From the NCBI GenBank assembly GCA_021018995.1, contig CM037595.1:95430491-95494490 (forward strand): DNA of 64,000 nt, in the 5' to 3' direction. A model generated the notes under the pieces. That model was not told where the DNA came from. It did not search any database and saw nothing but the letters and a program-made list of their open reading frames with translations. The position numbers and the translations under genes are program-made. Positions 1 through 64,000 of this stretch are shown in pieces (within the stretch, counting starts at the first letter, position 1; each line of letters starts with the position of its first letter). Source of the DNA: Chloranthus sessilifolius (Eukaryota; Streptophyta; Magnoliopsida; Chloranthales; Chloranthaceae).

Positions 1-25
1 ATATCACATGATAGTAGAGAAAGTA

Positions 26-240
26 TCCCGTATTAGGGAACTGAGTAGCCCGTATTAGGAACATAGGGTCGTGACCTCGGGGACTTCACCCCTCTCATGA
101 AAACTCCACTCCCCTTACCTCTAGTACCCTCGGAGCGATTCACATAACAATACATCTCGTATTAGAGAACTGAGTAGTCCATATAAAAAATATAAGGTCG
201 TGACCCCGGGGACTCCACCCCTCTCATGGAGACTCCACTC
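26..240. repeat. Imperfect tandem duplication of about 130 bp
   Basis: Two copies of a segment starting CCCGTATTAGGGAAC and ending in CTCCACTCC follow each other (about 26-115 and 155-240). They share the middle part GGTCGTGACC with small differences. The segment lies inside the minus-strand LTR. Confidence 0.7.
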
Positions 241-491
241 CTTATTGCACATGATCACATAAAGAATGGACACATAACAAGTACGCGTTAACACATATCA
301 AGAACGGGTACGTGGAAAGGCAAGACAATGCGAGGTCAAATGCACGATCATGAATTATTTAAAACATGTATACGAAATTTAAATCATAGTATTCGAGAAT
401 TTCATTTACATGTGCATATATATATATATATACATTAATTGCTGAAAAATACCATTCATTGGATAATTGCATTATACACGTAAATTCGAGA

Positions 492-495
<4 letters not shown>

Positions 496-549
<54 letters not shown>
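496..549. repeat. (AT)n microsatellite
   Basis: Uninterrupted AT dinucleotides, with a shorter tract near 416-432. Located within the minus-strand LTR. Confidence 0.95.
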
Positions 550-551
<2 letters not shown>

Positions 552-753
552 TGGCAAGGTATTTTTCCTACTTGAATTCGTGTCGATCACACGTGCCAAG
601 ATTCACAGTCCAACGAGTTCAAAACCTTGTCCCGCGGTGAGTTTATCTTGAATCACGGTGTCCATTACATGTCTTAGTCCACACATATAACTCACAAGCA
701 TGCTAGCCGAGTCCCAAGTACATATATTGAAAATAGCCAGAAACAGAGGATCA

Positions 754-1115
754 CGCTCGAGCGTGGCTTAATCCTGCTCGAGCGGTTCCCACTGGCACCT
801 ATGCTTCATGCTTGAGCGGTTTTAACCCGAGCGAATTATGCCTACGATTCATGCTCGAGCGTAGGCTTCAAAAGGTATCCCGCTCGAGCGACTCCATTCA
901 CGCTCTAGCGTACATCCAATATATTTTCCCCAGTTCCACTCGAGCGGTTTTGACCCGAGCCAAAATAGCCTGGAGTTCCCGCTCGAGCATATGCTTCAGA
1001 ACATCCCCCACTCGAGTGGTAATTTCACGCTCGAGCGTGTTTCCAGTACAAAACCTTAGATTCCGCTCGAGCGGTTTTGACCTAAGCCAAAATAGTCTGG
1101 AGTTCCCACTCGAGC
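754..1115. repeat. Cluster of GCTCGAGC palindromes
   Basis: About a dozen exact or one-base-off copies of the palindrome GCTCGAGC (often CGCTCGAGCG) are scattered through 360 bp, with centre-to-centre distances of 20, 21, 29, 34 bp and more. More copies lie at 3706-3745, on the other side of the nested element. Some copies share longer context such as CTCGAGCGGTTTTGACC. The cluster lies within a long LTR, as the CGATTAATCG block of the solo LTR at 29954 does. Confidence 0.85.
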
Positions 1116-1119
1116 ATAG

Positions 1120-2182
1120 TGTCACGGGTTCACTCTTCCAGTAATGTCAGCCCGTGCGGTACCTAACACCCGATGCGCTAAGTCAGCCTATCTCTGATAC
1201 CAACTGTCACGGGAGCGTCCTTCAACGCGCTATTAACCCGCACGGTGCCTCGCTATAGCATGGAATGAAGCCAACCAATCTCTTCATCAGCTCTAATACC
1301 ACTCGCCTAGAAGACGGGAACTCCTCCTCATGGTTACCTTCTTTTCAAGGCCTACCATCTGATGTATCGTGCCTCTTATGACACGCTCGCTTACACCACT
1401 ATTTTATACTTGGCCTGCTCAAGCTTCACCCTATGCACTGCACTAGTATCTCGCTTCACAACAATATTGGCATGTAGCTCCTCATGCTATCATATCTTGC
1501 TCGCATACCGAACCAAGCCCACAGACGTGTGTCTATCTCATATTGTCGTGCTTAACGGAGTCCCACGCAGCCCTCATGCTATTATGCTCTACTGAGTCCC
1601 ACACAATTCTCATGAAGTTGCCCAGGCGTATACACCGCGATGCATAGCTCAGGCTATACTTCAACCTCACCTTGGGTGCTACACGACATCACTACATTAA
1701 CATCTTAGGCCCACCCTTTCAGGCCTATGAGACATTTGCGCTCCCTCTGGTAACACAAGGCCCTGTGTGTAGGGAAATAATTCTCAAGCTCCCTTCCCCC
1801 ATATAAGGGTAATACAGTAATTCATCCAGAATGACAGGAGAACCTCAAATATCTTAGTTTGACATACTTTACTATTCACACTGTAATGCCCCACATCGCT
1901 AGCCTAGCTGGCCATATTGCGACTGTGTCACTCTCGCATTGTCTTCCCTTACGATTGTGTCGTGTCCTCGTAGCACGACCGCGTCGCGAGGCCCTCCTAG
2001 CCCCATGTCGCGTGCCCTTCTAGTACTACATGTCGTGCCGTCCCAGTACCAAGATGTCGCGTGCCCTCTTAGCACCACATCGCGTGCCAGGTACCAAGTT
2101 GCTACTACCTCTATGCGAAGTACAAGCGGCTCGAGTGGCGCTGCGGATGGCCCAGGTAGCCACGTTACGTACCTCTGTCACA
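1120..2182 (-). repeat. 3' LTR of the TRIM-like element
   Basis: 1,063 bp, bounded by TGTCACGGG and CTCTGTCACA. It contains an internal segment at about 1192-1216 in which CTCTGATACCA (complement of a tRNA-iMet binding site) is followed again by TGTCACGGG, so an old LTR end plus PBS appears buried within the present LTR. Small frames at 1362-1595 and 1939-2253 look like chance frames in repeat DNA. Confidence 0.85.
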
Positions 2183-2623
2183 TCCTCCTCACTCAAAATC
2201 GTCAACGTCCTTGTTAATGAGAAGACACTTATGAACCTTGAATGTGCCCTCACTCGATGCTACAGTCCTTGAACTCTATGTCCTCACTACACTCCATCGA
2301 CGCTCTGTCATTGCATAACAAAGCAGCAAGCCACTAACCTATTTGTGGTACTAGATAGCTCGAAGATGCCGTGTGCCCTCTTGGCACCATATTGCGTGCC
2401 CCAGGCACCAATACTGTCCATGCTGTATTGTTCTTTGGCGCTTTCGCCTCACCTCAAGCCCTAAGACTATACATGCTGTATTGGTCATTGGCGCTTCTGC
2501 CTCACCTCAAGCGCCAATTCGAGGATGTCACGTGCCCTCTTGGCACCACATCGCGTGCCATACTGGCACAAATTAGCTCATTAGTATTATCCCTTCTGGA
2601 TCGAACTTGGCTCTAATACCAAA
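2183..2623 (-). other. Interior of the TRIM-like element, no genes
   Basis: This holds two extra partial copies of an LTR-derived phrase (GTGCCCTCTTGGCACCA near 2368 and 2532) and a roughly 59-bp tandem duplication around 2407-2520. There are no domains of Gag or Pol. Confidence 0.75.
2609..2623 (-). promoter_or_regulatory. Primer-binding site, initiator-Met tRNA type
   Basis: On the minus strand directly after the 5' LTR, TTTGGTATTAGAGCC matches the standard plant PBS TGGTATCAGAGC with one change. Confidence 0.75.
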
Positions 2624-3688
2624 TATCACGGGTTCACTCTTCCAGCAATGTCAGCCAGTGCGGCACCTAACGCTCGATGCGCTAGGTCAGCCTATTTCTG
2701 ATGCCAACTATCACCGGAGCGTCCTTCAACCCTCTATCAACTCGTGCGGTGCCTCGCTGCCGCATGTAACGAAGCCAACCAATCTCTTCATCAGCTCTGA
2801 TACCACCCGCCTAGAAGACGAGAACTTCCCCTCATGGTTATATTCTTTTTAAGGCCTACCATCCGATGTATCGTGCCCCTTACAACACGCTCACTTGCAC
2901 CACTGTTTTATACTTGGCCTGCTCAAGCTTCACCCTGTGCACTGCATTAGCACCTTGCTTCGTAATAGTATTGGCATGCAGCTCCCCATGCCATCATGTC
3001 TTGTTCGCATACCGAGCCAAGCCCACAGTCGTGTGCCTACCTCATGCTGTCGTGCTCAACTGAGTCTCACACAGCTCTCATACTGTTATGCTCTACTGAG
3101 TCCCACGCAGCGCTCGTGAAGTTGCATAGTCGTATGTATCGCGACGTGTAGCTCGGGTCATACTTCAACCTCACCTTGGGTGCTACACAGCATCGTTGCA
3201 TTGACGTCCTAGGCCCACCCTTTCAGACTTAGGAGACACTTGCGTCTCCTCTGGCAACCTAAGGCCCTGTGTGTAGAAAAATAGCTCCCGAGCTCCCTTT
3301 CCTCATATAAGGGTAAAACAATAATTCAGTTAGAATGACAGAAGAACCTCAAATCCCTTGGTTTGACATACTTTACTATTCACACCGCAACGCCCCACAT
3401 CGCTAGCCCAGCTGGCCATGTCGCGATCGTGTCATTCCCGCATCGTCTTTCCTTGCGACCGTGTCGCGTTCTCGTAGCATGATCACGTCGTGAGGCCCTC
3501 CTGGCCCTATGTCGCGTGCCCTCCTGGTACTACATGCCATGCCATCCCAGTACCAAGATGTCGAGCGCCCTCTTGGTACCACATTGCGTGCCTCAGGCAG
3601 CAAGTCGCCACTGCCTCTACACGGAGTACAAGTGGCTCGAGTGGCGATGCGGATGGCCCGGGTAGCCACGTTACGTACCTCTGTCACA
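2624..3688 (-). repeat. 5' LTR of the TRIM-like element
   Basis: 1,065 bp, start TATCACGGG, end CTCTGTCACA, homologous over its length to 1120-2182. It also contains the internal PBS-like phrase (TTTCTGATGCCAAC at about 2694-2707, followed by TATCACCGG). Confidence 0.85.
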
Positions 3689-4792
3689 ATAGGCTTCAGG
3701 TGATGATTTCGCTTGAGCGGGGCGATTCACGCTCGAGCGTAAACTACAGAGTTGTTGTCTTAAACACACATACTCTGAACTCGAGCCGACCCTTAAGACT
3801 TCCCGAGATGGTCTAACAACACATCTAGCAAGCATAAAAAGAGCACTCGCTCAACTACGATATATTTATTATAATACACCTACAACGAGATTCACCACCA
3901 AAACCCAAAGTGATTTTCTACTCGCTATTATCCCCAAATTAGGGAGCTCATGCAAGGGTTTCAATGGTTAACCCCGAAGCGTCTCTTTCCGAGCTTCGGT
4001 TGCTTTCGATCCTTGAAAACCTTGCATGTGGCCTCGAGCATCGCTACCTAGCAGGGTTTTTGGGCTCTACGTTGTGACGTACACGAAAACAGGGTTACCT
4101 TCATAAACTTCTCTCGCATGCAACACTCAACGACACCAGGGCGTTGGATCAATGGTTTCGGTGTGGCGATCTCGCGACTCCTTCTCGCTGAAATGCGTAG
4201 TTTACAGGACCGTGGTGCTCCTAGTCATAGGGCTCTACTTCGTTGCGAAGCGGAGGAGTTTTCGGCACGGATCAGAGCTCAGCTGAATTGCTTGAACCGA
4301 AAAATGGAGGAGAAAGGGGACAACTCTCCTTTCTTCACTTCGTTCGCTCCACCCTCCCCCTTACACAGCGGACTAACCAATGCATGTGTTTAAAATAGGG
4401 TGACACGGATTGAGTGCTTGGCTTATACATCGTTGCACATGGTATGCAGCCCATCCAACGGTTCTCCACTCATGGGCTGCAGATGGGCCTCAATCCATCC
4501 AATCCCCACAGGCCATAGGGTCATGTTGGTCCTTTCCGGAAAAATCAATGGCATGTGACTCCTCACCATATTGGAGATGGCCCACAAGGGTTTAGCTCTT
4601 GCAATAGCCCCAATTGGCTGGTTCTAAGAAAGGCTTGTGGCCTAAGTCAGAATAGGTCCTCGATCCAAGTTGGCTTCCCTATGGGTCTCAAGTGAGTGGT
4701 GATCCCATGGATCGTTCCCGTCGCAAGGTCCTAATGGTTCGTGACACACCGTCAATCCGACCCTCACACGTGTGACAATGTGGGGTGTTACA

Positions 4793-4880
4793 GTCCGATA
4801 GGTGGGCCATGATCTCAAAATCTATTGTGTGAAATATTGGATGAAAATAATCTTAATCATCCGATACAAGCAATTGGAAC
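4793..4880. mobile_element. Fragment of a MITE, right-hand end only
   Basis: The sequence just right of the LTR (CCATGATCTCAAAATCTATT and on to CATCCGATACA) resembles the right arm of the MITEs at 10460-10775 and 63688-64000. The long LTR may have inserted into this MITE, with the left arm lying outside the window. Confidence 0.45.
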
Positions 4881-6074
4881 TGAGTTTTTACAAAGTAACG
4901 ATCCGGTTCACTCAGGTGGACTAGTCATTAGTTCTTACACCTTGTGTTAGCTCTCATGACAATGATCTTGCATCATTAATGAATTTTAAAATGATCTTGT
5001 ATCATTAGTGGTTTAAGATATGGGTCATGGCATGGAAGTGATAGAGCATACACTCAGGGGCAATGAACAATAAAATTATAAATATTTGAAGATTTGAACC
5101 ATCTGATCGGTGCACAATCTAATCGTAATTTTTAGTTTTGAAGGACCAATGTTAAAGTTCACTAATCGGATGGTTCATGGACATTTTTGGGCATGATCTT
5201 TTGACTGAGACATGTTTTAATGATAGATTGCACTTGAATAATTTAAATTAATTACAAATGTGTGTCACATGGTATAATAGTAAATCACAATATTTAGTAA
5301 TAGTAACTTAAATCACAATTTAATAGTGTAAGAACATTATTCTAATTTAATAGTATAAGATCATTAAAGCATCATCTAGGTGTTCAAATGTCGTTCATTA
5401 GCTATTATATCTTTGGATTATAGCAGAGGAGCTTTGATGAAAGTTATAATCAGATGGCTCACAACCATTTAGGTAATAGAAGGTGTATCACATGCTAACT
5501 GGTGAAAATTTGGGGATAAGAAAATTTATGTATTTCTATAGCCAAATGATTAGAAAAAAAAATTACAGCCATTTTGATTTTAAAAAAACAAAAAATTTCC
5601 CACCATTGGTTTTTTCTTTACAAACTAATGGAAAGTGGAAAGAAAACTTTACATGAGTTTTGCCAAACAAGGCCTCATTAAAGTTTAGTCTCGCATCAAG
5701 TATTCATAGTCTTGTCTCTCCTCTTATAAGATCCTGGCCCCCTCCACTCATAGCCAAATTGATTTTGAAATGGATACCCAAATTTATCACTGCTTTTTTC
5801 CCAATCTTTAATATCATATGTGCTTGTCTTATTTAAGTACAATGATTCAAAGATCTATGGTGTTGAAGATTGGAGAGAAAACACATCTATGACATAATGT
5901 TTTAAAGGACATTAACTACTTTGATTGCTTCGAATCTCACGATGGAGATGTTTTTTCGTCATGATCTTCAATATTATTGGTCCTTAAATTATGTGTCTCT
6001 ACATGGCACATGTCCCAAAATGTGACTAATGAACCAAGTTACCTACTGAGTATCATTTCTTAAAGCATCTCTAG
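4881..6074. other. Intergenic, no gene seen
   Basis: AT-rich sequence with weak MITE-like phrases (for example around 5080-5180 and 5870-5990). No reading frame with recognisable protein content. Confidence 0.6.
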
Positions 6075-6304
6075 TAGAGTCGCTAAAGGCTCAAAAACCG
6101 TTATTTTAGCGATTGGGACTCTAAAATCTCGCTCCAGCAAAGTTGCTAAAGGATTTAGTATTTTTGGCGAGAGCAACAACACTCGTTATTTTTTATGAGC
6201 AGTCGTTAAAAATACAATATTATTATTTCTCTCTCTTTTGTTGGTAAAAATATATTAAAATAAAATAAAATAAAAATTATTATTTAAAAAAAAGAGTAGC
6301 TAAA

Positions 6305-6460
6305 GAAGCTATCTTTGCGGAAGGGTTTTTTTTAAAGAGGCAATAGCTAAAATAGAGTCATATCCAATCTCAATTCTAAAGTAGCTATCTTTGCCGAAGA
6401 GTTTTTTTTAAAGAGGCAATAGCTAAAATAGAGTTTGTCCAATCTCAATTGTTAGTTCTA
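6305..6460. repeat. Tandem duplication of about 80 bp
   Basis: Two consecutive copies share AGAGGCAATAGCTAAAATAG and the phrase TATCTTTGC(C/G)GAAG. Just upstream (6063-6090) is a TAAAGCATCTCTAGTAGAG phrase like the ends of common plant MITEs, so this may be a decayed MITE. Confidence 0.6.
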
Positions 6461-6499
6461 TTTGAAAGATGATTCCTCTAGTTCTATTTGGAAGCCTAA

Positions 6500-6862
6500 G
6501 GGTACGTTCGTTTCATTGTAAAGGGGGAATATTACATGGAAAGCTTGTAATATCACTTCAACGGCTCTATTTTTTACACCAAAAGTTGTTCGTTTCACTG
6601 TAATTTCTTGTGGATTATGCCACGAAAATTACTTGTAATTTTTTTGACTTACGAGGGGTATGATTCGTAATGTTAAAATATTGCGTGCAAAAAGTATAAC
6701 GGCTCTAAGTTTTACAAAAAGTGAACTTTACGAGCTTATTTTACGGTGAAACGAATATGTTTTTTACATGAGAAAAAAGAAATTTACATGTAATCCAGTC
6801 AGTCATATTTTACAGGGAAAGTGAATTTTACGGGGAACCTATTACAATAAACCAAACGTACC
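6500..6862. mobile_element. Tourist-like MITE (PIF/Harbinger type)
   Basis: The inverted ends are GGGTACGTTCGTTTCATTG and, read from the right, GGTACGTTTGGTTTATTG. The flanking trinucleotide TAA is present on both sides (6497-6499 and 6863-6865), as expected for PIF/Harbinger insertions. 363 bp, no coding. Confidence 0.75.
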
Positions 6863-7064
6863 TAAAGTGCCTTTTCATCTGAAAAATCAGTTTGGATTCG
6901 TTCATATAAAGATTTGTTGTCACGATCTCTCTCAACCTAACATATACTTCCATGTGTGGTGTGTGCTTAGTGTATACTATTTCAGTGCATGACTTACTTT
7001 GGATGGTCTAAGATCTTGTTTAAAAGTCCACACAAAATTCTTTAAGGACTAAGGTTTTTTTTTT

Positions 7065-7284
7065 GGCAAGGTACAAAAAATCGGCCGACACCAATACGTA
7101 TCGGGGTCTTGTATCGGGTGGGTATCGGCTGATACGTCTCGGTTTCAACTAAAACTTTGTGAATTTATTTTATTTTATTTATTTATTTATTTTTAAAAGG
7201 TCAATATGTGTTAGTATCGGCCGAGTCGTATCGGCCTCGGGCAAACCGATACCCGAGACCGATACCGATTTTGATACCTTGGTT
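7065..7284. mobile_element. MITE-like inverted repeat rich in TATCGG
   Basis: The left end GCAAGGTACAAAAAATCGG is inverted at the right (CCAAGGTATCAAAATCGG read on the minus strand). The interior repeats GTATCGG and CCGATAC many times. The minus-strand frame at 7211-7429 is a by-product of this. Superfamily and target duplication are not clear. Confidence 0.55.
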
Positions 7285-7748
7285 TGTGGAACTTGTAGGA
7301 CGGACGTCCATTGATTTGACATCTTTTGTTAGTGTTCATTTTTCGTAGTGAATTTGTTGCCATTGATTTAGGATTAGATCTCATGGATGTTTTCCTGCAA
7401 AAGGGTTTTACCACGTAAAAATTCTGCACTACTTATGGCTCTAAGACTAAGCCCGATCCATGCTAAATTTTCAAAGCCCAACCCGGCCTGTTTAGTGATA
7501 AATTACTTATTGATTTAAAGATATTAGCTCCATATTATAAAATAGATAAATTCATATATTACAAATATTTAGTAGTAAGTTAATATCTATTTCTAAAAAA
7601 GCCTAGAGTAAGAAAATAGAAAATATATAGCTCTTTAAGTTTTTTAAAAAATTATTACAAGTGAAACTCAAATACTCAAAACACATCATAAATTAGAGCC
7701 CAAAGGGCCTCCAAGCTTCTCGCTACAATTTCGGTCTTTAAGGCCCAT
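7285..7748. other. Intergenic, no gene seen
   Basis: AT-rich sequence without recognisable coding content or clear repeat ends. Confidence 0.6.
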
Positions 7749-8703
7749 TGTCACGGGGTCGCATACGCAACCTCTCTCAGTAGTACCTAACGACGCCGCT
7801 AAGTCAGCCTACTCGATATCAATAGCAGGCGCCCTTCGACTCACTACCAACTCACGCGGTGCTTCGTTACCGCATGCAACGAAGCCAACCCATCTACACA
7901 TCAGCTCTGATTCCACCCGCCTAGAGGACGGAACTCTCCCAACATGGTTACCTCTGTTTCGCGGCCTACCACCCAACTGTATTGTGCCCCTTACGACACA
8001 CTCATTTGCACCACTGTGCTAAACTTGGCCTGCTCAAGCTTCACCCTGTGCATTACACTAGTACCTCGCTTCGCAACAGTCTTGGCATGCAGCTCCCCAT
8101 GCCACCATGTCTTGCTCACATACCGAACCAAGCCCACATCCTTGTGCCTCATGCTCGCGTGCTCAACTGAGTCCCACACAACCTGCCTTCATGTGCGTTC
8201 CGAATTACTAGCACCCATTCATCCTTGGTCCACATGCTATCGTGCTCAACTGAGTCCCACGCAGTGCTTTCGTGTTCTCACGAGGTTGCCCAGCCGTATG
8301 CACCGCGACGCGTAGTCCGGAGCTTAACTTCAACCTTGCATTGGGTGCCACATGGCATCGCTGCGTCGACATCCTAGGCCCACCCTTATAGGCCTAGGAG
8401 ACACTTGCGCCCCCTCTAGCAACGCAAGGTCCCGTGTGGGTGGAAGGCAACTCTCCAGCTCCTCTCCCACATAGAAGGGTAAAACAGTCATTCAGCCAGA
8501 ATGACAGGAGAACCTCAAACCTATTGGTTTGACATACCGTAACGCCTCTGTATCACTAGCCTATCTTGGCTGTGTCGCTCCCGCGTCTTACCCACATGCA
8601 ACCGTGTCGCGTCCCCGCAGCGCGACCACGTCGTTAGGCCCTCTTGGCCCCATGCCGCATGCCCTCCTGACACCACATGTCGTGCCCCAAGCACCGTGCT
8701 GCA
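7749..8703 (-). mobile_element. Partial LTR of the TRIM-like family
   Basis: Starts TGTCACGGGG and follows the 1120-2182 LTR closely (for example TACTTGGCCTGCTCAAGC-type phrases, then CCTAGGCCCACCCTT). It lacks roughly the last 90 bp, so the terminal CTCTGTCACA is missing. A short insertion around 8170-8240 repeats the CAACTGAGTCCCAC phrase. It is a third copy of the family within 8 kb. Frames at 7944-8315 are chance frames. Confidence 0.75.
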
Positions 8704-8884
8704 AGCTTAAGTATTCGCCCCGTCAAACCAAACCCGCCTTAAATTTGGACCGGCCTAACAGGCTGGGCTACCCATCCCATTGCCACCCCTAATCAATGGA
8801 GATTAAAATTTTAGTATTAATTAATCGATTATTTGAATGTGATTAATTGTGGTTAATCATTGAGCCTTACATGATTAAATAGAG

Positions 8885-9090
8885 TTTTTTTTTTTGATAA
8901 TCTGGGTATCCGGGCCTCTTAGAGTACCCACCTAATCTCAGAGGCACATGCGCACCTCAAAGTTAGTATATATCGGGTTCGCACATGATATAAATCCTTA
9001 GGATGGCCTCAAGGGGGGGAGGGGATTCGAACTCAAGTCGCTTACTTTTGGAAGCAGGTACCTGGCCAGCTCACAAAACCCCTTGAGGTT
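8885..9090 (-). mobile_element. tRNA-derived SINE with target duplication
   Basis: On the minus strand the element runs from 9090 to 8885. It has a B-box-like GAGTTCGAATCCC near the head and ends in an A-run (T-run at 8885-8895 on the plus strand). A near-perfect 14-bp direct repeat flanks it: ATGATTAAATAGAG at 8871-8884 and ATGATTAACAAGAG at 9091-9104. About 206 bp, typical for plant SINEs. Family not identified. Confidence 0.75.
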
Positions 9091-9104
9091 ATGATTAACA
9101 AGAG

Positions 9105-10459
9105 TTATGTCTTTTTTAACATTGATAGGCATATCTGGGCAGTCCGCCAATATAGGCATAGCAACCCATTTGAAATGAAACTTAAATAGTGAAAAAAATT
9201 ATAAAAGATTCAATAATATAAAAGCCAAAGATCAAGTGATCATGATGCAATTTTTATAGACATAACTAGCTTCTCAAGCACGTATTTTAGGAGATATATC
9301 TTTCCAAACAAGTAACCTCCTAAAGTGTGAGAAAGAATGTTAGTGTGACAACTTTTGTGTTGTTACACCAAATATGCAAAAAATGTTAGAAGCCTGTCTT
9401 TCTCAATGATGAGAAATCCCTCAACGCACGGAGATTGGTCCCAAGCGCTATCCCATTAGAGAAAAGGAGCTACCAAGCACATAATTTAAAAAAGAAGGAA
9501 TAATTGCGGGAAAAGGATTGGAAAGAAAAAGTTTTGTGTTATTATTCCGAAACATAAAGTTTCTATTGACCAGGACTCACCTGTTTTCAAGACCCTCAAA
9601 ATCCGTAGATTTTTTCAAGAAGATAGGTCAAATGATTGTTATGCCCTCCTTTAAAACTCTCTTCTCTTAATGATTTTGCTCTCATTCGTATCCTAAAGAG
9701 GGACGAATGCCGCTTTCTGCTCGGGATCGCTCCATGGCTTGCTAAAACCCTCCTCGCTCGTGGTTACTCCCATACGCTCCGGCTGCTCATGATTGCTCCA
9801 ACAATGTTGCTCGACGATTGCTCCAAGATGGCTGCTCTGGCGGTTGCTCCCATCCGCTCCGGCAGCTCCGGCGATTGCTCCAGCAGTGGTTGCTCTGGCT
9901 ACTTTACAAACCCTCTTTGTCACGCCCCTCGCACCTAGCCCTGCGGTCCGTCTGCGAGTCCGATGCGAGCCAACGTCGATGCACACCGTTCGTTTCTAGT
10001 TATATTCATGTTCATATTCTTATCTTTCAGGTTCAACTTCTTAATTTGTTTATCTTCTTCAAGTAACTTATCACATATATTTTTTTTTCTAAAGCCTCGT
10101 TCAAGAGCCAAGAAAATGAAGTTTCTTGAGGATTTTCTGCAGAAAATGGCATTTCCTGAGACTTTCTGAGCTTTCCCTACATTCGGGAGTTCTTCTTGGG
10201 CTGCGGGTTTTTAGCTCACTTTCTTAAGAAAGCGACCTTTTATTTTCTTTAGAATTTGCTCAGGAAAGCTCATTTTTTGAGCTTGGGCTACAATGGAACA
10301 CAACTAGGGGTCTTACCAAATCGGTTCTTCAACTGATAGCATCTCCTTCAATTTCCTTTAACCACACTGATAGCAGCTCCTTCAACCAATGTTACCGCCA
10401 CACCTCTTGAAACAAGTGTTATTGTCAAACTTTTTTAGTTACAGCCACACCACTTCAAC
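9105..10459. other. Intergenic with a GC-rich CTCC-repetitive patch
   Basis: Mostly AT-rich. A patch at about 9720-9960 repeats GATTGCTCC/GCTGCTC and opens short frames on both strands (9636-9938 plus, 9693-9986 minus). I recognise no domain and regard them as repeat-driven. Around 10080-10290 are purine/pyrimidine phrases such as TTTCTTAAGAAAG that recur near 11740-11890. Confidence 0.5.
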
Positions 10460-10775
10460 AATGAAGACATCATTGACTGATTTTATTCATATGATGTAGA
10501 ATGTTTTTCATCCCAAGATTTCACGCAACAAATCTTTAGATCACGTGCCTACCATCAAAGAGTCAAATTTTGGTTCTATGTGGCATACATCCCAAATCGT
10601 AAACGTGAACCACTTTTGATGGTACTCTGATCACATTCATTTTTTGAGATGTGTGCCACTTTGAATCCACACCTGACCATCTGATACAAGACTCATGATC
10701 TCAAGATCTTTTTATGCATGATTGGGATGGTAAAAGCTCTACATCGTCTGATTGACACCAATCAATAATGTTTTC
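10460..10775. mobile_element. MITE with imperfect long inverted ends
   Basis: The left arm GATGTAGAATGTTTTTCATC (10493 on) pairs with the right arm read backwards, GATGTAGAGCTTTTACCATC. Pairing extends outward past GACTGATT. The centre holds ACCATCAAAGAGTCAAATTT and a TGTGCCAC phrase also present in the MITE at the window end, so both belong to one family. Confidence 0.6.
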
Positions 10776-12899
10776 TTTGTTGAAATGTTGTGGGAGTAAT
10801 AAATAGGGTGTGGCAATAACACTTCTAATTGTCATTTTTTAAAACATTGTTGATTGGTGCCATAGTTATGAAATTCACCGATTGTTACCAAATTTACCGA
10901 TTTGTTTTTAAAAATATTTTAATCGCCATTTTTTGAAAAATTTGTTCTTTCACGATTAAAATGCATTTTATTAAACAAAAGTGATTACTTGAAAAATGTG
11001 ATTTTTATGTTTTAAACGCATTTTTTAACGATTTTTTTTCAATAAATTGAATAATAAGGATCGAGTTAAGGGTTTTAGTAACGGGTCGAGCTGATCGCTA
11101 AAATTATTTATTTTTAAATTTTTTTTTTCCTTCACTGATTTTTTCTTGATTTCTGACTTGGTGATTATGCTTGACCCTATGTTGACTCCTATTTCTTTCA
11201 TTTATATTGAATTTTTATAATAAGGTTCACGGTTGTGCACAGACAGGATTCCATGGGTAGGACTGTCATTCGATAGAGCGACCCGATATTTTACCTAGTC
11301 GGGCATCTGGAATGAGACATCCAACTTAGGTTGACTAAAAGGTTGGGTCGGGTCAGGCGAAATTCAGGTCGCGCCGAATCAATGCTATCCAAGCCGATAT
11401 TTTATATGTAAAAAATATGGAAAATAAGTAGGGGTGTTATCGAGTTAATTTTCATGCTAAATTGAAATCGAACCAATAATTATCGGTTTCTAGTTTCTCA
11501 AATCCAAATCGAACCGATAAACATCAGTTTTCGAGTAAGTCCCCATCAGTGTACACGTTTAAGACAACATTTTGAGAATCTGTTTGACTAAAATGTTAAA
11601 CACATTATTGGTTTAAAGTATATAAATTTGGACGATCATCCGATCAATATAATCGCTTTCATGAAGGTCATAAATACGTGCGGCTATAGGGTGTGAGAGA
11701 ACACAATGCACTTACTTGACATTTTCTTGAGAAAGTGTAGAACATAAGAAAAGGTCAGAAATGCTAAGAAAATGAGTTACTAAGTAACTCAAGAACTACC
11801 CACTCGGAAAGTGGCTTTCCTCATAAAATGGGTTTCTAGGCAGAAACTGAGGTAGCCATCTTCTTTAGAAAATGGGTTTCTAGGCAGAAACTGTCGAACG
11901 AGCCCAAAAACTTTGCAGAAAATTCTTGAATTGAGGAAACGATTAAATTTTATTTATTAAAATAGTCGTTAATTTATCATAATATGCGCAGAAACTTGAG
12001 TTAAACACTATTGGTTTAACCTCCCAATTTCGTTAACCTGACGGGCATATTCAGAATAACGATTTGATCGTAAACGATTTTCACGGAGTAAAATAATATA
12101 ATGAAGACAATTTTTAAAACCTTTTTCTATCAAAATAAAATCTTAAAAGTTAAACTGTTCATATAAGCCTAATTATAAAATTATAACCAGAATTTCAAAA
12201 GTAATGGACTTAAACAAAAGCCAAAACAAGAAGGAAAGATTCTTTCAAAACTAAGTGTAGGTGCTGGTAGCTCTACTAGACAAAAGGAGCTTTAAACTAT
12301 CAACTCGATTGTCACTCCTAGATCCTTTCGCATCAAGCTTCTCTAATCCTGACTGGGTGGCTGCTAACCAGCCTTTAAAATTTTTGGGTCATGAAACGAC
12401 CGTAAGTAATGAAGTTCAATAAAATCTTAGTTAGCATTGTCTTAGAATTCTAGTATAAGCAGTATACAGATAGTCCATAGCTGCACGTGCAAGTAGGGTT
12501 TCCAACAGTTGTGAATATAACTAATTATCAAGAAAAAATTCTAACTAAATGTAATACAACCGATGCTAATTAATACTCAGATAAGCATTTATAGAAATAA
12601 TAGCAGTTCAATGATGTTTCATTTATCACTAAACAGGAAACAATATGATTTAAGAGTTAAGTACAAGATTAAAATCTACAGATTATCTACAACAATAGCA
12701 TGAATTACAGTAATATTACTAGTCATGAGTTATAATTTCCTTAAGATTCGTCCAACATGATTAAGTGAAATTTCAATTGTCTCGAAGATTAGTTAATTAT
12801 TATTGAATTTTGTGAAATATGGGTTAATTATTAGTATATTTTAATTAATTTGGAGTTGATACCAATCACCAATCATGGTCCAGACAGAATTCAAATGTC
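10776..12899. other. Intergenic, AT-rich, no gene seen
   Basis: This contains a possible hAT-like fragment at about 11430-11560 (GTAGGGGTGTTATCGAG followed by ATCGAACCGATAA phrases). It also has a 56-bp tandem duplication around 11810-11900 containing GGGTTTCTAGGCAGAAACTG. No coding domain. Confidence 0.5.
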
Positions 12900-13224
12900 A
12901 ATATTGATCAGACAAGGGCCGACACTCCGCTGTTTAGCCAATCTTAGGCAATGATCAATGACCTTATTGATCTAACTAGACTCGATCCTTAGCTGACATT
13001 TTAATATTCCTACATATATAAGGGGTCATTCATATACGAGGTGCTCATACGAGCCTGTTCGTGAGAACAGTGATAAGCTATGTGAGGTAAGAACATAATG
13101 GTATCGTCTTTCCACTTTCAAAGTTTTTTTAGTTTTTGTTGCATTATCTTTCAAATTCTGTATTCTTTACCCTAATTTTTAGGGTTCTGTATCATGTATC
13201 TTTATCATATTACCTCATTTCTAA

Positions 13225-13465
13225 GGTTCAGAATCTTATTACCCCATTTCAGAGATCCAAAATCATATTCAAATACCCATTTCAGGTCCAGAGTTCAGAT
13301 ATTCAGATACCCATTTCGGATCCAGAGTTTTAGATATTAAATTTCCCATTTCGGGTTCAAAGTTTTTGTTTTTCAAATAATCTTTTCAGATTAGAATTCC
13401 AGCATTCAAATATTCCATTTCAGATTTAGAATTCAAGTACAGATTCAGATTCAAGTTTAAGCATG
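13225..13465. repeat. Degenerate minisatellite, ACCCATTTC unit
   Basis: The phrase CCCATTTC(A/G)GGTCCAGAGTT recurs with about 34-36 bp spacing. Units are diverged. Confidence 0.65.
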
Positions 13466-13544
13466 TCAAATAAGCGGTTTAAGCAGTTCATGTTACTATC
13501 AGACATTTCATCTCAAACATTTCAGCTTCCTATCATATTCTTAT

Positions 13545-13790
13545 GATATTATCGTCATATCAGATCATATCATATGCTTTCTTATCAGACCATTTACTCA
13601 TCATATGTTTTCATATCAAGTCATTTACTTATATCAGATCATATCATATACTATCTTATCAGATTATCAGATCATATCATATCATATACTTTTCATGTAC
13701 TTATTATGTTCTTATCATTTACTTATCATGTTCTTATCATGTACTTATCATGTATCACATGTCACTATCTATGATATCCTATCATGTCCA
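13545..13790. repeat. TCATATCAGA / TTATCATGT short tandem repeats
   Basis: Runs of ATCATATCAGATCATATC are followed by ACTTATCATGT repeats. Three overlapping frames here (13543-13808) code only for low-complexity Tyr/Ile/Ser-rich peptides and are not genes. Confidence 0.8.
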
Positions 13791-14084
13791 AACATAAATC
13801 AAGTCTGAGTTTTAGATGACTTGATCCTAAGGGAGGATCTCATCGGCTTACACTTATATCAAGTGTTACCCCAGTTAAAGTCCAAAGGGGGATTTATATT
13901 TATCATCGTCGATAAAGGCTCGGTCGTCTTTAAAGAGGTTCAAGGCACGCCTGTGAGTGATCCTATAAGTCTTGTCTATTCAAGTTAAACTAACTTAGAC
14001 TATCTGACTATTCAACGAAGGTCAATCACTTTACTTATCCTATACTTTCGGGTATGGGCCGTGGGTCCAACAAGTTATGGGTCC

Positions 14085-14365
14085 ACTGGTTGATAGGTCC
14101 AAAGGGTCCAATACAATATGGTTCCAATGGATTATAGGTCCAAAGGGTCGAACGGGTCTAATACAATATGGGTCCGATGGATTTTAGGTCCAAAGGGTCC
14201 AATACTATATGGGTCCAATGGATTATAGGTCCAAAAGGTCCAACGGGTCCAATACAATATGGGTCTAATGGATTTTAGGTCCAAAGGGTCCATTGGATTT
14301 TAGGTCCAAAGGGTCCAACGGGTTGAATGGATTATAGGTTCAAAGGGTTCGACGGGTCTATTACA
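14085..14365. repeat. GGTCCA-based minisatellite
   Basis: Alternating phrases GGTCCAATGGATTATAG, GTCCAAAG and GGTCCAATACAATAT repeat about six times with small changes. The unit is compound, so spacing is 8, 16 or 17 bp. Confidence 0.85.
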
Positions 14366-15644
14366 ATAATAATTGGTTATTTGGGCCTTCACTATATTTA
14401 AATCTAAAGGTATGTGCCTTTCCATGGTTTGGGTTATATGTGTTTCAATACTCACGAGCCTTAATCAGCATGCCTTGGGCCAAGCTCGTAATCCATTTAA
14501 TGAGTCATGGGCCTGGTCTCAAAGTAGGCTCTTATCAATCCCATCAATCTTATTTACTCAAAAGTTCAAGATATTGGGCCTCATCGGGTCGTCAAAGAAT
14601 TTAATTGGGTCCTTTGACTTAGTTGATCAATCTCACATGGGTTTTATTATATGTTAGCATCATGGGACCATGTGTTTGGGTTTACCCAATTGGTCGCGGG
14701 TCTCGGGCTAAGGTTCGAATACTAAGCTTCTATCCCATATATTCAAATTTTTCGAATAAGTGGCGGACAACCTACGGTAAATCGGCCACCATTTTCGGCT
14801 CCAATCAAAATTTTGAATGATTCCAGAACTACGGGAAATATGTCTAATGAGAGCATCTTTCCCAATAGTGGCATCCAAAAATAAGATCAGGTCTGATCAT
14901 GGTACAAAGATAACCGAGATCTGTTCTGTTTTACCAGGGTTTCGGGCCAGAATTATTGGACCTCGGTGTCGGATCCGTATCTTTCAACTCCGATAAGGGA
15001 ATTGAGCACTCAGCGGCTCTCTGAAAAGATTTACGAGTTACCCAAAATTTTCATTTACATTTTTTGGATCAAAAGACGACGGATCATAACTTAAGCAGGT
15101 CCATTCGATCGAAGGTCGGGTCTGGTTTCTAGCTGTGTGCCATTTGCAAACCTTTCAGGCTATCAATTTGCCGATTTTCTTGCCGTCAATTCTGATCTAG
15201 TTGAGGTGTTAAATTTTTTCCAAGAATTAGGGATATATTAAGGTCAATACCTAATTAATCATTGATTTTTTTGATACTTTATCGGGCTCGGAATCTGAAG
15301 CCTAATACAGTTCTATTTTCATGTGCAACAGGACAGATTCGCCGCATCGCATTCCGCGTGCCGTAACTTTCAAATCGTACGGGGTTCGAGTCTGAATTTT
15401 AACCGGCCATAAAGGACTTATTCAAGTATATTCTAGAATTTTTTAGGATTTTTCTGAAATGTATTTCTATTTATTATGTTAGTTGTTCCAAGACTGATTT
15501 TCTGTGGGCTGTAAAGCTCACAGATTTGGGCCTCGGATGGGGTCTACTTAGTGGTTCATCAAATGCCACATACCATCAGGTCTCGGTCCGGGACATTCCC
15601 AAGCTAATCCCAGGTCCATTGGGATCAAATTTGGGTTATCACAC

Positions 15645-16795
15645 CCATTTAACTAACGCTTATCGGTTACCGGTACTTTCCTAGTCGCCGATATTGATTT
15701 TTCTTAAAATTGTCGGGTCGGGCTTTGGGAGCCATCCAATCGGACTTAGCGTATTAGGCATCTTTATATTTTTAAAAACTCATTTTCTTTTTTGAAATTA
15801 TTTTACAAAAATCTCAATTAAAACTCTTCATTTATTTAATTTTTTTTCGAAGATCCCATGTAGATCCTAATCATTCATTTAATCCTATCCATTCATCTAA
15901 CACCGTTGAAATGCCCATTATTAAATCAAGGGTCAAAACATAAGATTTTTTTTTTTCATAATGTAAAACTTATTAAGTTCATCATTTACTCATGATCCTA
16001 TTAACACATTCTAGGTATCTTTGGCAAGAAAACCTAGTCAATCGTGCAAATTTACCGAGCAATCAATCGGGACCATCCGATTGACTAACCATCAAGATCA
16101 ATAAATAAACTATATTTTCTGAGATGTGGTCATAAAAATGGGTTTATTTCCAGCCACTTCTTGGGCCAAATATCCATATTAATACCATCAAGAAAATAAA
16201 AGGTGCATTCCAATTTAGAACACATGTAGTTGATTCAAAGTGTAAGTGATCTAAGACCATATATTCCAAATATGATCAAGTCAATATAAGAAGGATTCAA
16301 AACACATATCACATGAAAATATTTAATCAAACTTCATCAAGCATCTCATCAAAAATTTCCATGAAAATCTATGTAAAATCATACCACAAAATCAACACTA
16401 TTCTATACAGAGTGAAAATGCATCTTTTTGCCTAACATTGACATAGAAATTAGTAAACTAGGTGATGGATCACAGTGATGAAAAATTTATAAACTTAATC
16501 TACTGTGATTGTAGCATGCATATTATGGATCAATTACTCTAAAATTTATGACATGATCAAAGATTTCAAGGATTTCCTAGTTTTTCTAAGTTTTGACCTT
16601 CTAAGTCGATCTAAGCTATTAGATGGCCTTACATGTGTACTATGATCACATGCATGGTTTGGCTCAGGTCCATCTCACAAAATGGAATTACAGAAAGTAC
16701 ACATAAAAATCAATTTTATCTAAGAGATCTATATGAAAAAGCATAGAAACTCCAAGATCTAGTGGTCTAGGCTTATTGGCCATCATGGACCATTG
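15645..16795. other. Intergenic, no gene seen
   Basis: AT-rich sequence continuing on the far side of the Athila element at 33462. It is probably an older repeat interrupted by that element. No coding content seen. Confidence 0.55.
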
Positions 16796-16800
16796 GATGG

Positions 16801-18163
16801 TGATCAATGCTGAAATGTGACTATATTTTGCACTCTATTCCCTACATTTAGCTGTCTGATGAAAGCATCTGATGATTTTTATGAGGTTTTAATGGTTACA
16901 GGTGTTTCTGACCATTGGATCGTTAAAAAACATAAAAGAGGGTAATTAAAGGATACACAAGGGCTATGGATAAAAAGGTCAAAAGAAGCATCGAGATCCG
17001 TGAAGCAACTCAACATCCACCAAGAGAGTGGAGAATCTACCCTTTGATGTCAATCGATTGAGGACAAAGTGTCAATCGATTGACAGGAGAAGACAAGTTT
17101 GCCCTCTTATTTCGAATTCAAAAGTCAATGGATTGAGATTTAACTCTCAATCGATTGAGGCTATTAGGGATAGGGTTTGCTCGGCCCTATAAAAAGGAAG
17201 CTACGACTCATTGAAAGGGGCCCTTCTTTAACCATTTTTTGGATTTTATTGTGGGGAATTGAATTTTAGAGGTTTCTTCTTGGTTCTTTCTCTTAGTAAA
17301 TTGTATTAGGATTTCTTTTTAATTCTCTTATATAATTGTGAGAGCATAGATTGTACCTAGGAACAAAAAACATTATAAGGAGATTTTATGATAAATAAAA
17401 CGAGCATTGTTAAAATGATGTTTTCGGATCTACAATGGGTTTGTATGCCGAAGATGAGTGGCTAAAGTCATTTGCTCAAGGAGGAAGCAAACCGGAGATA
17501 AGTAACTGTTCTATTATTGTTTCTACAATTTCATGATTTTGTCATTGAATAATTCTGTTATAAGTGTGTGCTTAGTTGAATATTATCGAGTCTTCGTTTA
17601 TAATCATTGATTGTAGTTATCAACGATCGTAAAAGGAGCACTCCATCTAGATCTGTTCCTGCAGGCCGATCTAGGCTGTGGAATGATTGATTTATCATTG
17701 TCGTGACTTAAGATCTTGAGATATGCTATCTTTTTTATATGACTCATACCGCGATGATAGGCTGAGTCATAGTTTTTAGATAGGGTATGCCAGATCCATA
17801 GTCACGTCCTTCTCGATTCATTTATTTTCCTAATAAATGATAATGTTTTGACTTAAAATAAATTTGTTAGATTGAATGGTAGAAAAGTTACGAATCGATG
17901 GTTAGTTAACTCTTTGATCAATTCATAACCTGTCATTTTTCTTCTTTATCATAATTTGTTTCGGCCTAGATTGATTAGTTTTCTTTTATTGCATTGAAAA
18001 TTGTGTGGTAATTTGAATTTCTCCCTTGGTACTTCCTTGAGTGTTTTAGAGTCTCTGAAAGGATTAGATAAATTTCACATTTCTCTGTGGGTTCGACACC
18101 CCTGTTCTTACCATTCTACAATAGATCTTGTGCACTTGCAAGGGTTAAACTTAAATTAGACCA
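16801..18163 (+). repeat. 5' LTR of the Athila-type element
   Basis: 1,363 bp, starting TGATCAATGCTG and ending TTAAATTAGACCA. It contains four TCAATCGATTGA sites (starting at 17050, 17072, 17125 and 17147) just upstream of the TATA box. The two pairs are each spaced exactly 22 bp. Confidence 0.93.
17187..17197 (+). promoter_or_regulatory. TATA box of the 5' LTR promoter
   Basis: CTATAAAAAGG lies about 30 bp downstream of the last TCAATCGATTGA copy. The same box occurs in the 3' LTR at 32478-32488. The arrangement (paired palindromes, then TATA) suggests the palindromes lie in the promoter. Confidence 0.7.
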
Positions 18164-18169
18164 AATTTT

Positions 18170-18184
18170 TGGTGCCGTTGCCGG
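18170..18184 (+). promoter_or_regulatory. Primer-binding site, tRNA-Asp type
   Basis: TGGTGCCGTTGCCGG, six bases after the 5' LTR, matches the TGGCGCCGTTGCCGG site of Athila/Tat elements with one base changed. Confidence 0.85.
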
Positions 18185-19221
18185 AAAAATCGATGAAATT
18201 TTGATTAATTCGGAAAGACTGTGCTCTGTGAGATTTGAGTGTTGAATTGTCAATCGATTGAGATGAAAGCATCAATCGATCGATTGTTTTGTGTGAAATC
18301 TGAATTGTTAATTGCAAATATTGAATGTTAAGGTTTAAATTTTTACTTTTGAAATTTGGAATTAACATTTTTGATCTATAAATTGCAGAATCTAATTTCT
18401 TTTATTTTGTTATCATTGGGTAAGATTTTGTGGAGTTCTTTTAGGAAATTGAGATTTTTAGGATTTCTTATTTTAGATTTTGTAGGAGACTCATTTATTA
18501 TCTTCCTCTTTTAGAAAATATTTTAGTATTTTCTAAATTCTAGTTAGTGACTTTTGTAGAACTCTTGCTCTAGGATTTATAGAATTTTTTATTCTTTTCC
18601 TTAATTTTCTCTTTTAGGTAAGATTCTGTGGGATTGTGTGGGATTGCTTTAAGTTTTAAAATTTCAATTTTTGAATTTAATTTTTAATTTTGTTAAAAAT
18701 ATATATATAATTTAAATTCGAATTTTAATTGAAAAATAAAATAAAATAAAATTCTTTTCTTCTAACACTGGCTACTGTTCATCATAGAACTCAATCGATT
18801 GAAAATTCTCTGTCAATCGATTGAGACTGTAATATTATTTACTGGGGAAATTATTGAAACTCTATCAATTGATTGACATTTCTCTATCAATCGATTGACT
18901 TGACCACGGCTACCTGCCTTCTAAGCTGAAAAATCTGTCCTGACTCAGTTTGACTTTTGAATATCAATTGATGGAGACCACTATTTCAATCGATTGACTG
19001 ATAAAGTCCATGTTGGGAAATTTTGTTGTGTATGTTACTTCGATTGATTGAAGTTGATACTTGTGGTTTGTTGAGGAATCATCAACCCTTTTTGTGAGTG
19101 TTGGTGCATGAGCTTTACTCATTCTCATCACCCACATCTACAACCGTTTAATCTTGAGATCGAACGATCTTGTAGAGAGAATCGCAGAATCCAAAGGAAT
19201 CAGTATCATCATACTGGGACT
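18185..19221 (+). other. Non-coding leader with palindrome doublets
   Basis: Untranslated leader between the PBS and gag. It contains nine or so copies of TCAATCGATTGA or close variants (about 18248-18290 and 18790-19050), mostly in pairs 22 bp apart. Otherwise T-rich without coding content. Confidence 0.75.
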
Positions 19222-20921
19222 ATGGCAGATCAAAGGAACGGGAATAATCAAAACATTAATAATAGAAATAATGGGAACAATAATCATGATGAGGGCCCAA
19301 GAATATTAGAATATTATAATGATCCTGGTTTTTATGAGGATCAAGATAGTATCATGCATGCCCTGCCCCCATCCCAGGGAACCATTATGAATTCAAATCC
19401 GTAATGATTCAAATGTTATCGATTTATCACAGATTGTCAAACGAGAATCCACACGTTCATTTGAATGAGTTCATTGCAGTGTGTAAAATATTCCGAGTTC
19501 ATAATGTGACCGATGAGATAGCTAAGCTACGACTCTTTCCTTTCTCTTTAAGAGATAAGGCAAAAACTTGGTTCTACTCCTTAGAACCGCAATCTATTCA
19601 GAGTTAGACAGAGTTACACCGTCAATTCTTAAAAAAATATTTTCCCATGACCAAAACCATCGAGTTGCATCAGAAGATCCAGTTCTTTTCCCTACAATCT
19701 ACAGAAACATTTCATGAATGTTGGAAACGCTTTAAGGAATTGATTAAGAGTTATCCAAATTATCAACTGCCAAGGTGGCAACAGGTCTAAAGTTTTTACA
19801 ATGGACTAATTCCAGAAGAGCGACGCATGGTGGATGCATCTTGTGGGGGATCGTGTGCCACGAAAGAGGCTGATGAACTATGGGCATTGTTTGAGAAGTT
19901 ATATCAAACTTCAATCCAAAATGCGACAATGGAGCGAACTAATTTGGATGTGGCAACTAAATCTCATGTGTTAACCAGAGGTGGTCTAGTTGATGTCAAT
20001 AATAACACCTCAGATCTTTCAACAAAGGTTGACATGTTGTCCAAGCAAATGAACATGCTGTTAGCTGCAACCAAGCAAGCTAAAAGTCCTAGCAACCCCA
20101 CCGCTTGTTCAATCTGTGACCACTCAGGTCACATGGCTAACGATTGTCCAACAACCTTGTCATTTTTCCCTGATGAACCTACTCCTCAAGAGCAGGTGAA
20201 TCTGACTCAATCGTATCAGCGGCAGGGTAGGAACATATACTCAAACACCTACAATTCGGAATGGAAAAATCACCCCAACTTAGGATGGGGAGGATCAAAC
20301 CAAACTGGATAGGTGAACCAGCAGTACAGATCCAACGTAATGAGTGGACAGTAGAACTATCGTCCACAACAAAATTCTAATTTCTACCAGAATTCTAATT
20401 TCCAACAAAACTCTCCTTATTATCATCCAAATTTTGAACACCGAAAAAATCAGAATTTTAATAAATCTCAGACCACCGCTTCGAAAGACACTGATTTAGA
20501 GGAGAAGATTATGCAAAATATGCAAGCTTTTCAGCAGATGATGATGGACCAATTTAGCCAATTGACGAATCAGTTAAGTCAACGAGAGGAAGGTAGGCTT
20601 CCTAGCCAACCCATCAATAATCCTCGAGGCCAAGCATCATCTGATGAAGGACCATCAAATAGTCAACAGTTGAAAGCTGTTACGGTGCTGAGAAGTGGGA
20701 GAGCTGTTGATAATCAAGTGGAGATTCCAGTGGAACCTCACAAGGAAGGAGAAGAAGCTAGAAAAGGTAAAGGACTAGATAAAGGAAAAGAAAAAGAAGG
20801 TCCTCAAATTGTCCAACCAGTACCTGAAGAAGAATCAGAGAATGAACCCCGTTCCTACACCCCAAAGGCACCATTCCTTGAGTGTCTAACACCTCCATCT
20901 AGAATGGAGAAAGGAGCGTAA
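19222..20921 (+). pseudogene. gag: gag of the Athila-type element, broken
   Basis: Encodes the capsid/nucleocapsid polyprotein that packages the element RNA. A likely start is ATG at 19222 (upstream ATG at 19108 in frame), giving an Asn-rich N terminus. A frameshift near 19370 moves reading to the frame holding the conserved gag core with LRLFPFSLRDKAKTWF (about 19540-19590). An intact CCHC zinc knuckle (C-X2-C-X4-H-X4-C) lies at 20106-20147. A Gln-rich stretch and the motif AVTVLRSGRAV, seen in many Athila proteins, follow. In-frame stops occur at about 19605, 19788, 20310, 20353 and 20919, so no full Gag can be made. Confidence 0.88.
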
Positions 20922-20924
20922 AAA

Positions 20925-21911
20925 ATGGAAGAAATCTTCGAAACATTCAAACAAGTGAAGATAAATCTCCCATTACTTGAAACAATCAAGAAAGTCCTTG
21001 AGTACACAAAATTTTTCAAAGATCTATGCACTCGAAAAAGAAAAACACGTACTCATGTTTCAAAGAAAGTGTTCCTGACAAATCAAGTCAGTTCGATACT
21101 GCAATTGGATGCCCTATGAAAACTTAAGGACCCTGGAGTCCCAACTGTTCCATGTGTCATTGGTGGGCAACCAATTGGAAAGGCGTTATTGGATTTGGGG
21201 GCAAGTGTCAATCTGATCCCCTACTCAGTATACGAGAAATTAGGTTTAGGCTAATTGAAACCCACGACCGTTACACTGCAACTTGCTGATAGGTCAGAAA
21301 GAAGACCTAGGGGCATTATCGAGGACGTTTTGGTTGGAATAGACAAATTTATTTTCCCAGTGGACTTTGTTGTGTTGGACATGAAACCTCCAGTTAAATC
21401 TATCAATCAAGTCCCAATCATTCTTGGGCGTCCGTTTCTCGCGACAGCAAATGCCTGCATCAATTGTCGAACAGGAGTCATGGATGTTTCCTTTGGAAAC
21501 ATGAAAGTTAGACTCAATATCTTTCATGCAATAAATCATTTTTCCAATGAGGATGAGGTTGATTGCTTCTACATCGATCAGGTAGACGAAGTAGTGGATG
21601 AAACTTTACTATCAATGCTTACCAAAGAAGAATTCGAAACTGCTTTGTTAGCCATCTATGAGGAGCCAGGATATGTGCAGAAACAGTCAGAAGAGAAGAG
21701 GACGATTTCATCAACTGAAGGTGATACGTCATGTGAAATTGAGACTACGGTGGATCCATTGCCTGTTGAGGTGAAGGATGAGCTGACTCCATCAATTGAG
21801 CAGCCACAAATCGTCGAGTTAAAGCAGCTACCTGAGTCACTCAAGTATGCTTTTTTAGGACCTAAGGAAACGCTTCCGTTAATTATCTCATCGACATTAT
21901 CGGAAAAATAA
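20925..21911 (+). pseudogene. Aspartic protease and linker of Athila pol, broken
   Basis: In the same frame as gag and pol. The retroviral-type aspartic protease centre appears as LLDLGASVNLIP (D-L-G-A-S at about 21192-21206, the Athila variant of the D-S/T-G triad). Further on are the motif PIILGRPFLATANACINCRTG and an acidic linker. Stops at about 21117, 21252 and 21909 separate it from neighbouring parts. It would cut the polyprotein in virus-like particles. Identification is from motifs and position. Confidence 0.85.
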
Positions 21912-21920
21912 GAGAATGAA

Positions 21921-23537
21921 TTGTTAAAAGTGCTCAAAAATCATAAAAAGGCCATCGAATTGACCTTGGCTGATCTGAAAGGGATTGATCCAACAGTTTG
22001 TATGCACAAGATACATCTGAAAGATGATAGTAAACGATCGAGAGAACCACAGAGGCGACTTAACCAGAATATGAAAGAAGTCGTTTTAAAGGAAATCATT
22101 AAGCTGCGCGATGTTAGAATCATTTATCCAATCTCTGATAGTGAATGGGTAAGTCCAGTTCAAATTGTTTCGAAAAAGTCTGGGATCACTGTGAAAGAGA
22201 CTACCGAAGGAGAATTGGTACCCAGCCGTGAAACTACAGGGTGGCGCGTGTGCATCGATTATCGAAAATTGAACACGGCTACCAGAAAAGATTATTTTGC
22301 TCTTCCATTCATTGATCAAATTCTCGAGAAGTTAGCTAGGCAAGAGTTTTACTATTTTCTCGATGGATATTCGGGCTACAATCAAGTGCCCGTGTTTCCT
22401 GCAGATCAAGAGAAGACAATATTCACGTGCCCTTATGGTACTTTTGCATATCACAGAATGCCATTCGGCCTATGTAATGCTCCGACCACTTTTCAACGAT
22501 GTATGTTGGCCATATTTTTGGATATGATTGACAAGTTCATCGAAGTATTCATGGACGATTTCTCTGTTTTTGGGAAGACGTTTGAATCATGTTTAAATCA
22601 TCTTGCACAAGTGTTGCAACGTTATATAGAATCTAAACTTGTTCTTAGCTGGGAGAAAAGTCATTTCATGGTGCAACAAGGAATTGTGTTGGGACATGTC
22701 GTTTCAAAGAAAGGAATCAAAGTTGACAAGGCAAAAGTCGATTTAATCGCTAATTTGCCACCACCGAAGAGTGTTCGACAAATTCGATCATTTCTTGGTC
22801 ATGCAGGATTTTATAGGAGATTCATAAAAGATTTTAGCAAGGTCGCCAAGCCATTGTGCAACTTGCTTGGAAAAGATATTTCTTTTGACTTTGATGAGGA
22901 TTGCATGAAAGCATTTCTGAAATTGCGCGAGTTGTTATCTAATGCGCCGATAATCCAACCATCGGATTATTTTATACCGTTTGAACTCATGTGTGATGCA
23001 TCTGACTATGCTATTGGAGCAGTCTTAGGGCAAAGGGTAAACAAATTACCTCATGTGATCTACTATGCTAGTAAGACATTGATTGATGCACAACTAAATT
23101 ATACCACCACTGAGAAGGAGTTATTAGTCGTGGTGTATGCTTTGGATAAATTCTGCTCCTATTTGCTCGGATTGAAAATAGTAGTCTTTTCAGACCACTT
23201 GGCTTTGAAATATCTGTTAGCAAAGAAGGACACCAAACCAAGGTTGATCCGATGGATCTTACTTCTCCAAGAGTTCAATTTTGAGATCAAAGATAAAAAG
23301 GGGGTCGAAAATGTTATGACTGATCATTTGTCAAGAATTTTGCCTGAAGAATCATCGGTATCTAAAACTATCTGTGATACTTTCCTAGATGAACAATTGA
23401 TGGCAATATGTGCCACTGCTACAAAAGTTCCTTGGTTCTCCAATATTGTGAACTATCTGGTTACTGGTAGAATCCCTACCCAATGGGGTAAAAATGATAA
23501 AAATATGTTTTTCTCGCAAATAAAATACTATTTTTGA
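21921..23537 (+). pseudogene. Reverse transcriptase and RNase H of Athila pol
   Basis: 538-codon uninterrupted stretch, in frame with the protease. The reverse transcriptase shows WRVCIDYRKLN, the palm region PFGLCNAPTTFQR and the catalytic F-M-D-D box at about 22549-22560. RNase H follows with Asp in MCDASDYAIGAVLG, Glu in TTEKELLVVVYALDK and Asp in FSDHLALKYL. This is the best-preserved coding stretch of the window. A TGA at 23535-23537 ends it, after which the same frame continues into integrase. Confidence 0.93.
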
Positions 23538-24722
23538 GATGAGCCACAATTGTTCAAATTCTGTTCATATCAGGTTATCAGGAGATGTGTGCCTGAAAAA
23601 GAACAATCGAGTGTTATTAACTTTTGTCATGCTGGGGCCTGTGGAGGCCATTTCGGAGGACAAAAAACCACACACAAGATTCTTCAAAGCGGATTCTATT
23701 AGCCCTCCATCTTTCGGGACACTGCCAAATTTTGTAAAGAATGCTAAAGATGCTAACAGCTTGAAAATATTTTAAGACGAAATATGATGCCACTGAACCC
23801 GATTCTGATTGTTAAAATTTTCGATGTATGGGGAATCGACTTCATGGGTCCTTTCCCCCCGTCATTCGGGTATTCATATATTCTTGTAGCCGTTGACTAT
23901 GTTTCCAAATGGATAGAAGCTGTGGCAACCCGCTCGAATGACCACAAGGTCATGGTCAAATTTTTGAAAGAAAATGTCTTTAACAAATTCGGGATTCCAT
24001 GGGCAATCATTAGTGATGGCAGTTCGCACTTCTGCAACAGCCATTTTTTCACTTTAATGAAGAAATACGACATTACCCACAAGGTGGCAACGCCATATCG
24101 CCCGTAGACTAGTGGTTAGGTGGAAGTGTCAAATCAGGAAATCAAAAGAGTTTTAGAGAAGACGGTGCAACCGCACAGAAGAGATTGGTCGAATCGCCTA
24201 TCTGATGCTCTTTGGGCATATCGCACGACATTCAAGACCCCAATTGGAATGTCACCGTTTCGGATTGTCTATGGGAAGACATGTCACCTCCCAGTGGAAT
24301 TGGAGCATACGGCATTCTAGGCAATAAAACGATTTAATTTCTATATGAAAGAGGCAGGGTCCAATCGACGCCTTCAGCTGAATGAATTAGCAGAGCTACG
24401 CTATGATGCGTATGAGAATTCGAAGATGTTTAAGGAAAGATACAAAAAGTTGTACGATCAGTCAATTTTGCGGAAAGATTTTTACATTGAGCAAAAAGTT
24501 TGGCTGTTCAACTCCAGACTTAAGCTTCATCCGGGGAAATTGAAATCGCGGTGGGAAGGACTATTTTAGGTCGTCTCCACTACCGTGCATGGTGCGATTG
24601 AAATTAGAAGCCTTACGGATAATCAAATTCTCAAAGTTAATGGGCAACGACTCAAACCAATGATCGAGTCAATAACCCAGAAGAGGATTGAGGCAACGTA
24701 CCTCAGTGACCCGAGCAATTGA
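23538..24722 (+). pseudogene. Integrase of Athila pol, broken
   Basis: Continues the pol frame. The N-terminal zinc-binding part reads FCHAGACGGHF and then FCKECQRCQ (HHCC). The catalytic core has Asp in WGIDFMGPF, Asp in [10 protein letters not shown] and Glu in VEVSNQEIK. The C-terminal part ([22 protein letters not shown]) is typical of gypsy integrases. Several stops interrupt it (within 23698-23700, 24105-24118, 24318-24320, 24567-24569); most look like one-base changes of sense codons. It ends at TGA 24720-24722. No chromodomain, as expected for Athila. Confidence 0.9.
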
Positions 24723-24832
24723 ACGACAATGTGGTCGAGCTGTCGACATTTAAACTCAGCGCTTCCTGGGAGGCAACCCAGTGTGTTTTCTTATTTGCAT
24801 ATGTTTTTTTTATTTGAGAAGAGTCTTTTTCA

Positions 24833-25345
24833 ATCGATTGACTATCAAACAATCAATCGATTGACCTTCTATACTCAATCGATTGACACTTACCTTGTCA
24901 ATCGATTGATGTTCAAACATGATCATCATTCCCTCCCTTGGTTTGTCAATCGATTGAGAGTCTAATTTCAATCGATTGACATCACCTTGAATTTATGGCC
25001 ACAGTTCGGAAATCGGAGCGTCAATTGACACATCTTGTCGTGGCAGCTACCTTTTGGGGCACGTCTATGTCAATCGATTGAGACCAACTCCTCAATCGAT
25101 TGACTTGATTGCTAATTTACTCCGCTCGTTCCCTAGGCACCTAAACGGTGCGACTTTTCACGAAAAGGTCATTCTCACTCAATTGACATCACTGCCTCAA
25201 TCGATTGACATTAAGAGTGGATGAGTGGAGTGTACCACGTCGCATCCGCATGCCTGGTGTCTCTTCAAATTATCGCGACATGTGGAGGCTAACCGTTTTC
25301 AATCGATTGAGGATCCATCCTCAATCAATTGACATTCAAATTATA
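24833..25345 (+). repeat. Dense TCAATCGATTGA cluster between pol and the next ORF
   Basis: About a dozen copies or near-copies between the end of pol and the ATG of the downstream frame (24833-24980 and 25070-25345), largely at 22-23 bp pitch. One shortened copy (TCAATTGA at about 25180) lost four central bases and yet keeps register if they are restored. Confidence 0.88.
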
Positions 25346-25433
25346 TAATGGGGACACTGGTGGTCCCCTTCATCTCAATTCCCCTCCAATCCGAGCCGAG
25401 CTTCCACATTCTCATTCTCCTCGTCCGATCGAA

Positions 25434-26541
25434 ATGACAGCGCCTGGCCCACCGATGTACCAACTACCTCGGCCTGCCAACAATTCGATGCGCATTCCCA
25501 ATGATGAGTATGTCGATCGCCAATTTCAAACGGAAAATTTCTTTGATCTCGCTAAATACCATCGCATCGCGGAATGCACCCCTCCACCTATTGATGTCTA
25601 TCTGCGTATCATTCGCCTGTTTTACCAGAAAATGGAGTGGGTACCTGCACCACTCTCGCCAACCGGATTGCCATTCATTAGCCTCGAGATTGATAATTGG
25701 CGATATAACCTGCATGCGGCCGATCTCGCAAGAGCTTTCAACTTCTTCGTGGTTCACCCATTGAATCACTACTTCAATCCAGCTATTGATCTTAGTCAGA
25801 ATGACATGATCAACGATATGTGTGGAGGACGCCGCGGGTCCGGTTTGGCCACTAAAAGAGCCGCCCTACCAATGGATATCCTGTTTTGGGACATCGTTAT
25901 GTCAAACAATCTGTTACCGCATGGCACGAAGAGCGAGAGGATGAAGAATAGGGTGATGGCACTTTATGCGGTGCACACGAATACATGGTTTGATGCTAGA
26001 GGAGATGTATCATTGTCACCAAGACATCGTAACCACTACTGCACCGAAAAAGCGAGAAGCTATCCTCCTACATTTCCCGCACTACGTGATGCATCTTTTG
26101 GACCAACTTAGGTGCCCGATTTACGATGACGAAGAGATGGGTGATATACAATTTTATCACTATGGCACTAACGTTTGGGACAAGAGCATCAAGGCTATTC
26201 TTCGTGTTACGCCTCCACCGATCGACGTCGATGATATACCTCCTCCCCCCTGACCAAACCCCGCACAACACCAACGTGGCGGTGTTAGACGACCTCGTCC
26301 GGAAGAGGTCCCTGATTTTAACGCCGAGGCAGTAGTTGCTCGCCTCGAGGTGCGGATGGATGGGCTGAGTACCATTGTGGGAGGTATTGATCGACGGTTT
26401 AGGTTTCAGACTTCTCTCCTCATGCGGATGGCCCGGGAATCGTTCCCTGGGCGTGCCGAAGGATTCATCGCAAGAGCGCAAGCAACAATGGATGAGGAGG
26501 GAGACCCTGAATTTAATGATGATGATGATGATGATGTTTAG
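25434..26541 (+). pseudogene. Post-pol reading frame of the Athila element (putative plant transposon protein)
   Basis: A frame from ATG 25434 (open since 25329) to 26111 continues, after a frameshift near 25970-26010, in the frame 25966-26541 with one TGA at 26251-26253. The pattern YHRIAECTPPPI, then NNLLPHGTKSERM and ALYAVHTNTWF resembles the 'putative plant transposon protein' region found in this position in Athila-like elements, sometimes called env-like. The C terminus is acidic (run of Asp from GAT repeats, about 26515-26540). No signal peptide or clear membrane segment is visible, so an envelope role is not supported. Function unknown. Confidence 0.65.
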
Positions 26542-26749
26542 TGTTTTTGTTTCGTGTTTAGTGTTTTTGTTTAGTGTTTAGTGTTTTAATTTGTTTACTG
26601 TATTGTGCGTTTTATTTTATAGGTAGGATTAATCATAGTTTGTTGTAGTGATGGATCATTTGGGTGTAATCGAATCAAGGAAAATTCAATGAATCAGAGT
26701 GTTTTAGCATGTTATATTTTTCTGTGTATTCTCGGATTGGTGCATCAAT

Positions 26750-26975
26750 GTATCAGTCAATCGATTGAGATCCCCATCTCAATCGATTGAACACTTCATT
26801 TTTAATTCTCGAAAAGCAACTCTATTAGTCAATCGATTGAGGGAAAACTTTCAATCGATTGACTCCTGTTTTAGAAATTTTCTAATCTAACAGAACAGAA
26901 AGTCTCTCTCAGGACACTGTTTCGAAAAGGCAAGTTTAAACTTTCTTTGGCACCTTATGTCAATCGATTGACTGA
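26750..26975 (+). repeat. TCAATCGATTGA doublets downstream of the post-pol frame
   Basis: Two doublets, each at exact 22-bp pitch (about 26757/26779 and 26828/26850), and one single copy near 26958. Confidence 0.88.
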
Positions 26976-27169
26976 TGTCTAATTTCGGAATCATACCTCT
27001 TTCACTCCGAAAAATAGCAAAGTTTGAGTTCATTTGACTCCTATTTTTGCAGGTTTCTTTGAGTCCGTAGAGTTCGTACTTAGGAAGTTTCTCTATTTAA
27101 ACTACCCTTCGGGAAGCCCTTTTCATCACCTTAGTCAAAATATTATTCGTTCTTCCCCAAGCTTTAGTT

Positions 27170-27463
27170 ATGGCTTCCATTCGGTATCGTACCAGATCTG
27201 CTGTGAAGAAATTGATGGAACTGGCTAGGAAACGCCCACGCCTTCACGCACCTCGACCACTGCTCGATTTGGCACAACATGAAGTGATTGATTTAGAGCT
27301 GTCATCTCTGACCCCACCATCTTCTCCATCACAAGCGCATTTTTCATCACCACGCGAGGGCGGCATCTCGGAGGAGATGTGGAATTACGCGTTTCCAAGT
27401 CGAAGGAAGGGTGATCCATCATGGATGATTGAAGGGATTAGAACTGTCAACTTTAGGGTCTAG
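27170..27463 (+). CDS. Small basic protein of unknown function within the Athila element
   Basis: A 97-codon intact frame starting MASIRYRTRSAVKKLMELA, with a basic N-terminal quarter (Arg/Lys-rich, could act in nuclear import), a Pro/Ser-rich middle and the tail WMIEGIRTVNFRV. It lies after a pair of palindrome clusters and before the long AT-rich tail. I do not recognise a family. It may be a real accessory frame, a fragment of the frame upstream, or chance; it is the only intact frame of this size after pol. Confidence 0.35.
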   Translation: MASIRYRTRSAVKKLMELARKRPRLHAPRPLLDLAQHEVIDLELSSLTPPSSPSQAHFSSPREGGISEEMWNYAFPSRRKGDPSWMIEGIRTVNFRV

Positions 27464-29565
27464 TTTTAGGCATCTTTTTTATTGATATTTGATTTTCATG
27501 TTTTAGTTTAGGTTATTATTAAATTTGTTTTAGACTAGGTTATTTTTCTCTAAATTTTCAATAAGTGTAATAATTTGCACAGTTTAAATAAAGTTTAGTT
27601 TAGTTATATATTTGTGTTTTGAACTTTTGATCATAATACCTTTCACTTGGTCTGCTTTCATGGTCCTCGATTGCATTAAACATGTTTGGGGGGGTTTTCC
27701 ATTCTTTCTAACCATCAACGCCAATGAAGACATTGGTCAGTTCAGGTTTGAGAGGATATTTTCGATTAATTTTCAATGTTAAAAAAAAGGGGCTATTTTT
27801 CGGATCTTAAAAGTGTATCAGTCAATCGATTGAGATCACTGTCTCAATCGATCGACTGATGCACATTAGCCTATTGGAAATTTGTATCAGTTAATCGATT
27901 GAGACCATTGTCTCAATCGATCGACTGATGACCATTAAACTTATGAATCTCGAATTTTATTCATAATTTTAAATTGTTGATGACCGGAAATTCCTTAAAA
28001 AAAAAATTTGTTATCATGTCATGATTGTTTTATGAATGCTCATAAAGTTTACAAATTGAATAATGATGTTCATGATCTATGCCTGAGAAATTTTGTACTA
28101 TCACTCTGCTTTAATTTCAAATATGAGAAATAAGTATATAACTTGGAATTCTAAGATCTCAAAGAAAGACTATAACCCAATGAGCTTTGAAACTTTGTCC
28201 TCATTCTTGATGAGTGTTGAAATAAATTCGGATATCGTTGAATTTCTTGTTTAATTTGTTGAAATCTCGTATACTCTATCTTTAATTTGTTGACTTCACA
28301 TGTGTTATACCATTACACTAGAAATTAGTGTGTAAAAACTTAAGGCAAATATGCATTGTTACCATTTTAAAAGGAAATGATCTAAGGCCATTATTGGCTC
28401 GTATGTGCCCAAAAGGCCCCACCTTATAGTGAATTTATCTTGTTGCACTCCCTTTGAGCCTCAACTGAAAGATTTTGCCTTAATTATTCCTTGTAAGATA
28501 TATTAGCCATACCGCACACCAATGTGAAAAAGCCTTACCCTGTTATCTCTGAGAAATTAGGGATGAGACCAATAAAGGAAATTAAGAGCTGTGGCAGTTA
28601 TATCTGTAAGGAATACATGGCAGAAAAACGTAAAAAGAGGGAAAGAAAAAGAAAATTCAATATTAAGAAATATATGAAAGTGGTGTTAAAAAGAAAAAAT
28701 AAAGAAGGAGAAAAGTGTTTATGAAAAAAAAAAGGTCCTAGAAACTGTGAAAAAGGAAGTTGAAAAATCAGAAAATCAAGTGTGTTTCTTGTTCCGATTT
28801 CTCAGAGACATTTGAATCCAATCTTCCCTTTCTTTCTTAACCATTTACCCGAGCCCCATTACAACCTTAGAAAAGACCTTTTTGATCCAATTATGAGCGG
28901 TAAATGCCCTTGCGGAGAGTGATTATACAATGTCTATGGTGCTTGGTATATGCATGCTTAGGATACAAATATCTTTCTCAAATGAGATTTCTCTTAAAAT
29001 TCCTTGATGAACCGTCTTTCCTATAACATGTGAGATTTTTCTAATTTGCGTTAAAATTCTATTTCACATGTGAGAGAAAAGTAAAACTATTCATCGAAGT
29101 GAGTTCAGTCTGAGTGTATACCCATGGTAAGGATTGAGTCTAGACATGTGATCTAGAGGTTCCTAATTTGAACTCATTCTCAAAGAAAAGAATTTTAGCA
29201 ATGGTAATTGCATAACACTTTTAGGCAATGAATCATGAGTATCGAAAAAACAATGAATTGAGTGAGCACTAATAAATTGAACATAGTAAGAAGCAGTCTA
29301 AATGATTTTCCATAAGCATTTAACTACTTAAGGGCATGACTAAAAAATTTTGAAATTCATAAGCTTTAAAGTTTGTAGGTACCTTCCCTGCAAACCTTCA
29401 GGAGACAAAACTCTTCCACTAGGGATCACCTAGGGGTTTAAAGGCTTGTTGCATAGGCTAAATGCAATCGTGCTCCCTACGAAACTGGCATTTATTTTTT
29501 AGGATGATAGTTGTAGTTGCTTTGACATATTTTTCATTCTCTTTGCTCGAGGACTAGCAAAGTGT
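27464..29565 (+). other. Long non-coding 3' tail of the Athila element
   Basis: AT-rich with two further palindrome doublets at 27822-27925 (variant ATCGATCGA in the second members) and a purine-rich tract at about 28620-28770 that opens a Lys/Arg-rich frame (28524-28724). The latter is low complexity and not a convincing gene. Athila elements usually have such an untranslated region between the last frame and the 3' LTR. Confidence 0.7.
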
Positions 29566-29578
29566 AGGTTTGGGGGTG
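29566..29578 (+). promoter_or_regulatory. Polypurine tract of the Athila element
   Basis: AGGTTTGGGGGTG immediately precedes the 3' LTR start TGATCAGTG. It would prime plus-strand DNA synthesis. Confidence 0.8.
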
Positions 29579-30228
29579 TGATCAGTGTTGAAATGTGACT
29601 ATATTTCGCACTCTATTCCCTACATTTAGCTGTCTGATAAAAGCATCTGATGATTGTTATGAGGTTTTAATGATTACAGGTGTTTCTGATCACTGGATCA
29701 TTAAAAAATATAAAAGAGGATAATTAAAGGATACACAAGGGCTATGGATAAAAAGTTCAAAAGAAGCATTGAGATCCGTGAAGCAACTCAACATCCACCA
29801 AGAGAGTGGAGAATCTACCCTTTGATGTCAATCGATTGAAGACAAAGTGTTAATCGATTGACAGGAGAAGACAAGTTTGCCCTCTCTTATTTTGAATTCA
29901 AAAGTCAATCGATTGAGATTTAACTCTCAATCGATTAAGGCTATTAGGGATAGTGTAATATCTCGAAAAAAAAAAATCACGTTAAACTGTGACCTCGGGA
30001 TCCATGCCCGATTGGTCACAAGTTTGACCAATTAGGAGATCAAGGGTTAGTATAGAGTGTGATGAACGGATGAGATGTGATGGGTTGAGTGTTTATGTGG
30101 TGTGCGATGGGAATGTGAAGTCGCGTACACCTATCACGGTGTATGTGCTCAACGCACAAGATAGGGGATAGATAAAAGGGTTTCATAACCCTAAAATCAA
30201 TAGTTTTGATTGTTGAAGGAGAGTAAAG

Positions 30229-30256
30229 AAGAGAGAGAGAGAGAGAGAGAGAGAGG
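30229..30256. repeat. (GA)n microsatellite
   Basis: About 13 GA units inside the solo LTR. Confidence 0.9.
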
Positions 30257-30545
30257 AGTTATTGCAACTGATTGGAAGGGGGGATTCAAGCAATAAAAGC
30301 CGGATTCGACACGGTTTGGATCCATTAGAGCCAAAGCTGGAACCCTAGCCTTTCCAACCACTAGATCTAATCAAATTGAGAATTGATCGAGGTAAATTTC
30401 TTGTGAATTAAATGCATAAGTTATGGGAGTTTAATCGTAGTTAGGAATGGTTAAAATCATAGATTAAAGGCTTAGAAAAAAGAAAGAAAAATAAATGGAG
30501 AAAGATTTAGAAGAACAACTCAAAAGGGGTTGAATCTGGCCATTT

Positions 30546-30980
30546 CGATTAATCGAAATTGAATTTCGATTAATCAATTTTGGCCAAGAAGTTGAAAAGT
30601 CAGAGGACCCCGATCTCGATTAATCGAATTGGGTATCGATTAATCGACTGGGAACCTACAGTGAACCCCAGTGGAGGAAAGAAAACAACTTGGAGAAATC
30701 GACTAATCGAAATGGGAATTCGATTAATCGATTTAGAAATTCGATTAATCGATTTGGGATCGATTAATCAATTTTGGAAATTTGATTACTCGAATTGGGA
30801 ATCGACAGGATAGAGTAGAGAATTTCGATTAATCGAATTGGGTTTCGATTAATCAAATGGGAATCTCGATTAATCGATTTGAGAATCGATTAATCGATAT
30901 TGACTTTCGATTAATCGATTTTGGAAATCGATTAATCAAATCAGATTCGATTAATCAATTTTGGAGTTCGATTAATCGAC
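30546..30980. repeat. Array of CGATTAATCG palindromes
   Basis: Around 17 copies of CGATTAATCG or one-base variants, many at 19-21 bp centre-to-centre distances (for example 30546 to 30567). Free bases between them are irregular. It lies about 600-1,030 bp into the solo LTR. Confidence 0.88.
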
Positions 30981-33461
30981 TGGGCTAGTTTATGTTGACT
31001 TTTGAGTTTGACTTTAAGCTTCATGGAGGGTCTTGGACCTCCTTTATTGCATCTTTAGTGATGTGTTTCACATGTTATGTGGAACCATAGGTGGTACGTG
31101 TGAGCTAGTGCACAAGGAGCCACGTGGGACCTTGATGCATTGATCGAACGAAGACTTGAGGTAGGGAACATCTTGAACATGTACTTTATCTTACAAGAGC
31201 ATGTATGTAGTGATATAGAATTCAATTCAAAATATTTTTATTGCTTAAGAATTGTGAAAAGTGTGTGTGCGTGACATCCATAAGAGTAATTATCATAAAC
31301 CATCCCCAAGGGATGAGGAGGTAAAGAGGTAAGAGCATCAGGTGTGATGCAAGTGAATGGATACATCCCAGGGATGTATCCAAGATTGAATCATGTTGGA
31401 TAGGGCCTAACTGATATAAGATAGCACAATTATACGGTGAATAACTATATGTAAGTACCTGATACTTTTGTTATTTGAGGTTTGATAGGGTACCCCACCG
31501 ATGTGACGGAATATCCACGACTGACACGGCAGGATACCCGTGACCGATATGGCGACGAAACCGTAGGCCAGTGCGGAGGCTTATCCGTACACAGTAAGCA
31601 TACCCCAGGGGTGTTGATTGGGACTAGTGAAACCCTGCCACCAATCCCCAGGGGAAAGGGGCTTGGGTACTATTTGTATTTCAAGGAAATATGTTAAAAG
31701 TGTCTATATAGATGACGATGATGGGTATCTTATCGGGGCTCGATGCTATATTGCTCGGAGATTACTTAAGTTGAAAGTTTAAGTTTTGCTTTAGGCCTTT
31801 TCAGCATCATTCATGAATAAATAAAGACATAAGTAACTACCAGTAAAAATGTGATGCTTTTAATTGTTTTCATCAGAAACTGCATAGACACAACATGCAT
31901 GGCATATCATGGAATATATGTGAGTGATAATTTATATGTTCAATTGTGTTTGTTCCCTACTGAGCTAGGATGTAGCTCACCCTATAGACTATACGTCGCA
32001 GGTCCACTACTAGCAGCTGCCGAGGCTTCAGGAGACGCTGACCCCGGTGAGTCGGACCTTGCGGCCGGTGAAGAGTTGGAGCCACCTCCGGAGGACTTCT
32101 TCTAGAGGACTCCGTTGTGCCGCTTTGAGGGCTTTTTGATAGAGATTTGTACGGCTTGGTATGTCAAGCCTTATTTTGGCTAAACAATGTACATGTATAA
32201 ATTGAGACTATTCTTTTGGGGCGAACCATCCGTGATGATTTGTTATCATCGATGGTTCGAATCGGTTCTCCATTCATGCAGAGGCATGAGGGTAGAACTG
32301 TCTTTTGAGAAATGCTTTAATATATATTTAAATTTCGCAGTTTCAATTACTAATTCGTTTTGCTTGATATGCCAATATTTCGTGCTTAGCTAGGGGGCAC
32401 GGTCAAGATGATCGTGCTGATGGCACGGGTTTCGGGGTGCTAAAATTCGGGCTGTCACAGATAGGGTTTGTTCGGCCCTATAAAAAGGAAGCTACGACTC
32501 ATTGAAAGGGGCCCTTCTTTAACCATTTTTTGAATTTTATTGTGGGGAATTGAATTTTGAAGGTTTCTTCTTGGTTCTTCTTTCTCTCAGTAAATTGTAT
32601 TAGGGTTTCTTTTTAATTCTCTTTTATAATTGTGAGAGCATAGATTGTACCTAGGATCAAAAAGCATTGTAAGGAGATTTTGTGATAAATAAAATGAGCA
32701 TTGTTAAAATAATGTCTTCGGATCTACAACGGGTTTGTATGCCGAGGATGAGCGGCTAAAGTCATTTGCTCAAGGAGGAAGCAAACCGGAGATAAGTAAC
32801 TATTCTATTATTGTTTCTATAATTTCATGATTTTGTCATTAAATCATTCTGTTATAGGTATGTGCTTGGTTGAATATTATCGATTCTTCATTTACAGTCA
32901 TTGATTGTGGTTATCAACGACCGTAAAAGAAGCACTTCATCTAGATCTGTTCCTGTAGGCCGATCTAGGCTATGGAATGATTGATTTATCATTGTCGTGA
33001 CTTAGGATCTTGAGATATGTTATCCTTTTAACATGACTCATACCGCGATGATAGGCTGAGTCATAGTTTTTAGATAGGGTATGTCGGATCCATAGTCGTG
33101 TCATTCTCGATTCATTTGTTTTCCTAATAAATGATGGTGTTTTGACTTAAAATGAATTTGTTAGATTGAATGGTAGAAAAGTTATGAATCGATGGTTAGC
33201 TAACTCCTTGATCAATTCATAAACTGTCATATTTCTTCTTTATCATAATTTATTCCGGCCTAGATTAATTAGTTTTCTTTTATTGCATTGAAAATTATGT
33301 GGTAATTTGAATTTCTCCCTTTGTACTTCCTTGGGTGTTTAAAGTCTCTGAAAGGATTAGATAAATTTCACATTTTCCTGTGGGTTCGACACCCCTGTTC
33401 TTACCATTCTGCAATAGATCTTGTGCACTTGCAAGGGTTAAACTTAAATTAGACCAGATGG

Positions 33462-33990
33462 CTCTTAAGTGATCCTATAGAGTACAACAAAAAGTGCTAA
33501 GGTGTTGGTCTCATGTGAGAACATGGTCATTCCAAACTTAGTCATCCAAAAATAAGAGAAGATAGCACACATCTATGAGAAAATTTAAATACTAGAAGCT
33601 AGAAGTCTAGATAATCATCTAAACTAAGATTTTACCTTGCAAGCGTCAACTTCCAAGCTGATTTTCTTCAAACCGTGGGGTGAAGAGGACTGAGATGGGG
33701 TTGGGATTTATATATGCTGGTGTGGGGAGTGGAGTGGTGGTTTTAGACTTTGAATTCAAGGGTTAGATTGGGAGGGGTGGTTTTTCTACAACTAGAGCTT
33801 CAAGGAGCTCTAATGGAGCTAGGAAGAGAAAATGAAGAAGAAAATTGAATGAAAAATTAGAGCCCCCCCTTGTGAATTTCGAATTCAACTAGGGGAGAGG
33901 GGACATGGGCTAAAATTTGGTGACACGTGTCACATTTTTACTTTCCAAGTCTTATTCTTCCAAGTTCTCAAATATTCTCATCATTTTACA

Positions 33991-34034
<44 letters not shown>

Positions 34035-36555
34035 TTCACACATCAAGTCAACCTCTTGTCTTTTGTGGTCCTTAAGACTCTTAAACTTTGTGAAATTTTA
34101 AAGTCTTATAAATCTTGTGGTGCATGTAATTAGATGCATCTTACACCCTAGATTTTCTCAATGAAAATAGATGGTGTAAGATGGGTCAAATATTGGTCAA
34201 ATGAACCAAGGGCTAGGATTTGCTAGAAATTTATAAATTTTAATTTCTAATTTATAAAAATTAGAGATTTTAATTATAATTCCCCTTGGGCTTATTTAAA
34301 TATTGCAAGAATTGCTATGGTTCTATGCCAAACACAAACACATAGGCTCATGTGTTAATGCATCTAGGTGCTACTATTTTGTGGGTCTAAGTTTGACTCA
34401 ACACATCAAGCAATCTTATGATAATTTTCAAAATTTGATCCGCTGGCGATAATTATCTCATCACCACCAAAGGTCAGGCCCAATTCAGGTCAAACTTTCG
34501 TCAATGCAATATTTCGAGTAGATTTGGGGTATGAGATGTGGTGTGTGTCTCATCATTTTTTCTAACCATCCAATTAAATGGGGTGCCCTATAGGTGTCAC
34601 TACCAATAGTCAAATATCTATTGAATTAAGGTGGGAACCTCAAGAATTTTGGTAGATCTACCCTCAGGCACTCACTTGGCACTATCAGGTCACACCAGTG
34701 TTCAGTCAACATTTTTACCAACACAAAGACCCGGGGGCAGGTTTACACTCTTTAATCGCGATATCTGCCTCTATTAATGGTCGATCCTGGTTTCAAGAGA
34801 AAAAGATCCTTTCATTTTTTCTGTTTGTAGGAGGTGAGAAGATGGGCATTTAGGTCATTTCACATGACTTAAAAATTCTTTCTGTAGACACATTCGTCAG
34901 GAAAATTAGGCCGCTGGAGCTGGTTTCGGCCGCCGGAGTTGATTTATTGGGCAAATGGTCTAAACAAATGTTAGGCCACTGAAGCTAGTTTCGTCAGGGG
35001 TGAACTCGCCGTCGGAGCTGGTTTGAGTGGAGAAGACAACCAGGGGAGAGTAGAGTGTTGGGGGTGAACTTGCCGCTGGAGCTAGTTTGAGTAGAGATGA
35101 CAACCAAGGACAACTTTGTAAACTCACAAATCTACTTGCGTTGAGTATTTGAGATCTTACAGGTCTCTGAACTTCAAAAAAATGTTAAAACCTTTTTTTC
35201 TAAAACATTTAGGTTTTGTATTAAAACGTTTAGTTTCCAAGGTTGTTTTTCTGAAGTGTCCTTATTGATACCTCATACTTGTGCCATGTGGAAACACTAA
35301 CAAAGAATTTTAGTGTGAAAGATAGGGAAAAAAAACAAAGTCTATCTATAATTCAACACAGTCAAAGGCTATCATTTGTTCAATATATATCCACCGTCTA
35401 GAGTGTAGTCAAAGGAGAACAAATTCATTGCAACAAGATGTGTGGGGCAATACAAAAATTTGACCATGCTTTTGACCATAATCATTTTTTCATAGAGCAC
35501 ATGCCACATAGAACATAATTCTAATTTAATTTTTCGAAAATATTTGAGTATTATCTTACACATATTGTTCCACCATTTTCTTATAGAGTTTCATAGTATA
35601 ATCCATGAGTCTAATATCTAGTAAGTTAGCAAAAGTTTTGAATATCTCTTTTAAGTTTTATATAAAGGGGCAATAGCATTATTTCTTCTTTAATTTGACA
35701 TTTTTCTTATTCTCATGATCTTCTTAAACAAATACGTCAACTAGAAATTCTAGAAAAACATTAATCAATATAAACTTGTCATAGGAGGTTGCATTCATCT
35801 GGTCTTAATACTTTCACTTATTATTTTTATTATTGTTATTTTTATCTTTTCTAAAGCTGATTGAGTATCTTTTGCTTGCTTCAAATATGCTATTAATCAT
35901 CTCTGTTTGGTTCTCGTTCTTAACATCCTTACACGTTCTATGCTTAACGAGTCTTCAAATTCTTTCATCTATTCATTATTCTATCCCTTTCTCATTAAAA
36001 TTTGGTGATATTAATTTTTAAATCACTTATTTGATCAAACTCTAGAGTTTTCTTTTCCCTTACCTTAGTGCACTTGCTTTTTTCCTTGGTTCTCAATCTG
36101 GGTAAAACGTTGTCACATGCTTCATTTTCAATGTTACTCTTTGACTCTTTTGAATTCTCTGTTGTTATCTTCTGTCTTTCAATGTCTATTATATTTTCAC
36201 TACCTTTATTTTTACTCATATATATTTTTCATCCACTCTTATAAATGGGTGGATGTAAAAAATAAGTGGGTGGAAATAAGGTAAGACAGTGGTAATCGTT
36301 ATTTCCATCCAAGTGAGTGGATGGAAAGAGTTTGTGGGTGAAAATAAAGGTATTCTTTTATGTTTTTTGTTTATAGCCAAGTTTCCTTATGCACCACTCT
36401 CTCTCTCTCCTTTCGAGTCCACAAGTATCATTTTAGTTACCCATTTGATAGAATATTCACGCATATCATTAGAATCCATGGCCCAATTTTGTAATTTATT
36501 GGTTGATTAATTTATTTTTAAATGTTTAATATTCTCTTTTAAGGTTCCACCATTT
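33462..36555. other. Intergenic, AT-rich, no gene seen
   Basis: Contains a (CT)n tract at 33991-34036 and some short frames (33927-34133, 35833-36021, 35995-36219) with low-complexity or unrecognised products. The part near 34880-35110 repeats GCCGGAGCTGGTTT / GCTGGAGCTAGTTT phrases three to four times. The left part continues the repeat interrupted by the Athila element. Confidence 0.5.
33991..34036. repeat. (CT)n microsatellite
   Basis: Nearly pure CT run; it makes the Ser/Leu-repeat frame at 33927-34133, which is not a gene. Confidence 0.92.
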
Positions 36556-36877
36556 TAAGTGAGGTGACTTTAACATAGTAAGAGAAATATCTAGTACCAA
36601 CCACCATAGCTTCAACTTTTATGCTTTGGAATACTAATTTCATTTTTTTTCGTAACTGACCAACTTGAAGTGACGCTAAGTTAAAAAGTCGTAAATACCT
36701 CTAAAGTCTATAAAAAGTGATAAAACGAAGCTTTTCGTCTTGGACAGTTCTAAACACCTTAGCATCATTGACTGCATTGAATCCCATGACAACGAATGTT
36801 TTTCACCCTGATCTTCACATGATTGATCTTGAGATTATGGGCGCACAATCATATTGTTCATTTTACACAAAAATATG

Positions 36878-37090
36878 GAGCTCCTATAGAGGAGCACTGG
36901 AGCTCCTCGTGGGGAGCGATGAAGGTCCACTAAGGGAGCGTTGGAGATCCTCTAGGGGAGCGATAGAGCTCATTTACAGAAGTAATATCACTCTTATGTG
37001 ATAGCGATATCTCTTTCTTATGTAGGTGACATCGCTCCTCTATGGCAGAGATATCTCTCTCCTATGGAAGCGATATCGTCACTTCTTTGT
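36878..37090. repeat. 22-bp-pitch array of GAGCTC and GATATC palindromes
   Basis: The first half has GAGCTCCTATAGAGGAGCA-like units starting 22 bp apart (four in a row from 36878). The second half has GATATC or GACATC cores, again 22 bp apart (from about 36985, five units), alternating with GCGATATC and AGATATCTCT forms. Spacer bases such as TTATGTAGG or CTATGG vary. Confidence 0.8.
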
Positions 37091-37101
37091 GATAGAGATA
37101 C

Positions 37102-40345
<3,244 letters not shown>

Positions 40346-40690
40346 GATATCGCTTGAAGTCTAGTAATTCTATGCATTAATTTTTCCTTGTTTACCGTCT
40401 GATGGTATGCCTATGTCTCAAGATCAATCTTGTGGATGATAAGGATGAAAAATGATCTCTATCGTGAGATTCAAATCGGTCAATAATGCTAAGGCATTTA
40501 TAACTGAGTAAGACCAAAAGCTTAGTTCTATCACCTGTAACAAACCTTGGGGTATTTACGACATTTTAATTTAGATTTGCTTCAAGCTGATCATTTATGA
40601 AAAAGGTAAAATTATAGGTCCACAATTGGAAAAGGTAAAACAATGGTGGTTAATATTAAAAAAAATTCTCCAATAGTAACACCCTCCGTT

Positions 40691-42152
40691 TAAAAAGCCA
40701 TTAATTCTAATGGTAGTCAAATGAGTGCTTAAAGACTTTATTTTTAATGTATGAAATTTCGTTCACATCCTGTAGTCACGTGCATATGTGGACTGCTATA
40801 ATACACACCCATTGTAGACTATCTCTTCCTAAAAATCTCTCCTCTCCCTCTCTCCTCTTTCTCCCACTGTAAGTTTATAATGGAAGCTAACGATGTAAAA
40901 AAATTTAAATTCTAAAGTTTTGTTTAGCAAAGCTTTCATTCCGAAGATAACGAAAGGGTTTTTAAATTGACTTCTTGGAAAGTGCGGCCGTTTCAACATG
41001 GGGGTTTTAATTTTGTAGTGTTAAATAATGGAGAGCAGGTTTTATGCGGACAAAATGTAAGCAGGTTGATATCGCACAATGTACTTAATCATTATTAAAG
41101 TAAATTAAAATAAGTTGGTGTAATCATGTAACAAATATTTTTTATTTTTATAATTTTACTTTAATCTTGGATTTTAGCCCTTCGAGAATCAATGACACAT
41201 GTCATTACATCCCACATCCATCTGTCATGTTTTTTGCCTGTGAGAAAAGTACATATGTGTTCGAATCATTACCTCTTATATATGTAGGGGTACCTTATAT
41301 AATAATATATAAATTTGATGAGAGATCAAAACCGATCATGTTGGAGCAGTTTGAATGGGTCAAAATCGATGATTTTAGAAGTGCCCTTTCAATTATTTCA
41401 CTCCCTAGAAAATCCGTGTCTCCGTTCTTTTGACCACTTTAGTAGAGGGAAAATGATTAGAGCAACGCCCCTGGTGCAAGACACAAGGACAACTATAAAT
41501 TCTTCTTTTTAAAGATGCGTCTAACATTAGCTAGCCACTATTAGAGAATATTTAAAATATATTAAATTAATTTAGATTGATTGTGATTTTATTAGAGAGC
41601 CATTACTTGCACACGCTTTTTAAATGATTGTATCGGTTATACCAAATTTAAAAGAAAGACTTATAAGTTTCGCGATCTCTACTCTGTCAAAACACCATCT
41701 AAGCCGTTTGATTTAAAGAACATGATTTAAAGATATCAATTGCAAAAGATTAGAACAAAATATGATTTTTATTATTTAATTAAATGAAGTCAAAGGCTAT
41801 TATATAATTCAACTGTTGACAACAATAGATCATATGACAAGTATTGTATTTTGCTCTAATTTTATGTACCAGAGATCTATTGATCATGAACTTCAAATCA
41901 GACGGCTCATATTTCATTTTTACATATCACATGTCTCTAAAATACCAAGTCTTTCTTTAAATTCGATGCAATCACTTGAAACACGTGCAAGTAATTGCTC
42001 CCTTCTATTATTAGGAGTTGTGTTTTTTTTTTTTTTTTAGAGTTACCTTTAGATGATTATAAGCACATATTAAATTTTGAAGATGCGTATCAAAAAAGAA
42101 AAAATAAAATTTGAAGAGGCATATCTAAAAAGAATTTTTTTTTTGAAGAGGC
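40691..42152. other. Intergenic, no gene seen
   Basis: AT-rich sequence, short frames at 41167-41512 and 41816-42040 without recognisable domains. Confidence 0.55.
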
Positions 42153-44800
42153 CCAGTGTCACCACCTGAAATTCTACCCCATTTCGAGGGCCTAAAATTT
42201 TGAGTTATAACCCGCACATATCCCGAATATGCTAAGTGGACATACACTTAATCAGAGTTATCGTGCAAATCTGGTTCCACAAATCCGTGAAAGCCAACAC
42301 ATAAAAGTGGAATATATGACAATTATAAATGTCGAATAAATGTGATAAAATACGATAAATCCACTAATAAAATGTAATTAATGTCAGAAACCATAGTATC
42401 AACAATAATAATATAAAACCAACTCAATACCGAGTCTAGGAAAGTCAATATCCGACGCCCGGATCAAAATCAGTACCGTAGTCCTCCTGAAAATCAACAT
42501 CAACGTCGCCTTCTAAAGGCTTCTGAAAATCAACGTCCACCGGGTCCACGTACTCAGCACTAACTGGATCAAGATAGTCACCTGCAGCTGCTAGATTATC
42601 GCTGTTGTGGGTTGAGTTTACTCAGTCACATAAACTCAGTGGATACACCGCCAATCTACCTCATTCTACTCAGGTGCATTATGCGTGCATCATGTGAGTG
42701 ATAAACATAATATCTCAAAGAAATAAGAACAAAATAACAAAATCAAGTGCATATCGTAAGCTCATATTCTAATAATTAATAGAAGACCATAATCTAAACA
42801 CTCATATCCTAACATACCTTACCATATCTCATATCATATCATACCTCATAACATACCATGTCTTATTATTCATGGATATATGTCTATATATCGTATGAGC
42901 GTAATTAACATACTCATAAAATTCTAAACGACCTGTGTCAGAGTCGCTGCTCGAGCTACCATGTGAATAGGGCTGCAATCGAGCCGGGTCAAGCCCGATC
43001 TTAGGTCAGCTCTAACGCGGCTTTACCTTATACGAGCAGAGCTGGGATCGGCTCTAGGCTCTTCGTGCTCAAAAATTCCAAGCTCTAGCTCGGCTCTCCG
43101 AGCTCGAGCCGAGCTTCGAGCGAAGTATGTTCTATTATAAAAAATGAACTCAAAATAAAACTTGCGTGCCTTTTTAATAGATATTCTTTTGAATGACACT
43201 TATCATTTGATTTGTATCTCCTTGTTGGTTAATTTGATGGTCAAGAGATGGGTTTGAAAATTTTCTCAGATTCATATAGCATGATGAACATTTATGAAAT
43301 TAGATCAATTGAGTGAAGTCAGTGAGTGCATAACTCTTGAAATATGCTTGATAACCATTGTAATCTCTTAATAAAATATATAAGTCAAGATGAAAAATAT
43401 GGTAGATGAAAATACTAATTATTTTTAAAAAATATAAAATCATAAAAATGGTTTCACTAGTTTGATCTGATTCACTAGTCATCTCAGTTTACTCTCAAAC
43501 GGAGGTGATATTGAGAATCGTGAGTAAGAATAACAGTGGGTACTATATAATATATAAAGTGAAAATTAGGACAAGTGGAGACTAAAAGTTCCTATTTTAT
43601 CCTTCAAAGTAACCATTGAATAAACTTAAACGGTTACTTTGAAGGGTAAAATAGATCTCTCAAAGTTAATTATATATATATAAATCGAGCCATAGAGCCG
43701 AGCCGAGCCGGCCTTAGCCTGAGCTCGGCTCTGTTCATTCGAGCTACAAACTGCCTAGCTCGGCTCGGTTCTAGAGCCGAGTTCTAACGAGAAAAGCTCT
43801 TATTTTTTGAGCTGAGCCAAGTCGAGCCGAGTTGTCGAGCTGGCTCGGCTCTGTTATAGCCTTACATGTGAGGGTCAGCATAGTATCAATCATATCATAA
43901 CGCCCTCCATATCATATCATATCATACACCCCATCCAATCACAGGGGCAGCCGACGACTCATAACTCATAATGTCTCCCAGAGACATCCATTTTGACTGA
44001 AAGACGTTGTTGCCCTTACGGTGGTTACGCAAGAAACGACACGTACAGAGACTTACGTTCTTAATCTTTTACTGGCCTATACAACAGTATCTTATTATTG
44101 CACTCATAACTTATCTTATCTTCTCATCCTCATATCATAATATACCTCTAAGACCTAAATCCATAGCGAACACGGTGCGATAAGCTTCACAAATCACGCT
44201 TTTAAAGGGATGGGTTTCGTAGTAACCTGGATGTATTTCGTGTGGTAGTCCATACCATCATAAAGGTGTTAATCCATATATGAATGCCTACATTTTGAGT
44301 TCTGCATGACCATAAAAAGAGTCCCACCATGACTATGGTCTAAAGGTCTAAACCTCATAATTTAACTCATATCTTATCCTATCATATTAAAAGTCGACGT
44401 GATCAGGTCACCGTATATGCCATCATATACGAGATTATACTGAATTCGTACTCACCCTACTCGCTATGATGTCCCATACCACCATGAATTGTAAGACATG
44501 TGAATACGATATATTTCATGCTTCGATACCATTTCAATGAATCACCACATCAAAGCTTAGACATGATCTCATACACTCGCGTCATATGACTTAATATGTC
44601 CTTCACTCGTATCGTGATTAAAATAGAAATATAGAATCATCACACATACAAAAAGATTTTCATTCAAATTATTATTATATTTATACATATATTTATTTAC
44701 ATAATACACCAATAAATATAGGGTAAGGAAGTAATTGTGTATTTTTGATAACTTGAACGTCAGAGTTCGACTTTCACAAGGTATCAAATCTCTAATGCTT
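42153..44800 (-). mobile_element. Long LTR on the minus strand, right limit uncertain
   Basis: Begins on the plus strand with TGTCACCACCTGAAATTC, so on the minus strand it ends GGTGGTGACA. It contains the minus-strand phrase GAGTTTATGTGACTGAGTAAACTC, equivalent to the CTGAGCTAGGATGTAGCTCACCC signature of the solo LTR at 29954, and TCATATCATA repeats. No PBS or second LTR is visible. It hosts the hAT element at 42968. Confidence 0.5.
42968..43864. mobile_element. Non-autonomous hAT-type element
   Basis: Inverted ends TAGGGCTGCAATCGAGCC and, from the right, TAAGGCTATAACAGAGCC. The 8-bp flanks CATGTGAA (42960-42967) and CATGTGAG (43865-43872) form a near-perfect target duplication as in hAT elements. 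The subterminal regions are packed with GAGCCGAGC / GCTCGGCTC in opposite orientation, often seen in this type of plant hAT MITE. The interior (43140-43680) has no coding domain. Confidence 0.78.
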
Positions 44801-44931
44801 CGTGTTATTGAAGTGGTTGCGTTGAAGCGATAAAGTGATATAAATATAGTATACTATAATTAAATGCTCAAATTTAAAAGGTGTAATAATTATTAAATTA
44901 GGTAGATCACGACCATCGATCGAAACATTGA

Positions 44932-45195
44932 GTAATTAGAGTGCGTTAAGTTTTAATCGTGCAAGTTAATTGATGTTTGATCGAACGAGAGTCGATCGAT
45001 CGGATAAAATGTTCTATAATATAAGACCAATGAATTCGGAACAGGAGTCATACCAATGAATTCGGAACAGGAGTAATTAGAGTGCGTTAAGTTTTAATCG
45101 TGCAAGTTAATTGATGTTTGATCGAACGAGAGTCGATCGATCGGATAAAATGTTCTATAATATAAGACCAATGAATTCGGAACAGGAGTCATATC
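44932..45195. repeat. Direct tandem duplication of 141 bp
   Basis: GTAATTAGAGTGCGTTAAG starts at 44932 and again at 45073, and the copies stay almost identical to AATTCGGAACAGGAGTCAT. Junction detail: the phrase CCAATGAATTCGGAACAGGAGT occurs twice at the end of the first unit, so the duplication probably arose by slippage at that short repeat. Confidence 0.9.
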
Positions 45196-45491
45196 ATGTC
45201 TGTATATTAAAAGCAATTTTAATGATTGAAATAAGGTAACACTACAGTATTGTGGCTTATATAAAAGTATTATAAAATAAAAAATTATATAATACATAGT
45301 TAAATATAGGGTTTAGAGCCAACGCTTTACTATAATGTTCTATAATAAAAGTCTTTACTCTAATATAATATTATATAATATAAGCATTTACTTTAATATA
45401 ATATTATATAATATTAGCTTTCAAGATCAGTTGAGGTGTCAGACTTTATTTAATTATAAGACAGAACCCAAGCTCAATCAGTGGGTCAAGG

Positions 45492-45717
45492 TCCAACATT
45501 AAATGGGTGACGGTCCAACATCAGATGGGTCAAAATCCAACATCATATGGACCGATGTCTAACATCAAATGAATCAAGATCGGTCCAACATTGATGTTGG
45601 GCCGATGTCCAACATCAGATGGGTCACAGTCCAACATTAGATGAGTCGCAGTCCACAATCAGATGGGTCTCGATCCAAAATCAAATAGGTCTCGGTCCAC
45701 AAATCTCATGGGCTAGG
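45492..45717. repeat. 22-bp minisatellite with a near-palindromic core
   Basis: About ten units of TCCAACATCAGATGGGTCACAG type; most are exactly 22 bp, two are a few bases longer. The core CATCAGATG is a palindrome around a central A. Units vary at the last four bases. Confidence 0.85.
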
Positions 45718-45898
45718 TTTTTAGACTGCATGTGCATCCTACCCATATGATGGCTGAAACCTGTCAACCTCTCGGTACTATAGGCCCATTCCATCCAGAC
45801 TATCCAGTCTATTGGGCATGGATGATAAATCAACAAATAGATCGATATTGATCCTCGAACTAATATAATCACTAGAACGGTATTTTTTAATAAATTTG

Positions 45899-45901
<3 letters not shown>

Positions 45902-45936
<35 letters not shown>
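45902..45936. repeat. (AT)n microsatellite
   Basis: Pure AT run. Confidence 0.95.
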
Positions 45937-45941
<5 letters not shown>

Positions 45942-46121
45942 TTATTTTTATTTTAAAAAAATTGGATGTAACCCTAAGTTTACATCCAAAAAACACCATG
46001 TAATTTGGATCAACAAGTGCCAGAGAATGATCGGCAGCCATTCATTTTATTTTTTTTCTAGCATTTAGGCACTTAAGTTACATGGTGGAGATGGCGTTTC
46101 TGTTGAATATATGATGTATCC

Positions 46122-46820
46122 TGTTAGAACAATATGTTCGGGTTGCAAAAGAAGATAAAGATCGGTTCGAGGCACGTTAAATATCGTTGTCTTTAAATCG
46201 AGATTTGCCCCTACCACTATGATCTAGTGGTCACCAATAGGTTACCGGCAAATTAGTTCCAAGATACAACGAACCGGCGATGTCATAGTGATCGGATCGA
46301 CGGTGAATCATCACGCAAACTGTAACACCAAAAACTAAAGTTTTAACTCGAGAAGGAAAGCTTAAACAAGTGAGAAGAAATTTCATGAAAATATACAAGG
46401 CACTAAAAATGAGGGGTCATAGGCCTTTTATAGATAAACAGTAGGTGTAACCGAACGAATATATTTGTTGCATATAACTGAATGGTTGGATAAGACATAT
46501 TCGTTTAAAAAATAATTGAATGATTTAAAATTCAAATGGGCGGTTACACACTTGTTCAAAAGTTTAATTAAATTCGTGCGTTTATCTCGTTCTCCCGACC
46601 CGACTTGACTCGCCTTTGCTCTGCTTGGCGCATGCCACAAGGTGTGACTGATGGGTTGCATAGTGATGGAAGCTACAAAATTCGGTGCCCCCTGGGTGAA
46701 GGCTACAAGCCTTGAGCTAAGACAATGATATATAAGCCAAACCCAAAAAAGAGTTTACACGATGTGGGACAAATCCCAATTTCAAAAGCTTATTTTTTTA
46801 AACCTTTAAAATATCCAACA
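46122..46820 (-). repeat. 3' LTR of the copia element
   Basis: 699 bp. A TATA-like CTATAAAAGGCC lies on the minus strand at about 46421-46432. It differs from the other LTR by an insertion around 46580-46630 and scattered substitutions. Confidence 0.92.
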
Positions 46821-46920
46821 ATCCCCCACTATTTTAAAGATTTAAAATTAAAAAAAAAAAAAAATTAAAAAAAAAATTAAATAAACAATCCCCCACTATT
46901 TTAAAGATTTGAAATAGAGT
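46821..46920 (-). promoter_or_regulatory. Polypurine tract, duplicated
   Basis: AATCCCCCACTATTTTAAAG (plus strand) occurs at the LTR border (46820-46839) and again about 67 bp away (46887-46906), separated by an A-rich stretch. Only the copy touching the LTR can have been used in the last cycle. Confidence 0.7.
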
Positions 46921-47435
46921 AACGCTAAAAAAATATGCATAAATAAAAATGTCTTACAGACTTGAATTTTCACTTTAGTGAAAATAATTTAAAATTTATC
47001 AAGATCTTTAGTGAAACTAAGTTTTGAACTAATGATCTTATATGACAAATCGGAATTATTTCACACATATTTCACATATTTTGGTGTTCAATAAAAGGTT
47101 GGCACATTTAGGCCCTATGCTAGTACCCTGGTTTTCGTAAGTGTTTATGAGATAAAGCCAAGTCTCATTGAAAGCGGCTCCACCTTCATACTTATATAGG
47201 CAGACCTATAAGAGATATCCCTGTAACTGTAACATCTCAACACGTAGTGTTATAGGACTGTTAAGAGCAATGCTCTACCTCCCCTTATCCATTACAGGTG
47301 AAACACTACCCTTCCTAGGGTGTATATGAGATTTATTTCTCATCAATGTAGTATCATTTTGCTGCCACGGATTTACAACTTGTTTTTCCCTTTGAACCTA
47401 AACATTGATTAAACAAATATTAGGTAGGGTTTCCA

Positions 47436-48884
47436 TCATAAGTAGCTGTTTAGGTTTAATGGCTTTAAACCCATCCCGATTGAAGTTTTATTAATCTCAT
47501 CTCTGCCAAGGCTTTTAGTAAATGGATCTACCAGGTTTTCTGCAGACCTGACCCCAATTACTGAGATTACTCAATCTCTAAGTAATTGTTTTACATAGCT
47601 ATGTCTTAGACCAATGTGTCTATTTTTGCCATTATACGTTTGACTATAAGCCTTTGATAGTGTTGCTTCACTGTCACAATGTATAGAGATAGGTGACAAT
47701 GGTTTAATCATATTTAGAATTTATAGTAGTAAATTTCTTAACCATTCTGCTTCTTTTCCACTTGCCGCTAAGGCAATGAATTTCGATTTCATAGTGGAAT
47801 GTGTGATGCAAGTCTGCTTCTTTGATCCCCATGAGATCGCAGCACCTCCAAAAGTGAATATCCATCCACTTGTAGACTTTGATTCTTCTGAACCAGATAT
47901 CCAACTTGCATCGCTATATCCTTTTGAAACATGAGGATATCCAGAAAATTATAAACCATAATTAATAGTACCCTTTAAATATCTAAAAGCATGTGAAATT
48001 GCATTCCAATGAACAGAACTAGGGTTACTTGTAAATCTATTTAACTTATTGCAAATGTGATGTCTGGTCGTGTACAATGCATTGCATACATAAGGCTACC
48101 AAGAACCCTTGCATTCTAACTGTTGCACACATCGTCCATCATTTTTAGTCAATTTAAGATTAATATCTATAGATGTATTGGCAGATTTCAAATTAAAATA
48201 ATTAAATCTTTTCAAAATCTTTTTAACATAATGCGATTGAGTTAAAGGTAATGTATTTTCATTTCTTATAATTTTGATTCCCAAAATTACATCTGCTTGA
48301 CCCATGTGTTTCATGTTAAAAGATGAACTTAAGAAGTTTTTAGTTTCTAAAATAACTTCTAAATTAGTTCCAAAAATAAGTAAATCATCTACATAAAGAC
48401 ATATAATAACACCATTATTATGAGAAAATTTATAATACATACATTTGTCGGCTTCATTAGTTTTGAATCCAAAATTAGTAATAGTATTATCAAACTTTTC
48501 ATGCCACTGTTTTGGTGCTTGTTTTAGCCCATATAGAGATTTAATATGTTTACAAACTTTCTTTTCTTGTCAAGGTAGAACAAATCCTTCTGGTTGTTCC
48601 ATATAGACCTCTTCTTTTAAATCACCATTTAAAAAAATAATTTTAACATCTATTTGATGGATTTGTAACCTATGTATAGAAGCTAAGGCAATTAGAAGTC
48701 TTATAGTCGAAATTCTTGCAACGGGTGCATAGGTGTCAACATAATTAACACTTTCCTTTTGTCTATATCCTTTGGCAACTAATCTTGCCTTAAATTTTTT
48801 TATAGTTCCATCTGTTCTAAGTTTTCTTTTAAATATCCATCTACATCCTATGGGTTTAGATCCTTCTGGTAAGTCTACTAATTT
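47436..48884 (-). pseudogene. Reverse transcriptase and RNase H of copia pol, broken
   Basis: After a TGA at 48885-48887 (position of a conserved Trp), the same frame reads the reverse transcriptase: GSKPIGCRWIFKRKL, FKARLVAKGY, then IDVKIIFLNGDL and the catalytic Y-V-D-D of CLYVDDLLIFG at about 48375-48400. A further TGA lies at 48570-48572. A frameshift near 48110 leads to RNase H with [11 protein letters not shown] and [13 protein letters not shown]. The usual E in ST(M)ESE is Lys here. The end is TGA at 47436-47438, after KTSIGMGLKP. Confidence 0.9.
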
Positions 48885-49990
48885 TCATATTTTGTTTCCC
48901 ATTATTGAATTAATTTCATCACTGATAGCTTCTTTCCAAAAAGCACTATCTCTAGATTTCATTGCGTCGTTAAAAGTGATAGGATCATCGTCTACATTTA
49001 TAAATAAATATTTCTTAGTACTTTTGGTCCTATTTTCTTCAATCAAATAGATATAATAGCCTTTTGAAAGACTAGTTTCAAATCGTTGACGTTTACTTCG
49101 TCGAGGTTCAATGATGACCTCTTCATCACTTGAAGATTCAATAACTTCTTTAGATTTAGAAGATTCTCTATTTTCATAAGTTTTACTTTCAATATTTAAT
49201 TTATTAGTTAGAGTAGTAAACTTAGATTCATAGAATATAGCATCTCTAGATTCTATTATAGTATTTTTATCGATGTTATCATTAGATTCCATAACTAAAA
49301 ATCTATAAGCTTTACTATTTTGTGCATAGCCAATAAATGTACACTCAATAGATCTAATCTCTATCTTAGGTCTTTTAGGATCTACTAATCTAACAAGTGC
49401 CCTACATCCCCACACTTTAAAATAGCTTAGACTAGGTTTTCGATTCTTCCAAAGTTCATATGGTGTAGTTAAACTTTTCTTATGTGAAATTCTATTCAAA
49501 ATACGAGTAGCAGTTAATAAAGCTTCAGCCCATAAATTTTTATCGAAATTAGCATTAACTAACATTGCATTAGTCATTTCTACTAATATTCTATTTTTTC
49601 TTTCGGCAACACCGTTTTGTTGCGGCGTATAAGGAGCCGTCACCTCATGACGAATTCCATGAATTTCACAGAAATCGGAGAATTCATTTGACATGTATTC
49701 TCCACTCCGATCAGATCTAATAACTTTTATTCTTTTATTTAATTGATTTTCTACTAATGCTTTATAAATCTTAAATTCTTCAAAAGCCTCATTTTTAGTA
49801 TTTAATAAATATATATGAGCATATTTTGAAAAATCATCTATAAAAGTTATAAAATATCGTTTTCCTCCTCTAGTAGGAACATTGTTTAAATCACAAATAT
49901 CGCTGTGTATTAAATCTAATAAATATGAATTTCTAATAACACTAAGAAAATGTTTTCTAATAATTTTAGTCTTAGCACAATACTACAAGC
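48885..49990 (-). pseudogene. Integrase of copia pol, broken at its start
   Basis: Open frame from about 49990 down to TGA 48885-48887; ATG at 49694 lies inside the core and is not a natural start. The catalytic triad can be seen: Asp in LIHSDICDL, Asp in VIRSDRSGEY and Glu in NGVAERKNR. YELWKNRKPSLSYFKVWGCRA, typical of copia integrases, follows, then a Ser/Glu-rich linker with RRSKRQR to the reverse transcriptase. The zinc-binding HHCC part upstream is frameshifted near 49985. Confidence 0.92.
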
Positions 49991-50647
49991 ACTACTATCG
50001 AAAGATTCATGAATTGGAATTAACTCTAAGTTAGCCATGCATTTCATAGACCTATAATTAACATGTCCAAATCTATCATGTCATAAATTAGAAAGAGAGA
50101 CCAAGTAAGAAGAAGGAGAGATTTTATTGATTGAATAAGTTACATTGAGTTTGAACATGCCTCTCATGACATATCCTTTTCCAACAAATTCACCATTCTT
50201 GGATAAGATAAACTTATCTTATTCAAATACAAGTTTGAAACCATGTTTCATCAGTAAACCACCCGAAACGAGATTCTTACGGATATCGGGTACATGGAGC
50301 ACATCAGTAAGTGTAACGACTTTTCCGGATGTGAAATTTAATTTCACTTTTCCACGTCCTATGATCTTTGCTGTAGATGAGTTTTCCATAAAGAGATCTT
50401 GATCATCATCAGCTTTTTCATACATTCCAAACACGTCACGATTATTACACACATATTTTGTGGCACCAGTGTCGATCCACCATTCATTGATGTCACCGAT
50501 CAGATTGACTTTCGAAAGAACGGCTACAAAGTTATTTTTTACTTCCACTGCATTCGCTTGATTCTTCAACTTCTTGAAGATGCGACAATCCCGTTTGAAA
50601 TATTCGGGTTTCCCACAGTGGTAGCAACCACCATTCTTCTGTACCAT
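49991..50647 (-). pseudogene. Nucleocapsid zinc knuckle, protease and GAG-pre-integrase of copia
   Basis: From 50647 the frame gives a zinc knuckle [14 protein letters not shown] in which the His is Tyr. The protease follows with [12 protein letters not shown] (catalytic D-T-G at about 50470-50480) and a [16 protein letters not shown] strand. TAA at 50219-50221 and TGA at 50081-50083 interrupt it; the latter falls at the Trp of the LWHDRFGHV motif of the GAG-pre-integrase domain. Confidence 0.88.
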
Positions 50648-50695
50648 GGTCTTATTCTCCTTGGTGAATTTCTTACTCTCCTTAGAATAAGAATA

Positions 50696-51393
50696 TCATC
50701 TCTTCCTCTTCTTGGACGGTCCACTAACAACCTTAGACGCAACCAAGTTTGTTTTTGATGTCATATCAATGTGATCTTCTGTTTTATCCCTAACTCGGGA
50801 TTCTTCCTCAATACGTAAATAAAGGAGAAGATCTTTCATAGAAATCTTCTCATTATTACGCTTAAGGATTTTTCGGTAATCTTTCCATGATGGAGGCAAC
50901 TTGGCGATTACCGCACCAATCAGAAAATTCTCATCGAAATGAGAACCATTAGCAACCATATAATTAATAATAACTTGAAAGTCATGAACTTGGCTAAGAA
51001 TAGGTTTATCATCAACCATTGTAAAATTAAAAAATTGACTGATAATATAAGAATTATACCCTGCATCTTCAGTTTTGTATTTCTTCTTGAGTGCATCCCA
51101 GAGTTCCTTCGAAGTGTCATAGGTGCGGTAGACGTCAAACAAAGAATCCGACATTACATTCAAAATGTAGCCTTTGCAAGTATAGTCGTCGTCGTCCCAT
51201 TTCGCTTTTTACGACCTTCAGTGAGGGTGGATGATTCGGTAATAGTCGGACACGAAGTTGTGATGACGTATACAACTTTCAGTGTGGTTAACAGAAAATG
51301 CAATTTCTGTTGCCACCGTTTGAAATTTGAACCATCAAAACTGTCCAACTTGTGGATGTTGTTAGGCAGCGCTGGATGAATCTTATCATTCAA
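50696..51393 (-). pseudogene. gag: Gag of the copia element, broken
   Basis: Starts at ATG 51393 with a copia Gag N terminus (HKLDSFDGSNFKRWQQKLHF). A one-base slip in an A-run near 51210 shifts the frame, and the capsid continues from about 51205 to TGA 50696-50698 with ELWDALKKKY and PSWKDYRKILK, typical of the UBN2/Retrotran_gag_2 family. The TGA lies at a basic run shortly before the zinc knuckle. The frame beyond it is open into the protease part. Confidence 0.9.
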
Positions 51394-51421
51394 TAGAGCA
51401 GAAGTGAAGGACTGAATATGA

Positions 51422-51443
51422 GCTATAAATCTCGGTTTAAAAT
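51422..51443 (-). promoter_or_regulatory. Putative non-standard primer-binding site
   Basis: Directly after the 5' LTR on the minus strand the sequence is ATTTTAAACCGAGATTTATA. The initiator-Met site TGGTATCAGAGC is absent. The related copia derivative at 37625 has ATTTTTAACC at the same place, so the first ten bases are conserved in the family. Which tRNA it could pair with is not known to me. Confidence 0.45.
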
Positions 51444-52130
51444 TGTTAGAACAATATGTTCGGGTTGCAAAAGATCGAAATTAAAATATACGCTGATCCG
51501 GTTCAAGGCATGTTAAATATTGTTGTCTTTAAACTGAAATTTTCCCCTACCACTATGATCTAGTGGTCACCAATAGGTTACCGAAAAATTGGTTCCAGGA
51601 TACAATGAACCGACAGCGTATCCGTGTGATCAGATTTGGTGAATCTGATCACGCAACCAGAACACCAAAAAACTAAAGCGGAACTCTGAGAAGGAAAAAG
51701 CTTAAACTTGCGGAGAAGAAATTTGCGAAAATATACAGTGCACTAAAATGAGGGTCTTGGGGCCCTATTATAGATAAAACAGGTGTAACCGAACGGACAT
51801 ATCCGTTGCATATAACTAAACGGTCGGATAAGACATATCCGTTTAAAAAATAACTGAATGATTTAAAATTCAAATGGGCGGTTGCACACTTGTTCAAAAG
51901 TTTACGTGCTCGTGCCGTTAAAACTATTAAGCTCTGCTTTCGTGGCGTGTGTATATGTTGATGGGTTGCATAGCGATGGAAGCTACAAAATTCGGTGCCC
52001 CCTGGGTGAAGGCTACAAGCCTTGAGCCAAGACAATGATATATAAGCCAAACCCAAAAAAGAGTTTACACGATATGAAATAAATCCCAATTTCAAAAGCT
52101 TATTTTTTAAAACCTTTAAAATATCCAACA
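51444..52130 (-). repeat. 5' LTR of the copia element
   Basis: 687 bp. On the minus strand it starts TGTTGGATATTTTAAAGG and ends TTGTTCTAACA. Confidence 0.92.
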
Positions 52131-52135
52131 TATCC

Positions 52136-53713
52136 AATCTGGACAATTTCTTCATCCATCCCATGGCACCATGTGGCACCAAAGTAATGCCAAGTGCACA
52201 CAGAATTGATGACGTGCTCACTAACAGCCTGATTGCCAGGTTGTGTCTTGACTCTTAAGAGTATAAAAGCAAGTGACATCTTATTAAAGCTTAAAAAGAC
52301 GATTGGTTGTTGGAAACATCAATTTGAAAAGTAAAAGAGATTTTCAATATAATAATTATCGCTGCTAATTAACCCCAAACTATATGCCTTTAGCTTTGGA
52401 GATTGGTTTCATTCCGACCCAATAAACCCTGAAATGTGACTATTAATGCTCCTATTAGATCTAGAGATCTTGAAGCCACCTTACAAATTACATATATACG
52501 TTGTTTTAATCTTGGCGTATCAACCCAATAAATCGTGAAATGCGTCTATTAAAATTGGCATTCATAATTCACGGATCTAGAAGCCTACCTAATTATAAAT
52601 ATAATTTTACTAACATTCACATGACAGGACATTGAGTATTAGTATCATACATAGATGAATGTATATGCATTATATGTATATTGGTAAACAATGGTTAGCA
52701 TATCATTCTTATGAGATTAAAGCATATTAGTATGGCACAAAACATAACTCAAATCCATCATAGTTGAGTTTAGAAAGTTGGTCGTAGGTTCTTTATAATA
52801 TAATATAAACTACTCAAAGGATATCATGTTCCTATCTCTTTTATGAATAAAAATAGCACAAAACTTTCATATTCTCCTCTAAGCTATCTAAATGATTCCA
52901 AGCGATGAAAAACATAATTAATAGAGTTTCGAAATAGATCCACAAGAAAAGAAAATAATTAAAATAAAATCTATCATAGAGAAGAGGAAAACAAATATAA
53001 TTTATGACTAGGGTTAGTCATTTTATTATTTTCATATTAATATAACAAAATATACACGAATTCATTTTATTAGCCTGTCGATACGCGATCGAAAGTATCC
53101 TACGCGACGGGATCTGAGAAGAATGAGATGGATGGATGGGTACCCACCTCTTGAAGCATGATTGACAGATCGACGATAGAAATCGGTGTCCACGCGATGG
53201 CTCGTCCACGATTCGCCTTCTTCTTCCTCCTCGATTTCGACAAGAAAAAACAACCCACAATGGTTCTTGTGGAAGAACACACAATATTTTTACAGAAGGG
53301 TGGGTGGAGAAGGCTAGGATTTCTAAAAATGAAAAGATTAGGCAATTTGGTGTTAAGCTGTCACACCAAATAAGGGTGTATAAATTTGGTGTTAAGTTGT
53401 CACACCAAATAAGGGTGTATAAATTTGGTGTTAAGCTGTCACACCAAATAAGGGTCTATAGGTTTTTACTTCATGGTCCAAAATGAAGGTTTAAAGCCTC
53501 TGTACCTTTAATCTACAACTCAAGCCTTTTACCAGCAAGTCATCACATAACTTGTGTCAAATAAATACAGTTTTAAATATAAAAGCTTTTAAAAATCAAA
53601 ACATATACTTTCTCAACTAAGGTAGGTTCCGATGTGGAGCACTACCACCAAGGATGGTGCAAAGCATATCTACCATCACAATATTTAGTGCGCTAAAAAT
53701 CGGGCCGTTACAC
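52136..53713 (+). mobile_element. Repeat DNA including a truncated long LTR
   Basis: The right edge reads AAAAATCGGGCCGTTACA (to 53713), the same type of 3' end as the solo LTR at 29954 (GGGCTGTCACA). The 39-bp tandem repeat and GTGCAAAGCAT phrase lie just before. No start, PBS or target duplication found; the left limit is not defined and probably lies near 53000. Frames at 53018-53373 on both strands have no known domain. Confidence 0.35.
53344..53461. repeat. 39-bp unit repeated three times
   Basis: GGTGTTAAG(C/T)TGTCACACC plus AAATAAGGGTGTATAAATTT, three near-identical units. The period is a multiple of three, which gives a repeated peptide in the frame 53304-53486, but no gene is indicated. 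Confidence 0.92.
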
Positions 53714-54082
53714 CCAGGACTACGGGTTCTAAGTTCTAACCCACGGCGGAGGGATGGATTAAGGATGGATTAAAATTAGTTGGGGTCTATGTGGCATCCA
53801 TTTGAGGAATGGAATTCTACGGCAACTTGCCTAAGGATTATCAAGGGCCACCCAAATTTTTTGGGTATGATTCAGTGCATATTCATCACCTAAAATGTGG
53901 TAAAAGGGGAAAAAATTCAATGCATTAGGATATATTGGCGGTACCCAAACTTTAACCATACTTTTAACCAACATAAAAACTTTTATTTTCGGATTAATTT
54001 TTATAGATCAAATGCCACATGGCACATGATCCCAAAACGGGTGTTATTTTGAAATCGCGTGTCACATGGCATATAATTTAAT
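53714..54082. other. Intergenic, target site of the MULE
   Basis: No gene seen. TATAATTTAAT at 54072-54082 is the left copy of the MULE target duplication. Confidence 0.6.
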
Positions 54083-54170
54083 GAAATTTACCTAATCGGC
54101 CCTGTCAGATACACCTTTTACATTAGAGGCCCTGTAGTTTCACCTTTACCCAAACCGACCAGCTCCAAAC
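54083..54170 (+). repeat. Left terminal inverted repeat of the MULE
   Basis: Contains CGGCCCTGTCAGATACACC and TTTCACCTTTACCCAAACCG, mirrored at the right end. Confidence 0.9.
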
Positions 54171-54591
54171 CTAGCCGACCCTAAGGAGAGTAAAAAGTCT
54201 AAATTACCCCCTTCTATGACTTTTTTTAACCCACAAAGCATCCTCTTCTTCCTCATTTTAATCTGCTAAAAAGTTAGAGGTGGGTCAGGTCACAGGTGAC
54301 GACATCTTCTTCCTTAGTCTAATTTGCTCCGATCTGCTATTTCGAAGAAGAAAACAGAGGCTTGGGAGAAGAAGCCGTGCATTTCTCCGTTGTGACAAGA
54401 AGACCCTGCAGTTTGCCCTTGAGACGCGAGGTATCTTACATAAACCCTATTTTCAGTTTATTAGGGTCTCTTAATGGGGCAATATAAGAAATAATTTAAC
54501 TTTATTGGTCCACATTTTCAGTTTGTTAGGATCTTCTATTCGTGCAGTAAAAGAAAGTCTTTGTATCCTTAGATCATTTTTTGAAAAGTAT

Positions 54592-54855
54592 ATATCGATT
54601 GCAAATATAATCGTCATCGACTTTATATACAGTCAATATCTATTGCAAATATAACCGTTATCGACTCTATATTTAATCGATAACGATTGTCTATATATAT
54701 TGTCTATAAAGTCGATGACGATTATATATACAATCGATATCGATTGTATATAGAGTCAATGACGATTATATTTGCAATCGATATCGATTGTATATACATA
54801 CGATATCGATTGTATATATAATCGGTATCGATTGTATATATAATCGATATCGACT
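54592..54855. repeat. MULE palindrome array 1 (upstream of the transposase)
   Basis: About twelve units of the form ARTCG-N4-CGAYT plus eight AT-rich bases, nearly all exactly 22 bp (for example AATCGATATCGATT followed by GTATATAC). It lies between the left end and the transposase ATG at 54920. Confidence 0.95.
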
Positions 54856-54919
54856 CACAATCGTCCTTTCTTTTTTGTTTCATCAGTCTTATGATCCCTT
54901 CCTTCTCATTCTTAAATAG

Positions 54920-57654
54920 ATGATGACGGACGTGAGGATTCCTCTTCTTTATCACTATGATGGCCTTCTTGTAAACGATGATGGCTTGTATGAAGGTGGC
55001 CGGAGGAGGGTTATTAACATTTCGACAAGTATTTCTTATGAATAATTCATGAGGCGAATGTTTGTTGTCAATTTTGCGAGGGCGAATGAAACAGTTTCCA
55101 CAAAGTTTCATATGAAGATAGTGAATACCCCTGTGGTTGTCGACATTTTGGACGCTGATGATTTGGCTACCCTATTTACGTTTTATAGATTCGGGGTGGA
55201 CGTCATAAAGGTATTCATCATTAAGGAACCTCATCCTTCCGAGTCGAAGCTGAACAAGTAGATCTTGGCGGGACTGAATTTCAGCCATATAAATTTGAGG
55301 ATGAAACTGTATACGATACCGTCCTGTTAGGCGATGATAGCGATATTACGGTGAACATGACTGCCAGGAAAGTAACTTTTGATTTAAACGATGCTCCGAT
55401 TGAATCGTATGATGACCCACTAAAATACATGCATGAGTCACAACAATGTAGTCAATGGTTAGATTACACTTCAAAACGGGTTGTGGATACCGACGATTTC
55501 AGTCATATCTTCCCCGGTGGATGGACAACTTGGTTTACTCACGAATTATGTTCTACCATACCATCGATGAGAATTACCGAAGAAACTCAATCCCATGTCC
55601 ATACACATGGGCACCCCTTCAGTGAAGGGCCTAGTCAATCACACCATTATCGATTCGGTGAAGGATCTAGTCAATCACATCAGAACTCCTTTGGTGAAGG
55701 ATCTAGTCAACCACCTGAGAACACCGCTAGTGAATGGCGTAGTCATCCTCAACCCACTAATGAAGATACCTTAGAAGAAGATTATGAAAGCGAACCGGAT
55801 GGATTTATAAAAGAGGATCCGAAAATTTTTGTGAGAGATATTGATAATCCCCTAGTAGACGAAGATTACGAAGTGTCAAAGACATCGGGCGACTCCTTCG
55901 ATGAAGAGGTGGAAACTAAATATCGAAATTAGACGTTTAAAGTTGGAGAGATCTTTCGAGACAAATAAACATTTCAAAGAGCATTGAAAGAGAGCGCGAT
56001 GGAGAAAAACTTTTAAATTCGACCTGTGAAAACCGCTAGTTATCGAGTGACAGTCAGATGCTACGAACCCGATTGTTCGTAGCGAATATATGCGTCTAAA
56101 TTGACTAGGCTCAATTCTTTCCAAATCAAGACATTCAATAGTACTCACACATGCGGGGCTGCTAAGATCGGACCGCACGATCACCGTAATCTAATAATCT
56201 CCTTCGTAGCCAACTATGTACGGGATAAACTTATGAAAGAATTCAACTATACACCAGCGTCGATAATGTTTGATATTGCAAAAGCTTATAATGTACAAAT
56301 CTCATATGCAAAGGCTTGGAGGGGAAAAGAATTTGTCCTTAATGATAATAGAGGTAGTTGGGAAGGATAATTTGTGAATCTACCGGCCTACATGAAGGAG
56401 ATGGAGAGGGTAGATCCTAATGTACAAGCATCCTTTCAACTTACACTTGACGGTAAGTTTCAATTTTTTTTTTAGAGTTTTGTCTCGTGCATCGGAAGCT
56501 ACCGCAATACACTTTATCGCATATTGCTTGTAGACGACACACACCTATGAGAATGTTTCGAAGGGATCCTACTTATCGCCTCGGCACAAGACGGTAATGG
56601 TCATATATTACCGTTAGCATTTGTCGTCGTCGAGTTAGAAGAAGAGGATACGTGGATATGGTTTCTTGAACGGGTAGGTACGTTTGCGATTGGTGGGTTT
56701 AACGAAGATTTCATTTTTATCACTTATAGGTCGAAGGATTTAATAAATGCGGTGAAATATATCTTCCCTAACGCATATGACAACTACTGCATGCGACATT
56801 TGACACAAAATTTGGCACACAAGTATCCCAAGAATAATGTGAAGGGTCTATGGTGGAAAGCTGCGCGTGCATATTCAGTAGAGATATTTAATTATTTTAT
56901 GAACGAAATGAAGAAAGATCCTGCTGATCCTTGGGTCGTACATTATATTTCAAAAATAGACCCGAAGTATTGGGCACGCACACATATGGAAGGAAGGCAG
57001 TACGATTCTCTGACTACCAATAATGTCAAAAGCTTAAACAGCGTATTAAAGATAGCTCGAGAGAGACCAATTATCAACTTAATCAGAACTACTAGAGAGA
57101 AAGTAGCCGATTATTTTCAAAAGCGCAGACAGATATCTGAGAAATGGACCACCCTCCTCTACCCGAAGGCAGACGAGCATATGAAGAAGGTGTTGCAATG
57201 GGTTGGTAGAAAGAGAGCTCAACCATACGGGCGCGATTAATTCCAAATCAACTCCGAAAATTGCATTCATCACGTCGACTTAGAACACAAGATGTGTAGT
57301 TGCCGCCGTTGGCATATTCATGGCTTGCCTTGCTCCCATGCCGCGGCGGCCATTAATCGAAGAAGTTATGACTACCATAACTTCTGTGAGAAGTAGTTTT
57401 TCATCGCTTGCTTTAGACAAACATACGACGAGCAATGGCTTCTCACTCTCGATAAAAGCCAATGGGAGTTCCAAGCATAGCAACTCCCTGAAAATATGAA
57501 AGTGAGACCACCCTATACTTACTGAAAGCAAGCCGACCGTCCGAGGAAGAGAAGGATAAGGTCTAAGGGTGAGATTAGGACCCTACAATGTAGTAGGTAT
57601 AGTGAATATGGCCCCAATCGCAGGAGTTGCACGGCAGTGGGACCGATGGGTTGA
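54920..57654 (+). pseudogene. MURA-type transposase of the MULE, decayed
   Basis: Would cut and reinsert the element at its inverted ends. Reading starts at ATG 54920 (MMTDVRIPLLYHYDG). Stops include TAA 55043-55045, TAG 55930-55932 and TAA 55966-55968, with a frameshift near 55258. Later parts stay in one frame. In order: an acidic Ser/Gln-rich region, a MuDR DNA-binding domain (VGEIFRDK, about 55938-56160), the MULE catalytic domain (first Asp in LLVDDTHL, IASAQDGNGHILPLAF, CMRHLTQNLAHKYP, about 56500-57050), a SWIM zinc finger (C-S-C...C-S-H, 57294-57340) and a degenerate zinc knuckle (second Cys is Tyr). The second catalytic Asp (usually SDR) reads TYR, and the Glu of the ESLN motif reads KSLN. 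About a dozen stops; not functional. Confidence 0.9.
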
Positions 57655-57801
57655 TAGTGTATATTTTTAATAAAGATAGATGGAATACAAATGAGAATAT
57701 ATATTTACTCAGAAATTCAGAATCTAGATTTTTTTGATTTGTAATAGTTGTAATTTTACTGTACAGTTACACAGAAACATGCAACCAAGAATGTACAAAT
57801 G

Positions 57802-58055
57802 AGCCGTCAGCGACTGTATATATAGTCGTTGCCGATTACTTATAGAGTCGTCATTGACTATATAAATAATCGATAGCGACTCTATACAGAGTCGCCATCG
57901 ACTTTCTATAAAGTCGATATCAATTTATTTTAGAATCGATATCGATTATTAATATAGTTGATAACGACTCGAAATAAAGTCGATAGCGACTCTATATAGT
58001 CGTTATCGATTATTTATATAGTCGATGACGACTATATATAAAGTCGATAATGACT
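57802..58055. repeat. MULE palindrome array 2 (between the two genes)
   Basis: Twelve units between the transposase stop and the end of the Ulp1 gene; one unit is 20 bp, the others 22 bp. The fixed letters are (A/G)TCG and CGA(C/T) eight apart, the centre N4 varies (ATAT, TTGC, GCCA and so on). Confidence 0.95.
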
Positions 58056-58174
58056 GCTATTTCTAAATTATAATCACTGCTACTTAAAAATGTTTCAATT
58101 ATATTAAAAATATTTCATTTATAAAAAATGTGTCATTTACATTTACAAAATATTTCATTTATATTATAACAACA

Positions 58175-58474
58175 CTACTGCTGCGCCTCCTCTTTGTCGT
58201 CCTCCTCCAGTTTTCCTCCCCCATCGTCGGTGTATGTAGCCAGTGTATGGCCAATTTCTGCCCTAATCTTATCCATATCTGATTGCGCAAAGTCAAATTT
58301 CTTTCCCGACATAAAGTACTCCACATACTTCACCACAAACACCCCACAATCACTCGAATTGGTCAGTTGGGAAAGGGCTTTGACCTGGCAGTCATTAGAT
58401 GACTAAAGATAGGTCTGCGTGTTCAATGCAGTAGAGTCACCGTACGAATATAAAACCGTAGGAAGGTATTGGGT
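58175..58474 (-). pseudogene. Exon 7: C48 peptidase C terminus with catalytic Cys
   Basis: Begins after TTTTGAAACAG (acceptor) and ends with TAG 58175-58177. It contains QVKALSQLTNSSDCGVFVVK, the Gln/Cys region of Ulp1 peptidases, and an acidic tail. One in-frame TAG near 58405 interrupts it. Confidence 0.88.
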
Positions 58475-58548
58475 CTGTTTCAAAATAGAAGAATGTCAAA
58501 TATGCTAAGCTAACAATGATAAAAGATATGCTAAGCAAAATATCTTAC

Positions 58549-58689
58549 CAGCGTTTTTAATTGGGTCAGATATTTTTCCTTAGAGGGCCTATTAAATATA
58601 GCGTCGACGACCATTATCGATCGTTCGACTACCTTCACGATCGCAAGCGCCCAGTGTAATGGTTGTTGTGAATGAATTGACATAAATAT
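58549..58689 (-). pseudogene. Exon 6: catalytic His and Asp part
   Basis: Flanked by TTTTTTGTAG acceptor and GTAAGA donor. Encodes HSQQPLHWALAIV and MVVDAIFNRPS; 47 codons, no stop. Neighbour introns are 65 and 74 bp and hold no palindrome array. Confidence 0.88.
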
Positions 58690-58754
58690 CTACAAAAAAG
58701 CAATATAATCTCAAAGGGTATGATAGAAAAATTATAAAGAGGTTAGAAGCATAC

Positions 58755-59039
58755 TGTACTGCACTCGTGAGCCCACAGATTCCGAAACTGATTGAAGAAG
58801 AAAATTTTCATCAGCTTCTTGCCTTGGCTCTGTTCTTGTTTATAGGCAGCCCATCGTTTAATTTGACTCTCGAATGATTCTTCATATAATTTTTCAGCGA
58901 CAAGGAACTTGTTGAAATCGTTTAGTTCAAAGCCCATATACGTCAGAGTGGTAGGGCCCATAAGGAAGCTTTTGTTCTTTATATCAGGATGAATATCGTC
59001 ATCAATTACTTTCAAGTGTCTCAGGTAGGCACCCATAAT
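58755..59039 (-). pseudogene. Exon 5 of the Ulp1-like gene
   Basis: 95 codons, open, beginning IMGAYLRHLKVID after a GGTTTCAG acceptor and ending at a GTATGC donor. It encodes a mixed helical stretch between the start of the peptidase and the catalytic His. Confidence 0.85.
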
Positions 59040-59065
59040 CTGAAACCAAAGCAGTTAGAGTTAAA

Positions 59066-59290
59066 TAATCAGTATCGACTCATTTTATAGTCGATGACGA
59101 CTATAAAAATAATCGTTATAGACTTTACAATGAATTGATATCGATTATATATATAATCGCCATCGACTATACAATGAATCGATACCGATTCATTGTAAAG
59201 TCGAAAACGATTATATAAGTCATCGTCATCGATTATAAAATGAATCGATACCGATTCATTGTAGAGTCGATAACGACTCTATTTCGAGTC
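59066..59290. repeat. MULE palindrome array 3 (intron 4 of the Ulp1-like gene)
   Basis: About ten 22-bp units, all within the intron 59040-59343. Spacer bases such as CATTGTAA differ from those of other arrays while the pitch is the same. Confidence 0.95.
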
Positions 59291-59343
59291 ATCGAGAGCT
59301 TTAAATTATCTATTTGTGCCTACAATAGCTTTACTTTACTTAC

Positions 59344-59457
59344 AAAATTATCCATGTACTGCGTACCCGCCAAACATCTGAAAGATTGCACTTTCAGCGT
59401 ATAGTTACCGACGGTGCTTATATAGTCGCCGCATAAATAAAGGCCAACGTAACTAAT
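59344..59457 (-). pseudogene. Exon 4: start of the C48 peptidase
   Basis: 38 codons encoding SYVGLYLCGDYISTVGN and AGTQYMDNF, then donor GTAAGT. The acceptor (ACGAAG) is weak, so the 5' limit is less sure. Confidence 0.75.
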
Positions 59458-59530
59458 CTTCGTAATACATTTATAAATTTATAATAATAAAGTGAAAGAT
59501 TCAGGCTTGTTCCTGGGAAGAATAACTTAC

Positions 59531-59971
59531 TCGTCCTCCTTCTTAGGCTTGTTCCATCTCTAGCAAGTATTTCTGCTCCGCTGTCGGCACAACAGTAGCA
59601 TCATCAGCCGTAGACCTAGGCTCAGCGGTAGCATTAGTCACCGGTCCTGGCTTAGCAGTTTTTATTTCAATGGCCTTCTCGGTTATAGGCTTTTTTACCG
59701 TCGCTACCCTTCATTGTGTCCTAGGTTTGACAGCAGCTGTTTTGATGAGTTTCTCTTGCCTAGGTCTTAAGCGAGGGTCAATTTGTTGGTGAGGCAATTG
59801 GGAAGAGGTTTGCTCTTCACCAGCTGGACCCTTATCGGTTTGAGTCTCAGGCTGCTCGTCAGCAGTTGCCGTCACCTCACCCGTGGGAGGATCCTAATGC
59901 AGGGGAGCTGATGGTTCCTCATCAACCGTTGTGTCGCACACTTTCGATATCAGCTCCTCAATACCGCCATC
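59531..59971 (-). pseudogene. Exon 3: acidic and Pro-rich linker
   Basis: Starts DGGIEELISKVCDTTVDEE after a TTCAG acceptor; ends at donor GTAAGT. Three in-frame stops. Low complexity, typical of a linker between DUF1985 and the peptidase. Confidence 0.75.
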
Positions 59972-60012
59972 CTGAACATCGAAATAATGGTGCAAAATAT
60001 TTTAAAAAATCC

Positions 60013-60220
60013 AAATCGATTTTACATTTAATCGTTATCGACTGTATATATAGTCGATAATGATTCAATATACAGTCGTTATCGACTGTATATATAGTCG
60101 ATAACGATTAAATATACAGTCGTTATTGATTGTACATATAATCGATATCGACTCTATAGAAAGTCGATAGCGATTGTAAATGTAATCGTTATAGATTCTA
60201 TGTACAGTCGATATCAATTT
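60013..60220. repeat. MULE palindrome array 4 (intron 2)
   Basis: Nine to ten units at 22 bp within the intron 59972-60265, for example AGTCGTTATCGACT plus GTATATAT twice. Confidence 0.95.
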
Positions 60221-60265
60221 ATGTTAACAAATCTGAACACATAAATACCACGTTTCAACACATAC

Positions 60266-60851
60266 CTTAGGTCTCGCCTCCAATAAATTTTCAAGAAGTT
60301 CTTTTATATTCCTGCCCTTCGACCAGCAGGTTGTAGTGATTCAACTTCTGCAATTCTGCATCCCTTGATTTCAGCCGCTCATTCAAGGAGTTGCATAGTT
60401 TCTCTATGGAAGCGCAACGTTTTGCCAGGACCTTATTCTCTCCTTCCAAATCGTTCACTCTTTGGGTGAGCTTCAAGTTCTCCAGCGTCAAATCGTCGAC
60501 CCTCCTCAACAACGACTCATTGGAGGTCGACGGTTCAGCTGGGCTCCCTTTCGCAGCTAGGCTCTCCTTCGTGGCCCCCCTAGTTTTCGGCCGCTCTACA
60601 CCTGCATGGATGGGGCCCTTTTTCGAGGACGGTTCTTCATCCGACGTCGATTGGTCATCCCATTCTTCCTCATTAATATTCTCGATCGGAATGTAATTTC
60701 TCTTCTTCTTCGATCGCATCTCTTCCACAGCTTTCTTGACTGGTTCATGAGGCTCTTTCCTCTTCCCCCCAAAGACATTTTTAACCCATAAATATTCTTT
60801 TAAGACGGATATCTCTAATTCGAAGCCAACAGGTACGAGGGGAGCGCGAAC
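60266..60851 (-). pseudogene. Exon 2: coiled coil
   Basis: Starts VRAPLVPVGFELEIS after a CTTTTAAAAG acceptor. A basic patch (RSKKKRNYIP), an acidic Ser/Asp patch, and a heptad-rich stretch (LTLENLKLTQRVNDLEGENK to LKSRDAELQKLNHY) follow. One slip near 60310 shifts the last part; in the other frame the exon ends LLENLLEARPK at donor GTATGT. Confidence 0.82.
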
Positions 60852-60931
60852 CTTTTAAAAGAAAAGAAAACACGATAAATAACAGACTAAATTGATCATA
60901 TATTCCAAATTCAAAGTATCAACTATTTAAT

Positions 60932-61206
60932 AAATCACTATCGATTCTGTAATGAATCGATACCGACTATTTAATAAATTGTTATCGATTCTGTACTGCA
61001 TTGTTATCGATTACTTAATGAATTGGTATCGACTACTTAGTAAGTCGTTATCGATTCGGTAATAAATCGTTATCGACTTATTAAATAGTCGTTATCATTT
61101 TGTAACATCATCGCTATCGATTACTTAATGAATCGGTATCGACTACTTAGTAAGTTGTTATCGATTCTATAATGAATCGATAAATTATTTTTTGAATCGG
61201 CATCGG
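60932..61206. repeat. MULE palindrome array 5 (intron 1)
   Basis: Twelve or so units at 22 bp inside the intron 60852-61255. Spacers are of the type ACTTAATG/ATTCTGTAATG. Confidence 0.95.
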
Positions 61207-61255
61207 GTCTCTCTACTCCTTTTATTTGAATTATTTAATTTAATAGACCTCATAC

Positions 61256-62070
61256 CTTATTGTCTATCATCTGTCTGCGTGTGTAACCTCTGATCCTTGA
61301 CTGCGCCCTGTCCGACCATTTCAGCAGTCGTGGGAAAGGGACCTCAAGGCCTATCTGAGAAGGCGAGATATCTGGCAGCATCTCGTAAGCCCATCATTGA
61401 AATACACATATGTATTCATATGTGTTGTACGTTTTAAGGGCTTTATCCATCTCGGCGGTCTTTCTATTCGCCGCGACCTTCATTATATACTCTATCAAGT
61501 CATGGTACACATGGAGACCCCACAAAGTTCGGTTAAAGTTCTCGACGTCATTGATGAGGTCGATGTGGTCTTCCGCCAGTTGATGGTGGGACCCGAGAAA
61601 AAGAAATATACATAACACATATAGAAGAGATAACTTTACGGAAGTCGTCATCACTTTCTGCTCTCTAAATTGCAGCATCTATATAAGAACGGATAATTTT
61701 TTCAGGAGGCGTTCCACAAAAGTATTTGTATCGAAGGGTTTGTTCTTTCGGTGGTTTGATGGACGGGGTATACTTTTCTGAGCCAACTACGGCAAGGCCC
61801 AGTATCAATGCAATGTCCAACTTCCAAAGATAAACATCAGTCTTTCAGATTCGGAAGTGATTTTTTTCAACCCAAAACGTTAACATCGCATCGACCACGT
61901 CGGAAAGAAATTTCACACCATTAGGCATTTGAAATATTCCACCGAAAGCTAAATCTTTCAGCAACTTCTTTCGAGTTGGGGTAACATTATCGTAGAGATT
62001 CGAAATTGCACTGGGGGAACACTTGGCAACAAGTCGGTGTACAACCATCTTAACAACTAGTTGAAATAAA
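61256..62070 (-). pseudogene. Exon 1 (or first recognised exon): DUF1985-like domain
   Basis: A clear acceptor (TTTTTTATTACAG, 62071-62079) precedes it, so an upstream exon probably existed. It carries MVVHRLVAKCSPS (62048 on), LDIALILGLAVVG, a helix NRTLWGLHVYHDLIEYI and FPRLLKW; these follow the order seen in plant DUF1985 Ulp1-like proteins. Stops at about 61832 and 61672, another near 61396, and a frameshift near 61640. Confidence 0.8.
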
Positions 62071-62144
62071 CTGTAATAAAAAAGAAAGGACTGAGTCACA
62101 TACTAACAAGGATAGTTTAAATGTTAACTGAATTGTAATATATA

Positions 62145-62326
62145 AAACCGATATCGATTATATTAGAGTTGATATCGATTGTATATGTAATCGATAACGA
62201 CTATAAATGTAATCGATATCGATTTTATTTGTAGTCGTTATCGATTACATATAGAGTCGATAACGATTACAATTAGAGTCAATCTCGATTACATGAAGAG
62301 TCGATATCGATTACATTTAGAGTCGT
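62145..62326. repeat. MULE palindrome array 6 (upstream of exon 1)
   Basis: Eight units at 22 bp (AACCGATATCGATT to AGTCGATATCGATT). Located in the probable intron or leader upstream of the DUF1985 exon. Confidence 0.95.
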
Positions 62327-62481
62327 TTTTTAATTTACAGACTCAAAATATTTCATGAAGTTTTCATCGACTTAAAATATTTCATTTACAGTTAAAAATG
62401 AAATCTGGACACACTAAACTAAGACTCAGACAGCAACGTCCGATAGAAGATTCTTCGATAAAGATCGGTCCTAGGCTTCTA

Positions 62482-62660
62482 AGATTAAGAGGTGGGTGGT
62501 TCAGTCTTAATTTTCTTTTCTTCCTTCGCCAAAATTTTCTGCACTTCCTCGTATTCGTCCCATAGGAACTACAGAGGATCTGATTCTGGTGGTGGTGGTG
62601 GGTCCTCCCATACTGGAAAGAACTTGATTGAGTTATAGTTAGTTTTTTTATCTTTTTTTA
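62482..62660 (-). other. Possible upstream exon or ORF remnant
   Basis: On the minus strand a frame encodes FFPVWEDPPPPPESDPL, then after a stop FLWDEYEEVQKILAKEEKK and a stop at the end (about 62485). It could be a 5' exon of the Ulp1-like gene or remnant of a separate frame. I do not recognise it. Confidence 0.35.
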
Positions 62661-62965
62661 TCGTCTGTCATGGGGAAAGATAGGCTGGTAGGGATGATAG
62701 AGACTCATTTTACTAAGGACGAACTAAACCTGTATTTAAAGCGCCTAGATTGTGGAATACGAATCGTTATATTAATGGTTTTACAAAAGGTTACTTGCCA
62801 TAATAGTTTTACAAAAGGACAGTTGGTAATAAATTGAAGGAAATTAGACGTTGGCTGAGATAAATATAAAATCTCGTATGATTTATTATGGGTTATGGCA
62901 TCGAGGAGTTAATATGATGGATAATAATTATATGAGAAATTTGGGTATTAATTATATACAGAGAG

Positions 62966-63119
62966 AGTCGATATTGATTTTTTATAGAGTCGTCATCGAC
63001 TATTTATATAGTCGATTTCGACTACAAATACAATCGATATCGTCTCTATATACAATCGATATCGACTCTCTATGTAATCGATAACGATTACATATACAGT
63101 CGATATCAATTGTATATAG
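62966..63119. repeat. MULE palindrome array 7 (near the right end)
   Basis: Seven units at 22 bp. Located about 280 bp inside the right inverted repeat. Confidence 0.95.
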
Positions 63120-63399
63120 GATAACCTTAACAAATTATGTCAAAATGTGCACCAAAGAAAAGAGAAAAAAAAAATCTACAACAATGAAAGGTAATTTTAA
63201 TTCCAACTTACATATTTGATAGCTTGAAGATTGTAGAACTGAACGCTAGCGTCTACGAAGTGACACCGACTCTCCACCGACTTCGAACGAAAAAGTAGAA
63301 AGTAGAAAAAAGGTAAACAGTGAAGAGTTGAAAAAATGACGGTTATTTATTACATTGGGTGTAGTTTGGGCATTTCCTAAGGGCGGGCGACGGTTTGGT

Positions 63400-63487
63400 G
63401 CGCAGCGGGTCGATTTGGGTAAAGGTAAAACTATAGGGCCTCTAACATAAAAGGTGTATCTGACAGGGCCGGTCAGGTAAATTTCCT
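63400..63487 (-). repeat. Right terminal inverted repeat of the MULE
   Basis: On the minus strand: CGGCCCTGTCAGATACACC and TTTTACCTTTACCCAAATCG in the same order as the left end. Confidence 0.9.
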
Positions 63488-63687
63488 TATAATTTAATAT
63501 TCTAACCCACCTCCTATAGGCTCAAACCTGTTGTCCTATTTGCCAATTTTGAGTAGGACACATTAAGTTTTGAGAAGGATTCTAGTTATGTAATTTCATC
63601 TATTAGTGGATGCACAATTTGTTAATAAAAGGCTGGTGTTACTACAACACGAATTCAATTTTTGTTATAGCCACTTCAAGTAAATCA

Positions 63688-64000
63688 ACGAAAAATTGGT
63701 TGACTGTTTTAAATCGAATGATGGAGATCGGTTTTCATCTCAATCTTTCATACAATAGATATTGACATCACATGCCTACCATCAAACGGTCAGATATTGT
63801 TTCCATATGACCCACATACCAAAAAGGGAACATGATTATAGCATAATCAAACATAATTCACATTCTCATTTTGGGATTTGTGCCACATGGAATCAACATA
63901 TGACCATCTAATGGTAGGGCTGTGATATCAAAATCTACTATGCAAAAAATTGGGACAAAAAATAATCTTCATTGTCTAATTTAAAGCGGTCAATAGATCT
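63688..64000. mobile_element. MITE at the window end
   Basis: The left arm (TTTTAAATCGAATGATGGAG and on to GATATTGACATCACA) pairs over about 65 bp with the right arm read backwards (CTTTAAATTAGACAATGAAG to GATTTTGATATCACAG). The centre phrases ACCATCAAACGGTCAGAT and TGTGCCACATGG match the MITE at 10460-10775. The right edge may continue past the window. Confidence 0.65.

Follow-up and report, generated by a model that had tools for sequence, protein, structure and literature searches.

Sequence-specific anti-silencing driven by transposons has been described from the VANDAL elements of Arabidopsis, where passages of PMC5735166 present VANC21 as an anti-silencing factor whose binding is distributed over introns, intergenic and terminal regions. 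In the same passages the target motifs of VANC21 and VANC6 are short, non-palindromic and CpG-free (YAGTATTAY; AGTTGTCC/AGTTGTAC), those of VANC21 are same-oriented, and the motifs vary between VANDAL families (Hosaka et al. 2017, PMC5735166). Kaonashi (KIU) stands in passages of PMC13317346 for Ulp1-bearing VANC genes of non-TIR MULEs. For the VANDAL clade, passages of PMC6446971 mention that some relatives have TIRs and that half of the members carry PMD and/or DUF genes. It may also be noted that a review suggests that TEs may produce PMD proteins to counter silencing (passages of PMC8616336); target arrays for MAIN/MAIL1 find no mention in these passages.

The window analysed here is the whole stretch of DNA of 64 kb, and it contains a TIR-bearing Mutator-like element of ~9.4 kb that hosts the arrays described below (Table 1). 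A MULE is expected to show a TSD of ~9 bp with terminal repeats and a transposase domain; here the ends carry an 11-bp direct repeat and a TIR block of ~86 bp, and PF10551 was identified in the window copy as well as in the relatives L022 and L016 (75.4 and 77.8 bits, respectively), whose transposases combine MULE, DBD_Tnp_Mut and SWIM. The left TSD shares its final bases with the aligned TIR block. In the window copy both genes are broken, the one on the minus strand by stops and a change of frame.

Table 1. Features of the element and its palindrome arrays, with positions in the window.
Feature	Position	Strand	Evidence
Target-site duplication TATAATTTAAT, left copy	54072..54082	.	exact 11-bp direct repeat with 63488-63498
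Left terminal inverted repeat	54079..54164	+	86-bp ungapped block vs reverse complement of 63404-63489, ~90% by eye
Array 1, transposase gene leader	~54587..54863	.	exact and near-exact sites; arrays at the matching place in most relatives
Transposase gene, open in pieces only in this copy; core 56551-57240	55046..57499	+	PF10551 MULE, 49.7 bits
Array 2, between convergent genes	~57802..58063	.	site scan; relatives
Exon, C-terminal part of Ulp1 (Peptidase_C48) domain	58175..58402	-	PF02902, 35.5 bits, cut-off 20.7, profile 162-206 of 217
Conserved open frame of the minus-strand gene, no Pfam match	58743..59054	-	median dN/dS 0.41, 19 elements
Array 3, putative intron	~59067..59286	.	site scan; relatives
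Array 4, putative intron	~60008..60227	.	site scan; relatives
Coiled-coil-like open frame with basic stretch	60291..60854	-	weak sub-cut-off coiled-coil matches
Array 5, putative intron	~60933..61174	.	site scan; relatives
PMD/DUF1985-type domain, broken in this copy	61394..62102	-	window piece: DUF1985, 15.2 bits only
Array 6, upstream of PMD/DUF1985 exon	~62146..62320	.	site scan; relatives
Array 7, right subterminal	~62966..63119	.	site scan; relatives
Right terminal inverted repeat	63404..63489	-	pairs with 54079-54164
Target-site duplication, right copy	63488..63498	.	exact 11-bp direct repeat with 54072-54082

Besides the MULE transposase, for which the protein database search gave 71 relatives at ≤35% identity, the family encodes on the opposite strand a PMD/DUF1985-type protein and a partial Ulp1 domain. 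The latter comprises only the C-terminal part of the domain (PF02902, 43.9 bits in L016), and its shared transcript with the PMD exon is putative. The sequence-only reading had labelled the element KAONASHI; the Ulp1 domain in the second gene agrees with this label, whereas the TIRs of ~86 bp speak against it, Kaonashi being described from non-TIR MULEs (passages of PMC13317346). In several relatives (L011, L016, L020) the PMD/DUF1985 domain is a single open exon, which in L016 scores 34.6 bits with PF10536 (cut-off 34.9) and 21.2 bits with PF09331 (cut-off 35.1). Throughout the family the DUF1985 score stays under the Pfam cut-off. The L022 counterpart of the coiled-coil-like frame matches HAUS5 with 26.6 bits (cut-off 25.6). 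Median dN/dS was 0.34-0.53 for pieces of both genes in the deeper comparisons, these pieces omitting one coding stretch inside the DUF1985 domain. An intron was rejected for this stretch, which is coding by alignment to other DUF1985 proteins; alignments A1 and A2 are without it, and the homology conclusions are based on A3-A5. Searches of the protein database returned no homologue for an 85-aa piece, and none for the 282-aa PMD/DUF1985 ORF among candidates limited to 0.55-1.75x its length.

The seven arrays consist of a 14-bp palindrome, ARTCG-N-Y-R-N-CGAYT, repeated at a pitch of 22 bp. Exact copies of ARTCGNNNNCGAYT number 38 in the 64-kb window, all with starts within 54609-63076, whereas 0.08 are expected from 50 Markov simulations of the element, none of which had more than 1. 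With ≤1 mismatch allowed, we found 65 sites in the element (1.6 expected) and 8 further ones elsewhere in the window, and the pair distances among those 65 peak at 22, 44, 66, 88 and 110 bp (51, 43, 36, 31 and 24 pairs, respectively). Off-pitch steps in the window are of 20 bp (58.0 kb), 21 bp (62.1 kb) and 35 bp (54.7 kb). Thus all seven arrays of one unit that had been proposed were recovered where they had been placed, and the proposed 22-bp pitch was borne out: in 21 elements, 807 of the 890 steps between exact sites are multiples of 22 bp. Also the assignment of arrays to the leader, the intergenic space and the right subterminal region agrees with the ORFs and termini that we identified, while the placement of arrays 3-5 in introns is plausible. 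As with VANC targets, the dense tandem motif is restricted to non-coding gaps, gaps 3-5 being putative introns. The claim that core and spacer vary freely holds in part: among 1,110 units from 21 elements the core is constrained to N-Y-R-N (position 7 is T/C in 97% and position 8 A/G in 96%), and the spacer does vary, with a difference of 44% between units of one array (5% in the half-site), around a weaker TA centre.

All 20 relatives retrieved carry arrays with pitch 22, as the earlier reading had asked to be checked on family members; all seven non-coding gaps are filled in 12 of 21 elements and at least five in 20 of 21. In the 2.17-Gb genome, a plant genome to judge from its genes and best protein matches, the pitch-22 site pair occurs at 36,651 places against 49 for the reversed pattern, a load of ~1,140 full-element equivalents at 32.1 pairs per element. 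The specificity of the pitch is based on the 21 elements together with this reversed-pattern control.

Gap-free orthologous arrays (157 array pairs with 1,059 units, which are non-independent) were compared in bins of flank divergence. At flank values of 2.7, 6.1, 10.6 and 19.2%, spacers differed by 6.4, 13.1, 13.8 and 31.0%, the half-site T/A positions by 0.7, 1.7, 3.9 and 2.6%, and the half-site CpGs by 4.0, 6.0, 5.7 and 7.2%. In the most diverged pairs the R/Y positions swap letter as often as the core (36.8%). The half-sites are under constraint. Slippage would give similar divergence at all unit positions, which only the most recent pairs approach: in 32 very recent array pairs half-sites differed by 3.4%, mostly through CpG transitions, and thus about as much as spacers (4.1%). 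With this exception the spacers are the more diverged part. The view that the arrays are not plain recent tandem amplification is upheld, since they occur in relatives at pitch 22 and their spacers diverge far beyond the half-sites, an outcome that runs counter to the refuting conditions which the sequence-only reading had set for itself.

A related DUF1985 element, L029 (38% identity in the PMD/DUF1985 domain), apparently shares this layout but not its letters. Its sites are RGCG-N4-CGCY palindromes (13 exact against 0.27 expected), most commonly spaced by 21 and 22 bp. The GCG code forms 1,446 pitch-22 pairs genome-wide, for which the reversed-pattern control is unusable, the reversed pattern being abundant too (17,555); it is weaker in L030 than in L029. 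The motif therefore changes between related elements, as it does for VANC targets, with two codes (TCG and GCG) tied to DUF1985 elements. No palindrome arrays were found at the DUF1985 loci L025, L026 and L027. Probable LTR retrotransposons of the same genome also seem to carry palindrome arrays whose pitch is similar.

On the protein side, alignment A3 of the family relatives matches DUF1985 proteins of the same genome (hhalign E 1.2e-17), and for one of these, L028, a match to the solved chain of VANC21, 9lnj, was obtained (E 1.2e-4). Repeated searches gave no direct match of the family's PMD/DUF1985 domain to VANC21, and the L029 protein likewise did not match VANC21. Homology of the family protein to VANC is thus predicted in two steps, via L028 only.

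We consider it probable that the arrays serve a DNA-binding protein of the family's own as multimerised docking sites; the best candidate is the minus-strand PMD/DUF1985(-Ulp1) protein, which is distantly related to Arabidopsis VANC. The sites with their pitch, distribution and conservation, the encoded protein and the second code were observed directly; who the binder is, that it dimerises and cooperates, and how it affects methylation are points we infer. A symmetric dimer would read each 14-bp palindrome by its half-site ARTCG, and adjacent dimers would pack every 22 bp and bind cooperatively, so that only dense arrays would be occupied. From the occupied gaps silencing marks (DNA methylation, RdDM) would be kept off or stripped, which would protect the leader, introns, intergenic region and ends of code-bearing copies. 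Half-site letters and protein would change jointly (TCG in this family, GCG in the related element), and the effect would be limited to kin. Among the roles proposed earlier, anti-silencing fits best, as the arrays are arranged like the VANC targets described in print and a protein of PMD/DUF1985 type is encoded by the element. The docking-site reading is supported by the half-site constraint, by the spread of arrays over the gaps, by the PMD/DUF1985-type domain with its two-step link to VANC21, by the second code of L029 and by the dN/dS values. Against it count the negative direct searches with VANC21 (also for the L029 protein), the sub-cut-off DUF1985 scores, the non-palindromic and CpG-free motifs of VANC21 and VANC6, the three DUF1985 loci at which no arrays were found, the similar arrays that seem to occur in LTR retrotransposons, the half-site decay in very recent pairs and the letter changes at R/Y positions in the most diverged ones. 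More speculatively, and with a clearly lower chance of being right, the 14-bp palindrome, the 4-bp core with its central Y-R step, the two CpGs and the 22-bp lattice could form a general address system read by a cooperative PMD/DUF1985 filament, with letter codes owned by families and a methylation-sensitive switch. Each TE family would then have its own letter code (TCG, GCG, perhaps others), and something of this kind may also be in use among LTR retrotransposons of this genome (TCGCTCGAGCGA and TTCGATTAATCGAA palindromes, 19-22 bp pitch). Through the half-site CpGs, occupied arrays would stay unmethylated and methylated arrays could not be re-bound.

That a host protein, a transcription factor or one of insulator type, reads the sites and maintains expression of the element is unlikely. 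Palindromes suit many dimeric factors, and the probable LTR elements seem to have palindromes of similar pitch; however, related DUF1985 elements do not have the same half-site, so that an element-borne reader fits better. Quite unlikely is binding of the element's own transposase for the assembly of a transposition complex: the transposases of relatives have a DNA-binding domain (DBD_Tnp_Mut) and arrays 1 and 7 lie close to the ends, but the other five lie inside the element and would be of no use there for pairing ends, and the TIRs of ~86 bp are available for that role. A function as RNA, with long transcript hairpins feeding or blocking a small-RNA pathway, is distinctly improbable. All seven 150-nt array pieces fold beyond shuffles (z -5.1 to -11.0, with 0 of 200 shuffles as good), yet in 96 arrays little changed when the units were reordered or the spacers permuted (mean z -0.65 and -0.87), the real fold beating all 30 permutations in only 7% and 15% of arrays, respectively. 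The strong folding comes mostly from the palindromy of each unit, and what is conserved is the exact half-site letters. RNA structure is therefore a weak candidate for the conserved feature, and we found no positive evidence for the 22-nt RNA of the sequence-only reading.

Phased bendable steps that position or exclude nucleosomes, with no letter-reading protein, are very improbable. In the window's family Y-R steps do lie 11 bp apart, but the TCG/CGA letters are conserved exactly, beyond the needs of DNA mechanics. In the GCG code, moreover, few sites have the spacer step (11 of 50 among the pairs listed), for which reason Y-R steps 11 bp apart were rejected as a general rule. The suggestion that the sites lie on one face of the helix is right roughly and not exactly, because 22 bp is 2 x 11 and not 2 x 10.5 bp. 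Ordinary minisatellite slippage as the sole cause is hardly credible and was rejected: units are tandem, their copy number differs among relatives and the position effect is small in very recent pairs, but orthologous units show position-specific constraint and near-random spacers stand beside conserved half-sites in one array; slippage probably supplies new units.

The docking-site reading would make this a candidate sequence-specific anti-silencing system with a readable code: the half-sites are symmetric, the lattice is fixed, and a related element has swapped letters. If it is true, protein-DNA co-evolution in the TE arms race would be directly testable, and, as the targets bear CpGs, recognition would be tied to the contested mark itself.

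As regards known systems, the family resembles MAIN/MAIL1 in that PMD is the top Pfam match of its domain (L016, 34.6 bits with a cut-off of 34.9), whereas MAIN/MAIL1 are host silencing factors according to passages of PMC8616336. Like Kaonashi, it is a MULE whose transposase is accompanied by a second gene with an Ulp1 domain; unlike Kaonashi, the window element has TIRs of ~86 bp and a PMD match that is better than that to DUF1985. The VANC21 and VANC6 motifs differ from the units found here, which are palindromic rather than same-oriented and non-palindromic, with 14 bp, two CpGs, a 22-bp pitch and candidate binding. In common with the VANC21 and VANC6 arrays are the dense tandem motifs in the non-coding gaps of a MULE encoding a DUF1985-type protein, the motif that differs between related families, and the gain and loss of units.

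All seven palindrome arrays that the sequence-only reading had placed in the window were found at those positions, and the insertion bearing them is a single Mutator-like element (MULE) of ~9.4 kb. Exact ARTCGNNNNCGAYT sites number 38 in the window, against 0.08 expected and a maximum of 1 in 50 runs of a first-order simulation of the element; with up to one mismatch there are 65 sites in the element against 1.6 expected from the same simulation. The distances between palindrome sites peak at 22 bp and its multiples. Both genes of this copy are broken. The PMD/DUF1985-type domain is a single open exon in several relatives, and we assume that it shares one common transcript with the coiled-coil-like frame and the Ulp1 part. 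Median dN/dS for the six coding pieces is 0.40-0.53 overall and 0.34-0.53 where dS is at least 0.2, with dS saturated in some pairs and stops in many copies.

Features of the array-bearing element and of a second array-bearing insert (window coordinates)
Feature	Position	Strand	Remark
Direct repeat, exact, 11 bp	54072-54082 and 63488-63498		bounds element
Inverted repeats, ~86 bp			element ends
First to last exact ARTCGNNNNCGAYT site	54609-63076
MULE transposase		plus	domain match in window element; relatives also have DBD_Tnp_Mut and SWIM
PMD/DUF1985-type domain		minus	window element and relatives
Coiled-coil-like frame		minus	window element and relatives
Ulp1 (C48) domain, C-terminal part only		minus	window element and relatives
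Reverse transcriptase of retrotransposon that seems to surround 2.5-kb insert	21912-23534
2.5-kb insert	about 29953-32463		TG start, CA end, GATAG on either side (by eye)
TTCGATTAATCGAA array	30545-30980		steps mostly 19-22 bp

A transposase search of the genome gave 6,088 candidates and 150 scored matches. Arrays were present in all 20 relatives sampled from the 150, a sample biased towards intact copies because mostly matches with an uninterrupted transposase core were chosen. Using crude fixed-coordinate bins and a chain of at least 3 units, all seven non-coding gaps are occupied in 12 of 21 elements (window included) and at least five in 20 of 21, with two occupied in the relative L010. 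These elements give 890 steps of up to 100 bp from one exact site to the next, of which 674 are 22 bp and 807 are 22, 44, 66 or 88 bp. The pitch-22 pair of this half-site (TCG code) occurs at 36,651 places genome-wide, or ~1,140 element equivalents, and the reversed pattern at 49. The relative L023, 62% identical to the TCG-code relative L011 in an alignment without part of the domain, retains the code with a tendency to the extension CAATCG...CGATTG, a half-site one base longer (G in 93%, C in 67% of 46 units). A more diverged family member, apparently with an internal deletion, lies at C1:122608-126575 of the same genome (L001-L004); the N-terminal part of its transposase and the PMD part are left, and 22-bp-pitch arrays are retained.

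The consensus unit reads ARTCG-N-Y-R-N-CGAYT, followed by an 8-bp spacer rich in A and T (1,110 units, 600 distinct, 175 chains); units were located by exact seeds and degenerate units between seeds were counted, which reduces ascertainment bias but leaves some present. CpG transitions make up 98 of 164 departures from the half-site, and CpG observed/expected is 3.34 in the arrays vs 0.94 in the remainder of the element. Inside one array, spacers differ by 44% (composition predicts 53%) and half-sites by 5%. Anchored, gap-free orthologous arrays were compared after binning by how far their flanks had diverged (2.7, 6.1, 10.6 and 19.2%; 50, 48, 29 and 30 array pairs, not independent since they have elements in common). 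Over these bins divergence was 6.4, 13.1, 13.8 and 31.0% for spacers, 4.2, 10.8, 13.9 and 38.2% for core N, 6.2, 10.3, 12.3 and 16.8% for core Y-R, 2.6, 9.1, 10.5 and 36.8% for half-site R/Y, 0.7, 1.7, 3.9 and 2.6% for half-site T/A, and 4.0, 6.0, 5.7 and 7.2% for half-site CpG. Therefore, the TCG/CGA letters are kept and the R/Y letter is not. The earlier proposal that half-sites are conserved while spacers drift is thus borne out in orthologous arrays, with similar rates in recent pairs: in a stricter set of 32, half-sites differ by 3.4% (86% transitions), near the 4.1% of spacers. Such near-equal decay is what would be expected of inserted copies free of selection, chiefly through CpG loss; on this reading half-site constraint would operate across the lifetime of the active lineage.

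Six further DUF1985 loci (L025-L030) among the 150 listed were also examined, and palindrome arrays were looked for and not seen in L025, L026 and L027. L029, whose domain has 38% identity to that of L011, has 13 exact RGCGN4CGCY sites (GCG code) vs 0.27 expected, and 35 vs 4.0 with up to one mismatch, the most frequent spacings being 21 and 22 bp; L030 has 7 exact sites with a less clear pitch. Genome-wide there are 1,446 GCG-code pairs at pitch 22, and in the first 50 listed the most frequent form is GAAGCG-N-YR-N-CGCTTC; of their 100 cores, 81 have Y-R. Palindrome arrays were also seen in probable LTR elements. A GGTGATCGATCACC array of pitch about 19-21 bp (L028:3265-3708) is probably part of a Ty3/gypsy element, as it lies 5′ of the gag gene. 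The TTCGATTAATCGAA array of the window sits in an insert that looks like a solo LTR within the right LTR of a retrotransposon; related sequence is present in L029 and L030. YCGC-N4-GCGR pairs at pitch 22 occur at 17,555 places genome-wide (e.g. C1:361012, C1:366721), mostly as the palindrome TCGCTCGAGCGA among the places listed; at least 4 of the cases listed form doublets with a separation of 5.6-5.8 kb, an arrangement suggestive of LTRs.

As to what reads the arrays, we lean towards an element-encoded, VANC-like protein. The alignment of the family's PMD/DUF1985-type domain matches DUF1985 proteins from elsewhere in the genome with an hhalign probability of 98.9 (E 1.2e-17). One of these, L028, in turn matches VANC21 in its solved structure (chain 9lnj, E 1.2e-4); by these two steps the family protein would be a distant VANC relative. 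A direct match to VANC21 was looked for and not found, both for the window family's domain and for the L029 protein. Reading by the transposase is weakened by the internal positions of the arrays, and action of the arrays as RNA by a folding test in which permuting unit order or spacers changed little. Slippage as sole cause is ruled out.

According to published sources, the Arabidopsis anti-silencing protein VANC21 is located at non-coding regions via YAGTATTAY arrays, VANC6 uses different motifs and tandem-repeat turnover is reported (Hosaka et al., PMC5735166); VANDAL non-coding regions are RdDM targets (Sasaki et al., PMC10398659), and a VANC21 crystal structure is mentioned in a meeting report (PMC8756742). 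Kaonashi, that is Ulp1-bearing VANC genes, is assigned to non-TIR MULEs (2026 review, PMC13317346). A survey notes that some VANDAL-clade members have TIRs and that several groups of MULEs carry PMD genes (PMC6446971), so neither TIRs nor PMD would be new taken singly. A limited search covering few subscription papers gave no account that we recognised of palindromic 22-bp arrays in MULEs. Membership among VANC targets is not established, because the motif is palindromic and the homology indirect; VANC21 target motifs are same-oriented (PMC5735166). The arrays behave like VANC targets in layout, density, constraint and a family-specific code.
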